Part shown: positions 1 to 64,000 of the stretch, in pieces
Numbering within the stretch: position 1 is the stretch's first letter
How the letters are laid out: each line of letters starts with the position of its first letter
From: Bauldia litoralis
GTDB taxonomy: Bacteria; Pseudomonadota; Alphaproteobacteria; Rhizobiales; Kaistiaceae
Length of the DNA stretch: 64,000 nt
Direction: 5' to 3'
Assembly (NCBI RefSeq): GCF_900104485.1
Contig: NZ_FMXQ01000004.1
Span: 291,898 to 355,897 of the forward strand
The notes under the pieces: generated by a model
The model's input: the letters and a program-made list of their open reading frames with translations, nothing else
Told to the model about the DNA's origin: nothing
Database searches by the model: none
Translations under genes and position numbers: made by a program

Positions 1-455
1 TCGATCGCCACGCCGGCCATGCCGACATCGGCGGCGATGCGCGGATCGTCGGAGTCGTAGCCGCGATGGGTCGGCAGGTCGAAGGCGACCGACAGGCCGC
101 GTTGGCCGCCGGCGAGGTTGCGGCGATAGAAGGCGTTGGATTCGGCCGCCGTCGAGAAGCCCGCATACTGGCGGATCGTCCACGGCCGCTCGACATACAT
201 TGTCGGGTAGGGGCCGCGCAGATAGGGCGGCAGCCCCGGCCAGCCATCGACGAAATCGAGGCCGGCGATATCCTCCGCCCCATAGAGCGGCTTGACCGGA
301 ATCCCTTCCGGCGTGGTCCAGTGGTCACCGTCCGAAACGGGGGAAGACGCGTCAGGCGCGCGCCACGGAATTTCGGCAAAGTCGGGGAAGCGACCCCGTC
401 GCGTTTTGGCAGTCGGACTGGTGGTTTCCGGTTTCGCCCCCTGGGGCGCGGTCAT
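1..455 (-). CDS. mutB: Methylmalonyl-CoA mutase large subunit, N-terminal part (runs off the left edge)
   Basis: This is the first ~151 residues of the cobalamin-dependent large subunit, which interconverts (R)-methylmalonyl-CoA and succinyl-CoA in propionate catabolism and related acyl-CoA routes. The bottom strand from the ATG at 453-455 reads the conserved start of the catalytic barrel, including [20 protein letters not shown] and then [15 protein letters not shown], both typical of the family. The rest, including the B12 domain, lies outside the window. The start overlaps the stop of the upstream small secreted-protein gene (ATGA), so translation is probably coupled. The small subunit is two genes upstream on the same strand. 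Confidence 0.95.
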
Positions 456-850
456 CGCTTCTCGGCGCGCCAGTACCCGCCGCAGCTGAACTGGGGCGCG
501 GACCATCGGCCGGAGCCGCGGTTGGAGGCGAGCGCGCCGGTTCCGGTGACGTGGTTGCTGCCGCTGCCGAGATTGATCGCGACGGCCCCGGCGGAGCTGA
601 CGCCGATCACGGTCGGATGCACCTTGCGCCCGTTATAGAGGACGGCGCCTTCGCTGATGGTGATGGGCAGGCGATAGCCGAAGGTGCAATTGTCCTGGCC
701 GCCGAAGATGTAGATCTTCCAGTTGCCGTCGAAACTGTTGGTCGCCGCCGCAGCCTCGATGGCGCCAGGGCCGGCAAGCAGGGACAGAAACGAAAGCAGC
801 GCCACCGCACGCGCGATGGCCCGTCCGAACTGGGTATCTGTGAAGGTCAC
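452..850 (-). CDS. Small exported protein encoded between the two mutase subunits
   Basis: The 132-residue product starts with a signal peptide (hydrophobic core about residues 12-30, then Ala-rich to about 37). The mature domain begins [12 protein letters not shown], has a Cys pair (QDNCTFGY and FSCGGYW) and ends in the pattern [16 protein letters not shown]. Small exported alphaproteobacterial proteins with this W/C layout are usually annotated hypothetical; no function is known to me. It overlaps the small mutase subunit upstream and the large subunit downstream by ATGA at each end, so it lies fully inside the operon. An exported product between two cytoplasmic enzyme subunits is odd. Confidence 0.8.
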
Positions 851-2694
851 GATTCCGAACCCCTGGCCTTCTGGTCGCCCGCGTGATTCTGCATCTTTTT
901 CCCCGCATTCGCAATCGCGTCAAGTGTTTTGCCGAGGTTCGCGACCAGATCGGCACCCGGCGCAAGGGTCCCGTCGACGACCGGCAGGTCGATGAAGGGC
1001 CGCTTGTCGCTGCCGTGAAAGAGCACCAGCGCCGCGCCGGCGTCCTTCAGGGACGCGGCCATTCCGGCGATTGCGTCCTCCGATGCGGATTCGCCGGCCG
1101 CGATGCAGGCGACCGCGGCGCCTGATTGGGCGAAGGCCGCGTCGCTCGCGTGGTCGTCCCCAGGCTCGCCGGCTTCGATCGCTTCGAGGCCGCCGGTGGC
1201 AAGGGCGTCGGCCGCCGCGGCGACCGCCTCGTCGGTGCCCGCTGACGTGTCGATTCGGGCCATGAAGACGACAGGAGGGATCTCGCTGGCGGCGAGGTCC
1301 CGCGACCGTGCGCACAGATGCTCGAAGGGTTCGGCCAGCCTGACAAAGCGGAGTCGCGACGACGATCCGGCCTCCGCAGGCGGCGCCTGTTCGCCTGCGG
1401 TCGCGGGCGGACGGCCCCGGTCGACATGGACGTTGACCCCGACGATCTCGATGGCCCGGGTGGAGACCCGCCCGAGCCGGTCGTCGCGCATCGCCGCGAT
1501 CCGGCCCGGCAGGGAGCCGGTTGCGATGGCCGCCAGAATGCCGCCCTCGGCCTCGATGGCGCGGAATTCGTTCCACGCCGCTTCGGCGAGTTCACCGGTC
1601 AGCGCCTCGATGGCGCCCGATCCGGCGCCGGGATCGCCGATGCGGAAGAGGGATGCTTCGTCGAGGGCGATCGACTGGATGTTGCGCGCCATGCGGTCGG
1701 CGAAGGGATCGCCATCGGGCGCCAGCGGCAGCACCGCGAGTGTCTCCGCCCCGCCGACGGCGGCGGCGAAGGCCGCTCCGGTCGCCCGAAGCATGTTGAG
1801 ATAGGGATCGCGCCGGCTCATCATCCGGAACGATGTCTCGGCGTGAACCCGCGACGCCACGCCCTCGATGCCGAGCAGCGCGTAGAGGCGGGCAAGAAGC
1901 TGCCGCGCGGTGCGCAGCTTGGCGATCGACAGGAACTGGTCGGCATCGACGGCGAGGATCAGGCCGAGTCGCCGGGCGACCGCGTCGCGGCCGTGGCCCG
2001 TCTCGTCGGCGAGGCGGAAGACGAGGGTCGCCGTGGCGAGCATCGCACCAAGCTCCTGGGCCTCCGACGCACCGGCGTCATGCCAAACCCGTCCGTCGGC
2101 GACCATCGCTTCGCCGTCGAGCGCCGCTTCGTGCATCGTGGCGCCAAGCACCAGGAGGCTGGCGATCGCTTCTTCGCCAGGCCCCGGCAGCGCGCCGTGT
2201 GCGGCGAGCGTCGCGACCGGGTCGAAGGCGAGGCAGAGGCTGTCGACGCCCGCTGCGCTGGCGGCGCGGATCATGCCGGAGGCGGTGGCGGTGCTGTCGG
2301 CGCCGAGATCGATGCGCAGGGCGAGACCGTCGAGGGCGCCGTCATGCGCGATCCGTTTCAGCGTCTCGTTGTCGATCGCGATGCCGCGTCCGTGGGCGCT
2401 GGTGCTGTCGGTGGCGACGAGCACCGCGCCGGTTGCGCCGCCCGCTACCGCTGTCCGGACCGTCGCGGCGATGGCGTCTGCGTCGCCGTGATCGATCCTC
2501 TGCGCGACGATCCAGCGCGCGCCGGGCGTCCGGCCGGCGATCGGCGGTGCGTCTCCGGCCGGGTAGAGCGGGCCGACCGGCAGGCCGTCGTCGGAGCGCG
2601 CGGTGAGCGTCGACAGGTCGACACGGCCGGCGCGGCTTGCCAGCGCTTCCCAGTCGGCGGCGCTGACGCGCGGAAAGAGGTCGGTCCTGGTCAT
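847..2694 (-). CDS. mutA: Methylmalonyl-CoA mutase small subunit
   Basis: The 615-residue protein has the length and layout of the non-catalytic subunit of heterodimeric methylmalonyl-CoA mutase: a degenerate TIM barrel (early motif ARWIVAQRIDHGDADA; barrel core including RTARQLLARLYALLGIE and SFRMMSRRDPYLNMLRATGA) followed by a C-terminal B12-domain-like region (DAGAALVLFHGSDKRPF). It pairs with the large subunit two genes downstream to isomerise methylmalonyl-CoA. The stop overlaps the start of the exported-protein gene by 4 nt. A YjbR-type gene ends 14 nt upstream on the same strand, so the operon may begin further up. Confidence 0.92.
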   Translation of the reverse strand: MTRTDLFPRVSAADWEALASRAGRVDLSTLTARSDDGLPVGPLYPAGDAPPIAGRTPGARWIVAQRIDHGDADAIAATVRTAVAGGATGAVLVATDSTSAHGRGIAIDNETLKRIAHDGALDGLALRIDLGADSTATASGMIRAASAAGVDSLCLAFDPVATLAAHGALPGPGEEAIASLLVLGATMHEAALDGEAMVADGRVWHDAGASEAQELGAMLATATLVFRLADETGHGRDAVARRLGLILAVDADQFLSIAKLRTARQLLARLYALLGIEGVASRVHAETSFRMMSRRDPYLNMLRATGAAFAAAVGGAETLAVLPLAPDGDPFADRMARNIQSIALDEASLFRIGDPGAGSGAIEALTGELAEAAWNEFRAIEAEGGILAAIATGSLPGRIAAMRDDRLGRVSTRAIEIVGVNVHVDRGRPPATAGEQAPPAEAGSSSRLRFVRLAEPFEHLCARSRDLAASEIPPVVFMARIDTSAGTDEAVAAAADALATGGLEAIEAGEPGDDHASDAAFAQSGAAVACIAAGESASEDAIAGMAASLKDAGAALVLFHGSDKRPFIDLPVVDGTLAPGADLVANLGKTLDAIANAGKKMQNHAGDQKARGSES

Positions 2695-2707
2695 GGCTGC
2701 TTCGCGA

Positions 2708-3088
2708 TCATCGATCGTCCTCGCCCGCAGTCTGGTTCAGTCCCAGCGCCTTCTGTCGCTTCTTCGAAAGCCCCAGGGACACGATGCGATGAGATTCGCG
2801 CAAATATCTTTTCAAATCCTGATCGTTAAGGAAGGATTCGTCATAACGCTGGATCCACTTCATGCCGCGGGATGCCAGATACGGCGCCGGGCGGACGCCA
2901 CGTTCTTCTTTCAACATCTCAAAAGACATCTCTGAGACCTTGAAAGTAAAGGATTCCTGGTCGTCGTGCCAGCCACCGATGGCGAACACCTTGTCGCCGA
3001 CTTTCCAGACATGGGCGCCGCCCCACTGGATGACATGGGAGGTCGCGGCGAGGCTGCCGCAGAAGGCGTTGAACTCGTCGTAGGTCAT
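2708..3088 (-). CDS. MmcQ/YjbR family protein
   Basis: This 126-residue protein fits the MmcQ/YjbR family (CyaY-like fold, DNA-binding proposed but role unclear). Family features are the N-terminal MTYDEFNAFCGSL, the central KVGDKVFAIGGW, and the later FKVSEMSFEMLKEERGVRPAPYLASR region, where the family usually has a substrate- or DNA-facing loop. It lies 14 nt upstream of mutA on the same strand and is probably co-transcribed. Nothing in the sequence links it to propionate metabolism beyond position. Confidence 0.85.
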   Translation of the reverse strand: MTYDEFNAFCGSLAATSHVIQWGGAHVWKVGDKVFAIGGWHDDQESFTFKVSEMSFEMLKEERGVRPAPYLASRGMKWIQRYDESFLNDQDLKRYLRESHRIVSLGLSKKRQKALGLNQTAGEDDR

Positions 3089-3124
3089 CGCGCCGCCCCT
3101 TGTCGGCGAATCACTTCGGTCGCG

Positions 3125-3472
3125 TCAGACGAACTGGCCGAGGCCGGGAACCGAGGCGACGATCGCCTCGACGGTGCCGGGCTTGGCCTTCTCGCGGGCG
3201 TGCCGGCCAAAGCTCTCGACCACTGACTGGACCTGCATCATGCCGAGGCCGGCCGAGGTCAGTGCGTTGAAGGCCGCCATCAGACCGTCCGGCCCGCCGG
3301 GACCGTCGGCCTCAAGCGCCTCGCGGGCGCCGGGCAGCGCATCGAGCAGGTCGTCGACCTTGTCGGCCGGCGCTTCCTGGCGGACGAATTTGAGAATGAT
3401 GATCACCGATTTCCGGGCGACGTCGGGCGACACGCCGGTGTCGGCGACGATCTTTGCGATCAGGTCTTCCAT
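3125..3472 (-). CDS. DUF2267-like small helical protein
   Basis: The 115-residue soluble protein begins MEDLIAKIVADTGVSPDVA and continues VIIILKFVRQEAPADKVDDL, a helical pattern seen in DUF2267-type proteins of alphaproteobacteria. The second half is rich in Gly and Ala, and a hydrophobic VPGLGQFV ends the chain. There is no signal peptide. It is 36 nt upstream of the YjbR gene on the same strand. Function is unknown and the family assignment rests on memory of the N-terminal pattern. Confidence 0.75.
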   Translation of the reverse strand: MEDLIAKIVADTGVSPDVARKSVIIILKFVRQEAPADKVDDLLDALPGAREALEADGPGGPDGLMAAFNALTSAGLGMMQVQSVVESFGRHAREKAKPGTVEAIVASVPGLGQFV

Positions 3473-3598
3473 TCAATCCTCGCTATGCGTCTCGCTTCGC
3501 GGGGCATGTGACTCCACGCGTTGGCGAAACACAAGCGCGCTTCCGGTCGGCGGCCGATGCCGCTAGGTTGCGCCAACCCGAAAACATGAGGAATCCCG

Positions 3599-4975
3599 AT
3601 GCTCGACCGCGTATTGCAACAGATCGACGATGACCTGCCGGCGAGCCTCGACCGACTTTTTACGCTGCTCCGCATCGAGAGCATCTCGACCGACCCGGCC
3701 TATCGCGACAAAGTCGCCGCCGCCGCCGATTGGCTGGCCGAGGAACTCACCGGCCTCGGCTTCGACGCCTCGGTGCGTCCCACCACCGGCCACCCGATGG
3801 TCGTCGCCCATGACGCGACCGCGACCGCCGGGCCGCACCTTCTCTTCTACGGCCATTACGACGTCCAGCCGGTCGACCCGCTGAGCGAATGGGCAACGCC
3901 GCCCTTCGATCCCCGCATCGAGACGGTCGATGGCGCCAAGCGGATCGTTGCCCGTGGCGCATCAGACGACAAGGGCCAGCTGATGACCTTCCTCGAGGCC
4001 TGCCGCGCCTGGAAGGCGGTCACCGGCAAGCTGCCGGCGAAGGTCTCGATCCTGTTCGAGGGCGAGGAGGAATCCGGCAGCCCGAGCCTCGTGCCCTTCC
4101 TGCGGGCGAATGTCGACGAGTTGCGCGCCGATGTCGCGCTGGTCTGCGACACGGGGATGTGGAGCCGCGAGCGCGGCGCCATCACCATCATGCTGCGCGG
4201 CCTGGTCGGCGAGGAGGTGACCATTTCCGCCGCCGATCGCGATCTGCATTCCGGCATGTTCGGCGGCGCGGCCCGCAACCCGCTCCACGTTCTCTCAGAC
4301 ATCCTTGCCCGTCTTCACGATGCGGACGGCCGCGTCACCGTTCCGAACTTCTATGACGGGGTCGCCGAGGTCCCCGACGACGTCAAGGCGATCTGGGACA
4401 CGCTCGGTTTCGACGCGGACGCCTTCCTCGATACAGTCGGGCTGACGACGCCGGCCGGCGAGGCGGGGCGCACGGTGCTTGAGCAGATCTGGTCGCGTCC
4501 GACCTGCGAGGTCAACGGCATCATCGGTGGTTACACGGGCGAGGGCTTCAAGACGGTGATCCCGGCCAAGGCCTCGGCCAAGGTGTCCTTCCGCCTCGTC
4601 GGCGACCAGGATCCCGAAAAGGTCCGTGAGAATTTCCGGGCCTTCGTCACCGGCCTGCTGCCTCCCGATTGCCGCGTGTCCTTCGCCAGCCACGGCGGCA
4701 GCGGCGCGACGCGGCTCCCCTTCGACGGTCCGTTCCTCGCAGGCGCCCGCGCCGCGCTGACCGACGAATGGGGCATCGAGCCGGCGCTGGTTGGCGGCGG
4801 CGGCTCGATCCCGGTGGTTGGCGACTTCAAGCGGGAGCTGGGGATGGATTCGCTGATGGTCGGCTTCGGTCTCGATGACGACCGCATCCATTCGCCGAAC
4901 GAGAAATACGAGTTGTCGAGCTTCCATGGCGGCATCCGCTCCTGGGCGCGGATCCTCGGGCAACTCGGCGGCTAG
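3599..4975 (+). CDS. M20-family metallodipeptidase
   Basis: The 458-residue protein is a zinc-dependent M20 peptidase of the dipeptidase type, expected to hydrolyse short peptides in the cytoplasm. Metal and catalytic motifs are visible in order: LLFYGHYDVQPVD (His and Asp near residues 85-87), RGASDDKGQ (bridging Asp), FEGEEESGSPSL (catalytic Glu pair) and the C-terminal DDRIHSPNEKYELSSFHGG. The lid/dimerisation domain lies between, starting near DLHSGMFGGAARNP. It is transcribed divergently from the DUF2267-like gene and ends convergently with the cytochrome c' gene at a shared hairpin. Confidence 0.93.
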   Translation: MLDRVLQQIDDDLPASLDRLFTLLRIESISTDPAYRDKVAAAADWLAEELTGLGFDASVRPTTGHPMVVAHDATATAGPHLLFYGHYDVQPVDPLSEWATPPFDPRIETVDGAKRIVARGASDDKGQLMTFLEACRAWKAVTGKLPAKVSILFEGEEESGSPSLVPFLRANVDELRADVALVCDTGMWSRERGAITIMLRGLVGEEVTISAADRDLHSGMFGGAARNPLHVLSDILARLHDADGRVTVPNFYDGVAEVPDDVKAIWDTLGFDADAFLDTVGLTTPAGEAGRTVLEQIWSRPTCEVNGIIGGYTGEGFKTVIPAKASAKVSFRLVGDQDPEKVRENFRAFVTGLLPPDCRVSFASHGGSGATRLPFDGPFLAGARAALTDEWGIEPALVGGGGSIPVVGDFKRELGMDSLMVGFGLDDDRIHSPNEKYELSSFHGGIRSWARILGQLGG

Positions 4976-4992
4976 CAGCGGCGGATACGAAA

Positions 4993-5018
4993 ACGGCGCG
5001 ACCCTTGGGCCGCGCCGT
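4993..5018. terminator. Hairpin between convergent genes
   Basis: The arms ACGGCGCG and CGCGCCGT flank a loop that can itself pair CCC with GGG. It sits between the stops of the dipeptidase and cytochrome c' genes and could terminate both strands. There is no long T tract on the top strand. Confidence 0.6.
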
Positions 5019-5045
5019 CTGTCATGTCGATCGGCGAGGGCCGGA

Positions 5046-5483
5046 TCAGCCCTTGCGATAGCCTTCGTGGCAGGCGCCGCAGGCCTGGCCGACCGCGCCG
5101 AAGGCGGCGCCAAAGGCTTCCTGGCCATCGGCGGCGGCTGTCGCGGCGGCGGTCGCGGCATCGGCTGCTGCCTTGCTCGCGGCCTTGAAACCATCCGGGT
5201 CGCTCCAGATCGCGTCGCCCGCCTTGGTGTCGCCGGTCTCGCTCCCCTCGGGGAAGAGATGGACGAACTCGGTCGAGCTGTCGGCGATCAGCATCATCGC
5301 GGCGGCAGCCACCTCCGCATTGAACGGAATCTCGCCCTTGATCATGCCGACGGAGACCTTGGCGGCCTGTCCGTTGACCTTCATCGCCTGCTTGCGCAGG
5401 CCGATGATATCCTCATTCGCCACGGCAAAACCGCTGGCGGCGACAGCGAACGCGGCGACAGCCAAACCCAGTTTCAATTTCAT
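5046..5483 (-). CDS. Cytochrome c' family protein
   Basis: The start at 5481-5483 is chosen because a strong GGAGGA site precedes it and a signal peptide follows immediately (MKLKLGLAVAAFAVAASGFA, cleavage near residue 22). The 145-residue product is a periplasmic class II c-type cytochrome: a four-helix-bundle length and a single haem-binding CGACHEGYR close to the C-terminus (Cys135, Cys138, His139). Cytochromes c' bind NO or act in electron transfer. The middle of the mature chain is rich in Ala, forming the third helix. It is monocistronic here. Confidence 0.92.
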   Translation of the reverse strand: MKLKLGLAVAAFAVAASGFAVANEDIIGLRKQAMKVNGQAAKVSVGMIKGEIPFNAEVAAAAMMLIADSSTEFVHLFPEGSETGDTKAGDAIWSDPDGFKAASKAAADAATAAATAAADGQEAFGAAFGAVGQACGACHEGYRKG

Positions 5484-5832
5484 CCCGTCCTCCGGTTTTA
5501 GGATTTCACGCACCCCGGCTAACACCCGACCGCCGGGGTTATTCGGAATTTTTTCACCTCACGCCCGATCGATGAACAAATAGCCCGCGCTGGCCGCGCA
5601 AATTCGAATGAACGGCCCGGTCGTCCGACGTTCGGGAGAGCACGGCGATAATGGCCCGCGGCGGAAAGCGGCGACAACCCTGGAACGGCTCCAGATACCC
5701 CGGGTCACGAAAATTTCATCGACGGTTGAACGATGCGGTTTGCCGAGGGTGGCGATCGATCCATTGCCGGGGCGGCGGTCCGGCCGCTAATCTGTCCGAA
5801 ATCGATTGTGACAACCAGCGGGGCGCGGCGGA
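5484..5832. other. Intergenic region without a recognisable gene
   Basis: These 349 bases separate the start of the cytochrome c' gene from the HerA-like ATPase gene and must hold both divergent promoters. I see one A/T-rich patch near 5540-5560 but no clear -35/-10 pair, RNA structure or supported small ORF. Confidence 0.5.
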
Positions 5833-7359
5833 ATGGCGGTGATCGAAGAGGGCAAGGTGTTCGTCGGGACGAGCGGCCACCCGGAATACGTCCAGTTGCC
5901 CTTCGCCAATCGCCACGGGCTGATCACCGGCGCCACCGGTACCGGCAAGACGGTGACCCTGCAGATTCTCGCCGAGGGTTTCTCGAAGGCTGGTGTCCCG
6001 GTCTTCTGCTCCGATGTGAAGGGCGACGTCGCCGGCATGGCGATGCCCGGCGAACCGAAGGATTTTCTCGCCAAGCGGGCGGAAAAGATCGGCTTCGCCG
6101 ATGAGTATGCCTTCGAGGCATTTCCGGTCGTCTTCTGGGACCTGTTCGGCAAGGAGGGGCATCCGGTCCGTACCACGGTTTCGGAGATGGGGCCGCTGCT
6201 CCTGTCGCGCCTGCTCGGCCTCAACGACACCCAGGAAGGCGTGCTCAACGTCGCCTTCCGCATCGCCGACGAGGAAGGGCTGCCGATCCTCGACCTCAAG
6301 GACCTGCAGGCGCTGCTGGTCTATGTCGCGGAGCGGGCGAGCGAACTGACCGTGCGCTACGGCAACATCTCGAAGGCGAGCGTCGGCGCCGTGCAGCGCT
6401 CGCTGCTGGTACTCGAGCAGCAGGGCGGCCAGATGTTCTTCGGCGAGCCGGCGCTGGCGATCTCCGAACTGATGCGCACCGCGCCGGACGGCCGCGGCAT
6501 CGTCAACATCCTCGCCGCGTCATCGCTGATGCAGTCGCCCCGGCTCTACGCCACCTTCCTGCTCTGGCTGCTCTCCGAACTGTTCGAGGAACTGCCGGAA
6601 ATCGGCGATCCCGAGAAGCCGAAGCTGGTCTTCTTCTTCGACGAGGCGCACCTCCTGTTCAACGATGCACCGAAGGCGCTGCTTGAGAAGATCGAGCTGG
6701 TGGTTCGGCTGGTCCGGTCGAAAGGCGTCGGCGTCTACTTCGCCAGCCAGAACCCGCTTGACGTGCCCGACACCGTGCTGTCGCAGATCGGCAACCGCGT
6801 CCAGCACGCGCTGCGCGCCTTCACCCCGCGCGACACCAGGGCGGTCAAGACCGCCGCCGACACCTTCCGCCCCAACCCCGACTTCAAGACCTTCGATGTC
6901 ATCACCCAACTCGGCGTCGGCGAGGCGCTGGTCTCGACGCTGGAGGCCAAGGGCATTCCCTCGATCGTTCAGCGGACCCTGATCCGGCCGCCGTCGTCGC
7001 GGATGGGAACGATCACCGAGGCGGAACGCCAGGCGGTGATCGCGGCAAGCCCGATCGGCACGATCTACGACGTCACCATCGACCGCCAGTCGGCCTTCGA
7101 GATGCTCAAGGCCAAGGTCGAGGACAAGGTTGCCGAGGCGCCCGCCGGTCCGCCGCCCGATGTGCCGGGCGAGGGCAGCGGCAGCCTGCTCGAAGAAATC
7201 CTCGGTCTCAACGTGCCGCGCAACAAACGCCTCTCGACCACCCAGAAGGCGGCGCGCGAAGTGACGCGCGACCTGTCGGAAACGGTCGGCGGGGCGCTTG
7301 CCGGCTCGGTCGGCCGCCAGATCTTCCGCAGCGTGCTCGGCGGCATCCTGCGACGCTGA
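5833..7359 (+). CDS. HerA-like DUF853/YjgR family ATPase
   Basis: The 508-residue protein is a P-loop ATPase of the HerA/FtsK-like superfamily, YjgR type. Walker A is GATGTGKT (about residues 33-40), a Walker B-like strand is LVFFFDEAHLLF (about 263-274), and a sensor region follows at FASQNPLDVPDTVLSQIGNR. The C-terminus is long and basic, with GRQIFRSVLGGILRR at the end. Family members are usually hexameric ATPases of unknown cellular role; this one lacks a neighbouring nuclease (NurA, Sir2 or similar), so there is no evidence for a defence function. The amidase gene starts 20 nt downstream. Confidence 0.9.
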   Translation: MAVIEEGKVFVGTSGHPEYVQLPFANRHGLITGATGTGKTVTLQILAEGFSKAGVPVFCSDVKGDVAGMAMPGEPKDFLAKRAEKIGFADEYAFEAFPVVFWDLFGKEGHPVRTTVSEMGPLLLSRLLGLNDTQEGVLNVAFRIADEEGLPILDLKDLQALLVYVAERASELTVRYGNISKASVGAVQRSLLVLEQQGGQMFFGEPALAISELMRTAPDGRGIVNILAASSLMQSPRLYATFLLWLLSELFEELPEIGDPEKPKLVFFFDEAHLLFNDAPKALLEKIELVVRLVRSKGVGVYFASQNPLDVPDTVLSQIGNRVQHALRAFTPRDTRAVKTAADTFRPNPDFKTFDVITQLGVGEALVSTLEAKGIPSIVQRTLIRPPSSRMGTITEAERQAVIAASPIGTIYDVTIDRQSAFEMLKAKVEDKVAEAPAGPPPDVPGEGSGSLLEEILGLNVPRNKRLSTTQKAAREVTRDLSETVGGALAGSVGRQIFRSVLGGILRR

Positions 7360-7379
7360 ACCGGGCAGGGAGGCCGCGG

Positions 7380-8786
7380 ATGACCACCAGGGAACTGCAC
7401 GAGATGACGGCGGCGGCGCTTTCCGCCGGGTTTGCGGCGCGGACTGTCTCGCCGGTCGACGTCGCCACCGCGCTGCTCGACCGGATCGCGGCGCATGACG
7501 GCAAGCTCAACGCCTTCTGCCTCATCGACCGCGAAACCTCGCTCGTCCAGGCCCGCGCCTCGGCCAAGCGTTGGGAGGCGGGCAAGCCGCTGTCGCCGCT
7601 CGATGGCGTACCGGTCGCGGTCAAGGACCTTCTCCTGACCGACGGCTGGCCGACGCTGCGCGGTTCGCTGACCGTCGATGCCAGCGGGCCCTGGAATGTC
7701 GACGCGCCCGCCGTCGCCCGGTTGAGGGAAGCCGGGGCGGTGCTGATCGGCAAGACGACGACGCCGGAATTCGGCTGGAAGGGCGTCACCGACTCGCCGC
7801 TGACCGGCATCAGCCGCAACCCGTGGAACCCGGACAAGACGCCGGGCGGTTCCTCCGGCGGCTCGGCCGCGGCGCTTGCCGCGCGGTTCTGCCCGCTGGC
7901 GCTCGGCACCGACGGCGGCGGCTCGATCCGCATGCCGGCGCATTTCACCGGCACCTACGGCCTCAAGCCGAGCTTCGGCCGCGTCCCGGCCTGGCCACTG
8001 TCGCTGTTCGGCACGCTCGCCCATGTCGGGCCGATGGCCCGCACGGTGACCGACGCCGCGATGCTCCTCGACATCATCGCCCGCCCGGATTCGCGCGACT
8101 GGTACGCGCTTCCACCCGAGGACGGCTTCGCCGATGGCCTCGGCGACAGCGTCAGGGGCAAGCGCATCGCCTTCTCGCCGCGCCTCGGCTGGGCGCCGGT
8201 GGTCGACCCGGAAGTCGAGGCGCTGGTCGCGCTCGCCGCCGACCGCTTCATCGAACTCGGCGCCCATGTCGAGGCGGTCGATCCGCCCGGCGGCGACCCG
8301 ACCGACACATTCCGCACCCTGTGGTGGGTGGGTGCCGCGACCGTGCTGAAGGACATCCCGCCCGATCAACGGGCGATGGTCGATCCGGGACTGCGCGCCA
8401 TCGCCGGGGAGGGCGCGGCGATACCGCTCGCCGACTACCTCGCCGCCACCCAGGCGCGCGGCGCCTATGGCAGCGCCATGCGGCAGTTCATGGAGGACTA
8501 CGACTTCCTGCTGACGCCCTCGGTCGCGACGCCGGCCTTCGATGCCGGGCAACTATCGCCCTACGCCGACGACGGCAATGCCTGGCTTGGATGGACGCCC
8601 TTCAGCTATCCGTTCAACCTCACCCAGCAGCCCGCCGCCAGCATCAACTGCGGCTTCACAGCCGCCGGCCTGCCGGTCGGGCTCCAGATCGTCGGGCGGA
8701 TGTTCGACGACCGGGGCGTGCTGGCCGCGTCGCGCGCCTACGAACGGTCGAACCCGCTGCACGAGAGGCCGCCGCCCGGTCACTGA
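7380..8786 (+). CDS. Amidase-signature family amidase
   Basis: The 468-residue enzyme carries the complete Ser-cisSer-Lys triad of the amidase signature family: Lys82 in PVAVKD, Ser158 in TPGGSSGGSAA and Ser182 in TDGGGSIRMPA. These enzymes hydrolyse carboxamides in the cytoplasm; the substrate cannot be read from sequence. It is not the GatA subunit, because no gatB or gatC is nearby. It follows the YjgR-like ATPase gene by 20 nt and is probably in the same transcript. Confidence 0.92.
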   Translation: MTTRELHEMTAAALSAGFAARTVSPVDVATALLDRIAAHDGKLNAFCLIDRETSLVQARASAKRWEAGKPLSPLDGVPVAVKDLLLTDGWPTLRGSLTVDASGPWNVDAPAVARLREAGAVLIGKTTTPEFGWKGVTDSPLTGISRNPWNPDKTPGGSSGGSAAALAARFCPLALGTDGGGSIRMPAHFTGTYGLKPSFGRVPAWPLSLFGTLAHVGPMARTVTDAAMLLDIIARPDSRDWYALPPEDGFADGLGDSVRGKRIAFSPRLGWAPVVDPEVEALVALAADRFIELGAHVEAVDPPGGDPTDTFRTLWWVGAATVLKDIPPDQRAMVDPGLRAIAGEGAAIPLADYLAATQARGAYGSAMRQFMEDYDFLLTPSVATPAFDAGQLSPYADDGNAWLGWTPFSYPFNLTQQPAASINCGFTAAGLPVGLQIVGRMFDDRGVLAASRAYERSNPLHERPPPGH

Positions 8787-8834
8787 GGCGGCGCCGGCCG
8801 TCCCGGGGAACGATTTTCCACCTTTCGGCGTTGG

Positions 8835-8859
8835 CGAACGGTGCCAGTTTCACCGTTCG
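8835..8859. promoter_or_regulatory. Perfect 9-bp dyad between the amidase and sodB genes
   Basis: CGAACGGTG and CACCGTTCG are perfect inverted repeats around a 7-nt spacer, lying about 140 nt upstream of the sodB start. No T tract follows on the top strand, so an operator is at least as likely as a terminator for the amidase transcript. The regulator is unknown. Confidence 0.45.
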
Positions 8860-8995
8860 GCCGAAACGATAGCGGATCGCGGTTGTCGCCGGCTTCGCCG
8901 GGGCCTATGTTCGCCCGTGGAAATCCATTCATTTCGCCGCCGTCCCGCCATTTCCGGCCTTTCGGCGCGCCTATCGACCAAAAGAGGAGCTTGTC

Positions 8996-9598
8996 ATGGC
9001 TTTTGAACTGCCGCCCCTTCCGTACGACTACGAGGCGCTCCAGCCCTTCATGTCCAAGGAGACGCTGGAATTCCACCACGACAAGCATCACCAGGCCTAT
9101 GTCACCAACGGCAACAAGCTGCTGGAAGGCTCGGGCCTGGAGGACAAGAGCCTCGAGGACGTCGTCAAGCAGAGCTATTCGAAGAATGCCGGCCTCTTCA
9201 ACAACGCCGCCCAGCACTACAATCACATCCACTTCTGGAAATGGATGAAGAAGGATGGCGGCGGCACCAAGATCCCGGGCGCGCTCGCCAAGGCGATCGA
9301 CTCCGATCTCGGCGGCTATGACAAGTTCAAGGCCGACTTCATGCAGGCCGGCGCCACGCAGTTCGGCTCTGGCTGGTGCTGGCTGACCGTCCGCGACGGC
9401 AAGCTGGAGATCACCAAGACCCCGAACGGCGAGAACCCGCTGGTCCATGGCGGTGCGCCGATCCTCGGCTGCGATGTCTGGGAGCACTCCTATTACATCG
9501 ACTACCGCAACGCCCGGCCGAAGTATCTGGAAGCCTGGGTCGACAGCCTGATCAACTGGGACTACGCGCTCGAGCTTTACGAAAAGGCGATGGCGTAA
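8996..9598 (+). CDS. sodB: Fe-type superoxide dismutase
   Basis: The 200-residue protein dismutates superoxide in the cytoplasm. Ligands are His27 (LEFHHDKHH), His77 (QHYNHIHFW), Asp160 and His164 (GCDVWEHSYYIDYRN). The length and overall pattern match the alphaproteobacterial Fe or cambialistic SodB form. A GAGG-type ribosome site lies upstream (AAAGAGGAGC). A near-perfect intrinsic terminator follows the stop, so it is probably a single-gene transcript. Confidence 0.96.
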   Translation: MAFELPPLPYDYEALQPFMSKETLEFHHDKHHQAYVTNGNKLLEGSGLEDKSLEDVVKQSYSKNAGLFNNAAQHYNHIHFWKWMKKDGGGTKIPGALAKAIDSDLGGYDKFKADFMQAGATQFGSGWCWLTVRDGKLEITKTPNGENPLVHGGAPILGCDVWEHSYYIDYRNARPKYLEAWVDSLINWDYALELYEKAMA

Positions 9599-9622
9599 GC
9601 CGTACCGATCTTCGAGATCACG

Positions 9623-9653
9623 ATGCCCCGGACACTGTCCGGGGCATTTTTTT
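9623..9653 (+). terminator. Intrinsic terminator after sodB
   Basis: An 11-bp perfect stem (ATGCCCCGGAC with GTCCGGGGCAT) with a 3-nt loop runs straight into seven T residues, a textbook Rho-independent terminator. Confidence 0.92.
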
Positions 9654-9660
9654 GTGCCTG

Positions 9661-9987
9661 TCAGAAGGGAAAGCCGCGCTTGCAGCGGCGCAACTGATTG
9701 AGGTCCGGCCAGTCCGACTGGACCCAGTAGAGCCACGCCTTGCAATCCGCCTGGCTGCGGAAGCAGCGGAGCTGCCGGGTGGTCTCGCGCCCGCCGAAGA
9801 ACCCCTTGCGTTCGCCCTGGAACACTGCCCACCAGAAGGTGTTGGCCGGCGCCGAGGCCTTCAGGGCGCGGGTGCAGTAGAGGCCCTCGACGCGCGGCGG
9901 CGGCGCGGCGCTGGCGGTAACGGTGCCGGCGACCAGGCCGACGAAGGCCGTCAGGACAAGAACCGGCAGGGCGATACGAACGCTCAT
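9661..9987 (-). CDS. Small exported protein of unknown function
   Basis: The 108-residue product has a clear signal peptide (MSVRIALPVLVLTAFVGLVA, cleavage near Ala-Ser-Ala at 25-27). The mature part has four Cys (GLYCTRAL, LRCFRSQADCKAW, RRCKRGF) and several Trp, suggesting a compact disulphide-bonded periplasmic domain. The start overlaps the stop of the antiporter gene by ATGA, so it is translationally coupled to it. I do not recognise a named family. Confidence 0.75.
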   Translation of the reverse strand: MSVRIALPVLVLTAFVGLVAGTVTASAAPPPRVEGLYCTRALKASAPANTFWWAVFQGERKGFFGGRETTRQLRCFRSQADCKAWLYWVQSDWPDLNQLRRCKRGFPF

Positions 9988-11444
9988 CCGGCTTTTGTCG
10001 ACCCGGACTCCGGCGATATCGGGGCAGGGTCCACCGGCCTGGCTGCATCCTCGGCTGGAGGGCCGGCGTCAGCGACTTGCGCCTCGCCCGGTTCCGGCCT
10101 GGCGGTCGAGGCTGCCGGATGCCGGCGGGCGCGGCGTCGCCGCTGCCAGGCGATCCGCGCGGCGCGGGCGCGGCGCCGGGCATAGAGCGCGCCACGGCTG
10201 ACCATCAGCCGGCCGCGCTCGATCTCGCCGATCTCGCCGGCATAGACCTCGGCCAGCGCCTCGCGGAAATTGGTGACGCCATGATGGGCGATGACCTGGA
10301 AGCGGCGGAGCGACACCATCCACAGGGGGCTGACCAGCAGCGAGATGGCGATCACTGCGATTGCCAGCCGGTAGGTGTCCTGCGACACCGCGCCGGAGAT
10401 CAGCCCGCTCGCCGCCAGCACGAAGGAGAATTCGCCGACCTGGGCCATGATCAGCCCGCCTGGAAACGCCTGCTCCCAAGGCGTGCGCACCAGCCTCAGC
10501 AGCAGGACGTTGATGAAGGTCTTGGCGGCCAGAACCGCGATCACCACGACGATGACCGTGCCGAGATTGGCGATGACGTAGTCGAGGTCGATCAGCAGGC
10601 CGATCGACAGGAAGAAGACGACGATCAGCAGGCTCTGGATCGGATGCGTCGCGGCGATCGCCTCGGCCCGCATCGTCGATCCGGCGATGACCAGGCCAGC
10701 GAGGAAGGCGCCGAAGGCGGCCGACAGCCCGGCGACGCTGGTCAGCGCCGCGGCGCCGAAGCAGAAGGCGACGCTGGCCAGCGCCACCATGTCGACCCGC
10801 CCGCTCATCCGCTCGGTGAAGGGCAGGCGCAGCTTGCCGGGCCGGGTCGAGAGATAGCGCAGCAGGGCGAAGATCAGGATCGCCGCGATCGCCAGCTTGA
10901 TGACAAGGCCGGTCAGGTCGCTGTCGCTGCCGAAGGATGACAGGATCACCAACATCGGCACCACGGCGATGTCCTGCGCGATCAGCACGCCGACGGTGAT
11001 CCGGCCGGTGGCGGTGCGCAATTCGCCGAGCTCCTCGAGCATCTGCATCGCCACCGCCGTCGAGGAAATCGCGACGATGAAGCCGAGCGCGACGACCGCC
11101 TCGAAGTCCCAGCCGAAGGCGAGGCCGAGCAGCGCCGCGACCCCGAGGCTGGCGGCGATCTGCCCCGCCGTGACGATCGAGGCGATGCCGGCGACGGTGG
11201 CGAAGACCCGGACCGAGAGTTCCATGCCGATCAGGAAAAGCAGCATGATCACGCCGAGTTCGGCCAGAACGGTGATCGAACCGGCATTCTCGACCAGCCC
11301 GAAGCCGGTCGGGCCGAGGACGACTCCGGCGAGGATGTAGCCGACGATCGGCGGCTGGCGGAAGCGCATCAGCACGAAGCCGAGCATGGCGGCAATCGCC
11401 ATGACGAAGGCGATTCCGGTCAGGTCGACGACGTGTTCTTCCAA
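9984..11444 (-). CDS. CPA2-family cation:proton antiporter (Kef-like membrane domain)
   Basis: The 486-residue protein has about 12 membrane segments and the CPA2 exchanger pattern: N-terminal RFRQPPIVGYILAGVVLGP, then LAELGVIMLLFLIGMEL, and the core ALGFIVAISSTAVAMQMLEE with VGVLIAQDIAVVPML (ion-binding Asp in IAQD). The C-terminal tail from about residue 410 is cytoplasmic, basic and Pro-rich, with no TrkA-N nucleotide-binding domain, so gating differs from full-length KefB/C. It exchanges K+ or Na+ for protons. The small exported-protein gene overlaps its end. Confidence 0.92.
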   Translation of the reverse strand: MEEHVVDLTGIAFVMAIAAMLGFVLMRFRQPPIVGYILAGVVLGPTGFGLVENAGSITVLAELGVIMLLFLIGMELSVRVFATVAGIASIVTAGQIAASLGVAALLGLAFGWDFEAVVALGFIVAISSTAVAMQMLEELGELRTATGRITVGVLIAQDIAVVPMLVILSSFGSDSDLTGLVIKLAIAAILIFALLRYLSTRPGKLRLPFTERMSGRVDMVALASVAFCFGAAALTSVAGLSAAFGAFLAGLVIAGSTMRAEAIAATHPIQSLLIVVFFLSIGLLIDLDYVIANLGTVIVVVIAVLAAKTFINVLLLRLVRTPWEQAFPGGLIMAQVGEFSFVLAASGLISGAVSQDTYRLAIAVIAISLLVSPLWMVSLRRFQVIAHHGVTNFREALAEVYAGEIGEIERGRLMVSRGALYARRRARAARIAWQRRRRARRHPAASTARPEPGEAQVADAGPPAEDAARPVDPAPISPESGSTKAG

Positions 11445-11733
11445 GCTGTTCTCCGCGATGGCCGGTGCTTCGCCTGCAATCTATCACGCCAACCGATTCG
11501 CCGGCGAAAGCGCCGCTTCGCAGAGGAGCGAAAGCGGGTGGGGCGTGGATGGAGGCGGGCTGCTCGGTCAACGGCTTCACCGCGAAGCCGATCCATTTGT
11601 CACCTGCCCCAAAAGGAACGCTTTACGACGCGAGCATTCTTTGCCGCCCGCACGCGGCGGCTTTGCCAGAATGATCGCAACGGACGAGGGCGGGTCTCGA
11701 GCGACGTCCGCCCGATACGAGGAGGCAGAGACG

Positions 11734-12225
11734 ATGGTCAATCTCATTCAACAGCCTGCACCCTTCGACCTGGTCGGGAATCCGATCCTGGTCGGCGGCA
11801 TCGGACAGGGGTTCGAAGCGACCCTTCAGTATCGTGTCCACGACGGCCATGACGAGCGGACCGGATTCTTCAATGTCGGCGGCGGCACGGGAGAGCACGG
11901 CCAGTACCAGATCGCGGTGGATGTTGCCGGCGCAGCGTTCCAGCTCGATCGGCTTTTCGTCGAGGTGTATGAGGAAAGCGCCCGGAACGGATCGGAGATC
12001 AACAAGATCACGGTGCCGGTCATCTTCGGGCCGCGCATCGTTCCCGGCTATGTCGGCTACCGGATCCACGTCGTGCAGCCCGGCGACACGCTGTCCGCCA
12101 TAGCTGACGCGAACTACGGCAGTTCCGCCGCCTTCCAGAACATCGTGCGGGCCAATCCGCTGGTCATCAGCAACCCGGACCTCATCTTCCCGGGTCAGGC
12201 GCTGAAGATCCCGATCGGCGCATAG
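11734..12225 (+). CDS. Gmad2-like immunoglobulin domain plus LysM protein
   Basis: The start at 11734 is taken because GAGGAGG precedes it at correct spacing; upstream in-frame sequence is not protein-like. The 163-residue product has an N-terminal Ig-like domain of the Gmad2 type (PFDLVGNPILVGGIGQGFEA, then a beta-rich stretch to about residue 100) and a C-terminal LysM domain (VVQPGDTLSAIADANYGSS, ending FPGQALKIP) that binds peptidoglycan. There is no signal peptide, unusual for a LysM protein, so it may act in the cytoplasm or leave by another route. It is divergent from the antiporter gene. Confidence 0.85.
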   Translation: MVNLIQQPAPFDLVGNPILVGGIGQGFEATLQYRVHDGHDERTGFFNVGGGTGEHGQYQIAVDVAGAAFQLDRLFVEVYEESARNGSEINKITVPVIFGPRIVPGYVGYRIHVVQPGDTLSAIADANYGSSAAFQNIVRANPLVISNPDLIFPGQALKIPIGA

Positions 12226-12354
12226 GCGTCGAGGACGCGGTCGCGGCGGTCGCGACCTCGTTCCTTCGAAGGGCGTGAATCGCGCTATGACGTGGCGCCA
12301 CGGGGTGCCTTTGTCTTTTCGGACTCTCGGTGCGCTGGATGAGGGAACAGGATC

Positions 12355-13539
12355 ATGACTGTCTGGCTGGCTCGCACGATTGTCCTCGCCTTCGCCGCGC
12401 TCGGGCTAGGCATCGGCAGCGATGGCGGCGTTCGTGCGGAGGATCGACCGTTCGGATCGGCCAACGCTGCCCGCCTTGTTGCGGAACTCGAGGCGCTGGT
12501 CGGCAATCCCGATGGGCCGCCGGGCGTGATCGTCATCATCGAGCGCGGCGATGACCGCGCGGTCTATGCCGCCGGCCTCGCCGAGGTCGGATGCACGGAC
12601 GCCGACTGGCGGAACTGCGAGGGCAGTCCGCCGGACATTGACGACCACATGCGCATCGCCAGCGTCTCGAAGGCCTTCTCCGGCGCGGTGGCGCTGGCGC
12701 TGGTGTCCGAGGGGGCGCTGTCGCTGGACTCGCCGATCGGCGATGTCCTGCCGGACCTGCCGGCCGCGTGGCACCCGGTGACGCTGGCGCAACTTCTCAA
12801 CCACACCAGTGGGTTGCCCGACTATACGGCCAGTCCCGGTTTCGGGCAGCAGGTCGGCGCCAATCCCGCACAATCGCTGCCGCCCGGGGAACTGCTGGAC
12901 TTCGTCACCGACCAGTCGCTCAATTTCGCCCCTGGTTCGGACTATCGCTATTCGAACTCCGACAATCTCGTCGTGGCGCTGATGGCCGAGGCGGTGACGG
13001 GCGACACCTACCCGGCGGTGCTGCAGGACATCGTCTTCGATCCGCTGGGCCTCACGCGCACCAGCCTGCGGACGGAACTCGCCCTGCCGACCCCGGTGCT
13101 GCATGGATACCTCGTCGAAGGGGGCAGCCCGCCCGAGGATGTCACCGAGTTCATCGCCTTCGGTAGCCTCGCCTGGGCGTCAGGCGGCATCGTCTCGACG
13201 CCGCACGATCTCAACCGCTTCGTTCGCGCCGACGTTGGCGGGCGGCTATTCGGGGCGGCCGAGCACGATGCGCAATTCACGTTCCGCGAGGACGCCGCGT
13301 CCAGTCCGCCCGGTCCCGGCGACAACGCGGTCGGTCTCGGTCTGTTCCGCTACCGCACCGCCTGCGGCGACGTCTACGGTCACACCGGTTCGATCCTCGG
13401 CTACACGCAGTTGATCGCCGCGACCGCCGATGGCCAGACGTCGATCACCTTTTCCGTCAACGCCCAGATGGGCGAGGACATGTTCCCGGCACTGCGCCGG
13501 GCACAGGAAGCCGCGGTTTGCCTCGCTCTGGCGGACTGA
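12355..13539 (+). CDS. Exported serine hydrolase, class C beta-lactamase fold
   Basis: The 394-residue protein has a signal peptide (about residues 1-28) and the three motifs of the serine beta-lactamase/DD-peptidase fold: SVSK (Ser103-Lys106), a YSN motif in DYRYSNSDN, and HTG in YGHTGSILG. HTSGLPDY is another common family stretch. Members include DD-peptidases, esterases and D-aminopeptidases; the sequence alone does not separate these, and I would not call it a resistance gene. Two Cys pairs in the mature chain suggest a periplasmic location. Confidence 0.88.
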   Translation: MTVWLARTIVLAFAALGLGIGSDGGVRAEDRPFGSANAARLVAELEALVGNPDGPPGVIVIIERGDDRAVYAAGLAEVGCTDADWRNCEGSPPDIDDHMRIASVSKAFSGAVALALVSEGALSLDSPIGDVLPDLPAAWHPVTLAQLLNHTSGLPDYTASPGFGQQVGANPAQSLPPGELLDFVTDQSLNFAPGSDYRYSNSDNLVVALMAEAVTGDTYPAVLQDIVFDPLGLTRTSLRTELALPTPVLHGYLVEGGSPPEDVTEFIAFGSLAWASGGIVSTPHDLNRFVRADVGGRLFGAAEHDAQFTFREDAASSPPGPGDNAVGLGLFRYRTACGDVYGHTGSILGYTQLIAATADGQTSITFSVNAQMGEDMFPALRRAQEAAVCLALAD

Positions 13540-13568
13540 TTTCGCGCGCGGCGACGTCGTGCGATGGC

Positions 13569-13997
13569 CTATTGCGCCTTGAGTCCGGGAAGGATCTTGA
13601 GGACGATTGCCGCCAGGAACGCGGTGCTCAATCCGAAATTCAGCAGGCCGGTGATCGCCGCCATCGTGCCGAAGACCCGGAAGCTTTCATCGAGGGTGAG
13701 GTCGCCATAGCCCAGCGTCGTGTAGGTGACGAGGGTGAAATAGACCGACTCCTCCATGTTCGGCAGCGCGCCCGACAGGAGAAAGACACTCGACCAGAGC
13801 CACACGACGATCGTGTGGCCGAAGACGATTGCCACGACGATTGCACCCAGCAACAGGGTCGCGTGCTTGAAGGCATACGGCGGCTTGTGGTGGCCGAAAA
13901 GCCTTTCGAGAGACACGGCGGTGACGGTCAGGCAGACGATGTAGACGACGGCGCAGAAAGCCAGCAGCAGGCTTCCGAAGAATATCTGGCCATACAT
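13569..13997 (-). CDS. Two-pore-helix potassium channel family protein
   Basis: The start at 13995-13997 is chosen by a GGAGG site and by the first membrane helix beginning at residue 5. The 142-residue protein has three or four membrane segments and a pore loop carrying the K+ selectivity filter TLGYGD at residues 94-99, within VYFTLVTYTTLGYGDLTLD. It should form a tetrameric K+-conducting channel in the inner membrane. There is no C-terminal RCK/TrkA-N domain. It is convergent with the serine hydrolase gene. Confidence 0.9.
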   Translation of the reverse strand: MYGQIFFGSLLLAFCAVVYIVCLTVTAVSLERLFGHHKPPYAFKHATLLLGAIVVAIVFGHTIVVWLWSSVFLLSGALPNMEESVYFTLVTYTTLGYGDLTLDESFRVFGTMAAITGLLNFGLSTAFLAAIVLKILPGLKAQ

Positions 13998-14157
13998 GGG
14001 GTTGTCGCCTCCGATCGTGCTTTCGTCTCTGTTGCGCGTCGCTGGACTTTTTCGCGACCCTGCCAGCCTAACCGGTCGCGATCCGATCTGTATCAATTCC
14101 GTAGCGCCTGACGTGCGATAAGCGGGGGCGTAACGGACCGTGGCGACGGAGAGACGA

Positions 14158-16842
14158 ATGGGACCGCATCGGCTGGACTCGATCTTCAACCCGCAGGCAG
14201 TCGCGGTGGTGGGCGCCAGCGACGACCCCGGCAGCGTCGGCGGGCGGGTGTTCCGCAACCTGGTGTCGGACGGCTTTGCCGGCGAGGTGATTCCGGTCAA
14301 TCCAAAGCATGCGCAAGTTGGCGATCGCAAGTGCTATCCGTCCCTCACCGAGGTCGACGGGAGCGTCGATCTCGCCGTCATCGCCACCCCGGCGCGCGTC
14401 GCGCCGGACATCATCGGCGAATGCGGCGAGAAGCGCATCGCCAGCGCCGTCGTGCTGTCGGCCGGCTTCGGCGAGATCGGGGAGGCGGGGCGGGCGCTCG
14501 AGACCCGGCTCCAGGACGCGGCGCGTCGCGCCGACGTGCGCTACATCGGGCCCAACTGCCTCGGCGTGATGCGGCCGTCGATCGGGCTGAACGCAACCTT
14601 TCTCGACGCCGCGCCGCCGCCTGGGCGACTGGCGCTGGTATCGCAGTCCGGCGCCCTCTGCACCGCGATCGCCGATTTTGCCGCGCCCCATCACATCGGC
14701 TTCTCGACCGTGGTTTCGCTCGGCAATGCCGTCGACACCGACTTCGGCGACATCCTCGATTATCTCGCCGGCGATCCGCTGTCGGACTCGATCCTGCTTT
14801 ACGTCGAAGGGGTGAAGGACGCCCGCGCCTTCATGAGCGGCTTGCGGATCGCCGCCCGGTCGAAACCGGTGATCGTCCTCAAGGCCGGGCGCCATGACCG
14901 CGGCTCAAAGGCCGCCAGCACCCATACCGGCGCGCTGATTGGATCGGACGACGTCTTCGACGCCGCGCTGGAACGCGCCGGCGTCGTCCGGGCGATGACC
15001 TTCGGCCAGCTCTTCGCCGCCGCCGAGATGCTCGCCGATCGTCGTCGCGCCACCGGCAACCGCCTGGCCATCGTCACCAATGGCGGCGGCGCCGGCGTGC
15101 TCGCCGCCGACCGGGCCGGCGACCTCGGCGTCGAACTCGCCGATCTCGCCCCGGCGACGGTGGCGGGGCTCGATGAAGTGCTGCCGCCCTACTGGTCGCA
15201 CGCCAACCCGGTCGACATCCTCGGCGATGCCCGGCCGGAGGTCTACGGCACGGCGGTGACCGCCTGCCTTGCCGACCGCAATGTCGACGGCGTGCTGGCG
15301 ATGCTGACCCCGCAGGCGATGACCGAGCCGAAGGCCGCCGCCGAGGCGATCATCGCCGCTACCGCCACCAGTCATTCCAAGCCGGTGCTGGCCTGCTTCA
15401 TGGGCGAGCAGAGCGTCTCCGAGGCCCGCACGCTCCTGTCCGAAAACGGCATCCCCGATTTCACCACGCCGGAAAGGGCGGTCGAGGCGTTTTCCTATCT
15501 GGCCCGGTTCCGGCTCAACCAGCGGCTGCTTCTCCAGACCCCGGGACCGCTGTCCGAGGACCGTCGGGCGCCGGATGTCGAGGGCGCGCGGTTGATCATT
15601 GAATCGGTGCTGTCCCAAGGCCGTACGATGCTGTCCGACGTTGAATCAAAGGCCGTCCTCAGCGCGTTTCACATCCGCTGCAACCCGACTCGCGAGGCAA
15701 CCGACGCCACCCAGGCGCTTGTCGTCGCCGAGACGATGGGCTTCCCGATCGCCATGAAGATCAGCTCCCCCGATATCTCCCACAAGTCCGATGTCGGCGG
15801 CGTGCGCACCAATATCACCTCGGCGGCGGACGTGCGTGTGGCCTTCAACACATTGATGGAAAACGTCAAAGCCGCGCGGCCCGAAGCGGAAATCCGCGGC
15901 GTGACGATCGAACCGATGGTCTCCGGCGGCGACTCCCGCTCCTTCCTCGTCGGCGTCAAGAACGACCAGGTCTTCGGCCCCGTCGTCTCCTTCGGCGCCG
16001 GCGGCACAATGACCGAACTCCTCCACGACAATGCCGTCGCCCTCCCGCCGTTGAACCGCGTTCTGGCCGGCCGGCTGATCGATCGGACGCGGATTTCCAG
16101 GCTTCTCGGGCCGTTCCGCAACATGCCGGCGCTCGACAAGGCGGTGGTCGAGGACGTGCTCCTGGGGATTTCCGACATGGTCTGCGAACTCCCTCATATC
16201 GACGAGATGGACATCAACCCGCTTTTCGTCGATGCGGAAGGCGCCATCGCCATCGATGTCCGCATCAAGGTGCGCCGGCCACGGACGACCCCCGTCCCCT
16301 ATGCCCATATGGCGATCCATCCCTATCCCGCCGATCTCGTCCGGCGCAGTTTCCTGCCGGATGGCGAGGAACTGGTGATCCGGCCAATCCGGCCGGAAGA
16401 CGCGGAGATCGAACAGGAATTCGTCCGCAGCCTGTCGGCGGAGGCGAAGCATTTCCGCTTCATGCAGACCCTCAACGAATTGTCGCCGGAGATGCTCGTC
16501 CGCTTCACCCAGATCGACTATAGCCGCGAGATGGCGCTGATCGCCCTGGTCCGCGAGGCGGGCCGGGAAAAGGAGATCGGCGTTGCCCGCTACACCATCA
16601 ACCCCGACGGCAAGACGTGCGAATTCGCCATCGTCGTCGGCGACGCGTGGCAGAAGCATGGCATCGGCTCGGCACTGATGAAGGGGCTGATGGAGGCCGC
16701 CCGCGGTCAGGGGCTGCGCGCCATCGAAGGCGAAATCCTCGCCGACAACCGGCCGATGCTGGAACTGATGGAATCCCTCGGTTTTTCGGCGCGTCCCGAC
16801 CCGGACGACCCGCGGCTGCGCCAGGTCGAATGCTGGCTCTAG
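14158..16842 (+). CDS. ADP-forming acyl-CoA ligase fused to a GNAT acetyltransferase (Pat-like)
   Basis: The ~894-residue protein has, in order, a CoA-binding domain (FNPQAVAVVGASDDPGSVGG), succinyl-CoA-ligase-like domains (VSQSGALCTAIADFA; KAGRHDRGSKAASTHTGAL), an ATP-grasp domain (MGFPIAMKISSPDISHKSDV) and a C-terminal GNAT domain (EFAIVVGDAWQKHGIGSALM). This layout is shared by ADP-forming acetate-CoA ligases and by Pat/YfiQ lysine acetyltransferases, in which the ligase part may be inactive. THTGAL keeps the His normally phosphorylated, so ligase activity is possible. ATG 14158 is preferred over GTG 14140 because GGAG sits 6 nt before it. Confidence 0.9.
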   Translation: MGPHRLDSIFNPQAVAVVGASDDPGSVGGRVFRNLVSDGFAGEVIPVNPKHAQVGDRKCYPSLTEVDGSVDLAVIATPARVAPDIIGECGEKRIASAVVLSAGFGEIGEAGRALETRLQDAARRADVRYIGPNCLGVMRPSIGLNATFLDAAPPPGRLALVSQSGALCTAIADFAAPHHIGFSTVVSLGNAVDTDFGDILDYLAGDPLSDSILLYVEGVKDARAFMSGLRIAARSKPVIVLKAGRHDRGSKAASTHTGALIGSDDVFDAALERAGVVRAMTFGQLFAAAEMLADRRRATGNRLAIVTNGGGAGVLAADRAGDLGVELADLAPATVAGLDEVLPPYWSHANPVDILGDARPEVYGTAVTACLADRNVDGVLAMLTPQAMTEPKAAAEAIIAATATSHSKPVLACFMGEQSVSEARTLLSENGIPDFTTPERAVEAFSYLARFRLNQRLLLQTPGPLSEDRRAPDVEGARLIIESVLSQGRTMLSDVESKAVLSAFHIRCNPTREATDATQALVVAETMGFPIAMKISSPDISHKSDVGGVRTNITSAADVRVAFNTLMENVKAARPEAEIRGVTIEPMVSGGDSRSFLVGVKNDQVFGPVVSFGAGGTMTELLHDNAVALPPLNRVLAGRLIDRTRISRLLGPFRNMPALDKAVVEDVLLGISDMVCELPHIDEMDINPLFVDAEGAIAIDVRIKVRRPRTTPVPYAHMAIHPYPADLVRRSFLPDGEELVIRPIRPEDAEIEQEFVRSLSAEAKHFRFMQTLNELSPEMLVRFTQIDYSREMALIALVREAGREKEIGVARYTINPDGKTCEFAIVVGDAWQKHGIGSALMKGLMEAARGQGLRAIEGEILADNRPMLELMESLGFSARPDPDDPRLRQVECWL

Positions 16843-16853
16843 GGATTTCGCAC

Positions 16854-16882
16854 GTGACAAGCCGGGGATTGTCGACTAAGAC
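16854..16882 (+). promoter_or_regulatory. Candidate promoter of the aro leader
   Basis: GTGACA (16854-16859) and TAAGAC (16877-16882) are 17 nt apart. Transcription would then begin at about 16889-16890, exactly at the leader-peptide ATG, giving a leaderless leader ORF as described for rhizobial trpL. The -10 match is weak, so this is an inference. Confidence 0.35.
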
Positions 16883-16889
16883 CCCGGCC

Positions 16890-16970
16890 ATGAACCACGC
16901 CGCCGCCACCTATTATTTCTGGTTTAGCTATCCGCAGCCACAGGCGGAGGCAGGGGTTCGTTCGATCTGA
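16890..16970 (+). CDS. Aromatic leader peptide controlling DAHP synthase
   Basis: This 26-codon ORF reads MNHAAATYYFWFSYPQPQ and ends at 16970. Codons 8-12 are Tyr-Tyr-Phe-Trp-Phe, with a further Tyr at codon 14: all three aromatic amino acids are sampled in one stretch, the mark of a leader peptide for transcription attenuation. It lies 100 nt before the first-step enzyme of aromatic synthesis and directly ahead of a terminator at 16997-17026. The Ala codons 4-6 (GCCGCCGCC, 16899-16907) double as strand 1 of the attenuator. It is too short for ordinary gene calling. Confidence 0.85.
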   Translation: MNHAAATYYFWFSYPQPQAEAGVRSI

Positions 16971-16996
16971 CAGATTGAAACCAGAATTTTCCCGAC

Positions 16997-17026
16997 AGCC
17001 GCCAGGACCCCCCGGCGGCTTTTTTT
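16997..17026 (+). terminator. Attenuator terminator upstream of aroG
   Basis: AGCCGCC (16997-17003) pairs with GGCGGCT (17014-17020), followed by an uninterrupted run of T. GGCGG at 16943-16947 can pair either with GCCGCC in the leader ORF (16899-16907) or with CCGCC of the terminator's left arm, giving the classical 1:2/3:4 versus 2:3 choice. Stalling at the aromatic codons would favour 2:3 and read-through into aroG. Confidence 0.85.
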
Positions 17027-17069
17027 ATGGTCGCCGGCCCGGTGGATAAAACGCCAAGGAGCCGAGACC

Positions 17070-18149
17070 ATGTTGACCACCATCGCAGAAGACACCGACG
17101 ATCTCCGCATTCGCGAGATCAAGGAATTGAGTACGCCGGCGGACGTCATCGCCGAACTCCCGCGCGACGCCGTCGCCACCCGAACCGTCGCCGGGGCGCG
17201 ACGGTCTATCCACGACATCCTGCACGGCAAGGACGACCGCCTCGTCGTGGTGATCGGCCCGTGTTCGGTCCATGACACGCGGGCGGCCGAGGACTATGCC
17301 GGCCGGCTAGCGCCGCTTCGCGAGAAATTCGGCGACACGCTCGAAATCGTCATGCGGGTCTATTTCGAGAAGCCTCGCACGACCGTTGGCTGGAAGGGGT
17401 TGATCAACGATCCCGACCTCGATGGCAGCTTCGCCATCGACAAGGGGCTGCGCATGGCGCGCGGCCTGTTGCTGAAGGTCAACGCGCTCGGCCTGCCGGC
17501 CGGATGCGAGTTCCTCGACATGACCACCCCGCAATATCTCGCCGACCTGGTGTCCTGGGCGGCGATCGGGGCGCGCACGACCGAGAGCCAGGTTCACCGC
17601 GAACTGGCGTCGGGAACCTCGTGCCCGGTCGGCTTCAAGAACGGCACCAGCGGCGATGTGAAGATCGCTGCCGACGCGGTGAAATCGGCGGCGAGCCCCC
17701 ACCATTTCCTCGCGGTCACCAAGACCGGTCACTCGGCGATCGCCGCGACGACGGGCAACGAGGACTGCCACATCATCCTGCGTGGCGGTAAGACGACCAA
17801 CTACGACGCGGCCAGCGTCGACGACGCCTGCGCGGTTCTCGAGAAGTCGGGCCTGCGGCCGACGGTGATGATCGACGCCAGCCACGCCAACAGCTCGAAG
17901 AAGCCGGAGAATCAGCCGCTGGTCATTGCTGATGTCGCCCGGCAGGTCGCTGCCGGCGACGGGCGCATCAGCGGCGTGATGGTCGAGAGCCATCTGGTTG
18001 CCGGCCGCCAGGATCTGGTCAAGGGCCAGCCGCTCGCCTACGGCCAGAGCATCACCGATGGCTGCATCGGCTGGGATTCGACCGTCGCCGTTCTCGAGAC
18101 GCTGGCCGAGGCCGTCGATGCGCGCCGCCGGGCGACCGCCACCGCCTGA
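17070..18149 (+). CDS. aroG: 3-deoxy-7-phosphoheptulonate (DAHP) synthase, AroG/F/H type
   Basis: The 359-residue enzyme condenses phosphoenolpyruvate with erythrose 4-phosphate, the first step of the shikimate pathway. It is the E. coli-like type I form: VVVIGPCSVHD, MRVYFEKPRTTVGWKGLINDP, the central GARTTESQVHRELASG and C-terminal MIDASHANSSKKPENQ (metal and substrate residues). AAGGAG precedes the start. Most Hyphomicrobiales rely on a plant-type (type II) enzyme, so this may be an additional isozyme; only a genome survey can tell. Expression is probably attenuated by the leader peptide at 16890-16970, responding to Tyr/Phe/Trp-tRNA charging. Confidence 0.94.
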   Translation: MLTTIAEDTDDLRIREIKELSTPADVIAELPRDAVATRTVAGARRSIHDILHGKDDRLVVVIGPCSVHDTRAAEDYAGRLAPLREKFGDTLEIVMRVYFEKPRTTVGWKGLINDPDLDGSFAIDKGLRMARGLLLKVNALGLPAGCEFLDMTTPQYLADLVSWAAIGARTTESQVHRELASGTSCPVGFKNGTSGDVKIAADAVKSAASPHHFLAVTKTGHSAIAATTGNEDCHIILRGGKTTNYDAASVDDACAVLEKSGLRPTVMIDASHANSSKKPENQPLVIADVARQVAAGDGRISGVMVESHLVAGRQDLVKGQPLAYGQSITDGCIGWDSTVAVLETLAEAVDARRRATATA

Positions 18150-18152
18150 CAA

Positions 18153-18188
18153 CGATTGCCGGCTGGCCCGTAGCGCCAGCCGGCATCG
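18153..18188 (+). terminator. Strong hairpin after aroG
   Basis: TGCCGGCTGG (18157-18166) pairs perfectly with CCAGCCGGCA (18176-18185), extended by CGA/TCG. There is no T tract. It sits just past the aroG stop and probably ends or stabilises that transcript. Confidence 0.55.
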
Positions 18189-18206
18189 TCCTGCTAAGCA
18201 GGGCGC

Positions 18207-19658
18207 ATGGATTTCATTTCCCTCAGCGTCTCGGTCCATTGGCTTCTGGTTATCGGCATCGGCATTCGCGTCATCATGAAGCGGCCGGAAGCGGGGGTGG
18301 CGCTTGCCTGGATGCTGCTGGTCGCCGTCGTGCCCTATGGCGGCGCCCTCGTTTACCTGCTGATCGGCGAACGCCGCATCGATCCGCGGCGCGAGCGCGA
18401 GATCAAGGCGCTCCAGCAGGACTACCGGCGGCTGTTCGATACGGCGAGGGAGCAGGGCATCACCGATGTCGACTGGCTCAGCCACAGCCCGGCCGCCAAG
18501 CAACTCGACACCCTTGGCGGCAACCTCGTCGGCAGCCACGCGGTCGGCGGCAGCGCCTTTCAGTTGAAATCGGATACCGCCGAGGTCCTGGCGACGCTGG
18601 CAAGCGAGATCGACGCGGCCAAGACCAGCGTCCTGATGGAATTCTACATCTGGGCCGAGGGCGGGGCGGCGGATACGGTCCTCGAAGCGCTGATCATGGC
18701 CGCCGGACGGGGCGTTTCCTGCCGGGTCCTCGTCGATGCGATCGGCGCCCGGCCATGGTGGAAAGGCGATCAGCCGGCCCGGCTTCGCGCCGCCGGCGTC
18801 GAGGTGCGGCCGGCGCTGCCGGTGGGGCTGTTCCGCAGCTTCGTCGGTCGAACCGACCTTCGCCTCCACCGCAAGATCGTCGTCATCGACGGCGAGATCG
18901 CCTGGACCGGCAGCATGAATCTCGTCGATCCCCGATTCTTCAAGGCGGATGCAGGGGTCGGCGAGTGGGTCGATGCCATGGTCCGGGTCGAGGGGCCTAT
19001 CGTCGGACCGCTCGCCGCCATCGCCATCGGCGACTGGCGCCTCGAGACGAACGAGCCGATCGCCGACCTCGTCAAGAGCGCCGGCCTGCGCCTCAACCCG
19101 GCGCGCGGCACCACCGACATGCAGGCAATTCCGAGCGGACCGGGGCAGAGCGTCGACGGGCTCCTGCAGATGATGCTGGCCCTGATCGCCGCCGCCCGCG
19201 AGGAACTGGTGGTGACGACGCCCTACCTGGTTCCCGACGCGTCGCTGTTGCGCGCCCTGCGCGGCGCAGCCGGTCGCGGCGTCGCGGTCTCGATCATCGT
19301 GCCGGAGCGCGTCGACTCGATCCTCACCCGCTACGCCAGCCGCTCCTATTTCGAGGATCTGCTCGATGCCGGCGTGGCGATCCACCTCTACCGGGATGGC
19401 CTGCTGCACACCAAGTCGATCGTGGCAGACAGCAAGATGGCGATGTTCGGCACCGCCAATATCGACATGCGCAGCATCTGGCTGAACTACGAGGACGTGC
19501 TGTTCGTCTACGACCCGGCCTTTTCGACCGAGCTGCGCGCCCTGCAGGCGACGTATATCGAAGCCAGCGATCCGCTGCTTCCCGGCGACTGGGCCGACCG
19601 GGCGACGACCGAGCGATTCACCGAAAACGCCGCGCGGCTGATCAGCCCGCTGCTCTAG
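18207..19658 (+). CDS. cls: Cardiolipin synthase (phospholipase D family)
   Basis: The 483-residue membrane enzyme joins two phosphatidylglycerols to cardiolipin. Two N-terminal membrane segments (about residues 5-25 and 32-55) precede two PLD domains with HKD motifs: HRKIVVIDG with downstream GSMN, and HTKSIVADS with downstream GTANIDMRS. Length and order match the ClsA type. The motifs are complete, so both half-sites should be active. It follows aroG by 57 nt, after a hairpin, and is probably separately transcribed. Confidence 0.93.
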   Translation: MDFISLSVSVHWLLVIGIGIRVIMKRPEAGVALAWMLLVAVVPYGGALVYLLIGERRIDPRREREIKALQQDYRRLFDTAREQGITDVDWLSHSPAAKQLDTLGGNLVGSHAVGGSAFQLKSDTAEVLATLASEIDAAKTSVLMEFYIWAEGGAADTVLEALIMAAGRGVSCRVLVDAIGARPWWKGDQPARLRAAGVEVRPALPVGLFRSFVGRTDLRLHRKIVVIDGEIAWTGSMNLVDPRFFKADAGVGEWVDAMVRVEGPIVGPLAAIAIGDWRLETNEPIADLVKSAGLRLNPARGTTDMQAIPSGPGQSVDGLLQMMLALIAAAREELVVTTPYLVPDASLLRALRGAAGRGVAVSIIVPERVDSILTRYASRSYFEDLLDAGVAIHLYRDGLLHTKSIVADSKMAMFGTANIDMRSIWLNYEDVLFVYDPAFSTELRALQATYIEASDPLLPGDWADRATTERFTENAARLISPLL

Positions 19659-19682
19659 CGATCACCGGCAAGGCCGCGTCGG

Positions 19683-20345
19683 CTAGGTGAACTTATTGAC
19701 AATGTCGTTGAGCGGCGATCCGTCGCCGTCGGAATCGAGCATCTGGAGGAGGCTGTCGAGGCCGCCGGATGCCTGGGGCTGTGCGCCGCCGCCACCAAGC
19801 AGACCACCGAGCATGCCGCCCAGGCCGCCTGCGCCGCCGCCGCCCTGAAGAGCGCCGAGCAGGTCGCCGATTCCGGCGCCGGCCTTGTCCGCACCGCCGA
19901 TGGCGCCCATCGCGCCCTTGACCTGATCATCCGGCGCCTGCTTCTGCATCGCGCCCTGGAGCATCGCGGCAAGCGCCGGCAGGAATTGCGCAACGAGGTC
20001 CGGCGAGGCGCCGGTGCGTTCCGCCGCGGCACTGGCGATCTGGCGCGGCGCTTCGGCCGAGCCGAACAGGCTCTCAAGGAACTGCTCGCCCTTGGCCCGC
20101 GCTTCCGGGGACGCCGCCTTGGCCGGTTCCTCGTAGTAGCTGACTTCCTGCTCACCCATCAGCTGGCCGAGAAGGGTGCCGAGGCCGCCTTCGGCCCTGG
20201 CCTTCTGCTTCGCGCCGCTGGCGATCGTCGGGGCAAGCTGTTCGGCAAGCGAGCGGGTGGTCTTCTCGTCAATGCCGAATTGCTGTCCGAGCTGTTCCAG
20301 TCCGTGGCCGCCCTGGGACTGTTTCGCGAGGTCGAGAAGCGACAT
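19683..20345 (-). CDS. DUF937-like Gly-rich protein
   Basis: The 220-residue protein starts at MSLLDLAKQSQGGHGLEQLG, chosen because GGAGG lies 8 nt before ATG 20343-20345. The N-terminal two thirds are helical with repeated LAEQLAPTIASG / VAQFLPALAAMLQG-type segments as in DUF937/YidB-like proteins. The tail has a long Gly-rich linker (AGGLGGMLGGLLGGGG) and then LDSDGDGSPLNDIVNKF, a segment also common at the end of DUF937 proteins. It is cytoplasmic with no known biochemical role. It is convergent with cls. Confidence 0.8.
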   Translation of the reverse strand: MSLLDLAKQSQGGHGLEQLGQQFGIDEKTTRSLAEQLAPTIASGAKQKARAEGGLGTLLGQLMGEQEVSYYEEPAKAASPEARAKGEQFLESLFGSAEAPRQIASAAAERTGASPDLVAQFLPALAAMLQGAMQKQAPDDQVKGAMGAIGGADKAGAGIGDLLGALQGGGGAGGLGGMLGGLLGGGGAQPQASGGLDSLLQMLDSDGDGSPLNDIVNKFT

Positions 20346-20452
20346 GTGAGGATCCTCCACCGGGTTGGACCGACATCATTGGCGATGGCGGTGTCGAAAT
20401 CAAACTGCACCTTTTCCGCGAATGATCCGTGACAGCGGAGGCGACGCTGCGA

Positions 20453-22579
20453 TCAGGCCTTCCCCGCCACCTTGAGGGCGAAGGCTGTCGCCAGCGCCGT
20501 CTCGTGCAGCCGGTCGAACCGGCCGGCTGCGCCGCCATGCCCTGCGTCCATGTTGGTCTTGAGGAGGAGGAGGCGACCGCTGGTCCCCGTCGCGCGGAGC
20601 TTGGCGACCCACTTCGCCGGCTCCCAGTAGGTGACGCGCGGGTCGGTCAGGCCGGCGAGCGCGAGGATCGCCGGGTAATCATGCGCACCGACATTGTCGT
20701 AGGGCGAATAGGCGGCGATCGTCCGGAAGTCGGCCTCGCTGGTGATCGGATTTCCCCATTCCGGCCATTCTGGCGGGGTCAGCGGCAGCGTGTCGTCGAG
20801 CATGGTGTCGAGCGTATCGACGAAGGGCACCTCGGCGATCAGGCCGGCGAATGCGTCCGGCGCCATGTTGGCGACGGCGCCGATCAGCAGGCCGCCGGCC
20901 GAACCGCCCCAGCCGACGACCTTGTCGCGGGCGGCAAAGCCCTCGTCGACCAGATGGCGGGCGGAAGCGATGAAATCGGTGAAGGTGTTGACCTTCTTCT
21001 CGCGACGACCGTCCGCATACCAGTGGAAGCCCTTGTCCTTGCCGCCGCGAATATGGGCGATGGCGTAGACGAAGCCGCGATCGACCAGCGACAGGCGGGT
21101 CGTCGAGAAGGAGGCGGGGATGGTCATGCCATAGGCGCCATAGCCATAGATGAGGCAGGGCGCGGTGCCGTCTATCGGCGTATCGCGGCGATACAGCAGC
21201 GAGACCGGCACCTCTTCGCCGTCCGGCGCCGTGGCGAAGACCCGGCGCGTGACGTAGTCGGCCGGATCGTGGCCGGAGGGAACTTCCGTCTCTTTCCTCA
21301 GCACGCGGGTTCGGTCGGCCATGTCGTAGTCGTAGACCCGCGCCGGAGTCGTCATCGACGAATAGCTGAAGCGCATGGTCGTCGTGTCGAATTCGAGGCC
21401 GCCGGCCATGCCGAGCGAATAGGCCTCCTCGTCGAATTCGATCGGCCGTTCCTCGCCGCTGGCGATATGGCGGACGACGATGCGCGGCAGGCCGCCTTCG
21501 CGCTCGAGACGGACGAGGAAATCCTTGTAGGCGGTGATGTCGAGGATCAACCGGCCAAGGCGGTGGGGGACGAGATCCTTCCAGTGGGCGCGGTCGGGCG
21601 TCGCTACCGGCGCGGTGACGATCCGGTAGTCCTCGGCGTCGCCGCCATTGGTCAGGATGTAGAAGAGGTCGCCGGAATGCTCGATCGAGTACTTTTCCGC
21701 CGGCAGTCGGTCGGCTATCAGCCGCGGCGTTCCGGTCGGGTCGTTGGCGTCGAGAATCCAGGATTCCGAAGTCTCGTGATCGTGGCTTTCGATGAGGATG
21801 TAGCGATCCGACTGGGTCTTGCCGCAGCCGAGGAAATAGGCCGGGTTGGTGTCTGCATGGACCAGCACGTCTTCGGACTGGCTGCCGACCTCATGACGGA
21901 AGACCTTCGCCGGCCGGTGGTTCTCGTCGACCCAGACATAGAACAGCGTCCGCCCGTCGGCCGACCAGACCGGCGCGCCGGTGGTCGCCGGAATGAAATC
22001 GTCGAGATCCTTGCCGGTGGTCAGGTCGCGGATCCGGATGTCGTAATATTCCGACCCCATTTCGTCCGCGGCATAGGCGAGCAGCTTGTGATCGGGGCTG
22101 TGGGCGGTGCCGCCGAGATGGAAATAGGCCTTGCCCTCGGCGAGCGCGTTGGCGTCGAGCAGCACCTGCTCGTTGCCGCCGTCGCGGTCCGTGCGCACCA
22201 GTTGCGGGTGCTCGTCGCCATGGGTGTAGCGGACGCCATAGGCATATGGGCCGTCCGGGGAGGGGACCGACGAGTCGTCCTCCTTGATCCGCGCCCGCAT
22301 CTCGGCGAAGAGCCGTTCGCGCAGGTCGACAGTGTCGGCCAGGGCCACGTCGGTATAGGCGTTCTCGGCTTCGAGATAGGCGCGGATATCCGGCGGCAGC
22401 ACGGTCGGGTCGCGCATCACCTGCTGCCAGTTGTCGGCGCGCAGCCAGGCGTAGTCGTCGGTGCGCTCGACCCCGTGGATAGTCGAGGTTACCGGCTCTT
22501 TCCGCGCCACCGGTGGCCGCGCTTTCGCGCCGCCGCCGCGGTGGTCGTCGATCGTCTCGTCACGAAGTCTTGTCGTCAT
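20453..22579 (-). CDS. ptrB: Oligopeptidase B, S9 family serine peptidase
   Basis: The 708-residue cytoplasmic peptidase has the prolyl-oligopeptidase layout: an N-terminal segment ([19 protein letters not shown]), a seven-bladed propeller, and a C-terminal alpha/beta hydrolase domain. Catalytic motifs are [10 protein letters not shown] (nucleophile Ser), [14 protein letters not shown] (Asp) and DAGHGG (His). Oligopeptidase B cleaves after basic residues in short peptides. Its start lies inside the msrB 3' end (20-nt overlap), so the two are co-transcribed. Confidence 0.94.
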
Positions 22580-22985
22580 CGGGTTCCAGATCCAGGGCGC
22601 AGCCGTTCATGCAGTAGCGCAGGCCATTCGGGCCCGGCCCGTCCGGGAAGACGTGACCGAGATGGGCCTCGCAGGCGGCGCAGCGCACTTCCGTTCTTAC
22701 CATGCCATGCGATCGATCGGTGATCTCTTCGACCATTCCCTCGTCCAATGGCTGGGTGAAGCTCGGCCAGCCGGAGCCGGATTCGAACTTGGCGTCGGAG
22801 CGGAAGAGCGGCGCCCCGCAGGAGACGCATGTGTAGACGCCCGCCCGCTTTTCGTTGAGGAACGGACCGGTAAACGGCCGCTCGGTGCCGCCCTGCCGGG
22901 TGACATGATACTGTTCCGGCGTCAGCTCCTTGCGCCACTCGGCGTCGGATTTGACGATTTTCTCGGGTGCTGTCCGCGACGTCAT
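22560..22985 (-). CDS. msrB: Peptide-methionine (R)-S-oxide reductase
   Basis: The 141-residue enzyme repairs methionine-R-sulfoxide. It has two zinc-binding pairs (CVSCG and CAACE), the substrate loop SGSGWPSF, and the catalytic Cys in [13 protein letters not shown]. The second Cys four residues after the catalytic one is unusual, where many MsrBs have RYCINSASL; the resolving Cys may therefore differ. It is a single-domain MsrB with no MsrA fusion. It is first in the transcript with ptrB. Confidence 0.95.
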
Positions 22986-23191
22986 GACCGAATCCCCGCT
23001 GTCTGGAGAAGAAGAGGGCCCGGGATGGAAGCGAGCCGGGCCACCGCTATATGATGTGCCGGGGCCGCTTCCTCAACGACAAATCCTCGTGAGGACCAGC
23101 CGAGCCGCCGGTTTGGCTTGATCGCCTCTCCATTCATGGGCCATTACTCTATCGGATTCGACCGATTGCCAAGGATCGGCCAAAGGGGACC

Positions 23192-23680
23192 ATGCGGCTC
23201 GTCAGCCTCGCCATTTCATTGTTCGTATTCTGGTTGCTGCTTTCGGGGCACACCGACCTGTTTCTGTTGGGCGCCGGCGCGCTGACCGCGATCCTCGTCG
23301 CCCTTGTCGGCCGCAAGTTCGGATACAGTGACGAGGAAGGGCACCCGGCCGAATTGATCCTGCCCGGCCTCATGTACTGGCCGTGGCTGGTGAAGGAGAT
23401 CGTGGTCTCGGCCCTCGGGGTCGCCCGGATCATCCTGACGCCATCCCTGCCGATCTCGCCGCGGGTGCTGACCGTGTGGCCGACCCAGAAGACCGCGGTG
23501 GGCGTCGTCACCTATGCCAATTCGATCACCCTGACGCCGGGCACGATCACCGTCGAGGCCGAACGCGACAAGCGGAACACCCGCTACCTGGTCGTCCATG
23601 CGCTGACCGATGCGACGGCTGCCGGGGTGGAAAGCGGCGACATGGATCGCCGGGTCACCGCCTTCGAGGGGCGGGGCTGA
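23192..23680 (+). CDS. mnhE: Mrp/Mnh cation:proton antiporter subunit E
   Basis: The 162-residue membrane protein is the E subunit of a multisubunit (Mrp-type) Na+ or K+/H+ antiporter. It has two or three N-terminal helices (LVSLAISLFVFWLLLSGHTD) and a cytoplasmic C-terminal domain with YANSITLTPGTITVEAERDK and YLVVHALT, the typical family signature. AAGGGG precedes the start. It is first in a tightly overlapping gene run to 28609. Confidence 0.93.
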   Translation: MRLVSLAISLFVFWLLLSGHTDLFLLGAGALTAILVALVGRKFGYSDEEGHPAELILPGLMYWPWLVKEIVVSALGVARIILTPSLPISPRVLTVWPTQKTAVGVVTYANSITLTPGTITVEAERDKRNTRYLVVHALTDATAAGVESGDMDRRVTAFEGRG

Positions 23681-23964
23681 TGCTGGCGGCCGGGATGATC
23701 GCGGTTCTCGTTGCGCTGGCGCTGATGCTGGTGCGCGCCCTGAAGGGGCCGACGGTCTTCGACCGGCTGGTCGCCGCCAACTCGATCGGCAATACGGCGA
23801 TCGTCATCCTGGCGCTGCTCGGCTTCCTGACCGGCAGACCGGCCTTCCTCGACATCGCCATCACCTACGCGCTCCTCAATATCGTCGGCGTGTTCGCCGT
23901 CCTCAAGTTCTTCCGCTACGGCGCCCTTGGCTATGACGCCGAGGAAGAAGGAGAGGCGTTGTGA
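23680..23964 (+). CDS. mnhF: Mrp/Mnh antiporter subunit F
   Basis: The 94-residue protein has three membrane helices and the family stretch RALKGPTVFDRLVAANSIGN, followed by FLDIAITYALLNIVGVFAVLK. It is the F subunit of the antiporter complex. Its ATG overlaps the subunit E stop by one base (TGATG), a coupled arrangement, and its stop overlaps the G subunit start (GTGA). Confidence 0.92.
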   Translation: MLAAGMIAVLVALALMLVRALKGPTVFDRLVAANSIGNTAIVILALLGFLTGRPAFLDIAITYALLNIVGVFAVLKFFRYGALGYDAEEEGEAL

Positions 23965-24326
23965 GCGGCACCGAGATCCTGACCTGGATCGGCGGGGTTG
24001 CCGTCGTCCTCGGCGGCATCTTCATGATGATCGGCGCGCTTGGCATCGTTCGCATGCCCGACGTCTTCACCCGCATCCACGCGGCCTCGGTCGCCGACAC
24101 GCTGGGCGTGCCGCTGGTACTGCTCGGCCTGGTGCTGTTTGCCGGCTTCTCGCTGGTCAGCGTCAAGCTGATCTTCCTCGTCCTGTTCATCATGCTCACC
24201 GGCCCGGCGGCGACACACGCCGTCGCCCGGGCGGCGCTGCACGCCAATGTCAAACCGGTCGACCGCTCCGGCAAGCCGATCGAGATCGACGAAGCGGAAG
24301 AGGAGGGCGCGTCATCGAGGCCCTGA
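23961..24326 (+). CDS. mnhG: Mrp/Mnh antiporter subunit G
   Basis: The 121-residue protein has three membrane helices and the G-subunit pattern GGIFMMIGALGIVRMPDVFTRIHAASVADTLG (two halves of the conserved loop). It begins with GTG in the 4-nt overlap with mnhF. The Glu-rich C-terminal tail encodes an AGGAGG that serves the next gene, whose start is non-canonical. Confidence 0.92.
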   Translation: MSGTEILTWIGGVAVVLGGIFMMIGALGIVRMPDVFTRIHAASVADTLGVPLVLLGLVLFAGFSLVSVKLIFLVLFIMLTGPAATHAVARAALHANVKPVDRSGKPIEIDEAEEEGASSRP

Positions 24327-24856
24327 TCAACTTTGTCCTGCTGACGCTGCTGGCCGCGACGACCCTCGGCATCGTCCGGGTGCGCAACCTGTTTGCCGTC
24401 GCAGTGCTGACCGGCATCTACAGCTTCCTGATGGCGAGCGTCATGCTGGTTCTCGACGCGCCGGACGTGGCGCTGACCGAGGCGTCGGTCGGCGCAGGCG
24501 TCGGCACCGTGCTGCTGCTCGGCACGCTCTACCTGACCAAGACCGACGAGGCGCGGCCGATCCATTCGGTGGCGCTGCCGCTGTTCGTGGCGGTCGGCAC
24601 CGCCGCGATCCTGATCTTCGGCGTCACCGGGACGCCGCCCTTCGGCGCGGCCGACACGCCGGTGCAACTCGCCGGACCGGACTACATCAACCGATCCCTT
24701 CCCGAGACCGGCATCGTCAATGTCGTCTCCTCGGTCCTGGCCAGCTATCGCGGCTTCGACACGCTGGGCGAGACGGTCGTCATCTTCACCGCCGGCATCG
24801 CCATCCTGATGCTGCTGAAGCGCGCGACGCCTCCCGGCGCCGGCCGCAAGGACTAG
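24323..24856 (+). CDS. DUF4040/MbhD-E-like antiporter subunit with a non-canonical start
   Basis: This ~177-residue protein combines an MbhD/DUF4040-like first part (LLAATTLGIVRVRNLFAVAVLTGIYS; DAPDVALTEASVGAG) with an MbhE/MrpB-like second part (PETGIVNVVSSVLASYRGFDTLGE), corresponding to the C-terminal part of MrpA. No ATG, GTG or TTG exists near the expected N-terminus. CTG 24323 is used here because it overlaps the mnhG stop as CTGA, like the other junctions; ATC 24314 is 7 nt after AGGAGG and would add three residues. The first ordinary codon is GTG 24380, which would cut off the first helix. Confidence 0.85.
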   Translation: MINFVLLTLLAATTLGIVRVRNLFAVAVLTGIYSFLMASVMLVLDAPDVALTEASVGAGVGTVLLLGTLYLTKTDEARPIHSVALPLFVAVGTAAILIFGVTGTPPFGAADTPVQLAGPDYINRSLPETGIVNVVSSVLASYRGFDTLGETVVIFTAGIAILMLLKRATPPGAGRKD

Positions 24857-24865
24857 GGGCAGACC

Positions 24866-25285
24866 ATGCGCCTCGACGTCATCCTGCGGGTCGTCACCAA
24901 GTTCATCCTGCCATTCATGATGGTCTTCGCCCTCTATGTGCAGTTTCACGGCGACTACAGCGCCGGCGGCGGTTTTCAGGCGGGTGTCATCGCCGCGGCG
25001 ACGATCATCCTCTACGCGCTGATCTACGGATTGAACGCGGCGAAGCGGATCGTCTCGGCCGCCCTCGTCGAGGCGATGGTGCCGCTCGGCGTCCTGATTT
25101 TTGCCGGTGTCGGCGTCGTTGGCTGGCTGACCGGCCTGAATTATCTCGACTATTCCAACCTCGCTTATGATCAGGTGCATGGTCAGGAGTGGGGCGTGTT
25201 TCTGGTCGAGGCCGGTGTGTTCATCACCGTCAGCTCGACCATGGTGGCGATCTTCTACGCCTTCGCCGGCCGGGGGCGCCGATGA
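24866..25285 (+). CDS. mnhB: Mrp/Mnh antiporter subunit B
   Basis: The 139-residue membrane protein matches subunit B: VTKFILPFMMVFALYVQFHG then SAGGGFQAGVIAAATIILYAL, the conserved Gly-rich loop, and a last helix EAGVFITVSSTMVAIFYAF. It has four helices. It follows the DUF4040 gene by 9 nt and overlaps mnhC by ATGA. Confidence 0.93.
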   Translation: MRLDVILRVVTKFILPFMMVFALYVQFHGDYSAGGGFQAGVIAAATIILYALIYGLNAAKRIVSAALVEAMVPLGVLIFAGVGVVGWLTGLNYLDYSNLAYDQVHGQEWGVFLVEAGVFITVSSTMVAIFYAFAGRGRR

Positions 25286-25662
25286 ACGAGTTCGTCGATC
25301 TCGCCGGACGGCTGGTCAGCCACTACAACCAGTGGATCACCGTGTTCCTGATGGTGTCCGGGCTCTACATCGTCATCGCCCGCGGCAACATGGTGAAGAA
25401 GCTGGTCGGGCTGTCGCTGTTCCAGACGTCGGTCTACCTGCTCTATCTTTCGGCGGGAAAGATACTCGGCGGGACGGCGCCGATCCTCGATCCGGATTTC
25501 ACCGTCTACTCGCATCCGCTGCCCCACGTTCTCATCCTCACCGCCATCGTCGTCGGCGTCGCCACGCTGGCCCTTGGCCTGGCGCTGGTGGTGCGCATCA
25601 ACGAGGCCTACGGGACGATCGAGGAGGACGAGATCTTCAAGCAGGATGACGATCGCGCATGA
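25282..25662 (+). CDS. mnhC: Mrp/Mnh antiporter subunit C (NuoK-like)
   Basis: The 126-residue protein is the NuoK-like subunit with three helices: ITVFLMVSGLYIVIARGNMVKKLVGLSLF, then VYLLYLSAGKI, and HVLILTAIVVGVATLALGLAL. The HVLILTAIVVG segment is the signature of MnhC. It overlaps both neighbours by ATGA. Confidence 0.93.
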   Translation: MNEFVDLAGRLVSHYNQWITVFLMVSGLYIVIARGNMVKKLVGLSLFQTSVYLLYLSAGKILGGTAPILDPDFTVYSHPLPHVLILTAIVVGVATLALGLALVVRINEAYGTIEEDEIFKQDDDRA

Positions 25663-27137
25663 GCGAGCACCTGCCCGCTCTCCAGGTCGTGGTGCCGCTT
25701 CTCGGGGCGGTGCTGGCGGCACTGGTTCGCCGGCCCGGACCGGCCTGGCTGATCACGGTCGTCGTCAGTTTCGCGACGCCGGTGATCGCCGCGATGCTGC
25801 TCGTCCAGGTCCTCGACGGCGGGGTAATCTCCTATCACCTCGGCGGCTGGGATCCTTCGGTCGGCATCGAATACCGGGTCGACGTCGTCAACGCCCTGGT
25901 CCTCCTCCTCGTCTCCTCGGTCGCCGCGGTCATCGCGCCTTTCGCGCGGCTCAGCGTGCTCAGCGAGGTGCCGGACGATCGCGTTGCCTGGTTCTACTCG
26001 ATGTACCTGATATCGCTTGCCGGTCTCCTCGGCATCGCGATCACCGGCGACGCCTTCAACGCCTTCGTTTTCCTCGAGGTCTCGTCGCTGTCGAGTTACG
26101 CGCTGATCGCCATGGGGCGCGATCGCCGGGCGCTGGTGGCGGCCTACCAGTATCTGATCATGGGCACCATTGGCGCGAGCTTCTACGTGATCGGTGTCGG
26201 GCTGATCTACACCATGACCGGCACCCTGAATCTCGGCCTGATCGCCGAGCGCATCGGAGACGTCGAATCGACCCGGCCGGTGCTGGTCGCGCTGGCTTTC
26301 ATCGTCGTCGGCATCAGCCTCAAGCTGGCGCTGTTCCCGCTGCATGTCTGGCTGCCCAACGCCTACGCCTACGCGCCGTCGGTCGCCACGGTCTTCTTGG
26401 CGGCGACGGCGACGAAGGTGGCGATCTATCTTTTCGCCCGCTTCGTCTTCTCGGTCTTCGGCGCCGGCTTCGTCTTTGCCGACCTGCCGGTGACGGAGAT
26501 CCTTGTCGTGCTTTCGGTCGCGGCGATCTTTGGCGCCTCCACCGTCGCCATCTTCCAGTCCGACGTGAAGCGGATGTTCGCCTATTCGTCCGTCGGGCAG
26601 GTCGGCTACATCACCCTCGGCCTGTCGCTCGCCACCGTCACCGGTTTGACCGGAGGCCTCGTCCATCTCGTCAATCACGCGATGATCAAGGCGGCGATCT
26701 TCATGGGGCTCGGCGCCGTCTTCTACCGGGTCGGCAAGATCGAGTTCGACGATATCGCCGGCGTCGGGCGACGGATGCCGATCACCATGAGCGCCGTCGT
26801 CATCGCCTGCCTCAGCCTGGTCGGCGTTCCCGGCACGGCCGGCTTCGTCTCCAAGTGGTATCTGATCGTCGCCGCCATCGAGGTCGGCTGGTGGTGGCTC
26901 GGCCTGCTGATCGTCCTGTCGTCGATGCTGACGGTGATCTATGTCGGCCGCTTCTTCGAATGCGTCTGGTTCCGCGAGCCGGCCGGCGAGGTGGCGAGGG
27001 CCGGGGAGCCGCCACTCGAGATGCTTGTCCCGATCTGCATCCTCGCCGCCGCCACCGTCTATTTCGGCATCGATACCGAGCTGACCGCCGGCATGGCCGA
27101 ACGCGCCGCGGTCGCGCTGCTGCAGGGGGTGCGATGA
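25659..27137 (+). CDS. mnhD: Mrp/Mnh antiporter subunit D
   Basis: The 492-residue protein is a NuoM/N-like proton channel with about 14 helices. Conserved stretches are FVFLEVSSLSSYALIA (Glu of helix 5), ISLKLALFPLHVWLPNAY (Lys and the ALFPLHVWLP loop), and SVGQVGYITLGLSLA then LVHLVNHAMIKAAIFMGLG. It overlaps mnhC upstream and the second D-like gene downstream by 4 nt. Confidence 0.94.
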   Translation: MSEHLPALQVVVPLLGAVLAALVRRPGPAWLITVVVSFATPVIAAMLLVQVLDGGVISYHLGGWDPSVGIEYRVDVVNALVLLLVSSVAAVIAPFARLSVLSEVPDDRVAWFYSMYLISLAGLLGIAITGDAFNAFVFLEVSSLSSYALIAMGRDRRALVAAYQYLIMGTIGASFYVIGVGLIYTMTGTLNLGLIAERIGDVESTRPVLVALAFIVVGISLKLALFPLHVWLPNAYAYAPSVATVFLAATATKVAIYLFARFVFSVFGAGFVFADLPVTEILVVLSVAAIFGASTVAIFQSDVKRMFAYSSVGQVGYITLGLSLATVTGLTGGLVHLVNHAMIKAAIFMGLGAVFYRVGKIEFDDIAGVGRRMPITMSAVVIACLSLVGVPGTAGFVSKWYLIVAAIEVGWWWLGLLIVLSSMLTVIYVGRFFECVWFREPAGEVARAGEPPLEMLVPICILAAATVYFGIDTELTAGMAERAAVALLQGVR

Positions 27138-28609
27138 CTCCCGCCACCCTCATTCTCCTTGCGCTGGTCATCCCGACCGTCGTCGCAGTCCTCCTGCCGC
27201 TCTTCGCCGGGCGGCCGAATGTTCGCGAGGCGGTAACGCTGATCGGCGCGGTGGCTCTGTTTGCCGTCGTCCTGATGCTGCTGCCGGTCGTCCTGGCCGG
27301 TGGCCGGCCGGAGCTCGATGTCTGGACGGTGGTGCCGGGGCTGAAGATCGCTTTCAGCGTCGAGCCGCTCGGCATGCTCTTCGCGCTGATCGCCTCCGGG
27401 CTGTGGATCGCCAATTCGGTCTATTCGATCGGCTACATGCGGGCCGAGAAGGCACACCGCCAGACGCTCTTCTATGTCTGCTTCGCCATCGCCCTTGCCG
27501 GGACGATGGGGGTCGCGCTCGCCGGTAACCTGTTCACGCTCTTCCTGTTCTACGAAGTGCTGACGATCTCGACCTATCCGCTGGTCACCCATCGCGGCAC
27601 CGAGGAAGCGCGCAACGCCGGCCGCCTCTATCTGCTGATGCTGCTCGGCGCATCGACGATCCTGCTGCTGCCGGCGCTGGGCTGGACCTGGGTCGCCGCC
27701 GAAACCCTCGACTTCCGGCCGGGCGGGATTCTCGGCGGCGTGGTGAGCAACACGGCCCTCGGCCTGATGCTCGGACTCTACGTCTTTGGCACCGCTAAGG
27801 CGGCGGTCATGCCGCTGCATTTCTGGCTGCCGGCGGCGATGGTCGCGCCGACCCCGGTCTCGGCGCTGCTGCACGCCGTGGCGGTGGTCAAGGCGGGCGT
27901 CTTCACCATCCTCAAGGTCACTGTCTACACCTTCGGCATCGAGACGCTGGCGGAAGCCGGCACCGGCGACTGGCTGGTCTATGTCGCGGGGATCACCATC
28001 GTCGTCGCCTCGGCCATTGCGCTGCGCCAGGACAACCTCAAGCGGCGGCTGGCCTATTCGACGGTCAGCCAGCTTTCCTATGTCGTTCTGGGCGCGGCCC
28101 TGTTCACGCCGCTGGCCATCGTCGGCGCGGCCATGCATATCGCCGCCCATGCGGTGTCGAAGATCACGCTCTTCTTCTCCGCCGGCTCGCTGCACACCGG
28201 CACCCATGTCGACAACATCAGCGAGATGGACGGCATCGGCGGCAAGCAGCCCTGGACGATGGCGGCTTTCACCGTCGGTGCGCTGTCGATGATCGGGGTA
28301 CCGCCTACGGCGGGATTCCTCGGCAAGTGGTTCATCCTCATGGCGGCGGTCGCCATCGGCCAGTGGTTCGCCGTCGGCGTCATCGTGATTTCAACGATGC
28401 TGAACGCCAGCTACTTCCTGCCGATCGTCTATCGTGCCTACCGCAGGACTGGCGAGGGCAGGGTGACGCTTTCCGAGGCGCCGTGGCCGATGGTCCTGCC
28501 GCTGGTCGTCACAGCGGCGATCACAGTGCTGCTCTTCGCCTGGCCGGACGTGCCCTATCGCCTCGCCGAGATGCTGAGCCAGAGCGTTGCGGTGGGCCCG
28601 CCGGGCTAG
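27134..28609 (+). CDS. Second D-like proton-conducting antiporter subunit
   Basis: The 491-residue protein is a paralogous NuoL/M/N-type channel subunit: FLFYEVLTISTYPLVTHRG, FGTAKAAVMPLHFWLPAAM, STVSQLSYVVLGAAL and MHIAAHAVSKITLFFSAG. The key Glu (FYEV), Lys (TAKAA) and His (AAHA) are present. Complexes with two or three D-like subunits resemble the MBH/MBX-type arrangement more than the seven-gene Mrp type. It ends the contiguous run; a third D-like subunit is 3.7 kb downstream. Confidence 0.93.
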   Translation: MTPATLILLALVIPTVVAVLLPLFAGRPNVREAVTLIGAVALFAVVLMLLPVVLAGGRPELDVWTVVPGLKIAFSVEPLGMLFALIASGLWIANSVYSIGYMRAEKAHRQTLFYVCFAIALAGTMGVALAGNLFTLFLFYEVLTISTYPLVTHRGTEEARNAGRLYLLMLLGASTILLLPALGWTWVAAETLDFRPGGILGGVVSNTALGLMLGLYVFGTAKAAVMPLHFWLPAAMVAPTPVSALLHAVAVVKAGVFTILKVTVYTFGIETLAEAGTGDWLVYVAGITIVVASAIALRQDNLKRRLAYSTVSQLSYVVLGAALFTPLAIVGAAMHIAAHAVSKITLFFSAGSLHTGTHVDNISEMDGIGGKQPWTMAAFTVGALSMIGVPPTAGFLGKWFILMAAVAIGQWFAVGVIVISTMLNASYFLPIVYRAYRRTGEGRVTLSEAPWPMVLPLVVTAAITVLLFAWPDVPYRLAEMLSQSVAVGPPG

Positions 28610-28813
28610 TCCCCGGCCGGTGACGGCAACCCGGATCGATGCTGCCCGTCGGTGGAGCCAGCGGCCGAACCCGTTCCAGACGGGAGAGACGCGGGACGGG
28701 AGGGGCGTCGCGCCCGCATGATCATATTGACCGAGATGTCCGTCGCGTGCGGTCGTTTCGACCGGGCGACGGTCCAGCAGAAGGGCGATGGCGAGTCCGT
28801 AAATGTCGTTCAT
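28391..28813 (-). CDS. Possible small protein divergent from the YciI genes
   Basis: The bottom strand from ATG 28811-28813 (AGGAG 10 nt before it) reads MNDIYGLAIALLLDRRPVET and then DGHLGQYDHAGATPLPSRV. A TGTCGAA-N16-CGAC promoter motif sits about 60 nt upstream on the same strand. The first ~65 residues look protein-like. After that the frame runs 219 nt antisense into the D-like antiporter gene with biased, shadow-like composition, so the true end may be earlier or the gene may be decayed. No family recognised. Confidence 0.35.
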   Translation of the reverse strand: MNDIYGLAIALLLDRRPVETTARDGHLGQYDHAGATPLPSRVSPVWNGFGRWLHRRAASIRVAVTGRGLARRAHRNALAQHLGEAIGHVRPGEEQHCDRRCDDQRQDHRPRRLGKRHPALASPAVGTIDDRQEVAGVQHR

Positions 28814-28875
28814 GGCGGAAATGCTCCTGCACGGCACGCCTTGCCGGCGTTGTCCGGCGGGCGTCTTCTGGCAGT

Positions 28876-28903
28876 TGTCGACGGGGCAGCGGCAGATTCG
28901 ACA
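28876..28903 (-). promoter_or_regulatory. Candidate ECF42-type promoter, bottom strand
   Basis: On the bottom strand TGTCGAA is followed after 16 nt by CGAC. The reported ECF42 consensus has TGTCGA at -35 and CGA(T/C)C-like at -10. It would drive the small ORF starting at 28813. The site is an inverted repeat, so the top strand also reads TGTCGAC-N16-CGACA. Confidence 0.45.
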
Positions 28904-28927
28904 GCGCCGAAACAAATTTCTCGTCTG

Positions 28928-28956
28928 TGTCGAATTGCGCTTGGCCGGGACGACTA
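28928..28956 (+). promoter_or_regulatory. Candidate ECF42-type promoter of the YciI operon
   Basis: TGTCGAA (28928-28934) and CGACTA (28951-28956) are 16 nt apart, about 40 nt upstream of the first YciI start. The motif fits the known ECF42 consensus and the sigma-factor gene is two genes downstream, so autoregulation is likely. Confidence 0.55.
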
Positions 28957-28996
28957 GTCATGTGGCCGGCCCTGGTGGCCAAGCGGAGGAAACCCG

Positions 28997-29353
28997 ATGA
29001 AATATCTCTGCCTGCTCTATTTCGACGGCAAGCAACTCGACGCCATGTCGGCGGAGGACAAGAAGACGATCGACCGCGACTCGCTTGCCTACGACCGCGA
29101 ACTGGAGCGCCGCGGCCATTTCATTGCTGCCCAGGCGCTGCAGGGGCCGGACTCCGCCGTGACAGTTCGGATAGAGGGCGGCAAGGTGTCGACCACCGAC
29201 GGCCCTTATGCCGAGACCAAGGAGGCGCTGGGCGGCTTCATCCTGATCGAGGCCGATGACCTCAACCAGGCGATCCAGCTCGCCGGGGGGATTCCGCTGG
29301 CGCGGCGCGGCGCCGTGGAGGTCAGGCCGATCTATGACGTCCCGCAGCCCTAG
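28997..29353 (+). CDS. YciI/DGPF family protein 1
   Basis: The 118-residue protein is a YCII-related (DGPF) protein: MKYLCLLYFDG at the start and VSTTDGPYAETKEALGGFILIEA in the middle, with the DGP(F/Y) signature. GGAGGAAA precedes the start. DGPF proteins are typical neighbours and targets of ECF42 sigma factors; their biochemical role is not established. A second DGPF gene follows after 32 nt. Confidence 0.92.
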   Translation: MKYLCLLYFDGKQLDAMSAEDKKTIDRDSLAYDRELERRGHFIAAQALQGPDSAVTVRIEGGKVSTTDGPYAETKEALGGFILIEADDLNQAIQLAGGIPLARRGAVEVRPIYDVPQP

Positions 29354-29385
29354 GAACGCGACCGGCGTGAGAGGAGGGTGGATCG

Positions 29386-29775
29386 ATGCGCTACGTTTGC
29401 CTGATCTACGGTGACAGCGACGCCTTCGATGCCTTGTCGAAGCAGGAGGCCGAGGCCCTGGTCGACGAGCACCTCGTCTATGACGATACCCTTCGCGAGA
29501 GGGGGCAGTGGGTGACCGCGGAGGCGATGCAGGGCCCCGAAACGGCGAAGCTCGTGAGGATGCGCAACGGTCGTATCTCGGCGACCGACGGCCCGTTCGC
29601 CGAGACCAAGGAGCAGATCGGCGGTTTCTTTGTGATCGAGGCGGCGACGCCCGAAGAGGCGATCGAGATCGCCGGGCGCATCCCGTCGGCCCGGCTCGGC
29701 ACCGTCGAACTCCGCCCGGTCCGCGACCTGATCGACGAGCGGGCCGGGCAAGCGGCGACCTCCGGCCCGGGTTGA
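29386..29775 (+). CDS. YciI/DGPF family protein 2
   Basis: The 129-residue protein is a paralogue of the preceding gene: MRYVCLIYGDSDAF and ISATDGPFAETKEQIGGFFVIEA with an exact DGPF motif. The two proteins align along their whole length and probably arose by duplication; they may form a heteromer. AGGAGG precedes its ATG. The sigma-factor gene starts 12 nt after its stop. Confidence 0.92.
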   Translation: MRYVCLIYGDSDAFDALSKQEAEALVDEHLVYDDTLRERGQWVTAEAMQGPETAKLVRMRNGRISATDGPFAETKEQIGGFFVIEAATPEEAIEIAGRIPSARLGTVELRPVRDLIDERAGQAATSGPG

Positions 29776-29787
29776 GGCCATCCGGTC

Positions 29788-31032
29788 GTGGGAGATGTGG
29801 CGCCAACTGAGATCGAAGCCATCTACCGCGCCGAATCGCGGCGTGTCCTTGCGACGCTCATCCGGCTGCTCGGCGGGTTCGAACTGGCGGAGGAGGCGCT
29901 GCACGACGCCTTCATGGCGGCCGCGGAGCGTTGGCCGCGCGACGGTCTGCCCGCCAATCCGCGCGCCTGGCTGGTCTCGGCAGGGCGCTTCCGCGCGATC
30001 GACCGTCTGCGCCGCCGGGCGCGCTTTGATGCGGTGGCACCCGAGCTTGCGGCGAGGATCGAAGCCGAGGCGAGCGATGCCATGCCCGAGACCGACCAGA
30101 CCATCGCCGACGACCAGCTTCGGCTAATCTTCACCTGCTGCCATCCATCACTGCCCGGCGACGCGCAGATAGCCCTGACCCTGCGCGAGGTTTGCGGGCT
30201 GACGACCGAAGCAATCGCCCATGCCTTCCTCACCCGCCCCCCGACCATCGCCCAGCGGATCGTCAGGGCCAAGGCGCGGATCCGCGAGGCGCGCATTCCC
30301 TATGCCGTTCCGGGTCCGGACGAACTGGCGGAACGTCTGGCGATCGTCCTCAAGGCGATCTATCTGGTGTTCAACGAGGGCTATTCGGCCTCGTCCGGCA
30401 CGACCCTGACCCGTGCCGACCTTTCGGCCGAGGCCATCCGTCTCGGCCGACTGCTCGTCGACCTGCTGCCGGATGCCGAGACAGAAGGCCTCCTGGCCCT
30501 GATGCTTCTGAGTGATTCACGCCGCGCGGCACGGACGTCGCCGGAGGGCGAGTTGGTCCTGCTCGCCGATCAGGACCGCTCAAGGTGGAACCAGGGCCAG
30601 ATCGCCGAGGGGCGGCGACTTGTGGTGGCGGCGCTGGCGTCACGCCGCGCCGACCCCTACGCCTTGCAGGCGGCAATCGCCGCGGTTCACGGTGACGCGC
30701 CGACCGCCGAGGACACGGACTGGGGGGAGGTCGTCGGCCTCTACGACTTGCTCGCCGATGTGGCGCCGTCGCCGGTCGTCGCCCTCAATCGCGCGGTTGC
30801 GATCGCGAAGCGCGACGGTCCGGCCGCGGGGCTGTCGCTGATCGACGCGCTGCTCGCCGACGGTGAACTCGCCGACTACCACCTCGCCCACGCGGCTCGA
30901 GCCGACCTTTGCCGGCGCCTGGGACAGGTCGCGGCGGCCCGGGCTTCGTATCAGCGCGCCCTCGCCCTTGCCCGGCAGGAGCCGGAGCGGCGTTTCCTGG
31001 AGCGGCGGCTCAGCGAACTCCCCCCGGAATAG
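29788..31032 (+). CDS. ECF42-like sigma factor with long C-terminal extension
   Basis: The 414-residue protein (GTG start) has a sigma-70 region 2 (YRAESRRVLATLIRLLGGFELAEEALHDAF, then WLVSAGRFRAIDRLRRRAR) and region 4 (LTLREVCGLTTEAIAHAFLT...AQRIVRAKARIREARI), followed by a helical ~220-residue C-terminal extension with TPR-like repeats (VVALNRAVAIAKRDG; ALARQEPERRFLERRLSEL). This length and the DGPF neighbours mark the ECF42 group, whose C-terminal extension is needed for activity and which has no anti-sigma gene. None is seen here. Confidence 0.93.
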   Translation: MGDVAPTEIEAIYRAESRRVLATLIRLLGGFELAEEALHDAFMAAAERWPRDGLPANPRAWLVSAGRFRAIDRLRRRARFDAVAPELAARIEAEASDAMPETDQTIADDQLRLIFTCCHPSLPGDAQIALTLREVCGLTTEAIAHAFLTRPPTIAQRIVRAKARIREARIPYAVPGPDELAERLAIVLKAIYLVFNEGYSASSGTTLTRADLSAEAIRLGRLLVDLLPDAETEGLLALMLLSDSRRAARTSPEGELVLLADQDRSRWNQGQIAEGRRLVVAALASRRADPYALQAAIAAVHGDAPTAEDTDWGEVVGLYDLLADVAPSPVVALNRAVAIAKRDGPAAGLSLIDALLADGELADYHLAHAARADLCRRLGQVAAARASYQRALALARQEPERRFLERRLSELPPE

Positions 31033-31141
31033 GAGGCTGACAGCCCTCAAAAGGCTCGTTGGATCGGGAGGATTATGTTTCATTGGCGTCGTTCCGTTAC
31101 GAAGACGACCCCACAGGGGCAACCGCGCGAAGGAGAAGACG

Positions 31142-31921
31142 TTGGGTGTGCTGAAACTGCCGAAATATGTCGAAATGGCGGGCGGCGTCGCGCCGGTGAC
31201 CGAATGCAAGGCCGGCGAGATCGCGCCGTTGGTGATCCTCGCCAACATGCGCGATCACGTCGTGCGGGCGGAAGCCCTTCTCGAGGATATCACGGTCCGT
31301 AACGACAGCGTCTGGGGCGTGAATACGATCACCGGGTCGTATCGCTGCACGCCGGTGACGGTCTGTTGCGCCGGCATCGGCGCCGGCCAGACGTCGAACG
31401 TCATGGAAGAACTGATCAATCTCGGCGGCAAGATTTTCCTCCAGATCGGCGCCACGGGCGCGATCCAGGAAAACATCGCCATGGGCGACACGGTGATCCC
31501 GACCGGCGCCGTGCGGGACGAGGGCGTGACCCGCTACTATGCGCCGCAGCAGTATCCGGCGGTTTCCGACTACCGGGTCGTGAACGCTCTGGTGAAGGCG
31601 GCGCGCGCCGCCGGCAACACCGTCCATGCCGGCATCATCCGCACCACCGACGGGTTCTATCCGTCCCAGCGGATCGAGGAATACGTTAAGACCTACAAGG
31701 ATATCGGCGTGTTGAGCGTCGAGCAGGAGGTCGCGGCGATCCTGGCGATCGCCGCCTGTCGCGGCTGCTATGCCGGCGCCTCCCTGATCGTCGTCGGCAA
31801 TCTCGTCACCGGCTCGCACTCCTGGAACGGCGATTCGGTCGAACTGGTCGAGAACGAGTATTTCGACCAGATCGGTTTCGTCCTCGATGCCCTGGTCGAG
31901 CTGAAAGACGAGCTTTTGTGA
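31142..31921 (+). CDS. Nucleoside phosphorylase family protein
   Basis: The 259-residue protein resembles uridine/purine nucleoside phosphorylases: VTVCCAGIGAGQTSNVMEELINLG, FLQIGATGAIQENIAMGD, IRTTDGFYPSQRIEEY and SVEQEVAAILAIAACRG. These cleave nucleosides with phosphate. The active-site Glu-Met-Glu of classical family members appears as VEQEV, so specificity may differ. TTG 31142 is taken as the start because AGGAG is 6 nt before it; GTG 31148 is the alternative. It is not clearly linked to the sigma factor upstream. Confidence 0.8.
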   Translation: MGVLKLPKYVEMAGGVAPVTECKAGEIAPLVILANMRDHVVRAEALLEDITVRNDSVWGVNTITGSYRCTPVTVCCAGIGAGQTSNVMEELINLGGKIFLQIGATGAIQENIAMGDTVIPTGAVRDEGVTRYYAPQQYPAVSDYRVVNALVKAARAAGNTVHAGIIRTTDGFYPSQRIEEYVKTYKDIGVLSVEQEVAAILAIAACRGCYAGASLIVVGNLVTGSHSWNGDSVELVENEYFDQIGFVLDALVELKDELL

Positions 31922-32073
31922 GGATTCCAATGGCCAGGTCGCGGCGGGTGGCGGGAATCGCCGCCCGCTCGCCGGCGCAATCTTGACTTGGCGTCGGAAC
32001 CTGTGTCGACAGTAGCCGCAATCCGCGGGCAGCTCTCTGCCCGCGCCCGTTTCCCCCTGGTTTCGCAAGGCCG

Positions 32074-32328
32074 ATGTCGCAACCGAAGAATGACGAACAC
32101 TGGCTGGCCCGTCCGTCCTCGATCCGCCTGATCTGGATCGCGTTCGTGGCGGTCCTGGCGATTTTCGTCATCGGCGATTTCTTCATCGATCACCATGGCG
32201 CCTTCGGCATGGACGGCACCGTCGGATTCTACGCCTGGTACGCCTTTGTCACTTGCGTCGTCCTGGTGGTCGCGGCCAGGGGCCTGGGTGTCCTTCTCAG
32301 GCGGAAGGACACCTACTATGACGGCTAG
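32074..32328 (+). CDS. Small two-helix membrane protein of the antiporter cluster
   Basis: The 84-residue protein has two membrane segments (IRLIWIAFVAVLAIFVIGDFF and TVGFYAWYAFVTCVVLVVAARG) with a short acidic/His loop (IDHHGAFGMDG) between them. It overlaps the third D-like antiporter gene by 11 nt and is therefore probably a small accessory subunit of the same complex. No start-site ambiguity is visible. Confidence 0.8.
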   Translation: MSQPKNDEHWLARPSSIRLIWIAFVAVLAIFVIGDFFIDHHGAFGMDGTVGFYAWYAFVTCVVLVVAARGLGVLLRRKDTYYDG

Positions 32329-34012
32329 CCTCGGCGCGCTCCTGCCGTTCCTGCTGCCGGGGCTGGTGATGATCGTCGCCGGCATGGTGCTGCTCGGGCT
32401 GCGTGGCCCGATCCGCGACATCGTCATCCTCGCCGCGCCGCTGGCGGTCCTGGCGCTGATCTGGGGGCTGCCGGATGGAGCGGCCGGCGGCATTCACTGG
32501 CTTGGATACGAGCTCGTCCCTTTCCGATCCGACGCCCTCAGCCGGCTGTTCGGCACGATCTTCTCGCTGATGGCCTTTGCCGGCGGCCTGTTCGCCTTGC
32601 GGCAGGAGCGGCTCGCCGAAGTCCCGGTTGCCTTCATGTATGCCGGCAGCGCCATCGGCGTGGTCTTCGCCGGCGACCTGATCACCGTCTTCGTCTTCTG
32701 GGAGGTGATGGCGGTCTGCTCGACGCTGGTCATCTGGATGGCCGGGGCAGGGGCCCGCGGCGCCGGGCAGCGCTACATCGTCATGCACCTCTTCGGCGGC
32801 GTTGTGCTGATGGCCGGCATCGCCGGGCATATCGCCGACACCGGTTCGATCGCCTTCGGCCCGATGCTGGCCGATACGCCGGCCCATTGGCTGATCCTGG
32901 CGGGCTTCCTCCTCAATGCCGGAAGCTGGCCGGTTTCCGCCTGGCTGCCGGATGCCTATCCCAAGGCGTCGTGGTCCGGGACGGTCTTCCTGTCGGCCTT
33001 CACCACCAAGACCGCGGTTTTTGTCCTGTTGCGCGGCTTCCCGGGCGAGGAGGTGCTGATCTGGGTCGGCATGGTCATGGTCTTCTACGGGATCATCTAC
33101 GCGATCCTCGAAAACGACATGCGCAGGATTCTCGCCTATTCGATCGTCAACCAGATCGGGTTCATCCTCGTCGCGATCGGCATCGGCAGCGAGATGGCGC
33201 TCAACGGCGCAGCGGCGCATGCCTTCATCCATATCATATACAAGGGGCTGCTGCTGATGGCGGCCGGATCGGTCATGTACGTGGCCGGACGCACCAAATG
33301 CACCGAGCTCGGCGGACTCTTTCGAACGATGCCGCTGACCACGGCCTGTGCGATCGTCGGGGCGCTGGCGATGTCGGCCATGCCGCTGACCTCGGGCTTC
33401 GTCACCAAGTCGATGATTTCCGACAGCGCCAAGATCGACGGTATGGCGGCGGTGTGGTTTCTGCTGATGGCGGCCTCCGCCGCCTTGCCGATCATGGCCG
33501 GGATCAAGTTCCCGTGGTTTGTCTTCTTCCAGAAGGATTCCGGGCTCCGCCCGCCCGACCCGCCCTGGACCATGCGTCTGGCGATGATCCTCATGGCCAT
33601 CCTGTGTATCGGCATAGGTGTCTTTCCCGCGCCGCTTTATGCGATGCTGCCATTCCCGGTGGACTTCGTGCCCTACACCACCTCGCATGTCGTGGCGCAA
33701 CTGCTGCTGCTGTTGTTTGCCGGTCTTGCCTTCTTCGTGCTGCTGCGCTGGTTGAAGCCGGCGGATACGATCACCCTCGACGTCGACTGGCTGTGGCGGC
33801 GACTGGGACCGTCGGTTATCGCGCGGATGGACAGGCAATCGGCGGGGGGCGCCATGATGAACAGGGGCCAGCGCGCCGCGACCAGGGCGCTCCAGGCAGT
33901 ATATCGCCACCATGGCCCGACCGGCATACTTGCGCGAAGTTGGCCGACAGGCAGCATGGCCTTCTGGGCAGTTCTGATGCTGTCGGCGTATCTGGTCTTC
34001 TACTACCTTTGA
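32318..34012 (+). CDS. Third D-like (NuoL/MnhD) antiporter subunit
   Basis: The 564-residue membrane protein is a proton-conducting subunit: FVFWEVMAVCSTLVIWMAGAG, then SWPVSAWLPDAYPKASWSGT, FTTKTAVFVLLRGFPG and AYSIVNQIGFILVAIGIG, with HAFIHIIYKGLLLMAAGS. The core Glu and Lys are kept. The C-terminal ~70 residues are basic with a last helix (AFWAVLMLSAYLVFYYL). ATG 32318 is chosen by GGAAGGA upstream and overlap with the small membrane protein. It belongs functionally with the 23.2-28.6 kb cluster but is separated from it. Confidence 0.9.
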   Translation: MTASLGALLPFLLPGLVMIVAGMVLLGLRGPIRDIVILAAPLAVLALIWGLPDGAAGGIHWLGYELVPFRSDALSRLFGTIFSLMAFAGGLFALRQERLAEVPVAFMYAGSAIGVVFAGDLITVFVFWEVMAVCSTLVIWMAGAGARGAGQRYIVMHLFGGVVLMAGIAGHIADTGSIAFGPMLADTPAHWLILAGFLLNAGSWPVSAWLPDAYPKASWSGTVFLSAFTTKTAVFVLLRGFPGEEVLIWVGMVMVFYGIIYAILENDMRRILAYSIVNQIGFILVAIGIGSEMALNGAAAHAFIHIIYKGLLLMAAGSVMYVAGRTKCTELGGLFRTMPLTTACAIVGALAMSAMPLTSGFVTKSMISDSAKIDGMAAVWFLLMAASAALPIMAGIKFPWFVFFQKDSGLRPPDPPWTMRLAMILMAILCIGIGVFPAPLYAMLPFPVDFVPYTTSHVVAQLLLLLFAGLAFFVLLRWLKPADTITLDVDWLWRRLGPSVIARMDRQSAGGAMMNRGQRAATRALQAVYRHHGPTGILARSWPTGSMAFWAVLMLSAYLVFYYL

Positions 34013-34143
34013 TACGTTTTCACCGATTCGATCAACCGATGCGCACGTGGGTGCTGTTTGGAACGATTGAAGAGAAGGTTTTTTTGTTCAGCCGGGGTGG
34101 TCGCGTAGCGATAATATTGTCGCAAACAGCAGCCGACCAAGGT

Positions 34144-34165
34144 TTGGACAGTAGATTTTGTCCAA
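34144..34165. promoter_or_regulatory. Dyad upstream of mucR
   Basis: TTGGACA and TGTCCAA are perfect 7-bp inverted repeats with an 8-nt AT-rich spacer, 176 nt before mucR. The binding protein is unknown. Confidence 0.35.
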
Positions 34166-34192
34166 CGACGTTTGCCACTTGTTTTTGAAAGT

Positions 34193-34210
34193 CACCGTCT
34201 ATATACGGTG
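34193..34210. promoter_or_regulatory. Second dyad upstream of mucR
   Basis: CACCGT and ACGGTG flank CTATAT. The AT-rich centre could overlap a -10 region; the arms could be an operator. Confidence 0.3.
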
Positions 34211-34340
34211 CAAAGTATCCGGGTTCGGTGCGCTAATCATACGAATCGGTAACCGCAAATTCTCGCCGAGTTCCGAAACAGTATGATGTCAAACGCTCGA
34301 TGCGCCGTTGCTATTGTATTCAATGTGAACAGGGTGAACC

Positions 34341-34757
34341 ATGACCGAACAAACCGCCAGCGCCGATCTCATTGATCTGGCCGCCGAAATTGTATCAGCT
34401 TACGTCAGCAACAATTCGGTTCCGGCACAAGACCTGCCGACGCTCATCTCGGAGGTTCACCGCGCGCTGAGCAGCACGCATCAGGGCCTGAACCAGCCGG
34501 AGCCGGAGCCTCTGAAGCCGGCGGTGAACCCCAAGAAGTCGGTGTTCCCCGATTACATCATCTGTCTCGAGGACGGAAAGAAGTTCAAGTCGCTGAAGCG
34601 GCATCTGCGCACCCATTACGACATGTCGCCTGAGGAATACCGGGAGAAGTGGGGCCTCGCCACCGACTATCCGATGGTTGCTCCGAACTATGCCGCGGCG
34701 CGTTCGGCTCTCGCCAAGAAGATGGGCCTCGGCCAGCAGCGTCGCCGCAAGTCCTGA
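34341..34757 (+). CDS. mucR: MucR/Ros family transcriptional regulator
   Basis: The 138-residue protein is an alphaproteobacterial zinc-finger regulator. The finger [20 protein letters not shown] has Cys75, Asp78 in place of the second Cys, His88 and His92, as in MucR proteins, followed by [12 protein letters not shown] and a basic tail (QQRRRKS). Family members oligomerise through the N-terminus, bind AT-rich DNA, and silence exopolysaccharide, motility and horizontally acquired genes. Two AT-rich IS elements are inserted 550 nt downstream. It ends at a strong terminator. Confidence 0.95.
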
Positions 34758-34782
34758 TCTTCGGGCATTCGCCCTGTTTGTT

Positions 34783-35166
34783 TCATCCGCCGCCTTTTGG
34801 CGGCGGATGTGTTTTGGGCGGAGCCTCGCCGGGGCCAAGCCGACGCCGCTCCGCCTCGAAGGCCTGCCTCAGGCCGATGTGACGGTTGAGGTCATAAGTC
34901 CAGTGTCCGGCGCGGCCGCGGCTGCGCTCTGCCCGCAGCGCGCGGGCCAGGCGGGCGAGGATGGCGCGCCGCGTCTCCATCGTGTCGTCGGCGATCTGAT
35001 CGCAGGTCATCGGAATGAGCCGCGGCAGGTGCCGCATCCGATCGTAGGTCTCGGTCCCCGCCGCGATGACACGCGCTACAGATCGCGCTGCATGATCGCG
35101 AAGGCGGGACGGCTTGCGGTCCTGCCGGGATCCGGTCTCAAGGTTGGGCCAGTTGCGTGAGGTCAT
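34783..35166 (-). CDS. Small basic protein of unknown function, convergent with mucR
   Basis: The start at 35164-35166 is chosen because AAGGAG precedes it. The 127-residue product is rich in Arg and starts MTSRNWPNLETGSRQDRKPS; the middle (SVARVIAAGTETYDRMRHLP; ETRRAILARLARALRAERSR) is helical. There is no signal peptide. It could be a small DNA-associated protein, but I do not recognise the family. Its 3' end overlaps the mucR terminator. Confidence 0.65.
   Translation of the reverse strand: MTSRNWPNLETGSRQDRKPSRLRDHAARSVARVIAAGTETYDRMRHLPRLIPMTCDQIADDTMETRRAILARLARALRAERSRGRAGHWTYDLNRHIGLRQAFEAERRRLGPGEAPPKTHPPPKGGG
34784..34815 (+). terminator. Intrinsic terminator after mucR
   Basis: An 11-bp perfect stem (CATCCGCCGCC with GGCGGCGGATG, loop TTTT) is followed by TGTTTT. 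The hairpin also encodes the last codons of the convergent gene at 34783-35166. Confidence 0.85.
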
Positions 35167-35301
35167 CGGTCTCGCTCCTTTGTCGGATGCGAGTCTCCGC
35201 CCATTCTTGCCGGCGGGGATAAGTCCCCGGGTTGTGCCCACCCCGCGATCGTCAGCGAAAGTTATCCCCGTCGTGGCGGACTTGCGTTATCCTTACATAG
35301 G

Positions 35302-35309
35302 AAATAAAT
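35302..35309. repeat. Target-site duplication AAATAAAT, copy 1
   Basis: The 8-bp direct repeat left of element 1. Identical copies stand at 37361-37368 and 40103-40110. Eight-bp duplications are the rule for IS1595-family elements. Confidence 0.85.
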
Positions 35310-35333
35310 CCTAATTATATGGATGACAAAGCA
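35310..35333 (+). repeat. Left terminal inverted repeat of element 1
   Basis: Begins CCTAATTATATGGATGACAA and ends AGCA; complementary to 37337-37360 with one mismatch. Confidence 0.85.
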
Positions 35334-35372
35334 ATGTCGGGCGCGTATAACGATTCGCGACAGGCCAGCGTT

Positions 35373-36146
35373 TTAGAGGGCGTGCCGTTCAAGGATGTCG
35401 ACGCCCTTTTCGATGAAATGAGCGGTTTGTGCGAGGATTGGCACAATAGGCTGACCCTGACCAATAGGCGCCTCGGCGACCGCTACCTCAATGGCGACCT
35501 CAACATCCTCATCGAAGCCCGTTGGGCCGGTACGGAACACTTCCGCATTGTCTGTCAGAGGGCAGACGATGTGGTTGGGGCCTACCTTGACGGGGATCTT
35601 GATGGGTTGCCCGGGAACGATTTGCGAGGCGTGAACCGTGTGGACGGCGCGCACTTGTCGGTGTGCGGCCCCTACCGCAATGATGCCCTTGTGTTTGTCC
35701 TCGATGTCGAGCCAGTTCAAAAAGTAAAGCAAATCGCACCCACTTTCGTATGGCTTGAACCGTCGCATCGCCCGCTCGGCACGTTTGCTGACCCCCTTTA
35801 TTTTTTCGGGAAAATGGGTTTCGAACGTGTCGCGACTTCCTGTGATAAGAAACCCGGTCTTCCTCGTCACGCGTCCGCAGTTCGCGGCAACCAAGTCACA
35901 AACGACTTGGTCCAAGGCAGAGCGAAGGTTGTGAACAGCGTCACCGATGATGACGCTGAAGTCACAAGGGATCACTTCCTTGATTCGGACGCGATAGACG
36001 TTATCTCCGGTATCCGGATCGGTCTCACGAACGAGGCTGTATGGGTTGAGGTCGCGGAAGGATTTGATCCGCGACTCCAATTCCTCGATATGGCGTTTGG
36101 CCCGTTCGATCTTTAATCGCGGGCCCTCAAACAATTGGTTTGTCAT
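35373..36146 (-). CDS. Passenger protein of element 1, unknown function
   Basis: The 257-residue soluble protein starts at ATG 36144-36146, whose last two bases are shared with the ATG of the divergent TPPKP gene (CATG); a TTG at 36159-36161 is an alternative. It begins with a predicted coiled coil (RLKIERAKRHIEELESRIKS) and has two striking motifs: IIGDAVHNLRSALDQVV and LNWLDIEDKHKGI. The rest is beta-rich. Proteins with HNLRSALD are frequent in accessory regions but unnamed. A top-strand ORF over the same stretch is judged a shadow. Confidence 0.72.
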   Translation of the reverse strand: MTNQLFEGPRLKIERAKRHIEELESRIKSFRDLNPYSLVRETDPDTGDNVYRVRIKEVIPCDFSVIIGDAVHNLRSALDQVVCDLVAANCGRVTRKTGFLITGSRDTFETHFPEKIKGVSKRAERAMRRFKPYESGCDLLYFLNWLDIEDKHKGIIAVGAAHRQVRAVHTVHASQIVPGQPIKIPVKVGPNHIVCPLTDNAEVFRTGPTGFDEDVEVAIEVAVAEAPIGQGQPIVPILAQTAHFIEKGVDILERHAL

Positions 36147-36315
36147 GGCCGACTCGCGCAATCAGAACGAGAAGACCCTATCAGAGATTGCCAGGCGTGT
36201 CTTAGCGACGCCGCCGAAGCCGAGAGTTGAAGCGGCCGGCAAGGGCAAGGCTGGAAAGCAAAGACCCGGCCCGCCCGCTAAGGGCGAGAAGCGCGCCTCT
36301 GACGCCAACGAATGA
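36145..36315 (+). CDS. Tiny TPPKP-motif protein 1
   Basis: The 56-residue basic protein starts MADSRNQNEKTLSEIARRVL and continues ATPPKPR, then a Lys/Gly/Pro-rich low-complexity tail. The same pattern (helix, TPPKP, basic tail) occurs in element 2 at 39152-39331. In both elements the start codon overlaps that of a larger divergent gene as CATG. The short helix plus disordered basic tail recalls small antitoxins or nucleic-acid binders, but function is unknown. Confidence 0.6.
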   Translation: MADSRNQNEKTLSEIARRVLATPPKPRVEAAGKGKAGKQRPGPPAKGEKRASDANE

Positions 36316-36332
36316 AGTTTCGGGCTTTTTGT

Positions 36333-37292
36333 TTAAGCGTGACTGGCTTTGTCAGGGCTAGTGTATAGCAAGCGCTTGCCGCCCGAGCCTTTAATGATGT
36401 CCGCGACGCGTTCGGTATCTCCAACGCCAAGAGCCGTGCGGCGATTGTAGCGGAAATCGAACTCAGCAATGTAGCGGTGCAGGTGCGCTTCGCCGCAATG
36501 CTGATAGGTGCCCTTCATTCCGCGCTTGAACACGGAAAAGACGTTCTCGACCGTGTTTGAGTGGATGGCGAAACCGTCCTCGTAACGGACATACTCGCCA
36601 GCCGAATGCTTGACGGTCTGGTGCTTGGCAAATTCGCGGCCCGTCTCGGTGTAGAAATTTGATTCGTCGGTATTGAGGATCGACTTGCGATCCACATTCC
36701 GAACCAGCACGTCTCGAATATTCACCTTCGTTGCGTGTTCGACGTGGAACATACGGACCTGTCCGCCGCGCTCGACCAGCGCCACGACAGACCGCTTGTC
36801 GAAAGGCTTTTTGCGTTTCAGGTACGGACGGCCCTTGCGCTGCTCGGAAGGTTTGGGCGTCTCGCGGCGACCGAAATAAGTTTCATCCGCCTCAACCACT
36901 TTGCCTTCGCCGCCAATCGGCCCCGTGTAGGTGTCTTTCATTGCTTCGCGGATACGATGCGCGAGGAACCACGCCGCCTGATAGCCGATGCCCAACATGC
37001 GGTGCAGCTGGTGCGCCGAGACGCCCTTCTTTGACGCGCCCATGAGGTGCATCGCCAATAGCCATTTGTTGAGCGGGATTTTGGAGCGCTCCATGACAGA
37101 GCCAGTCGTGACGGTGAACTGCTCACGGCAATCGTTGCACTGGTAGAGGCCGACACGATGCGCCTTGCCCTTCAATGTCGTGGCGTTGAACGAACCACAA
37201 TGCGAGCAGACCGGGCCTTGCGGCCAGCGTTGCGCTTCGAGGTATTCACGCGCCTTGTTCGGGTCGGTGAAGCGAGGATCGGTGAGGTTCAT
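36333..37292 (-). CDS. IS1595-family transposase 1
   Basis: The ~319-residue transposase starts at MNLTDPRFTDPNKAREYLEA. An N-terminal zinc ribbon (CSHC...CNDC) is followed by a small HTH and the DDE-type domain: VVEADETYFG (first Asp), LNTDESNFY (second Asp) and HSNTVENVFSVFKRG, where IS1595 members use Asn or Glu as the third residue. All motifs are present and the reading frame is intact, so it may be active. It is clearly related to transposase 2 but not identical. Confidence 0.93.
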   Translation of the reverse strand: MNLTDPRFTDPNKAREYLEAQRWPQGPVCSHCGSFNATTLKGKAHRVGLYQCNDCREQFTVTTGSVMERSKIPLNKWLLAMHLMGASKKGVSAHQLHRMLGIGYQAAWFLAHRIREAMKDTYTGPIGGEGKVVEADETYFGRRETPKPSEQRKGRPYLKRKKPFDKRSVVALVERGGQVRMFHVEHATKVNIRDVLVRNVDRKSILNTDESNFYTETGREFAKHQTVKHSAGEYVRYEDGFAIHSNTVENVFSVFKRGMKGTYQHCGEAHLHRYIAEFDFRYNRRTALGVGDTERVADIIKGSGGKRLLYTSPDKASHA

Positions 37293-37336
37293 GGCCGTTG
37301 CCCTTGACTTGATGGCTGATTCTCGCCCCTCCACCC

Positions 37337-37360
37337 TGCTTTGTCAACCATATAATTAGG
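37337..37360 (-). repeat. Right terminal inverted repeat of element 1
   Basis: Reads TGCTTTGTCAACCATATAAT then TAGG; inverse of 35310-35333 with one mismatch. Confidence 0.85.
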
Positions 37361-37368
37361 AAATAAAT
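37361..37368. repeat. Target-site duplication AAATAAAT, shared middle copy
   Basis: This single copy separates the right end of element 1 from the left end of element 2, so the two elements share it. Confidence 0.85.
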
Positions 37369-37392
37369 CCTAATTATATACTTGACAAAGCA
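37369..37392 (+). repeat. Left terminal inverted repeat of element 2
   Basis: Begins CCTAATTATATACTTGACAA and ends AGCA; inverse of 40079-40102 with one mismatch. Confidence 0.85.
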
Positions 37393-37436
37393 GGCCCGAT
37401 TCCCCAAATAAGTCAAGCAGACAGGGGAACCGACCG

Positions 37437-38390
37437 ATGGCCAAGAACATCAACCCGATTTTCACCGACGCCGAAAAGGCCCGCGAATATCTGGAAGCCC
37501 AGCGCTGGCCGGACGGTGCCATTTGCCCGCATTGCGGTGCCGACGACGTGACCAGCATGAAGGGCAAGGCCCATCGTCCTGGCGTGTATCAGTGCAACGC
37601 CTGTCGGGATCAGTTCACCGTCACGGTCGGAACCGTCTTCGAGCGTTCCAAGATCCAGTTGAACGTCTGGCTGTATGCGACGCACCTTCTCACCAGTTCC
37701 AAGAAGGGGATGAGCGCTCACCAGCTGCACCGCATGATCGGCGTCACCTACAAGACCGCTTGGTTCATGATGCATCGCATCCGCGAAGCGATGCGCGACG
37801 ACAATGCAGGCCCGATTGGCGGCTCAGGGAAGGTCGTGGAAGCCGATGAGACCTACATCGGCAAGACATCCAAGCCCCGCTTCTCCAAGCAGCGTGGCGA
37901 GCGTCCCTACATCAAGCGCAAAGGCCCGCAGTCCAAGAACCCGGTTGTCGCGCTGGTCGAGCGTGGCGGCGAGGTCCGTATGTTCCATGTCGAGAACGCG
38001 ACGAAAGAGAACGTCCGCGACATTCTGGTTCGCAACGTCCGTCGCGACAGCGAATTGCACACCGACGAAAGCCGCCTCTACACCGAAACCGGCAAGGAGT
38101 ATGCGGGCCACCACACCGTGAAGCACTCAGGCGGTGAGTACGTCCGTTACGAGAGCGAGCGCATCGTCCACAGCAACACGGTCGAGAACGTGTTCTCCGT
38201 CTTCAAGCGCGGCATGACTGGCGTCTACCAGCATTGCAGCGAGGCCCATTTGCACCGGTATTTGGTCGAGTTCGAGTTCCGCCGTAACCGCCGCACCGCG
38301 CTCGGCTACACCGACGCCATGCGTTGCGACGAAGCCTTGAAGGGCATCGAAGGCAAGCGCCTCACCTATCGGCGGATTGGTGAAGCCTAA
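37437..38390 (+). CDS. IS1595-family transposase 2
   Basis: The 317-residue transposase has a zinc ribbon (Cys30, Cys33, Cys53, Cys56), an HTH region, and the catalytic core VVEADETYIG (Asp138), ELHTDESRLY (Asp210) and HSNTVENVFSVFKRGM (Asn247/Glu250). It is intact. Compared with transposase 1, the core motifs are nearly the same while the N-termini and the segment after ETYIG differ, in keeping with two related but distinct elements. It is divergent from transposase 1 across the shared TIR junction. Confidence 0.93.
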   Translation: MAKNINPIFTDAEKAREYLEAQRWPDGAICPHCGADDVTSMKGKAHRPGVYQCNACRDQFTVTVGTVFERSKIQLNVWLYATHLLTSSKKGMSAHQLHRMIGVTYKTAWFMMHRIREAMRDDNAGPIGGSGKVVEADETYIGKTSKPRFSKQRGERPYIKRKGPQSKNPVVALVERGGEVRMFHVENATKENVRDILVRNVRRDSELHTDESRLYTETGKEYAGHHTVKHSGGEYVRYESERIVHSNTVENVFSVFKRGMTGVYQHCSEAHLHRYLVEFEFRRNRRTALGYTDAMRCDEALKGIEGKRLTYRRIGEA

Positions 38391-38512
38391 GACGATCAGG
38401 CAGAAGGTCCGCCACTTTCAGATGTGGCGAAAGAAACGAATCGCGCCGAAGCGCGGTTAGCGTATGATGCCGCATAATTCGCGGGAGGAAAGAAGCCATG
38501 GATAAGCCGCGT

Positions 38513-39055
38513 CTAAATCTGGATCATCTGACATCCGTGCGGGAGCGCGAACTCCTCGACGCGATGCGCGACACCGAATTTGACCGCATCCTCCGGGGAG
38601 AAGTGCACCTCCCGGAATCGGCGGGCGGTCAGAATATTGTCGGGGATGCTACACCGATCGCGCAGGATGCCATCCGTGCGATCTTCTTCCGCCAAAGCCG
38701 AGTCCATAAGGGTTCGTAGCCGCTCCCATGACATGCCCTCCGCGCTGCCGGGTACGGCGGTAGGATGGATCATGAAGAGCACGTGCTGAGAGCAGAGCCG
38801 CGTCTCTGCCCCTGCCAGAACCGCGACTGCGACCGACGCAATATTCCCTGTCGCATGGATCGTAACCGGGACTGGCAATGCCCGGATGTGGTTGTAGAGG
38901 TAAATGCCGTCCGCCGTGTACCCGCCTAGTGAACTGAATGTGAGGTAGATCTCGCCCGCGCCGTTGTTGACGCCGTGGTTGAGGGTGGCACAGAGGCGCG
39001 TGACGCTGTGCGAATCGATGGGGCCATTGAACCCGTAATAGGCCGTATTATTCAT
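38513..39055 (-). CDS. ClpP-like serine protease, passenger of element 2
   Basis: The 180-residue protein has the ClpP/crotonase-fold protease pattern: YYGFNGPIDSHSV, TFSSLGGYTADGIYLYNHI (oxyanion Gly-Gly; normally SPGG), ATGNIASVAVAVLAGA with nucleophile Ser74, and VLFMIHPTA with His97. The end FSPEDAVKFGVAHRVEE matches the family too. Only two catalytic residues are assigned with confidence. Chromosomal ClpP is expected elsewhere, so this is an accessory paralogue. GGAGG precedes the start, which overlaps the 58-residue gene by ATGA. Confidence 0.85.
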   Translation of the reverse strand: MNNTAYYGFNGPIDSHSVTRLCATLNHGVNNGAGEIYLTFSSLGGYTADGIYLYNHIRALPVPVTIHATGNIASVAVAVLAGAETRLCSQHVLFMIHPTAVPGSAEGMSWERLRTLMDSALAEEDRTDGILRDRCSIPDNILTARRFREVHFSPEDAVKFGVAHRVEEFALPHGCQMIQI

Positions 39056-39228
39056 GCGTCATCCTCCGCTGCCTGTTGGGCACGGTTAAAAGCCTCGGTT
39101 TCTGCGTTTGCTAAAAGAAAGGCGAGGAATCCCTCGCCTATGTCGTCAGCTTCAGTCCTGAGCCTTGCCAGTTCGGCGGCGATCCTTTCGAGGACCGCTC
39201 GCTTTCCCTCTATCGCTCTTAGCGTCAT
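39052..39228 (-). CDS. 58-residue protein ahead of the ClpP-like gene
   Basis: The bottom strand from ATG 39226-39228 encodes MTLRAIEGKRAVLERIAAEL and on to AFNRAQQAAEDDA, a helical, probably coiled-coil protein. Its stop overlaps the ClpP-like start (ATGA), and its first 77 nt overlap the end of the TPPKP gene, so the three form one compact operon. A role as adaptor or inhibitor for the protease is possible but purely positional. Confidence 0.6.
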   Translation of the reverse strand: MTLRAIEGKRAVLERIAAELARLRTEADDIGEGFLAFLLANAETEAFNRAQQAAEDDA

Positions 39229-39331
39229 CGCCCTTGCCCTTGCTACCCTTGGTGGCAGTATGGGGCTTGGGGGGCGTTGAGAGAAGCCGCTTAACGACCT
39301 CCTGGAACTTCGGTTCGGGGGAGTCTGTCAT
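39152..39331 (-). CDS. Tiny TPPKP-motif protein 2
   Basis: The 59-residue basic protein starts MTDSPEPKFQEVVKRLLSTP (then PKPH) and ends in a Lys/Gly/Arg-rich disordered tail. It matches the element 1 protein in order and motif. An AGGTG site precedes its ATG (39329-39331), which overlaps the ATG of the divergent HEPN-like gene as CATG. It is first in the operon with the 58-residue and ClpP-like genes. Confidence 0.65.
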   Translation of the reverse strand: MTDSPEPKFQEVVKRLLSTPPKPHTATKGSKGKGDDAKSDRGKASGPRKDRRRTGKAQD

Positions 39332-39980
39332 GAACACACCTAGCTCAAAGCCGTTGGTCCGGTTCAAGGGATATGGACTCGACGGGAACCCGAGAGGGCG
39401 CCCACCTGACGGGGAGTTTGTTTCCGGCATACATAATGCGGAACTTGCTCAAGTCATCGGCCAACTGGTCGGCGTCTGGCCGCACTTGGAAGAATCGATG
39501 ATCGACGTTTTCGCGCAACTCGCTGGCGACCAGACAAAAATCGCGTCTTACGCAATCTTCCGGTCGATCACGGCCGAGAGACTGCGCGTCGATATCATGC
39601 GGACGCTCCTGACGGCGACCCCTCTCAATGTTTCCAGAGAGCAGGTTTTCGATGAGGTCATCGACGAGTTCGCGTCGATAAACAAACTGAGGAACGACTA
39701 CGTTCATGGGATCTGGTACACGGCCAGCAAAGACGGAAAGACGTACTTGTCCCCGCCGTCGGCGTCGAATCCACATGCGTTCTTGGCGGCGAGGCGCGTT
39801 TCGGTGAAGCAAGCGGAACACACGCTTATTCGCGCCGCCAATCTCAACGGGCGGATACTCAGTGAAATTGTTGTCGCGGACCTCAAGGCACGGGGCGCGC
39901 AACGCGCTGCATCGCGTCGAAAATCTCGCGCGAAAGCCGTTGAAAAACCTCAACCGGATAAGGCTCTGCGTACCACATAG
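39330..39980 (+). CDS. HEPN-like protein with Rx4H motif, passenger of element 2
   Basis: The 216-residue soluble protein is largely helical. Residues 45-60 (IGQLVGVWPHLEESMIDVF) and the motif KLRNDYVHGIW (Arg121 to His126, Rx4H) match the pattern of HEPN-domain RNases of toxin and defence systems. The C-terminal ~40 residues are Arg/Lys-rich. GGGGGAG precedes the ATG. The protein at 54858-55490 has the same spacing and motif. The HEPN assignment rests on motif and helix pattern only. Confidence 0.7.
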   Translation: MNTPSSKPLVRFKGYGLDGNPRGRPPDGEFVSGIHNAELAQVIGQLVGVWPHLEESMIDVFAQLAGDQTKIASYAIFRSITAERLRVDIMRTLLTATPLNVSREQVFDEVIDEFASINKLRNDYVHGIWYTASKDGKTYLSPPSASNPHAFLAARRVSVKQAEHTLIRAANLNGRILSEIVVADLKARGAQRAASRRKSRAKAVEKPQPDKALRTT

Positions 39981-40077
39981 CGAGCACATCGACGCCGGCC
40001 TCGATCATCTCGGGCGTGATCTCGATCTCGTCATTCTGAAGCGCTGGCCTGTCGACCGAATCAGTAGCGTCTGTCAT
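39883..40077 (-). CDS. 64-residue protein at the right end of element 2
   Basis: The bottom strand from ATG 40075-40077, immediately inside the right inverted repeat, encodes MTDATDSVDRPALQNDEIEI and then TPEMIEAGVDVLAMWYAEPY. It is acidic at first and helical at the end (VFQRLSREIFDAMQRV). The ITPEMIEAG...L pattern is seen in small proteins of Hyphomicrobiales, function unknown. Its 3' end overlaps the HEPN-like gene by 98 nt in antisense. Confidence 0.6.
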   Translation of the reverse strand: MTDATDSVDRPALQNDEIEITPEMIEAGVDVLAMWYAEPYPVEVFQRLSREIFDAMQRVARPVP

Positions 40078-40078
40078 T

Positions 40079-40102
40079 TGCTTTGTCACGTATATAATTA
40101 GG
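40079..40102 (-). repeat. Right terminal inverted repeat of element 2
   Basis: Reads TGCTTTGTCACGTATATAAT then TAGG; inverse of 37369-37392 with one mismatch. Confidence 0.85.
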
Positions 40103-40110
40103 AAATAAAT
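40103..40110. repeat. Target-site duplication AAATAAAT, copy 3
   Basis: The outer right copy. Joining 35301 to 40103 restores an empty site reading ACATAGG-AAATAAAT-CCTATACATG, itself a near-palindrome. Confidence 0.85.
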
Positions 40111-40144
40111 CCTATACATGTGCCTGGCGGAACGGAGTGCGTAG

Positions 40145-40537
40145 ATGGTCATTCGTCAAATCGAAGATGTCTCATGCCGGGAAACCGGCCCCAAGCGGAT
40201 GGAAGGGGCCGATTCGGCTTCAATCGCCCCCTTTCTCCGGGCGACCGTCTCTTCCGCCTTCGGGCTGCGGCCCGACGCGCTTGGCGCCAGCGGCAGGGGG
40301 CGCGCCGACGTCGCCTTTGCCCGCCAGACGGCGATGTACCTGGCGCATACCCGGCTCCAACTGTCCTATGTCGATGTCGGCCGGCTCTTCGATCGCGACC
40401 GCACCACCGCGCGCCACGCCTGCAGGCAGGTCGAGGAGCGGCGCGAGGATCCGCGGATCGACTCGATCCTCGACTGTCTCGAGCGGGCGATCGATATTCG
40501 CGGGCGTCCATCGGCGACGTCCGGAGGCGGCGAATGA
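40145..40537 (+). CDS. DnaA domain IV-like helix-turn-helix protein
   Basis: The 130-residue protein has the DnaA C-terminal DNA-binding fold: ARQTAMYLAHTRLQLSYVDVGRLFDRDRTTARHAC, with the DxxDRTTxxHAC signature loop of DnaA domain IV. It lacks the AAA+ domain, so it is not the replication initiator but a DnaA-like HTH protein as found beside DUF6456 genes in alphaproteobacteria. GGAG precedes the ATG. The tandem IS elements end 42 nt upstream and probably replaced or altered its promoter. Confidence 0.85.
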   Translation: MVIRQIEDVSCRETGPKRMEGADSASIAPFLRATVSSAFGLRPDALGASGRGRADVAFARQTAMYLAHTRLQLSYVDVGRLFDRDRTTARHACRQVEERREDPRIDSILDCLERAIDIRGRPSATSGGGE

Positions 40538-41292
40538 AAGGCGGCGGCGAGGATCGTGAAGCGGAGCGCTTGCTGCGGCGCCTGGCGTCCGGGACCGCCC
40601 GGCCGGTGCGCGACGACGATCCGGTTGCCAGGCGCCTGGTCGCCCGCGACCTGCTGCGCTGCGACGGGAGTGTCCTGACGTTGACCGAGAGCGGGCGCGC
40701 CTTCCTGCGTCGGCGGCTGTGCGAGGGAGACGGTTTCGGCGAGCAGCACAGGACGCTGGAATCGGCGGTCGTCGATGACGGAACGGGCGGCCGGCAGTCG
40801 GTGACGCGCAATGCCGACGAGAGCCCGTTGACCCGCCTCCGGCGCACCACCGGCCGCAACGGCAAGCCATTGATCGACGACGCGGAGTTTGCGGCCGGCG
40901 AACGCCTTCGCGCCGACTACACCCGGGCGCAACTCATGCCGCGCGTGACCGCCGACTGGTCGAGCGCGATTCCGGGGGGCAGGCGCGGCGGCGGCATGGC
41001 CGACCTCGCCGACGCGGCGATCGGGGCGCGGCGACGGGTCGAGCAGGCGCTCGCCGCCGTCGGCCCCGAATTCGCTGGCGTGCTCGTCGATTTCTGCTGC
41101 TTCCTGAAGGGGATCGAGGAAATCGAGAAGGAGCGCTGCTGGCCGGTCCGGTCCGCCAAGCTGGTGCTGAGGCTGGCGCTCGCCAGTCTCGCCAGGCACT
41201 ACGGACTCACGGTGTCAGCGCGGGGCAGTCGGTCCGGCATCCGGCACTGGGGAAGCGACGACTATCGTCCGATCGTCGACCCGCAGGACTAG
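40534..41292 (+). CDS. DUF6456 domain protein
   Basis: The 252-residue protein has an N-terminal region with a small HTH-like segment (RDLLRCDGSVLTLTESGRAF) and a C-terminal conserved domain: DESPLTRLRRTTGRNGKPLIDDAEFAAGERLRADYTRAQLMPRVT and FCCFLKGIEEIEKERCWPVRSAKLVLRLALASLARHYG. This is the DUF6456 pattern of Hyphomicrobiales. It overlaps the DnaA-like gene by ATGA. Its function is unknown; the C-terminal helix pair suggests DNA binding. Confidence 0.85.
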   Translation: MKGGGEDREAERLLRRLASGTARPVRDDDPVARRLVARDLLRCDGSVLTLTESGRAFLRRRLCEGDGFGEQHRTLESAVVDDGTGGRQSVTRNADESPLTRLRRTTGRNGKPLIDDAEFAAGERLRADYTRAQLMPRVTADWSSAIPGGRRGGGMADLADAAIGARRRVEQALAAVGPEFAGVLVDFCCFLKGIEEIEKERCWPVRSAKLVLRLALASLARHYGLTVSARGSRSGIRHWGSDDYRPIVDPQD

Positions 41293-41732
41293 GCGGCGCG
41301 CGCCCGCTGCGCGTCGGCCTTGATGCGATCGACCAGGGCGCGCAGGCCATTCGAGCGTTGCGCCGTCAGATGGGCCCGCAGGTCGAGCCGGTCGAACAGC
41401 GCCTCCGCGTCGGTCGCCTCTATGTCCGCAGCGCTCTTGTCATCGAAAAGCGACAGCGCGATCGCCACCAGACCGCGAACGATCATCGCGTCGCTGTCGC
41501 CCCGGAAACGAAGGTGGGCGTCGGCGCCTTCGCCGTCGATGCTGGTGGCAAGCCAGACCTGGCTGGCGCAGCCGCGGACCTTGTTGTCCGTCGTCCGGTC
41601 GGCGTCGGGGAGGGGCGGGAGCGCCTTGCCGAGTTCGATGACATAGCGATACCGATCCTCCCACTCGTCGAGCAGGTCGAAATCGGCGACGATGTCGTCG
41701 ATAGGCGGGAGCTTGAATGCCGGCTGATCCAT
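41289..41732 (-). CDS. sufE: SufE family Fe-S cluster assembly protein
   Basis: The 147-residue protein (ATG 41730-41732) activates the cysteine desulfurase SufS by accepting sulfur on its conserved Cys55 in NKVRGCASQVWLA. Other SufE features are FDLLDEWEDRYRYVIELGK and IVRGLVAIALSLFDDK. No Suf operon genes are nearby. A longer in-frame upstream extension overlaps the DUF5330 gene and is rejected. It overlaps the DUF6456 gene end by 4 nt (convergent). Confidence 0.93.
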   Translation of the reverse strand: MDQPAFKLPPIDDIVADFDLLDEWEDRYRYVIELGKALPPLPDADRTTDNKVRGCASQVWLATSIDGEGADAHLRFRGDSDAMIVRGLVAIALSLFDDKSAADIEATDAEALFDRLDLRAHLTAQRSNGLRALVDRIKADAQRARAA

Positions 41733-41797
41733 CCCGGCGATATAGGCCGACTGGCGGCGCGTCGCAAATGCTACGGTCGGGAGGCGGTCCCAGACGT

Positions 41798-42133
41798 TCA
41801 GGCCGGTCCGCCGTCGGCGCCCTTCCACGGCAGGGCGATGTCGTCCTGGCGAAGCGTGCCGGCGCCGGTCTCCGGCTCCGGCGGGGTATCAAGATAGTTG
41901 TAGATCATCTGGACGCCGCTCTCCGCCTTTTCAGCGAACAGTTCGAACGCGGCGCCACTGGTGACGCAGACATCCGGGTTCCGGTCGCAGAATGCCGAGA
42001 GATCGGCAACCGTCGCCTTGGCGGCGAGGAAGGCGTTGACCAGGGTCACGCGCGGCGCCTCGCCGGTCTGCGAATCCGTGGGGATCAGCAGGATCGCGAC
42101 TGACAACCAGAATGCAGCTCGAATAAGAAACAT
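41798..42133 (-). CDS. DUF5330 small exported protein
   Basis: The 111-residue protein has a signal or anchor segment (MFLIRAAFWLSVAILLIP) and then VTLVNAFLAAKATVADLSAFCDRNPDVCVTSG, the characteristic DUF5330 core with two Cys. The C-terminus is Pro-rich with PWKG. It lies upstream of sufE on the same strand with a 65-nt gap. Function unknown; restricted to alphaproteobacteria as far as I know. Confidence 0.85.
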   Translation of the reverse strand: MFLIRAAFWLSVAILLIPTDSQTGEAPRVTLVNAFLAAKATVADLSAFCDRNPDVCVTSGAAFELFAEKAESGVQMIYNYLDTPPEPETGAGTLRQDDIALPWKGADGGPA

Positions 42134-42354
42134 CCGTCCGACCTTCGTTTTCGTCGTGGTCTGTCCCAGTTCCAGGCATCACCCTAGCAACCGGCGCTAA
42201 AGGCCGGGTTCAGGCTGCAATCGCAATTCGATTCAAATTTTATCGAATTTGGACGGGTCGGAGACGCTCCTGCATGTGCGCCATCTTTAACGTTCCTTAA
42301 GCATAAACTGGCCACCATGGCGGTGCAGATCGAAGTGTTCTCATCATTGGGACC

Positions 42355-43320
42355 GTGACCTTGGCAGCAAGAAGCACCAGCCGCCGCCAGCCGGCGGCAG
42401 AGATCGACTTCGAGGATGAGGAGGTCGCCGGGGACGGCGTCATGGCGCGCGTCTTTGACCGGGCGATCGCCAATCCGGCGATGTCCAGCGGACTCGTGGT
42501 GATGGCGTTGACCGTGGCAGCGGTGGTTTCCAACGCGGTCTTCCTGCAGAAGGCCCGTCATCCCGAGCCGCTTTTCATGACCCGGCCGTCGCCCGTCGCC
42601 GCCGCCGAGCCTGCGCTCGAGCCGGTCGTACCCGACCCGCGCCCGCGCGCCGCCGCGCAGATGGACGAAGCGTCGCTGGCGGCGATCGCGGATGAGTCAG
42701 TGCCGGTGCCGACGCCCGCGCCGCCGCTTCCCAAGGCAATTCCCGACCAGGTGATCATCACCGAATTGCAGCAGAAGCTCGCCGACAAGGGCCTCTACGA
42801 CGGCAAGGTCGACGGCATCTCGGGATCGCGCACCGAGGCGGCGATCGTCGCCTACCAGAAATCCGCCGGCCTCGCCGTGACCGGCAAGCCGACCGCCGAC
42901 ATCCTCGATCACATGAACACCGCCTCTGTCGCCGCCGTCAGGCCCGAGCCGGCATCGGCGCCCGAGCAGACGCCGATCCCGGTCAATCCGCCGATCGAAG
43001 GCGGCGAGTCGGTCGAGCCGCTCCCGGTGAATGCGGTGCCGTCGGAGCCGGTCGAGGCCGCGCCGGTCGACATCGCCCCGGTCGAGGGCGACGCCGTCGC
43101 TTCGGCGATCGAGATCGCCACGCGCAATCGCTATGTCGCCGTCCAGCGCGCCCTGAACCGGATCGGCTACGGCCCGGTGGCCGAAGACGGCCTGCCGAGC
43201 GACGAGGTCGCCAATGCCGTGCGCCGGTTCGAACTCGACAACGGCCTGCCGATCACCGGCGAGCCGGACGAACAGGTCGTCGAACGACTGGTCAGCATCG
43301 GCGCGATGCAGTCGATCTGA
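42355..43320 (+). CDS. Membrane-anchored peptidoglycan-binding protein
   Basis: The 321-residue protein (GTG start) has a cytoplasmic N-terminal segment, one membrane helix (about residues 43-62, SSGLVVMALTVAAVVSNAVF), a Pro/Ala linker, and two PG_binding_1 domains: ELQQKLADKGLYDGKVDGISG...AIVAYQKSAGL and VQRALNRIGYGPVAEDG...AVRRFELDNGLP. It probably tethers the inner membrane to the cell wall. DUF1491 follows after 7 nt, so both are likely in one transcript. Confidence 0.88.
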   Translation: MTLAARSTSRRQPAAEIDFEDEEVAGDGVMARVFDRAIANPAMSSGLVVMALTVAAVVSNAVFLQKARHPEPLFMTRPSPVAAAEPALEPVVPDPRPRAAAQMDEASLAAIADESVPVPTPAPPLPKAIPDQVIITELQQKLADKGLYDGKVDGISGSRTEAAIVAYQKSAGLAVTGKPTADILDHMNTASVAAVRPEPASAPEQTPIPVNPPIEGGESVEPLPVNAVPSEPVEAAPVDIAPVEGDAVASAIEIATRNRYVAVQRALNRIGYGPVAEDGLPSDEVANAVRRFELDNGLPITGEPDEQVVERLVSIGAMQSI

Positions 43321-43327
43321 CCGCGCG

Positions 43328-43672
43328 ATGCGGGTGACCTCCTCTCTTTGGGTCGGCGCCTATGTCCGGCGCTGCCAGGTCGAGGGCGCCTTCGCGGTCG
43401 TCGCCCGCCGGGGGGCCGAGGAAGCCGGCGCGATCCTCGTCATCGTCGATCGACTGGATGGATTTTCAGACCTCTACGCGCCAGCGCCGCAGAGCCTCTT
43501 CGACGACGCGCATCCCGCCGATCGTCGGTTCCAGCGCGTGGCGGAATCGGCCCCGGCAGATGAGATCCAGCAAGCCATCGACCGGCAGACCCGCTTCGAT
43601 CCGGACGTCTGGATCGTCGCGGTGGAGGACCGGGAGGGGCGTCCGTTCCTCGATCTGGCAGACGAAGACTAG
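43328..43672 (+). CDS. DUF1491 family protein
   Basis: The 114-residue protein begins MRVTSSLWVGAYVRRCQVEG and contains RRGAEEAGAILVIVDRLDG, both conserved in DUF1491. No signal peptide is present. The pairing with a PG-binding protein gene upstream recurs in Hyphomicrobiales. Its end overlaps the convergent DUF2336 gene by 4 nt. Confidence 0.9.
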   Translation: MRVTSSLWVGAYVRRCQVEGAFAVVARRGAEEAGAILVIVDRLDGFSDLYAPAPQSLFDDAHPADRRFQRVAESAPADEIQQAIDRQTRFDPDVWIVAVEDREGRPFLDLADED

Positions 43673-44778
43673 GTGCGGTTGTCGGCCCGCCGCGCCGGCG
43701 CCAGACGCGGGATCGCGCGCGCCGCATCGGTGTCGGTGCGGGCCCGATCCCGGGTGTCGGCGTAGGTGGGCTGATGGCGAGGGGCGCCGACCACCGGTGC
43801 CTGTCGCCAGGCAAGGGTCAGGGTCTCGGCGACCGCAGGCTCCATGCCGGCATAGAGATCGCAAAGGCTGAAGAAGCCCGACGGATCCCTGCCGACAGGC
43901 GAGGCCAGCAGCATGACCTGCTGGGCCTGGTCGCTGGTCAGCGTCAGCGCCTTGAGGAGCGTCGCAAGCAGTTCACCGGTCGCATCGTCGACACAGGCGA
44001 CGACGAATTCTTCCGCCAGATCCAGCCCGTCGGCGATCGCCGAAATCAGCGATTGGCGATCCCGGATCCGCGCGAAACCGACAATCTGAGCACCGCCGAG
44101 GATGGACTGGAAGGCGCGATCCGCCTGTCTGGTGACGCTGCCCTGAGCCCTGGTTTCGGCATGGCCGCCCGAGGCAATCTCCGCCATCACGCGAAGCCGC
44201 GCCTTGCGGTCGAGCGACAGGAAGGTCCACGGATCGAGACGATTGCGATCCGCCGACTTGCTATCTCCCTGACGGTTCGCGTTCCGGCTGCCGACCGCCG
44301 GGTCGTCCGGCAGGCTTTCCCGGGGACCATGCCGGCGATCAAGAATGAGGGCGACGTCGGGATCGGCGCCAAGGCGGAGCGCCCGCTCGACGTCCGGGCC
44401 AAGTGCCGGCCGGCCAGCGATCAGGCGGTGATGCGCCGGGCCGGTCGCGGCGATCGCCGCGAGGAGGTCGAGCGACCCGAGAATGGGCGAGCCCCGCAGG
44501 ACGGGTTCGGCGACCTCGAGCACGTCGCGCGCCAGCAGCCGGATGACGGATGGCGGCGCATCGATACGCACGGCAAGTCGCCTTGCGACGAAGGCGCGTT
44601 CGCTCACGCTGACCCGGGGAACGAGGTAGAAGGCGAGGTCCTCGTAGCGGCGGATCTCGTCGCGGTCATGGGCCGCGGCCTGGACGAAGAGTTCGGTCGA
44701 TGCGCGCAACAGCGTCGCATCATGGCTCTGCTGTCCGGACAATGTCACCAAAGCTTCGGGAATAGGCATGTTTCGCAT
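43669..44778 (-). CDS. DUF2336 family protein
   Basis: The 369-residue protein is helical and has the DUF2336 pattern near the start (LFVQAAAHDRDEIRRYEDLAFYLVPRVSVSERAFVARRLAVRID) with heat-repeat-like segments through PPSVIRLLARDVLEVAEPVL. Some DUF2336 proteins are described near chemotaxis and motility loci, but here there are none. The Arg-rich C-terminus is probably unstructured. It is divergent from the 69-residue gene at 44937. Confidence 0.85.
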   Translation of the reverse strand: MRNMPIPEALVTLSGQQSHDATLLRASTELFVQAAAHDRDEIRRYEDLAFYLVPRVSVSERAFVARRLAVRIDAPPSVIRLLARDVLEVAEPVLRGSPILGSLDLLAAIAATGPAHHRLIAGRPALGPDVERALRLGADPDVALILDRRHGPRESLPDDPAVGSRNANRQGDSKSADRNRLDPWTFLSLDRKARLRVMAEIASGGHAETRAQGSVTRQADRAFQSILGGAQIVGFARIRDRQSLISAIADGLDLAEEFVVACVDDATGELLATLLKALTLTSDQAQQVMLLASPVGRDPSGFFSLCDLYAGMEPAVAETLTLAWRQAPVVGAPRHQPTYADTRDRARTDTDAARAIPRLAPARRADNRT

Positions 44779-44936
44779 GATCGGGATCCGTGGCGAATGA
44801 CGCGCTGGAATGATCTTGCCCGATACTCGTTAGCGGACTGTTAACCTTGCCAGACCCTTAATCGGCACGAGTATGCAGCGAGCGTTCGCCGACGGCCGGG
44901 GCGCAGAGCCCGGCTGGTTCGATCCGGAGAGATCGC

Positions 44937-45146
44937 ATGGGAACGATTCTCGGCTTCAAGCCGCTTTGTCGCGAAAGCACACGCCGCGCCGGTCAACGCC
45001 GGGACGGCGATTGCGAGATCGTGATTTTCCCGGGCACCCGTATCGACAGGCCGATCGTCGACCTTGGCTACCGCCTGCGCGACACCTTGGGGCGGGCCGG
45101 ATACGGAGAGGGTGGCGACAAGGACCGGTCGCGACGAACCCCGTAA
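44937..45146 (+). CDS. Small conserved basic protein
   Basis: The 69-residue protein starts MGTILGFKPLCRESTRRAGQ and contains GDCEIVIFPGTRIDR, a pattern I associate with small alphaproteobacterial proteins (EIVIFPGVR-type) of unknown function. It is short, and its neighbours are convergent, so it is monocistronic. Confidence 0.6.
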   Translation: MGTILGFKPLCRESTRRAGQRRDGDCEIVIFPGTRIDRPIVDLGYRLRDTLGRAGYGEGGDKDRSRRTP

Positions 45147-45159
45147 CCCGGCCGATCGC

Positions 45160-45705
45160 CTAGATCGCGTTGCTGCATTCGGCGCTGTCGAGCGCCGCCC
45201 GGGCGCGGGGCAGCATGGTGTCGTCGCTGACAAAAACCCGGATCAACGCAAAGCCGGTATCCAGCGGCAGTTCGACGACGATGGCGGTTTCGAGCGCCTC
45301 CGGCGGGTCCTGCCGCAACTGGGCCATCTGCACCGGCGTGATGATCACCAGGTCGAGTTCCGACCGCTCCGCGGCGCGGTCGTTGAGGCTGTAGGCGTTC
45401 CGTCCGCGCCGGTCGAACACGGCGATCGACCAGAAGCTGTCGGGAAGGGCCGCCGAGATCTGAAGCGGTCCATCGGCGAGGGAAAAACGGCAGACCGAAT
45501 AGAGCATCCGGGGATCGAGACCGTCGAGCGGTTCGGCACCCGGCCTGGCCTGGGGCAGGACATGGAACGCTCCGTCGCGGCCGAACTGGCGCATCTGCGA
45601 CCAGGCGTCGGCCGTCGCGAAGAGCGGGACCATGAGGACGGAGGTAATGTGGATGATGCCGGCAAGCATCAGGCCGCCGATAACGTAGAGCAGGGTCCGG
45701 TTCAT
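45160..45705 (-). CDS. DUF1254-type membrane-anchored protein
   Basis: The 181-residue protein has an N-terminal membrane segment (LLYVIGGLMLAGIIHITSVL) and a periplasmic part with ARPGAEPLDGLDPRMLYSVCRFSL, typical of DUF1254 proteins of Hyphomicrobiales. It overlaps the DUF1214 gene by ATGA. DUF1254/DUF1214 pairs are found as fusions elsewhere and here as two genes, which suggests a complex. Confidence 0.85.
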   Translation of the reverse strand: MNRTLLYVIGGLMLAGIIHITSVLMVPLFATADAWSQMRQFGRDGAFHVLPQARPGAEPLDGLDPRMLYSVCRFSLADGPLQISAALPDSFWSIAVFDRRGRNAYSLNDRAAERSELDLVIITPVQMAQLRQDPPEALETAIVVELPLDTGFALIRVFVSDDTMLPRARAALDSAECSNAI

Positions 45706-46274
45706 CGGCACTGCTCCCGCCGGACATCCGGCATGGTGGAGTCGGCCGGCGTGCCCGTGGTCAGCGGCGTGTCGTAGAGGCGCAGCACCAGCTTGAATCT
45801 TTCGGCCCCGGCAATCGGCAGCCAGTTGCCGGGCTGGACGTCGGGCGAGACAACGATATCGAAACTGCCGTCGGTGCGGCGGAGAATTTCGCGCGAGTGA
45901 AAGCCCTGGCGCTGCGCCGCGTTGGCCATCAGCCGGCCATCCTGATCGTAGGCGGTGAGGGTCCACAGCCGCGCCGCCGGAGTCTGGCCGTCAATGTGGT
46001 AGGTGCAGTTGCCGGCGAGCGGATCGCCGTCTGCATCGACGCTGACCGTGAATGCCAGCCCCTCGCCGGCGCCCAGCGGCAGCTCGCCGGTTCGCGCCAG
46101 CCGGGCCACCGCATACGGGTCGGCGCCCGGGCTGCCGGCCTCGGGCGAGGCGGTCCAGTCACCGATCCTGACGAGGCCGAAGATGTTGCCGCGCTCGACT
46201 GCCAGCCAGGCGGTCGACAGACCGATCCCCGCAGCGATGACGATGGCTATCGCGATGTCTATGAGGGGTCGCAC
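45702..46274 (-). CDS. DUF1214-type membrane-anchored protein
   Basis: The 190-residue protein has an N-terminal anchor (IAIAIVIAAGIGLSTAWLAV) and the periplasmic DUF1214 domain: ARTGELPLGAGEGLAFTVSVDADG, NCTYHIDGQTPAARLWTLTAYD and NAAQRQGFHSREILRRTDGSFDIVVSPDVQPGNWLP. It pairs with the DUF1254 gene downstream. The function of the pair is not established. Confidence 0.88.
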   Translation of the reverse strand: MRPLIDIAIAIVIAAGIGLSTAWLAVERGNIFGLVRIGDWTASPEAGSPGADPYAVARLARTGELPLGAGEGLAFTVSVDADGDPLAGNCTYHIDGQTPAARLWTLTAYDQDGRLMANAAQRQGFHSREILRRTDGSFDIVVSPDVQPGNWLPIAGAERFKLVLRLYDTPLTTGTPADSTMPDVRREQCR

Positions 46275-46346
46275 TCGGAGAGTCCCATGCCGCGAGTCGC
46301 AGGATACAGGGCGAGCCGCCTGCGCGCCAATCGACTTGAAGGATAC

Positions 46347-48545
46347 CTATCGGGCGTCGGGGAGCGCCGGAAGGTTCGTGGTTGCAGGGTCGGCACCGGC
46401 CAGGCCGATCTCGCCGATCGGCCGGGGGACGGCAAGGCTGGCGACCGGGCGAAGCGGGCGGGCGGAGCGCATCAATTCTTCCAGCCGGATCAATTGCGCC
46501 GTCGCCGCGGCCGACAGGGTTGCCGCCGAGCGGACATCCTCTCCACCTTCCGGCGTCTCGGCTTCGGCGACCACCGCATCGCTGTCGCCGTCTTCCGGCT
46601 CGACGAACGGAATCGGTTTCACCGGCACGCCGGCATGGGCATAGGTCATCACCTGGTTCCAGATTGTCGCGGGCAGGCTGCCGCCGGTGAGGCGGCGGGT
46701 CGGCTGGTAATTGTCGTTGCCCATCCAGACGGCGGCCGCATAATTGCCCGTATAGCCGACGAACCAGGCGTCGCGATAGGCCGAGGTGGTGCCGGTCTTG
46801 CCCGCGGTTTTGATGCCGTCGAGCTTGGCCCGGCGGCCGGTTCCCCATTCGGGCACCTGGGACAGGATCTCGTTCATCGCGGCGACGGTCGTGTCGTCGA
46901 GCGCGCGCTCCGGCGGCGGCGCATCCTTGCGCCGATCGTAGAGGACGTCGCCGCGGCTGTTCATCACCTGGGTGAAGGCATAGGGCGTCGCCTTGTAGCC
47001 GCCATTGGCGAAGACCGCATAGGCACCCGCCATGTCGACGACCTTGACCTCGGCGGCGCCGAGCGGCAGCGACCGGGTGATCAGAAGTTCTGTCGTCAGA
47101 CCCATCTTCTTGGCGGTCTCGACGATCTTGTCGCGGCCGATGGCCTGGGCCAGCCGGACCGGTATGATGTTGATCGACTTGACCAGCGCCGTGGTCAGCG
47201 ACACCGCGCCGGAGTAGCCGCCGGAATAATTGCGCGGGCACCAGCCGCCGATGCACAGCGGCGCGTCGCGAACGATGCTTTGCGGCGTGTAGCCGTTCAT
47301 CATTGCCGTCGCGTAGACGAACGGCTTGAAGGACGAGCCCGGCTGGCGCAGCGCGTCGGTCGCCCGGTTGAACTGGCTCTCGCCATAGTCGCGTCCACCC
47401 ACCATGGCCCGGACCGCGCCGTCGGGTTCGACGACGACCATGGCCGCCTGCCGCGCCCGGTAAACGTCGGCCTTCTCGCGGAGGATCGTTTCGACCGCCT
47501 CGTCGGCCACCTTCTGGAAGCCGAGGTCGACGGTCGAGCGGACGGTCAGGCTGCGGTCGCCCTTGAGCCGCAACTGCTTCACCTGGTCGAACGCCCAGTC
47601 CATGAAGTAATTCGGCGACCCGGCCGTGTCGGTCTGCTCGATGACGTTGGCCGGGTGACGCCGCGCGCCGATCACCTGGCCCTCGGTCAGGAAGCCGGCC
47701 TGGACCATGTTGGTGAGCACTTCATTGGCGCGGGCGCGGGCCGCCGGAAGGTTGACGTGCGGCGCATACCGGGCCGGGGCCTTGAACAGGCCGGCGAGCA
47801 GCGCCGCCTCGGCAAGGTTCACGTCCTTCACCGACTTGCCGAAATAGTATTCCGACGCCGCCTCGACGCCGAAATTGCCACCCCCCATATAGGCCCGGTC
47901 GAGATAGAGCTTGAGGATTTCCTCCTTCGACATGTTGGTCTCGAGCCAGAGAGCCAGGAAAGCTTCCTTGATCTTGCGTTCGAGTGTCCGCTCGTTCGAA
48001 AGGAAGAGGTTCTTGGCAAGCTGCTGCGAAAGCGACGAACCGCCCTGGACCACGGCATCGGCGCGCAGGTTCTCGCCCATCGCCCGGACCGTGCCGGGAA
48101 CGTCGATCCCGAAATGGGTGAAGAAGCGCCGGTCCTCGGTCGCGAGCACCGCCTTGATCAGGTGGTCGGGCATCTCTTCAAGCGGCACGGTTTCCTTGCG
48201 CTTGATGCCGCGCTTGCCGATCTCGTTGCCGTTGCGGTCGAGGAAGGTGACGGAATAATCGCCCTGCGATTCCCAGCCGTTACGCGTCGCATCGAAGGCG
48301 GGGAGGGCCAGCGCAACGGCCAGCACGGCTCCGCCGAGGCCGAGTGTCAGGGCGTCGCTGCCGACTTCGGATACCGCGCGCGGGAATCCGGTCAGGCGGA
48401 AGCGGCGCATGAAGACCGAGAAGGCCTCGATCTTGGCGCCAATGAAACGCCCTGTCCGAAACAGGCCGGTGTCCACCCAGGAATCGATATCGATCAGGCG
48501 GATCGTGCGCCGTTTCCGGTTACTCGACTGAAAGGGATCGCGCAA
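46347..48545 (-). CDS. PBP1A-type bifunctional penicillin-binding protein
   Basis: The 732-residue class A enzyme polymerises and cross-links peptidoglycan. A cytoplasmic basic N-terminus and one membrane helix (LGLGGAVLAVALALPAF) precede the transglycosylase domain (ATEDRRFFTHFGID; QGGSSLSQQLAKNLFLS; RKIKEAFLALWLE) and the transpeptidase domain (GSSFKPFVYATAM with SxxK; SINIIPVRLAQ; GKTGTTSAYRDAWFVG). All catalytic motifs are intact. The C-terminus carries a Glu-rich tail of about 90 residues. Confidence 0.95.
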   Translation of the reverse strand: MRDPFQSSNRKRRTIRLIDIDSWVDTGLFRTGRFIGAKIEAFSVFMRRFRLTGFPRAVSEVGSDALTLGLGGAVLAVALALPAFDATRNGWESQGDYSVTFLDRNGNEIGKRGIKRKETVPLEEMPDHLIKAVLATEDRRFFTHFGIDVPGTVRAMGENLRADAVVQGGSSLSQQLAKNLFLSNERTLERKIKEAFLALWLETNMSKEEILKLYLDRAYMGGGNFGVEAASEYYFGKSVKDVNLAEAALLAGLFKAPARYAPHVNLPAARARANEVLTNMVQAGFLTEGQVIGARRHPANVIEQTDTAGSPNYFMDWAFDQVKQLRLKGDRSLTVRSTVDLGFQKVADEAVETILREKADVYRARQAAMVVVEPDGAVRAMVGGRDYGESQFNRATDALRQPGSSFKPFVYATAMMNGYTPQSIVRDAPLCIGGWCPRNYSGGYSGAVSLTTALVKSINIIPVRLAQAIGRDKIVETAKKMGLTTELLITRSLPLGAAEVKVVDMAGAYAVFANGGYKATPYAFTQVMNSRGDVLYDRRKDAPPPERALDDTTVAAMNEILSQVPEWGTGRRAKLDGIKTAGKTGTTSAYRDAWFVGYTGNYAAAVWMGNDNYQPTRRLTGGSLPATIWNQVMTYAHAGVPVKPIPFVEPEDGDSDAVVAEAETPEGGEDVRSAATLSAAATAQLIRLEELMRSARPLRPVASLAVPRPIGEIGLAGADPATTNLPALPDAR

Positions 48546-48649
48546 AGGACTGATCCGGTGTGCTGGCTCGACTCAAGCCGATGATGTCGCCGATCAGTAA
48601 AGGATAGGCAAGTGGGCGAAGTTAAGGAAGGGTAGGATAGATCGCTGGC

Positions 48650-49090
48650 TCAGGCGGTGAAGGGCTTCAGCCAGGCCGAAAGCGTAGCCGCGTCCATGGC
48701 GCCGGCCCGCCGCGCGACTTCCTTGCCGCCCTTGAAGACGATCGTCGTCGGAATTCCGCGGATCTTGTAGCGCGACGCCAGTTGCGGCTCGGCCTCGGTG
48801 TCGAGCTTGAGGAAGCGCATTCCGGGCTCAAGTTCAGCGGCGGTTTTCGCATAGGCCGGCGCCATCATCTTGCAGGGGCCGCACCACTCCGCCCAGAAAT
48901 CGACGGCGACCGGAATGTCGTTGCGGGCGACATGCTTGTCGAAGCTCGCCGACCGGACGGCTGCGGGATGCCCGTCGAAGAGCGGCTTGTGGCATTGGCC
49001 GCACTTGGCCGCGCCCGGATTCTTGCCAGCGGGGGCGCGATTGATCGCCTCGCAATGCGGGCAGACAATGTGGCGGGCGGTGTCGTTCAT
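48650..49090 (-). CDS. trxC: Thioredoxin 2
   Basis: The 146-residue protein is TrxC: an N-terminal zinc-binding domain (CPHC at 10-13 and CGQC at 30-33) precedes the thioredoxin fold with the WCGPC active site (Cys70 and Cys73) and the cis-Pro loop IRGIPTTIVFKGG. It reduces disulfides in the cytoplasm under oxidative stress. Confidence 0.95.
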   Translation of the reverse strand: MNDTARHIVCPHCEAINRAPAGKNPGAAKCGQCHKPLFDGHPAAVRSASFDKHVARNDIPVAVDFWAEWCGPCKMMAPAYAKTAAELEPGMRFLKLDTEAEPQLASRYKIRGIPTTIVFKGGKEVARRAGAMDAATLSAWLKPFTA

Positions 49091-49234
49091 GGCGAGTGTC
49101 TCGGGGCGAGGCGCTTGCGCGCGTCTCTTCCATGTTCAGATGGTGACCGGTTACCTGTCGCGTCAAGGGCGGGCGGCAAGACGCCGGCCCCATGGTGATG
49201 GGACCGGCGGCGCGTGCAAGCCAGGCGGGCGTTC

Positions 49235-49873
49235 CTACTGAATATCGAGATTGACCAGCTGGACGCGGCGGTTGACGCCGGAGACCGGGTCGAAGCGGTC
49301 CTTGAGGTTTTCCTCGCCATAGCCGACCGCGATCAGCGATTCCGGGTCGATGGCGAAGTTTGCGACCAGGAAGGCCTTGACCGACCAGGCGCGGCGCTCG
49401 GAGAGCTGCTGGTTGTACCCATTGCTGCCCGAGGCGTCGGTGTGGCCGGCGATCAGGAAGGTCTGGTCGCTGAGCCGCGGATCGCTGAGGGCCTGGCCCA
49501 GGGCCGACAGGCTGCCATAGGCATTCGGGTCTATCACCGCGGAATCATAGGCGAAATAGATCTCCATATCGACGCTGGGAAGCTGGTATTGCTCGACCGC
49601 CGCGGCCAGTTGGCGCCGTTCGGCGCTGCCGACCGTGCGGGTTGCCATGCGGCGGAGGTCGTGGGTCGAGAAAGCCGGCGCCGGGGCATGGCGGATGGTC
49701 TCCGGCGCCACCATCTTGCGAACGAAGTCCGGATCGGCGGCAACAGCGCGGGGATTGCGCGCCAGCGCTTCGATCAGGGCGTCGCGCGATTGCGCGGTGG
49801 CGGGGAGGGCGGAGAGCGCCGAGGCTCCCAGCGACAAGACGATGGCGAAGGCAATGGCTGTGCGCGTTTTCAT
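49235..49873 (-). CDS. OmpA family outer-membrane-type protein
   Basis: Start chosen at ATG 49871-49873 (AGGAGCC upstream; signal peptide MKTRTAIAFAIVLSLGASAL follows). The 212-residue protein ends in an OmpA peptidoglycan-binding domain: VDMEIYFAYDSAVIDPNAYGSL, FLIAGHTDASGSNGYNQQLSERRAWSVK and IAVGYGEENLKDRFDPVSGVNRRVQLVNL, with the Asp and Arg that hold diaminopimelate. There is no beta-barrel; the N-terminal part is a short helical linker. Confidence 0.92.
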   Translation of the reverse strand: MKTRTAIAFAIVLSLGASALSALPATAQSRDALIEALARNPRAVAADPDFVRKMVAPETIRHAPAPAFSTHDLRRMATRTVGSAERRQLAAAVEQYQLPSVDMEIYFAYDSAVIDPNAYGSLSALGQALSDPRLSDQTFLIAGHTDASGSNGYNQQLSERRAWSVKAFLVANFAIDPESLIAVGYGEENLKDRFDPVSGVNRRVQLVNLDIQ

Positions 49874-49992
49874 GGGTCCCGGCTCCTCTTTTCTGGCTCG
49901 GATCGTGGTCATGAGGTATCGGTTCCGGACTGAACCACCTCTGAACACCGCTGTTGGGTGATGTTCATGTGCCGGAGGCCGGAAGATCTGGA

Positions 49993-50574
49993 ATGCCGCA
50001 AGACCGCAGTGTGAAGACGCCCCGCGCCGGGTCCCGGCGGAAATCCGCGACAGCAGGAGACGTCCCCGGAACGCCGTTCTGGAAGGAGCTGGCGCTCGCG
50101 GACATGTCGCAGGCGCAGTGGGAATCGCTTTGCGACGGCTGCGCCCGCTGCTGCCTCAACAAACTCGAGGATTGGGACACCGGCCAGATCCACTGGACCG
50201 AGGTTGCCTGCCATCTGCTCGACGATTCAACCTGTCATTGTGCCGATTATCCGAACCGCTCGGTGCGGGTTCCGGACTGCGTGCCGCTGACCCCGAAAAA
50301 CGTCACCGAGCTGACCTGGCTGCCGCCGACCTGCGGCTACAAGCTGGTCGCCGACGGTCGCGATCTCTACTGGTGGCATCCGCTGGTCTCCGGCGATCCC
50401 GACACGGTCCACTATGCCGGGATCTCGGTACGCGGCCGGACGATCTCGGAGAATGACGTGACGGTGGAGGCGTATGAGGACCACCTCGTTGACTGGCCCG
50501 GCGAGGATCCGGCCGACCTGATCGAACTGGCCGAGCGCGGCAAGGCGACGGCGCTCAAGAAGACCGGCGGGTGA
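49993..50574 (+). CDS. YcgN-type cysteine-cluster protein (UPF0260)
   Basis: The 193-residue protein has the UPF0260 pattern: [34 protein letters not shown] then [17 protein letters not shown] and VPDCVPLTP. The spaced Cys residues suggest metal or Fe-S binding. ATG 49993 is used with GGAAGA upstream; an earlier ATG at 49954 would add 13 residues. Confidence 0.9.
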
Positions 50575-50687
50575 GGGCGAGCCTTTCCATCAGCACATGC
50601 CTCAGCCCCCGGTTGGCCTTTGACGGCCGGGGCGGGTAGGACACCGTCTGCAATTCCAACGCCCGCGATTCCTCGACAACACAGGAC

Positions 50688-51395
50688 ATGACCGACGTGG
50701 ACCGACCGAAACTGGTGATCTTCGACTGCGATGGTGTGCTGGTCGACAGCGAGAGCGCCCATAGCGAGGTGGTCGCGGCGAGCCTCACCCGCTACGGCCT
50801 CGAGATCACGCCGGAGGCGTGCATGGCGCGTTTCGTCGGCAGCCGGATGGCGACTATCGGCGAGACCGCGACGGCCATGGGCGCGACGCTGCCGGACGAC
50901 TGGGTCAAGGAGGTTTATGCCGAGATCTTCGTCAAGCTGAGGGACGGGGTAGAGATGATCCCCGGCATCCCGGCGCTGCTCGACGAACTCGACGCCGCCG
51001 GCATTCCCTACTGCGTCGGCTCGAATGGCAGTGAGGACAAGATGGAAATCACCCTCGGCCATATCGGTATCCACGACCGCTTCGCCGGCCGGATCTTTTC
51101 CGCCTATACGCTCAACACCTGGAAGCCGGAGCCCGGCCTGTACCTGCATGCGGCGCAGGCGCTGGGCGTCGCCGCTGCCGACAGCGTCGTCGTCGAGGAC
51201 AGCGTCACCGGCGCCACGGCCGCCCAGCGGGCCGGCATGCGCTGCTTCGGCTACGCGCCGCATGACGACGGCGCCGGGCTGGCCGCTGTCGGGGCGACGG
51301 TCTTTCACGACATGGCGGCGCTGCCCGGCCTGCTCGGGCTGGCGGAGGGCGACAGGCGGCGCGAGGCGCCGGCGCAATCGCTGCGGAGCGCCTGA
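50688..51395 (+). CDS. HAD-superfamily phosphatase
   Basis: The 235-residue protein has the HAD motifs: LVIFDCDGVLVDSE (nucleophile Asp), CVGSNGSEDKMEITL (motif II Ser) and TWKPEPGLYLHAAQALGV plus VVVEDSVTGATAAQRAGM (motif III Lys and IV Asp). The cap insertion is the small helical type of phosphoglycolate phosphatase/beta-phosphoglucomutase relatives. The physiological substrate cannot be read. Confidence 0.93.
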   Translation: MTDVDRPKLVIFDCDGVLVDSESAHSEVVAASLTRYGLEITPEACMARFVGSRMATIGETATAMGATLPDDWVKEVYAEIFVKLRDGVEMIPGIPALLDELDAAGIPYCVGSNGSEDKMEITLGHIGIHDRFAGRIFSAYTLNTWKPEPGLYLHAAQALGVAAADSVVVEDSVTGATAAQRAGMRCFGYAPHDDGAGLAAVGATVFHDMAALPGLLGLAEGDRRREAPAQSLRSA

Positions 51396-51438
51396 GGCGC
51401 GACCGCCCAAGAACGGATTTGAGAGAGGGAGAAGGACA

Positions 51439-52143
51439 ATGGATATCGCGGGCAAGAAGGCGCTTGTATTCGGCGGCACGTCGGGCATCGGCCTGGCGAC
51501 AGCGAAGCAACTGGCCGACGGCGGCGCCAGCGTGGTGGCGATCAGCCGCAATCCCGACAAGGCCGGCGACGTGCCGGCGGGCATCACGCTGAAGGCCTGC
51601 GACGTCCGCGACAGCGACGCGGTGGCGGCGCTGTGCGCCGCCGAGGGACCGTTCGACATCCTCGTTGGCGCGGCGACCGGCGGCGAGCGCGCCATCGGCC
51701 CGTTCCTCGAGATGGACATGGACGGCTACAAGGGCTCGTTCAACAAGCTCTGGGGCTATGCCAATGTCGTCCGTTTCGGCACCGGGCACCTGACGGAAAA
51801 GGGCGCCATCGTCCTGGTCAGCGGCACGCCGGCGCGGCGGATGCGGCCGGGCCAGATCGCGCTCTCGTCGGTCGGCGGCGCGGTCGAGGCCTTTGCCCGG
51901 GGTGTTGCGCCGGAGATCGCCCCGAAACGGATCAACGTCGTGTCGCCCGGCATGATCGACACGCCGATGCACGGGCCCGACGGCGCCGAGCGCAAGGCGG
52001 CGACCGACAAGCGCTCCGCCGGCAACCTGATCCCGCGCGCCGGCACCGCCGACGAGGTGGCGCAGGCGATCCTCTTCGTCATCACCAACGACTTCGTTAC
52101 CGGCACGACGGTCGACGTCGACGGCGGCTGGCTGCTGACCTGA
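51439..52143 (+). CDS. SDR-family protein lacking the catalytic Tyr-Lys pair
   Basis: The 234-residue protein has the Rossmann start KKALVFGGTSGIGLATAKQL and the family end TNDFVTGTTVDVDGGWLL. At the place of the YxxxK motif it reads QIALSSVGGAVEAF: Leu142 stands for Tyr and Gly146 for Lys. Ser128 (VSGTPA) is kept. It may be a binding protein or use a different mechanism. GGGAGAAGGA precedes ATG 51439. It follows the HAD gene by 43 nt. Confidence 0.88.
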   Translation: MDIAGKKALVFGGTSGIGLATAKQLADGGASVVAISRNPDKAGDVPAGITLKACDVRDSDAVAALCAAEGPFDILVGAATGGERAIGPFLEMDMDGYKGSFNKLWGYANVVRFGTGHLTEKGAIVLVSGTPARRMRPGQIALSSVGGAVEAFARGVAPEIAPKRINVVSPGMIDTPMHGPDGAERKAATDKRSAGNLIPRAGTADEVAQAILFVITNDFVTGTTVDVDGGWLLT

Positions 52144-52183
52144 GGACGGCGCGGTAGAGGCCGGCAGGCGAGTGTCGGCGGGT

Positions 52184-52492
52184 CTAGCGCCTGTGAGCCT
52201 TGCGTTGCCGCGCGACGGTGCGTTCGAGGCTTTCGTTGATGCGGGTCTGCCAGCCGGGGCCACCAGCGCGGAAATGCTCCAGCACGTCCTGCGACAGGCG
52301 GATCTTCACCGCCTCCTTCGGGCGATCGAGCCTCGGCCGGCCACGACGTACGACCTTGCCAGCCTCACGGACCTCGGCGCGGGCCAACTGCTCGTCGGTG
52401 AGTTCCGGCGCCTCATCGTATTCCTCCGGGCGGATAGCGTGGGCATCGACGCTCCTCAAGTCGCTGCCGATACCCTTTTTGTTACCGCTCAT
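52184..52492 (-). CDS. BrnA-type antitoxin, no BrnT partner visible
   Basis: The 102-residue protein ends in the BrnA pattern: KEAVKIRLSQDVLEHFRAGGPGWQTRINESLERTV, a ribbon-helix-helix DNA-binding region. BrnA neutralises the RelE-like BrnT toxin, which normally lies directly upstream on the same strand. No BrnT-like ORF is seen in the 230 nt upstream, so this looks like an orphan. ATG 52490-52492 begins MSGNKKGIGSD. Confidence 0.8.
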   Translation of the reverse strand: MSGNKKGIGSDLRSVDAHAIRPEEYDEAPELTDEQLARAEVREAGKVVRRGRPRLDRPKEAVKIRLSQDVLEHFRAGGPGWQTRINESLERTVARQRKAHRR

Positions 52493-52722
52493 TGCACGTC
52501 CCCATCGCCAACTGGCGCGCCTCAACTGCATCGCTTCCAGAACCACATCACCATTCGCCCTGCCAGACGGCCGGGCGGCTTGCGCGTTCCGGACCGTCGC
52601 GGCTGCTCATCCTTTTGTCCGGGCGGCTGACAGGGTTTTGTTAGCCTAACGGGTGCTATCCCTCAGCCTGATTTCGCTCGCCTTCGGGCGATCGAGGGGA
52701 CGGTTCTGGGGAAAGGAACAGC

Positions 52723-53835
52723 ATGCCAGTTCAGAAACTCAATGTCAGCGGTGGTCCGATCGGAATCACCTATTCCGGACCGTTCGAGGTCTGGACGATT
52801 GCGAAGGGCGTGTCCGTGTCCGCCACCGATGCCGGGGTGTTGAGCGAGTTCGCTTCCAGCACGTTGGTCAACAAGGGATCGGTTGCTGGCCACGACGGGG
52901 TCTATTTCGATCCCGACGCATTTGGCGAATACGTTGTCAGGAATACCAAGAGCGGAAAAATCAACGCGGAAAACATCGGGATCTTTGTTGAAGATTTTTC
53001 GGGCCCGCTGTCTGTTTCAAACAAGGGAAAGATCACGGGCGATGTAACCGGCATCAAATCCGATGGATCAAGCGACGTCAGCATAGAAAACAAGGGACGC
53101 ATCTTCGGTGAGTACGAAGGGATCGAAATCGATTTCCAGTCGATGGGCACCACCGGTGTCTCGATCGACAACTACGCCAGCATAAGGTCCCTGGAATATG
53201 CGATCGCGCTTGATGATTATTACGGACAGACCGCCAAGATCATGAATGCGAAGGGCGCGACGATCAAGGCGCCCGTGGCGATCTACAGCGACGAGCAACT
53301 CAAGCTGACGAATGAGGGCAAGATCAAGGGTGACATCTTCACCTATGACGGCAACGACAAGATCATCAACAAGATGAAGATCGTTGGCGATGTGCGGGTC
53401 GGCGAGGGCGACGATACGATCAAGAACAAGGGCGACGCCAGGACGACGGGACTGATGGACGGCCACGAGGGAAACGACACCTTCGTCCTCGGCAACAAGA
53501 CCGACAAGATCCTGTTCGATTCGGCGCTCGATGCGGCGACCAACGTCGATCGCATCAAGAATTTCGAGTCCGGCGATGACAGGCTCTATCTCGACGAGGA
53601 TTTCTTCCCGATGCTCTCGACCGGGAAAGTCAAAGGATCGGAATTCCACAAGGGCAAGTCGGCCAAGGACGCCGACGACTACCTGATCTATCACCAGAAG
53701 ACCGGCGCCCTCTATTACGACGCGGACGGTTCCGGCATCGCCGACAAGACGAAGTTCGCCCAGTTCGATGCCGGCACCAAGCTGACGGCGTCCGACATCC
53801 GGGTGGGCGAATACACGTTCGATTTCTTTGTCTGA
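52723..53835 (+). CDS. RTX-type calcium-binding, probably type I-secreted protein
   Basis: The 370-residue protein has no signal peptide. Residues 20-215 are a beta-helix-like series of short strands with VSNKGKI / IENKGRI / LTNEGKI repeats at about 30-residue spacing. Two RTX-like nonapeptides follow (VGEGDDTI; GHEGNDTFVLG), then a serralysin-like C-terminal module (VDRIKNFESGDDRLYLDEDFF; GALYYDADGSG) and a hydrophobic end EYTFDFFV, typical of type I secretion signals. No secretion genes are nearby. GGAAAGGAA precedes the ATG. Confidence 0.82.
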   Translation: MPVQKLNVSGGPIGITYSGPFEVWTIAKGVSVSATDAGVLSEFASSTLVNKGSVAGHDGVYFDPDAFGEYVVRNTKSGKINAENIGIFVEDFSGPLSVSNKGKITGDVTGIKSDGSSDVSIENKGRIFGEYEGIEIDFQSMGTTGVSIDNYASIRSLEYAIALDDYYGQTAKIMNAKGATIKAPVAIYSDEQLKLTNEGKIKGDIFTYDGNDKIINKMKIVGDVRVGEGDDTIKNKGDARTTGLMDGHEGNDTFVLGNKTDKILFDSALDAATNVDRIKNFESGDDRLYLDEDFFPMLSTGKVKGSEFHKGKSAKDADDYLIYHQKTGALYYDADGSGIADKTKFAQFDAGTKLTASDIRVGEYTFDFFV

Positions 53836-54003
53836 AAGCGGCCGGTCGGCGGCATTGGCCGCCGGCCGGTCCACCTTGCCGGAGCGAACGCGCCCGGGCG
53901 CCCTTGCAGCCGGTGACAGCGCTTCGCATATGATGAAATGAGCGAGGACGACCTCCCCATGAAGACACCCTTCGGGACGACCCGGAGACCGAAGGGGAGC
54001 GTC

Positions 54004-54459
54004 ATGCGCACCACCAGAGATCGTATCCGCCACGCCATCAGCTTCGAGATCATCGGGCTGATCCTCATCACGCCGCTCGGCGCCTGGGCGTTCGGCATGC
54101 CGCTGCACGATATCGGCGTCGTCGCCATCGTCGGCGCGACGATCGCCACGGCGTGGAACTACCTTTTCAATCTGATGTTCGACCGCGCGATGCTGCGGGC
54201 GACCGGCGCGGTAGCCAAGACGCTGCTCGTCCGTGTCCTGCACGCGGTGCTGTTCGAGGTCGGGCTGCTGGCGCTGCTGATGCCGTTCATCGCCTGGCAG
54301 CTCGGCATCAGCCTGCTCGATGCGCTGGTGATGGACCTTGGCTTCGCCGGCTTCTACCTGGTCTACGCCTTCGTCTTCAACTGGGCTTATGACGTGGTTT
54401 TCCCGGTGCCGGGACGGCGGGCCGAGGCGGCGCCGACCCGGCGCGCGGCGTGGCGGTAG
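54004..54459 (+). CDS. PACE-family efflux transporter
   Basis: The 151-residue membrane protein has four helices in two tandem bacterial transmembrane pairs: ISFEIIGLILITPLGAWAFG and LMFDRAMLR, then VRVLHAVLFEVGLLALLMPFIAW with FVFNWAYDVVFP. The repeated (R/H)xxHAxxFE and FNxxFD/YD motifs mark the PACE (AceI-like) family of small-molecule exporters. AGGGGAG precedes ATG 54004; an upstream in-frame ATG at 53938 is less well supported. Confidence 0.9.
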   Translation: MRTTRDRIRHAISFEIIGLILITPLGAWAFGMPLHDIGVVAIVGATIATAWNYLFNLMFDRAMLRATGAVAKTLLVRVLHAVLFEVGLLALLMPFIAWQLGISLLDALVMDLGFAGFYLVYAFVFNWAYDVVFPVPGRRAEAAPTRRAAWR

Positions 54460-54857
54460 CCGGCTGGCAGGGGCGGGTTGGCCGCCTGGCACCCCCCCAT
54501 TTGGGGGGATTTGGGACGACCGAATCCCCTGTACACAGGGAGGGCGTCGGACCCGAGCCTCCCACGGCAGGGCGCGGACGGTGCTAGCCCTCCTCTCTCC
54601 GGAGGACCGTCCGCCGACCAAAGCGGCCCCCATTTGGCGACGAGTGGGGGCCGTCTTGGCGTTTGCCAGGGTGCAGAGGTGGCGAAAGAAGCGCGCCCTA
54701 GACTCCCGGTAGCAATCGGCCCACCATTTCCGAATCGCAAGTCTTCGGTCCGCTGATAGCCTCAGTGGGCAAGCGCAGGCGGTTAGCTTGTGGCATACTC
54801 TGCTTGGTCCGAAACGGCGACCTCCCGTCACGGTGGTCCGTGGGAGGCTTCTTATTC
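54460..54857. other. Structured intergenic region upstream of the HEPN-like gene
   Basis: Three hairpins stand in series: CCCCCC/GGGGGG (54493-54508), GCGGACGGT/ACCGTCCGC (54574-54614, with CCTCCTCTC inside) and CGGCCCCCA/TGGGGGCCG (54624-54653). No protein is supported. Together they could be a structured RNA or the scar of an inserted element. The next gene's ribosome site (GGAGG) lies at about 54843. Confidence 0.4.
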
Positions 54858-55490
54858 ATGGCAACTCGCCCCGTCAGCAAAGCGGCCTTGGACCATGCCG
54901 AAGCGCTGTTTGTCGAAGCCTTTGGCCGCGCCATGCTCAACTGGTCTCATGTCGAACAACGCCTGTTTTGGTACTTCGAACACATCACGGAAATGAAACA
55001 CGAGATGAGCCGCGCCGTATACTATTCGGCCCGGAATTTTACCGCGCGGGCTGAGATGTTGGCCGCTGCGATGTCCGCAAATCAAGCCTTAGATAGCGAC
55101 CTATCCGTGTTCCTGCAAAAAGCGCTCAAGAAGGCCCGCCAATACCAAGCCTTTAGAAACTCACTTGCCCACGGCGAAACTATCATGTTCGCCAATACAG
55201 GTATTCGAGCTGAGAACCGGCTCACCCTCGTCGAAGGCAAGCGCGCCCTCCATTTGTCGATCGATTCGGGAATCAAAGTTTCCCAACTGAGGACCGCCGC
55301 AAAGAACTTCAGCCGGCTCGCGTCACTCCTAACCGTGGTTTATCTCAACCAGATGACCAAGGGCGCACACGGCAAGTCGCCTGCACAATGTCTGAAACAA
55401 GTTCTTCGGCTTCCCAACACTGCAAGCTCGCGGACACCAGCCCCGATCCCAAAAGAACGGAAACCCCGGCGTCGATCATCTGGAAAGTAA
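54858..55490 (+). CDS. HEPN-like protein with Rx4H motif
   Basis: The 210-residue helical protein has FGRAMLNWSHVEQRLFWYFE (residues 22-41) and AFRNSLAHGET with Arg100 to His105 (Rx4H). Spacing of the W-x-H-x-E helix and the Rx4H matches the passenger protein at 39330-39980, so the two belong to one superfamily. The tail is Arg/Lys/Pro-rich. The base composition is more AT-rich than adjacent genes, suggesting transfer. ATG 54858 has GGAGG 10 nt before it. Confidence 0.7.
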   Translation: MATRPVSKAALDHAEALFVEAFGRAMLNWSHVEQRLFWYFEHITEMKHEMSRAVYYSARNFTARAEMLAAAMSANQALDSDLSVFLQKALKKARQYQAFRNSLAHGETIMFANTGIRAENRLTLVEGKRALHLSIDSGIKVSQLRTAAKNFSRLASLLTVVYLNQMTKGAHGKSPAQCLKQVLRLPNTASSRTPAPIPKERKPRRRSSGK

Positions 55491-55580
55491 TTCAATTTCG
55501 GGCGCGCCAGCCTCACCCGCCGAAGCAAGGGAGACAGTCGCAGCAATGTCCGAATTATCTACCTCGTCATGTGCATAAAT

Positions 55581-55622
55581 AGGAATAAAAACCTTGACGC
55601 CGTGACGCTGGCCCGGTAGAGT
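55581..55622 (+). promoter_or_regulatory. Promoter with overlapping palindrome, sRNA locus
   Basis: TTGACG (55594-55599) and TAGAGT (55617-55622) are 17 nt apart. AGGAATAAAAACCT directly precedes and overlaps the -35 box. An almost identical arrangement occurs at 62860-62901, including the GCCGTGACG spacer start. Confidence 0.65.
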
Positions 55623-55628
55623 CCGGCT

Positions 55629-55784
55629 ATGGTCGGGAAGGCTCATCCGACGCTTGTCGGCGGCCCCCAACCTCCTCACACGTTTACCCAGCGCGGTTGC
55701 GGCCGCCGTCCTCCTCCCCGGCGGACCGATGCGCCGCGCCACCTCGAAGCTCCTGCCCGGATACGGGCGGGGGCTTTCTTTTTT
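55629..55784 (+). ncRNA. Probable cuckoo/ar14-type small RNA (CCUCCUCCC loop)
   Basis: The predicted ~156-nt transcript has a hairpin CCGCCG (55703-55708) / CGGCGG (55719-55724) whose 10-nt loop is U-CCUCCUCCC. A second CCUCCUCAC stands at 55671-55679 in single-stranded context, and CCGAC/GTCGG forms a 5' hairpin. The 3' end is an 11-bp hairpin (55749-55774, two G-U pairs) followed by TTTCTTTTTT. Hairpin-loop CCUCCUCCC (anti-Shine-Dalgarno) plus terminator defines the alphaproteobacterial ar14/CcsR/cuckoo family, which is stress-induced. Confidence 0.6.
55749..55784 (+). terminator. Intrinsic terminator of the sRNA, 43 nt upstream of the terminase start
   Basis: GCTCCTGCCCG pairs with CGGGCGGGGGC through a GATA loop, followed by nine T among ten bases. 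Read-through would reach the terminase genes. Confidence 0.8.
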
Positions 55785-55826
55785 GGCCGGCCGTCCGCCT
55801 TGGCGGCGGGCCGGCGGGAGACACGC

Positions 55827-56438
55827 ATGGACCTGCACCCTCATACCCCGATACCGAACGGCCATGATCCCGGTGCGATGCCGGCCGTGGCGCGGCGCGG
55901 CGCGATGGCCGCGCTGGGACGCGACCCGGCGGCGCGCGAGACCCTGCGCCGGATGGTCGAGGAGACGCCGCGCTCGCTGCGCCAGATTGCCATCGAACAC
56001 GGCGTGCCGCCGGGATCGTTCCACCGCTTTGTCGTCGAGCAGGGCTGGATCCGGCCGCCGGAGGCGCCGCGCGCCGCGCCGCGCCGCGAACGTCCGGCCC
56101 CCGGCGACCGGCCGCTGGCGGCGGGCCTCGGCGATGCCGGCGCGGTGATGGGCCGGCTGGTCGGCGCGGTCGACCGGCAGGTGGCGATGATCGAACAGCG
56201 GCTGGCGAAGCGCGACGCGGCCGTCGAGGAAAAGGACGCGCGCATCCTCGGCACGCTGGCCAAGACGCTGGCAACCCTGATGGCGCTCGAGCGGGACGGC
56301 GGCGCGAAACCCGACAGAGCGGAGCCCCCCGATAGTGGAGAATTTCGAGCAGATCTTCTGCGCCGAATTGCAGCGTGGGCTGGACAACGGACAGAGCCCG
56401 CTGGACCTGTTGGCGGCACTGACGGAAGCGCAGGCTGA
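55827..56438 (+). CDS. GTA/phage small terminase-like protein
   Basis: The 203-residue protein has a small HTH segment (SLRQIAIEHGVPPGSFHRFVVEQGW, residues 49-73) and then a helical region with QVAMIEQRLAKRDAAVEEKDARILGTLAKTLATLMALE, the layout of small terminase subunits of the Rhodobacter-type gene transfer agent. It overlaps the large subunit gene by 104 nt. The ATG 55827 lacks a strong ribosome site (GGGAG 8 nt upstream). Confidence 0.75.
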   Translation: MDLHPHTPIPNGHDPGAMPAVARRGAMAALGRDPAARETLRRMVEETPRSLRQIAIEHGVPPGSFHRFVVEQGWIRPPEAPRAAPRRERPAPGDRPLAAGLGDAGAVMGRLVGAVDRQVAMIEQRLAKRDAAVEEKDARILGTLAKTLATLMALERDGGAKPDRAEPPDSGEFRADLLRRIAAWAGQRTEPAGPVGGTDGSAG

Positions 56439-57666
56439 ATTCGCCAATGGCCGCTGGCTGATCTGGGCCCGGCCGGACCAGATGCCGCCGCCGGGCGACT
56501 GGCTGACCTGGCTGATGCTCGGCGGGCGCGGCGCCGGCAAGACCCGGGCAGGCGCCGAATGGGTGCGCGGACTGGCGCTCGGCCTGCCGCCTTTCGCAAG
56601 CCTGCCGGTCGCCCGCATCGCCCTGGTCGGCGAGACCTTCGCCGACGTCCGCGAGGTGATGATCGAGGGCGTCTCCGGCCTGTTGCGGGTCCACGCCACC
56701 GGCGAGCAGCCGGACTGGCAGCCGACGCGGCGGCGGCTGGTCTGGCCGAATGGCGCGGTGGCGCAGGCGTTTTCGGCGGAGGATCCCGAAGGTCTGCGCG
56801 GCCCGCAATTCGGCGCCGCCTGGAGCGACGAGCTGGCCAAGTGGCGTCATGCCGAGGCGACCTGGGACATGCTGCAATTCGGCCTCAGGCTCGGCGAGCG
56901 GCCGCGCCAGATGGTGACGACGACGCCGCGGCCGATCCCGTTGCTCAGGCGGCTGATCGCCGCCGCCGACACGACGATCACCCGGGCGACCACCCGCGCC
57001 AACCGCTTCAACCTCGCCTCCGGTTTCATCGAGCGCGTCGTCGGCCGCTATGCCGGGACGCGGCTCGGTCGGCAGGAACTGGAGGGCGAACTGATCGAGG
57101 ATCGGGCGGACGGCCTGTGGCAGCGCCACGAGATCGAGGCGGCGCGGGTCGGCCTGCATCCGCCGCTCGGCCGCATCGTCGTCGCCGTCGATCCGCCGGC
57201 CTCGAAGCGGAGCGGCATCTGCGGCATCGTCGCCGCCGGGCTCGGGCCCGACGGCATCGGCTATGTCATCGCCGACGCGACGGTGACCGAGGTGCGGCCC
57301 GACCAGTGGGCGGCGGCGGCGATCCGGCTCTACCGGCGCTTCGACGCCGACGCGCTGGTCGCCGAGGTCAACCAGGGCGGCGACATGGTCGAGGCGGTGC
57401 TGCGCGAGGTCGATGCGACGGTGCCGGTGACCAAGGTCCGGGCGACCCGCGGCAAGTGGCTGAGGGCCGAGCCGGTGGCCGCACTCTATGCGCAAGGCCG
57501 GGTGCGCCATGTCGGGGCGCTGGCGGCGCTCGAGGACGAACTCTGCGACTTCGGCCCCGACGGCCTGTCGGCCGGCCGCTCGCCCGACCGCCTCGATGCG
57601 CTGGTCTGGGCGATCGCCGCGCTGATGCTGGGCGAGGGCGGCGAGCCGCGGGTGCGGGGGCTGTGA
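56335..57666 (+). CDS. GTA/phage-type terminase large subunit
   Basis: The 443-residue DNA-packaging motor has the ATPase part (LMLGGRGAGKTRAGAEWVRG, Walker A; FGAAWSDELAKW, Walker B-like with Asp-Glu) and the nuclease part (IVVAVDPPASKRSG; ALVAEVNQGGDMVEAVLREV; DRLDALVWAIAALML). The pattern matches the gp2 terminase of alphaproteobacterial gene transfer agents. Portal, protease and capsid genes that normally follow are absent: the next feature is tRNA-Val. GTG 56335 is used as start. Confidence 0.9.
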   Translation: MENFEQIFCAELQRGLDNGQSPLDLLAALTEAQAEFANGRWLIWARPDQMPPPGDWLTWLMLGGRGAGKTRAGAEWVRGLALGLPPFASLPVARIALVGETFADVREVMIEGVSGLLRVHATGEQPDWQPTRRRLVWPNGAVAQAFSAEDPEGLRGPQFGAAWSDELAKWRHAEATWDMLQFGLRLGERPRQMVTTTPRPIPLLRRLIAAADTTITRATTRANRFNLASGFIERVVGRYAGTRLGRQELEGELIEDRADGLWQRHEIEAARVGLHPPLGRIVVAVDPPASKRSGICGIVAAGLGPDGIGYVIADATVTEVRPDQWAAAAIRLYRRFDADALVAEVNQGGDMVEAVLREVDATVPVTKVRATRGKWLRAEPVAALYAQGRVRHVGALAALEDELCDFGPDGLSAGRSPDRLDALVWAIAALMLGEGGEPRVRGL

Positions 57667-57756
57667 GGGGAGGGGCGGCCGGAAGAGAGGCCGGGCCGAC
57701 GCTGGGGTTCGCCGGGGCGGTTGGCGGGGGCGGCGAAAAAGGGCTGCGACAACCGC

Positions 57757-57786
57757 TTGCACTGCCCGAACCGGCCCTGCTATATG
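57757..57786 (+). promoter_or_regulatory. Promoter of tRNA-Val
   Basis: TTGCAC (57757-57762) and TATATG (57781-57786) are 18 nt apart and 43 nt ahead of the tRNA 5' end. This is a good sigma-70-type match. Confidence 0.6.
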
Positions 57787-57828
57787 CGGGCGCATCAGCC
57801 TTGCCTTCGAAACGCGGCACGGCCGGAT

Positions 57829-57903
57829 GGGCGGTTAGCTCAGCGGGAGAGCACTACGTTGACATCGTAGGGGTCACTGGTTCAATCCCAGTACCGCCCA
57901 CCA
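57829..57903 (+). tRNA. tRNA-Val (GAC)
   Basis: The acceptor stem GGGCGGT/ACCGCCC, D arm, anticodon stem CTACG/CGTAG with loop TTGACAT, T arm ACTGG-TTCAATC-CCAGT and encoded CCA (57901-57903) are all present. The anticodon GAC (57861-57863) reads valine codons GUC and GUU. Confidence 0.96.
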
Positions 57904-57975
57904 TTTTTCCCGACGCGACGGCATGAGTCTGACGGATCCCGTTTTCCCTCGCACGCCTGGTGGAACCTCTTCGCC

Positions 57976-58770
57976 ATGACAATGCCCAGCCTGTTCATTT
58001 CCCATGGCGGCCCGAATATCGTGCTCGACGATACGCCGGCGCGCGATTACCTGACCGGGCTGGAGGCGGTGATCGGCAGGCCTTCGGCGATCGTCATCAT
58101 GTCGGCCCATTTCGAGACGTCCGGGCCGGTCGTGGTCACCGATCCCGAGCCGGGGATGATCTACGACTTCGGCGGCTTTCCCGACGAATTGTACAAGATC
58201 GTCTACCCGGCGCCCGGCGACCCGAAGCTGGCCGAACGCGTCCGTACGATGCTGGGGGAGGCGGGATTTGCGGCCGGTGTCGCGGCCGAGCGGGGCTACG
58301 ATCACGGCGCGTGGACGCCGATGCTGCTTGCCTTCCCGGCGGCCGATATCCCCATCGTCCAGGTATCGATCGATCCATCCCGCGACGCCGCCTATCACTA
58401 TGCCCTGGGCAGGGCGCTGGCGCCGCTGCGCGACGACGATATCCTCGTCATCGGCTCGGGCCACATCACCCACAATCTCCGCGCGGTGTTTGGCGCCATG
58501 CGGGGCGGGGTCGCGCCGGACGCGGCGATGGCCGGCAAGGTCGCCGCCTTCACGGAGTGGTTCGCCGACCGCTTCGCGGCTGGCGACCGCGCGGCGATCC
58601 TCGACTGGAAGGCCGAAGCGCCCTTCGTCGTCGAGAACCACCCGACCGACGAGCACCTGATGCCGCTGTTCTTCGCCTATGGGGCCGGCGGCGACGCGCC
58701 ACGGGCGGAACGCGTCCACGATTCGAAGCAGATGGGCTTCTTCGCCTTCGATTCCTGGCGTTTCGACTGA
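57976..58770 (+). CDS. DODA-type (class III extradiol) dioxygenase family protein
   Basis: The 264-residue protein matches the YgiD/DODA family of LigB-like dioxygenases: PSLFISHGGPNIVLDD (metal His), VIMSAHFETSGPVV (second His), YDHGAWTPMLLAF, VIGSGHITHNL and NHPTDEHLMPLFFAYG. These are non-haem Fe or Zn enzymes; YgiD cleaves L-DOPA, but the substrate of this one is unknown. Confidence 0.93.
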   Translation: MTMPSLFISHGGPNIVLDDTPARDYLTGLEAVIGRPSAIVIMSAHFETSGPVVVTDPEPGMIYDFGGFPDELYKIVYPAPGDPKLAERVRTMLGEAGFAAGVAAERGYDHGAWTPMLLAFPAADIPIVQVSIDPSRDAAYHYALGRALAPLRDDDILVIGSGHITHNLRAVFGAMRGGVAPDAAMAGKVAAFTEWFADRFAAGDRAAILDWKAEAPFVVENHPTDEHLMPLFFAYGAGGDAPRAERVHDSKQMGFFAFDSWRFD

Positions 58771-58918
58771 GGTCTTGGCGCCGGAGTCGATCGGGGGCGT
58801 TTTGTATGACGGCCGATCATTTTTTCTCCATGATTGGCCGCTTCTTGTCATAATGAAACCTGAACCACTTCCAGGGAGCGCCGCTGCTGGCGTCGCCGCC
58901 CGCTCGCAACGGAACGAG

Positions 58919-59533
58919 ATGACGATGACCGAACGGACTTTGGAAGACCCGGCTCGACCGCGCGGCGCCTGGCTGCTGGCCGCGGTCGTCGCCTTCGCGA
59001 CGATGTTCCTGGCATTTCAGCCGCCAGCCCACAGCGCCACGGGCCTGACGCCGATCCCGGGGGAGAACGAACTCGCCCGCAACCTGCAGCGGACGCCGGT
59101 CTCCTACCGCACCCAGATGCCGGCCGGCTCGATCATCATCGATACGTCGGAGCGCTACCTCTACTACATCATGGGCAACGGCAACGCGCTGCGCTACGGC
59201 ATCGCCGTCGGCAAGGAGGGCTTCCAGTGGGAAGGCTCGATGCGGGTGAGCAAGAAGCGCGAATGGCCCGACTGGCGCCCGCCGGCGGACATGATCGAAC
59301 GGGCCAAGGCGCAGGGAAAGAACCTGCCACGTGTTGTCCCGGGCGGCCCCGAAAATCCGCTTGGCGCCCGCGCCCTCTATCTCGGCTGGTCCGAATACCG
59401 GATTCACGGCACCAACGCGCCGAGCTCGATCGGCAAGGCGGCCTCGTCGGGCTGCATCCGCATGTTCAACGGGCATGTTATCGATCTCTACGACAGGACG
59501 CGGCTGCGCGCCCGCGTGGTTGTCACGCCCTGA
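58919..59533 (+). CDS. L,D-transpeptidase (YkuD family)
   Basis: The 204-residue exported enzyme has a signal/anchor (LLAAVVAFATMFLAFQPPA) and the YkuD domain: SIIIDTSERYLYYIM, LGARALYLGWSEYRIHGTNAPSSIG and the catalytic ASSGCIRM with His in IHGTN. It makes 3-3 peptidoglycan cross-links or attaches proteins. A terminator follows at 59568. A second ATG at 58925 is equally possible. Confidence 0.93.
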   Translation: MTMTERTLEDPARPRGAWLLAAVVAFATMFLAFQPPAHSATGLTPIPGENELARNLQRTPVSYRTQMPAGSIIIDTSERYLYYIMGNGNALRYGIAVGKEGFQWEGSMRVSKKREWPDWRPPADMIERAKAQGKNLPRVVPGGPENPLGARALYLGWSEYRIHGTNAPSSIGKAASSGCIRMFNGHVIDLYDRTRLRARVVVTP

Positions 59534-59567
59534 CCGACGCCATCAATCGATATCAAATTCGTTAATG

Positions 59568-59595
59568 AAAACAGGGCCCTGAGGGCCCTGTTTTT
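59568..59595. terminator. Bidirectional-type intrinsic terminator after the L,D-transpeptidase gene
   Basis: AAAACAGGGCC and GGCCCTGTTTT form a perfect stem with a T tract on both strands. Confidence 0.85.
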
Positions 59596-59739
59596 CGTTG
59601 TGTCCCGGGTCACAGCGCTCCCTGCATTTCACCTGTATCGCTATTTCATCGGAACCAACGACCCGCCTTCAGGCGTTGATGAACCGAAAGCCCCGAACGC
59701 TCGGCGAGCCACCAGGGGGCGAAACAAGGGATCAGAACG

Positions 59740-60249
59740 ATGGCAAGGCATCTGGGAAAGGCAGCATCGGTAGCGGGCGGTATCGCCCTGTCCGCGGTGA
59801 CGGCCGCCGTCGCCTTCGCCAACATCCCGGCCGAATCGACCTTCGAAGACAATCTCTCGCAAACCGCGCCGGTTGGTCACGCAACGACCATGGCCGCGCC
59901 GGTCGGCGGCGCGCCGCTGTTCGTCGCCGCCGCCTCCGGCGCGCTTCCGGTCTGCGTTACCGACGATGAGGTCATCTCCCGCCTGGAAGCCGAGCGCAAC
60001 GAGCTGGGCGGCGAGACCGTGATGCTGGCCGGCGGGCTTGAACAGGCCTTTGCCGACGAATGGCGCCGCCAGACCGAAAGCGCCCCGGTCGAGGTGTCGA
60101 CCGTGCTGGCGCATGTCCTGCCGGAGGGTGACGTCAGTTTCGTCGACGTCATCGAGATTGGTATCGATGGGTGCGCGCTGTCGCGCACGATCATTACCGA
60201 GGACGACTGGCGCTACCTTCTGGTGCGTGCGGCAGGCGTTGGAGTCTGA
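59740..60249 (+). CDS. Exported protein of unknown function
   Basis: The 169-residue protein begins MARHLGKAASVAGGIALSAV, a signal sequence with cleavage near residue 28. The mature part is acidic (pattern VTDDEVISRLEAERNELGG; VLPEGDVSFVDVIEIGIDGCAL) with two Cys. No family recognised. Neighbours give no hint of function. Confidence 0.7.
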   Translation: MARHLGKAASVAGGIALSAVTAAVAFANIPAESTFEDNLSQTAPVGHATTMAAPVGGAPLFVAAASGALPVCVTDDEVISRLEAERNELGGETVMLAGGLEQAFADEWRRQTESAPVEVSTVLAHVLPEGDVSFVDVIEIGIDGCALSRTIITEDDWRYLLVRAAGVGV

Positions 60250-60321
60250 CCGACCTGTCTAGCGCAGTGGTCCCCGGAAGCAGGGGCGCTACCCGCGACA
60301 GCGGCGTGGAACGGACCCGAA

Positions 60322-60750
60322 CTAGCCGGGTGTCTCGCAAAGCCGGATAAAGTTCGCATGCTCCCTGGCGAGGTCCCGCCGGATCAGGGGAACGAGCATC
60401 GGCAGCATGAATCTCATGGCCCCCTTGCCCTTCGCATTAAACCGGCCGGTCATCGTCGTTACGCCGTCAGCCTCGGTCAGCAGGTAGTCAATTTGTACGT
60501 CCATGCTGGCACTGCGAACGACAAACGACAGCGTTTCGGGCCGATTGTAGCCGGTAATCGTCACGTCATGCTGCCCGCGCTTGTCCACCACCATGAACTG
60601 CGTGCCTTCGCCGATCGGTTCACCGGACCGCAGTTCAACCTCCGCGACGCCACTGTTCCAGCGGGTCTCGTTCCGGGCGTCCGCCATAAAGTCGTACGCT
60701 TTCGCTGCCGGGCATCTGATGTGCATGACGTCGGTTATCATGTCGCTCAT
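60322..60750 (-). CDS. SRPBCC/polyketide-cyclase-like protein
   Basis: The 142-residue protein has the START/SRPBCC fold: VMHIRCPAAKAYDFMADARNETRWNSGV at the start and a long C-terminal helix (LVPLIRRDLAREHANFIRLCE). Such proteins bind hydrophobic ligands. It is cytoplasmic and monocistronic. Confidence 0.88.
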   Translation of the reverse strand: MSDMITDVMHIRCPAAKAYDFMADARNETRWNSGVAEVELRSGEPIGEGTQFMVVDKRGQHDVTITGYNRPETLSFVVRSASMDVQIDYLLTEADGVTTMTGRFNAKGKGAMRFMLPMLVPLIRRDLAREHANFIRLCETPG

Positions 60751-60897
60751 ACAGAAGACTAGGAGCCAGCATACCGTTCCGTCAACGATGGTGCGCCCTC
60801 ACTTTGCGAAGACGATACAGCGGTAAAGGCCCGGTGCAGCTCGTTTGCTTCGACGCAACCCGCGATCCTTTACTTCTGGAAGCCGTGATCCCTGGTC

Positions 60898-61149
60898 CTA
60901 ATCCGGGCTGGTCAGCGCTACCGGCGGCAGCGACTCGGTCACGCCCACATACACCTGCCATAGCCAGGACGGTCGCGTCTGGATGGTCGCGAGACATTGC
61001 CACGCCTCCGCGCCCTTGCCGTCGGCGGTCGTGTCCGGGCGGGGGCAGGCGCCAGTGAGCAGCGCGTGGCGCTGGTTCTCCTCTCGCGCCAGCCGGTCGG
61101 CCAGGAAACCGATGGTAACGAGCAGCGCGGCAATGACGGCATATTTCAT
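60898..61149 (-). CDS. Small membrane-anchored protein
   Basis: The 83-residue protein begins MKYAVIAALLVTIGFLADRL, an uncleaved anchor or signal, with two Cys in a short periplasmic tail (TGACPRPDTTADG; AWQCLATIQTRPSW). The start at 61147-61149 is read from GAGG upstream on the bottom strand. Unknown function. Confidence 0.6.
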   Translation of the reverse strand: MKYAVIAALLVTIGFLADRLAREENQRHALLTGACPRPDTTADGKGAEAWQCLATIQTRPSWLWQVYVGVTESLPPVALTSPD

Positions 61150-61342
61150 CTGAGGATTCCGACCACGGACGCCTGGCTCGCAACCATAGCCCGCGGCGCG
61201 GTCGACGCTGTGAGCGCGATTACATCCGTCGCCCGAGCAGAATAAATCGGCGGTGGTGAAACCCGATCCCCGTTCCTTCCGTAGCTCTCTGTAGCGCCGC
61301 CCGTGACATGGGCGGTACGCGAACAATGAGAGGAGAATTTCA

Positions 61343-61765
61343 ATGCGGAAACTTGCGATCCTTGCCCTCGCCGCCAGCGCGCTTGGCGCGACCCCGGCGC
61401 TTGCCGATCACCTCAACCTCGACGTCAACGCGGTCAAGACCGACGGCGCGACGATCACCTTTCCGTCGGCCCTGATCGACAAGAACGGCTTCGTGGTGAT
61501 CCATGAGGTCGTCAACGGCAACGTCGTCGTGCCGGCGTCGATCGGCAACACCTTCATCGAAGCGGGTACCACGGAGAATGTCGTGGTCACCGCCGACTAT
61601 CCGCTCAAGGACGGAGAGGACTTCATCGCCATGCTTCACTACGACACCGACGGCGATGGCAAATACTCCTTCGGCGAAGGCATGACCGACGTCGATACGC
61701 CGGCGCTCAACGCCGAGGAGAAGCCCTATGTCAAGCCGTTCAAGGCCGGCATGAGCGCCATGTAG
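61343..61765 (+). CDS. DUF7282-like exported protein
   Basis: The 140-residue protein has a signal peptide (MRKLAILALAASALGATPAL, cleavage after AlaAsp near 22) and a beta-rich domain with VVIHEVVNGNVVVPASIGNT and MLHYDTDGDGKYSFGEG, the latter a Ca2+-binding-like loop seen in DUF7282 repeats. GAGGAG precedes the ATG. A terminator follows at 61812. Confidence 0.82.
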   Translation: MRKLAILALAASALGATPALADHLNLDVNAVKTDGATITFPSALIDKNGFVVIHEVVNGNVVVPASIGNTFIEAGTTENVVVTADYPLKDGEDFIAMLHYDTDGDGKYSFGEGMTDVDTPALNAEEKPYVKPFKAGMSAM

Positions 61766-61811
61766 TCTGTTGCCGCGCCACCCGAGACTCCCACTCGCGA
61801 GAGGCGCCAAC

Positions 61812-61854
61812 ACGCCCCGTGGCAGATCTGTCCCTTCTGCCACGGGGCGTTTTT
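61812..61854. terminator. Intrinsic terminator between convergent genes
   Basis: ACGCCCCGTGGCAG and CTGCCACGGGGCGT are a perfect 14-bp stem followed by a T tract on the top strand. Confidence 0.9.
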
Positions 61855-61864
61855 CAGGCCGGTC

Positions 61865-62251
61865 CTACTGCTGGCCTTCGTAGGCCGTCTCGATTTCTTC
61901 CATGGTCAGGAAGCCGTCCGAGTCCGCGTCGATCGCCTTGAAGTCGGCCAGCTTCTCTTCGATCATTTCCTCGAGCGACAGCGACCCGCTCTTGTCGGCG
62001 TCATTGTCGGTGAACTCGACATGGGTCGCGATTTCGCCGGCTTCTTCCGCGTCGATGACCTGGTCGCCATTGGCGTCGGATTCGTCGAACTGCCGGATCG
62101 AAATGATCAGGACTTCGCCCTTGCTGAGGACGCCGTCGCCGTTTTCGTCGGACTTGATGAAGACGATTTCCATGTCGGTCGGCTCGGCGACCGCCGGAGC
62201 GGCAAACGCCGCGAAGGCCGCTGCAGCTGCTGCTGCGATCAGAACTCTCAT
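61865..62251 (-). CDS. Exported EF-hand protein with four calcium-binding loops
   Basis: Start at ATG 62249-62251 (GGAG upstream; signal peptide MRVLIAAAAAAAFAAFAAPA). The 128-residue mature-acidic protein has four EF-hand-like loops: DENGDGVLSKGE, DANGDQVIDAEE, DNDADKSGSLSLEE and DADSDGFLTMEE. Periplasmic calcium binding is likely (calmodulin-like bacterial EF-hand proteins). An upstream in-frame TTG/ATG extension would overlap the glycine-zipper gene and is rejected. Confidence 0.88.
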   Translation of the reverse strand: MRVLIAAAAAAAFAAFAAPAVAEPTDMEIVFIKSDENGDGVLSKGEVLIISIRQFDESDANGDQVIDAEEAGEIATHVEFTDNDADKSGSLSLEEMIEEKLADFKAIDADSDGFLTMEEIETAYEGQQ

Positions 62252-62295
62252 CACTTTGCTCCAGTTTTCAGGGGAGAGGTTTGCGTCGCGGGACA

Positions 62296-62634
62296 TCAGC
62301 TCTTCATGCAGTCGGCAAAGGCCTGATTGTAAAGCTGGTTGTAGCGGTTGGCGCGGGCGCCGCCGCCGACCACTGCGCCGGCACCGCCGCCGATCGCCGC
62401 CGCGACACCGACCGGACCGCCGATGATGCCACCGACGATGGCGCCGCCGACCGCACCGAACAGGGCGCCGCCGGCCACCGGGCCGCGTGAGTTGCGGCGG
62501 GCAAAATCCTTGGCATAACCGTTACAATAGGTCGCGTCGGGAGCAGTGAAGGCGGGCTCCGGGACAACGACGGCCGACGCGGCCGTCAGGGCCACCGCCC
62601 CAGCGACGAGCATCATGGATCTGCATTTCCGCAT
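62296..62634 (-). CDS. Exported glycine-zipper protein
   Basis: The 112-residue protein (ATG 62632-62634, CGGAGA upstream) has a signal peptide (MRKCRSMMLVAGAVALTAAS) and a glycine-zipper region (ALFGAVGGAIVGGIIGGPVG) with a Cys pair (TYCNGY, ADCMKS). Glycine-zipper proteins associate with the outer membrane or cell envelope. It is 44 nt upstream of the EF-hand gene on the same strand. Confidence 0.82.
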   Translation of the reverse strand: MRKCRSMMLVAGAVALTAASAVVVPEPAFTAPDATYCNGYAKDFARRNSRGPVAGGALFGAVGGAIVGGIIGGPVGVAAAIGGGAGAVVGGGARANRYNQLYNQAFADCMKS

Positions 62635-62859
62635 TGTTTTCTCCGCTAATTTTTGTGGGTCGATTGGCAATGAATTTCGGCATGCACCGATTGACCGGGG
62701 CCGATTACCGCAGATTGATCGGATTCGATACCGCTCGCAAGACGAACAGCGCGCTTGGCTGAAGAAGGCGTAAAGAGGCGCCGAGGGCGGTGTCGTTGCG
62801 AGGAAGGGGACGAAGGGGCCGGCGGAGTCGGTGTTGCGCGGATTCTCAAATCCAGATAC

Positions 62860-62901
62860 AGGAATAAATTCCTTGACGCCGTGACGGTGCTCGGGTAGGA
62901 T
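62860..62901 (+). promoter_or_regulatory. Near-copy of the 55.6-kb sRNA promoter
   Basis: AGGAATAAATTCCT is a palindrome (6-bp arms) overlapping TTGACG (62873-62878); TAGGAT follows at 62896-62901, 17 nt away. Compared with 55581-55622 the spacer start GCCGTGACG and the downstream GGCTAT are the same. Confidence 0.65.
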
Positions 62902-63009
62902 TTGGCTATCGTCGGAGAACTGGGGGCGGGAATCGTGAGAGGCCCGATGGTGGCCATGGGCCGCTCGTTGGGGCTGGCTTCGCTGCGATTGTCCGTTGCG
63001 CTGGTGCGT

Positions 63010-63050
63010 CCTGAGGTGCCCGGCGCGCTTGCGCGGCCGGGCACCTCAGG
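63010..63050 (+). repeat. Long perfect hairpin downstream of the promoter copy
   Basis: CCTGAGGTGCCCGGC (63010-63024) pairs with GCCGGGCACCTCAGG (63036-63050); the inner GCGC-TT-GCGC extends it to ~19 bp. There is no T tract. It could be a terminator, an RNA end or a repeat-type palindrome. Confidence 0.6.
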
Positions 63051-63101
63051 ATGGCGGTAACGGAGGATTGCCCCAGCGGGGACAGGCGCCCGGGCGCTCG
63101 C

Positions 63102-63929
63102 TCAGACCGCGCGGGCGATGATTTCGATCGGGGCGATTATGCGGGCTTCGAGCGTCTTCATGACGTTGCCGAGGCGCTCCGGGGTCGCCGGGCCCATGAC
63201 GGTGTGGAGGCCGAGCGGCGGCGGGCCGTCGGCGGCTGCCTTCTCGCGCATCCGCCGGCCGAGATCGCGGGCAAGGTCGCCGCGGTCGGTCTGGCTTTCG
63301 GTGGCGAAGCCGGCGGCGGCGAGAAGGTCGCGATAGGTGTCGACGGTCTCGACGAAGCTGGTCTCGACGGTCGTCGCCCAGGGCATCGGATAGGGGATCT
63401 CGCCGTCATCGACGCGCATGATGTCGTAGACGCCGAAGCGGGCGCCGGGCTTCAGCACGCGGCGCGCCTCGGCGAAGAGCGTGCCCTTCTCGGAAATGTT
63501 CATCGCCGCGTGGATCGTGTAGGCGCCATCGAAGGTCTCAGCCTCGAAGGGCAGGGCGAGGGCGTCGGCCGTCTCGAAATCGACATCGGTCAGGCCGCAG
63601 CGCCGGGTCAGCGCGTTGGCAGCCTCGACGTAATCGGACGACAGGTCGACGCCGGTGACGCGGACGCCGTGGCCTTCGGCGAAATGCCGGGCCGGGCCGC
63701 CGATGCCGGCGCCGATGTCGAGGACATGGGCGCCACGCGGAAAGCCGAGGGCCGTGGCGAAGGCAACGGTGGCTGGTCGCCAGCCGAGATGGAATTCGTC
63801 GGCGCCTGACAACTGGACCGGCACGATGTGGTCGAGGTCGGCATGGCCCGATGCGGCGAGGGCATCGAGGATCGCCTGTTCGAGGCCCGGCCGGCTGTAG
63901 TGAGCAACAACCTGTTCGTCGATATGCAT
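63102..63929 (-). CDS. SAM-dependent class I methyltransferase
   Basis: The 275-residue protein (ATG 63927-63929, GAGGGGG upstream) has the Rossmann methyltransferase motifs: VLDIGAGIGGPARHFAE (motif I), VTGVDLSSDYVEAANAL (motif II), FDGAYTIHAAMNI (motif IV region) and EARRVLKPGARFGVYDIMRV (post-motif III). The family includes cyclopropane-fatty-acid, ubiquinone-type and other small-molecule methyltransferases; the substrate is not evident. Confidence 0.9.
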   Translation of the reverse strand: MHIDEQVVAHYSRPGLEQAILDALAASGHADLDHIVPVQLSGADEFHLGWRPATVAFATALGFPRGAHVLDIGAGIGGPARHFAEGHGVRVTGVDLSSDYVEAANALTRRCGLTDVDFETADALALPFEAETFDGAYTIHAAMNISEKGTLFAEARRVLKPGARFGVYDIMRVDDGEIPYPMPWATTVETSFVETVDTYRDLLAAAGFATESQTDRGDLARDLGRRMREKAAADGPPPLGLHTVMGPATPERLGNVMKTLEARIIAPIEIIARAV

Positions 63930-64000
63930 GGCAAACCCCCTCGGTTCTCCCGGGAGGAGCGGCCTGCATTGCGGCGGAACCACGGCAAGGGAAACGAAGC

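Follow-up and report, generated by a model that had tools for sequence, protein, structure and literature searches.

Two different transposons lie back to back in a single site of the Bauldia litoralis genome, raising the question of how they reached the same target and what that target is. We analysed a 64,000-nucleotide window of contig NZ_FMXQ01000004.1 containing both of them, E1 and E2, which are distinct, related, passenger-bearing IS1595-type elements. The reading that we consider probable from the sequences is that both inserted into one conserved palindrome located 5' of predicted gafYZ genes, and that their transposases chose this palindrome. The gafYZ pair activates production of gene transfer agents (GTAs), which are virus-like particles.

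Borders and gene content of the double insertion

Each element was bounded by its own 24-bp inverted repeats, and AAATAAAT, the 8-bp target duplication (TSD), was present three times (35302–35309, 37361–37368 and 40103–40110). The initial annotation had described these borders, repeats and TSD copies, and we found them again as described. Its mirror-image layout held about the central junction, and both transposases were complete, as it had claimed, with IS1595 domains above cut-off. PF12762 (DDE_Tnp_IS1595) matched E1 and E2 with E values of 9.2e-32 and 2.3e-34, the zinc ribbon PF12760 was N-terminal in both, and NF033547 scored 191.5 and 208.9 bits, respectively (cut-off 75). The two transposases were 68% identical.

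The outer ends of the 35302–40110 block also pair and share the TSD, as expected of one composite element, or of a single element that was duplicated and then diverged. We consider this very improbable, because E1 and E2 each have inverted repeats matching at 23 of 24 positions, a middle TSD copy is present, the passengers differ, the block is absent from nine relatives, and the closest relative of E1 in the tree (L020) is a lone element at gafYZ.

Both elements are predicted to encode a HEPN-like protein, E1 on the basis of a structural model and E2 on the basis of its sequence. The 257-aa E1 passenger had no match in Pfam and 139 homologues at E ≤ 0.001, and HEPN structures topped the VIA list of structural matches to its model. 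In 38 sequences, P60, D69, N73, L74, R75, D79, L146 and H152 were invariant, and a conserved R-x4-6-H motif was absent. The 216-aa E2 passenger contained this motif, whose R121 and H126 did not vary across 10 sequences, and had two database relatives besides itself. Foldseek gave zero matches at E ≤ 0.001 for the two passenger models. PHROGs assigned the ClpP-like protein to head- or ATP-dependent-protease and the transposases to families of unknown function, and the other passengers tested had no match there. Small ORFs related to the 56-aa one of E1 and the 64-aa one of E2 were found in 22/32 and 11/32 elements, respectively (blast clusters). The idea that the passengers are known defence genes was rejected, as PADLOC gave no match for the three E1 and E2 proteins tested; seven proteins from other elements gave two weak matches (L083, PDC-M19A at 8e-4; L092, LmuA at 4e-6 and PDC-S45).

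Table 1. Features of the double insertion and its surroundings (window coordinates).
Feature	Position	Strand	Remarks
MucR/Ros regulator	34341–34757	+	PF05443, E 1.5e-53; conserved neighbour of the palindrome
DUF6477 gene, left flank	34783–35166	-	PF20083, E 1.6e-05
Left palindrome copy, TAGG-AAATAAAT-CCTA	35298–35313	no strand	last 4 bases belong to E1
E1	35310–37360	-	IS1595-type element, 2051 bp; inverted repeats 35310–35333 and 37337–37360, 23/24
E1 passenger, HEPN-like fold predicted	35373–36146	-	257 aa; model pLDDT 88.5
E1 small protein with ATPPKP	36145–36315	+	56 aa; start overlaps start of 257-aa gene
E1 transposase	36333–37334	-	333 aa; GTG start (later start possible); PF12762, PF12760, NF033547
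Central palindrome copy	37357–37372	no strand	formed by E1 and E2 ends
E2	37369–40102	+	IS1595-type element, 2734 bp; inverted repeats 37369–37392 and 40079–40102, 23/24
E2 transposase	37437–38390	+	317 aa; PF12762, PF12760, NF033547
E2 passenger, ClpP-like serine protease	38513–39055	-	180 aa; PF00574, E 4.4e-11
E2 small ORF	39052–39228	-	58 aa; ORF only, no family match
E2 small protein with STPPKPH	39152–39331	-	59 aa; start overlaps start of 216-aa gene, as in E1
E2 passenger, HEPN-like with R-N-x3-H	39330–39980	+	216 aa
E2 small protein with EIEITPEMIEAG	39883–40077	-	64 aa
Right palindrome copy	40099–40114	no strand	30 bp 5' of gafY-like start codon
gafY-like gene (DnaA domain IV type)	40145–40537	+	130 aa; PF08299, E 3.6e-15
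gafZ-like gene by position (DUF6456)	40534–41292	+	252 aa; PF20057, E 1.3e-47
GTA-type promoter site TAGGAATAAAAACCTT(GACG)	55580–55595	+	one mismatch to palindrome; element-free
GTA terminase large subunit	56335–57666	+	PF03237 and PF17289
GTA-type promoter site CAGGAATAAATTCCTT(GACG)	62859–62874	+	about 1 kb 5' of portal gene

The host palindrome and the GTA locus

The unit repeated around the elements is 16 bp, TAGG-AAATAAAT-CCTA, because the host had TAGG and CCTA flanking the 8-bp duplication beforehand. A 16-bp duplication was ruled out, since several sites have an outer flank that does not match the element end opposite it (L026, AGAG/CGTT; L031, left AAGG; L021, right CCTT). The initial annotation had overlooked this repeat unit and the conserved host palindrome 5' of gafYZ-like and GTA genes.

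GafY has been described as a homologue of DnaA domain IV (PMC9632790, excerpt). The DUF6456 gene is a putative GafZ counterpart, judging from its position after the gafY-like gene; an equation of DUF6456 with GafZ was not found in excerpts of the gafYZ literature searched (PMC9632790, PMC11150451). As far as genes are concerned, an RcGTA-like locus was present in one region, with terminase, portal, connector and GTA TIM-barrel genes (PF03237/PF17289, PF04860, PF05135 and PF13547, the last at E 1.4e-145). Published RogA repeats read GGAA-N4-TTCC; compared by sequence only, the window palindrome has the identical GG-N8-CC spacing and matches at seven of eight letters. The palindrome may be the operator of a RogA-like repressor.

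TAGG-W8-CCTA occurred exactly three times in the 5.09-Mb genome, always at E1/E2 junctions, and the reversed control pattern occurred 0 times in the same genome. Both genome sites one mismatch away from the palindrome are GTA-type promoters. All nine relatives listed had the same locus with the palindrome conserved and empty, flanked by TAGG/CCTA in eight and by AAGG/CCTA in one. The initial annotation had pointed to such empty sites as a check, and their presence argues against the block being ancestral DNA.

In related genomes, TAGG-W8-CCTW lay at GTA genes or GTA-type promoters at 19/24 loci, four of which qualified through their promoter motif and lacked a gene match; the 24 loci represent 24/33 places in 20 other matching genomes, and among the nine gafYZ loci in this count L155 is an occupied junction. 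The class-wide pattern search matched 6/385 genomes, B. litoralis included.

Target sites of related elements

From 73 transposase rows we analysed 40 regions; 18 rows fell within stretches already included and 15 were left out. The regions yielded 39 end pairs, three of which were dropped (<14/20 repeat matches), leaving 36; five transposase matches had no pair. Among 27 loci examined for ends, a TSD-confirmed pair was found in 19 and none in 8, several of the latter because the sequence ended inside the element. Sites found by element ends and TSD alone were at GTA in 18/30 cases (gafYZ 11/30, with L015, L016 and L020 assigned only through the MucR or DUF6477 flank; GTA terminase 7/30), and elements found by transposase alone in 8/36 (gafYZ 4, terminase 3, GTA-type promoter motif 1), leaving 12/30 and 28/36 without GTA assignment. 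Excluded from the GTA count were L133_2621, which adjoins another element, despite its script label TerL, and L040, which has the TSD and flank of gafYZ insertions with GafY undetected. The GTA-site elements came from several alphaproteobacterial families, and it is likely that this transposon group homes to the gafYZ/GTA switch.

AAAGTTAT was common to four Hyphomonadaceae sites (L014, L024, L036 and L040). These may be one inherited insertion; counted once, they change the proportion at GTA to 16/27.

At the 30 end/TSD sites, the flank letters were G (59/60), G (56/60), A (55/60) and T (39/60), and AGG/CCT stood on both sides in 24, bearing out the strong target preference that the initial annotation had proposed. 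Six of eight flank letters matched at 38/68 elements versus 37/18998 random positions. The motif was missing at some sites (L026, L120 and L127). For some related elements, the neighbouring sequence was instead a LexA-type box, GTTC-N7-GTTC, at a distance of exactly 4 bp.

A sequence preference only, for a rare AT-rich palindrome with AGG/CCT flanks, would make the GTA location incidental and a silencing effect or benefit unneeded. Host genomes contain few copies of the motif, most of them linked to GTA, and sites without GTA assignment carry it too (for example, L034, TAGG/CCTA; L022, TAGG/CCTT). However, several branches keep the target despite changed ends, as in L109 (CACA/CAGC) and L118 (GGCG/GGCG), which both occupy TAGG-N8-CCTA; a preference for the conserved host site would explain this. 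We therefore hold sequence preference alone to be possible, though somewhat doubtful.

Selection among survivors could also enrich GTA sites. Elements would insert at many AT-rich sites, and those in gafYZ or GTA promoters would be kept, harmlessly stopping GTA lysis. GTA production is lethal to the Caulobacter cell that carries it out, and GTA expression was abolished by transposon insertions in gafY or in the promoter of this gene (PMC11150451, PMC10688885; excerpts). However, the flank letters are conserved at non-GTA sites too, and loss-of-function selection alone does not require a duplication exactly at the palindrome centre, so we think this explanation unlikely.

The transposase presumably recognises the palindrome directly. 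E1 and E2 both end in CCTA...TAGG, with the result that TAGG-N8-CCTA is present at both junctions after each insertion; this rebuilt site would have allowed the second element to settle next to the first. Doubled insertions were found at two further loci (L088 and L015). The initial annotation had also suggested guidance by the first element's end. This fits the E1 and E2 ends, which complete the motif, but end mimicry as a general rule was ruled out by L109 and L118, whose ends are unlike it.

In the tree, E1 paired with a gafYZ-inserted Methyloceanibacter element and E2 stood apart; therefore, two lineages reached one site. A single clade of GTA-targeting transposases was unsupported, with gafYZ and TerL labels scattered (9 changes each). 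The labels clustered more than in shuffles, as few changes occurring in 0/500 (gafYZ) and 14/500 (TerL).

Comparison with known systems and implications

IS1595 family members have inverted repeats and 8-bp AT-rich duplications (PMC8101967, PMC12561309; excerpts), and passenger-bearing ones such as tISCpe8 and MTnSag1 are known (PMC5704250, excerpt). E1 and E2 share these repeats and duplications and the catalytic and zinc-ribbon domains of the transposase, but differ in their 16-bp palindromic target, a conserved and putatively regulatory host site whose half-site is copied by the ends. The excerpt on ISApl4 gives its targets as AT-rich only (PMC12561309).

IS30 has a strong site choice and inserts next to its own ends, giving tandem arrangements; Tn7 also selects its site, attTn7, strongly and relies on dedicated target proteins. 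Here, in contrast, the host target and the element junction share a half-site, so that insertion restores the host palindrome. Such restoration at every junction would explain the back-to-back stacking of different elements.

The inserts would separate the gafYZ genes from their promoter and so stop GTA production. The host would then escape GTA lysis, and the element would escape replacement by GTA-borne DNA. Phage phiCbK TgrL represses gafYZ and blocks GTA output (PMC10688885, excerpt); E1 and E2 would likewise be foreign blocks on gafYZ, but by insertion in cis, whereas TgrL acts as a repressor protein. Mobile elements also insert into the competence genes comM, comK, comYC and comFA (PMC4774983, excerpt). 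Those are integrase-borne prophages and islands inside genes, whereas E1 and E2, as DDE transposons, occupy the promoter of predicted GTA regulators, where they would likewise disable host-run DNA exchange at a conserved site.

A wider reading, which we put forward tentatively as falling a little short of an even chance, is that a passenger-carrying IS1595 lineage recognises operators that control lysis and damage regulons in the host, namely the gafYZ/GTA palindrome, with its half-site copied by the ends, and LexA-type boxes at 4 bp. Occupancy would shut off GTAs, making the GTA a host–transposon battlefield, as competence is for prophages. A transposase that chooses a 16-bp palindrome would, if confirmed, be a useful insertion tool. 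If homing to gafYZ and GTA promoters is true, it offers a simple reason why some strains may have silent GTAs, and the elements would provide a natural setting in which to test whether mobile DNA combats gene exchange run by the host.

Two elements in one 16-bp target

The initial annotation proposed that two IS1595 elements share one target, and this was borne out: the duplication AAATAAAT lies to the left of, between and to the right of element 1 (E1) and element 2 (E2). Both are complete IS1595-type elements, each with one transposase, inverted repeats matching at 23 of 24 positions, and passenger genes. Their transposases are 68% identical; in a transposase tree, E1 paired with a Methyloceanibacter element (L020), and E2 took a separate position. 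The unit repeated at the junctions is 16 bp long, TAGG-AAATAAAT-CCTA; before any insertion the host itself provided the outermost TAGG (left) and CCTA (right), and the element ends read CCTA...TAGG. E1- and E2-like ends bring CCTA and TAGG with them, so that the motif is present at both junctions after insertion into TAGG-N8-CCTA. Doubled insertions were also found at a gene transfer agent (GTA) terminase locus (L088), where ACTTTATT occurs three times, and on the side of gafYZ, the predicted activator genes of GTA production, where ATATTATT does so (L015). Two loci (L025 and L029) showed extra end-like sequence directly at the duplication, with one complete element each in the fetched DNA. 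At L133, two adjoining elements beside a GTA terminase have different duplications and very unlike transposases (33% and 52% identical to that of E2).

Coordinates of the features (L-numbers, loci fetched from other genomes or the source genome)
Feature	Sequence	Position	Strand
E1	window	35310-37360	
E2	window	37369-40102	
Riboswitch match	window	53940-53985	
HEPN-like ORF	window	54855-55490	
Possible decayed element end	window	55561-55583	
TAGG-W8-CCTTGAC promoter, terminase genes	window	55580	
TAGG-W8-CCTTGAC promoter, connector gene	contig	361082	
HEPN-like ORF and divergent small ORF	L107 (G000 contig C13, ~360083-360689)	7084-7690	
Third GTA-type promoter	L107	8083	
Copies of ATATTATT	L015	118, 2956, 5351	
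Amorphus coralli element	L026	3135-5415	
Insertion upstream of imuA-like gene	L033	1671-3994	
Two adjoining elements	L133	2621-7240	reversed
Element before regulator-like gene	L115	4699	reversed
Regulator-like gene	L115	5931	+

The host site and its rarity

The palindrome lies between a MucR/DUF6477 gene pair and, 30 bp from the first start codon on the other side, a PF08299 (DnaA-domain-IV family) gene followed by a DUF6456 gene. According to the available text of PMC9632790 and PMC11150451, gafYZ is a direct GTA activator in Caulobacter crescentus, GafY is homologous to DnaA domain IV, and RogA represses gafYZ via a promoter with two GGAA-N4-TTCC repeats. Given this homology of GafY, we named the PF08299 and DUF6456 pair gafYZ-like; the DUF6456 gene is presumably the GafZ counterpart. 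The RogA repeats have the same GG-N8-CC spacing as the palindrome, which, judged by sequence, is a putative operator. GTA structural genes share the contig, with the terminase inside the window and the portal, connector, DUF2460 and GTA TIM-barrel proteins at its edge or past it. The insertion reading also held at the empty site: nine same-family relatives carry the locus without the insert, all nine with the palindrome, flanked by TAGG/CCTA in eight and AAGG/CCTA in one, and with mostly different centres.

In the whole genome (5,094,548 bp), exact TAGG-W8-CCTA has three matches, every one at the E1/E2 junctions; the reversed control pattern gave none. Two more places lie within one mismatch, and both are TAGG-W8-CCTTGAC promoters, one upstream of the terminase genes and one ~2 kb upstream of a head-tail connector gene. 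By this count, the genome held one perfect site before insertion and two after the first insertion, both here.

Directly upstream of the terminase promoter site lie a HEPN-like ORF and a possible decayed element end (14/20 letters); together they are perhaps the remnant of an older insertion. A HEPN-like ORF also occurs ~400 bp upstream of the third GTA-type promoter, paired with a small ORF similar to an element-borne small protein; neither element end nor transposase was found at this pair. The window also contains a Guanidine-II (mini-ykkC) riboswitch match (34.3 bits; gathering score 32).

Insertions in other genomes

An exact scan of GTDB contigs for the element ends gave 27 loci, and family and order searches added more. 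Accepting paired ends with an 8-bp duplication, the target sequence being left free, yielded 30 sites with 32 elements. Their flank sequences differ; four Hyphomonadaceae sites sharing AAAGTTAT (L014, L024, L036, L040) may stem from a single ancestral insertion. Counted away from the duplication, flank letters -1 to -4 were G (59/60), G (56/60), A (55/60) and T (39/60); AGG and CCT stood on both sides at 24/30 sites, and full TAGG and CCTA at 13/30. Neighbouring genes placed 11 sites at gafYZ and seven at terminase, and 12 were without assignment; with the Hyphomonadaceae group counted once, the GTA share was 16/27. L026 departs most clearly from the target rule: its ends are standard, but its duplication is CCCCGCAC and TAGG/CCTA stands on neither side. 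Genome G011, of the same family, has an E2-like transposase (76% identical) and an element end at TAGG-AATAATTT-CCTA adjoining MucR and DUF6477, an apparent landing at a different centre; its contig starts within the element, which is covered at one end.

A second search, designed against end bias, used the E2 transposase against 377 genomes of the order and returned 73 rows from 52 genomes; 40 new regions were read, ends were determined de novo, and 36 elements were accepted. By tblastn, four were at gafYZ and three at terminase; one (L122) adjoined a GTA-type promoter without a gene hit, and the remaining 28 were not at GTA, many being from more distant branches with GG-type ends. Over both sets, at least six of eight flank letters matched in 38/68 elements versus 37/18998 random positions in the same loci.

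Seven of the 36 transposase-found elements (L129, L130, L131, L137, L140, L141, L147) had within 40 bp a GTTC-N7-GTTC box, which we take to be the alphaproteobacterial LexA box; it lay exactly 4 bp from the duplication in six and overlapped it in one. In both sets, the box was nearby in 8/68 elements versus 25/18998 random positions. LexA-type boxes are a second operator-linked target, meriting separate study. The L033 insertion lies directly upstream of a gene judged by eye to be imuA-like, with a GAAC-N7-GAAC box in the promoter, and the L115 element directly before a gene that resembles, again by eye, a helix-turn-helix/S24 regulator. Two proteins with an S24 domain are encoded in the window's genome, and the sequence of one is LexA-like.

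Target choice and GTA control

Of 28 family genomes, 21 contained exact TAGG-W8-CCTW, 17 of them with one or two matches each; the reversed control gave two matches. Among 24 such loci fetched from other genomes, nine were at gafYZ (one an occupied junction), six were at terminase genes, four had only a CCTTGAC GTA-type promoter and five were without assignment. In these hosts, the motif nearly serves to mark GTA control regions. The main rival explanation is that sequence preference alone accounts for everything, the motifs being concentrated at GTA loci.

In the mechanism we propose, the transposase would recognise TAGG-N8-CCTA and insert in its centre with an 8-bp stagger. The choice of this target is supported by the compared sites; that the transposase itself recognises it, we infer. 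The literature we covered contains no report that places IS1595 elements at promoters of the GTA or of gafYZ; Siguier 2009, the founding IS1595 paper, may already print a target consensus. The palindrome would be the control site of gafYZ or the GTA operon, so an insert would part promoter from genes. The available text of PMC10688885 describes lysis of the producer cell by GTA release and a gafYZ repressor encoded by phage phiCbK; silencing could therefore help the element. Mobile elements inserting into competence genes, as the available text of PMC4774983 describes, are a published parallel. The inserts would silence GTA production, which may benefit the element.
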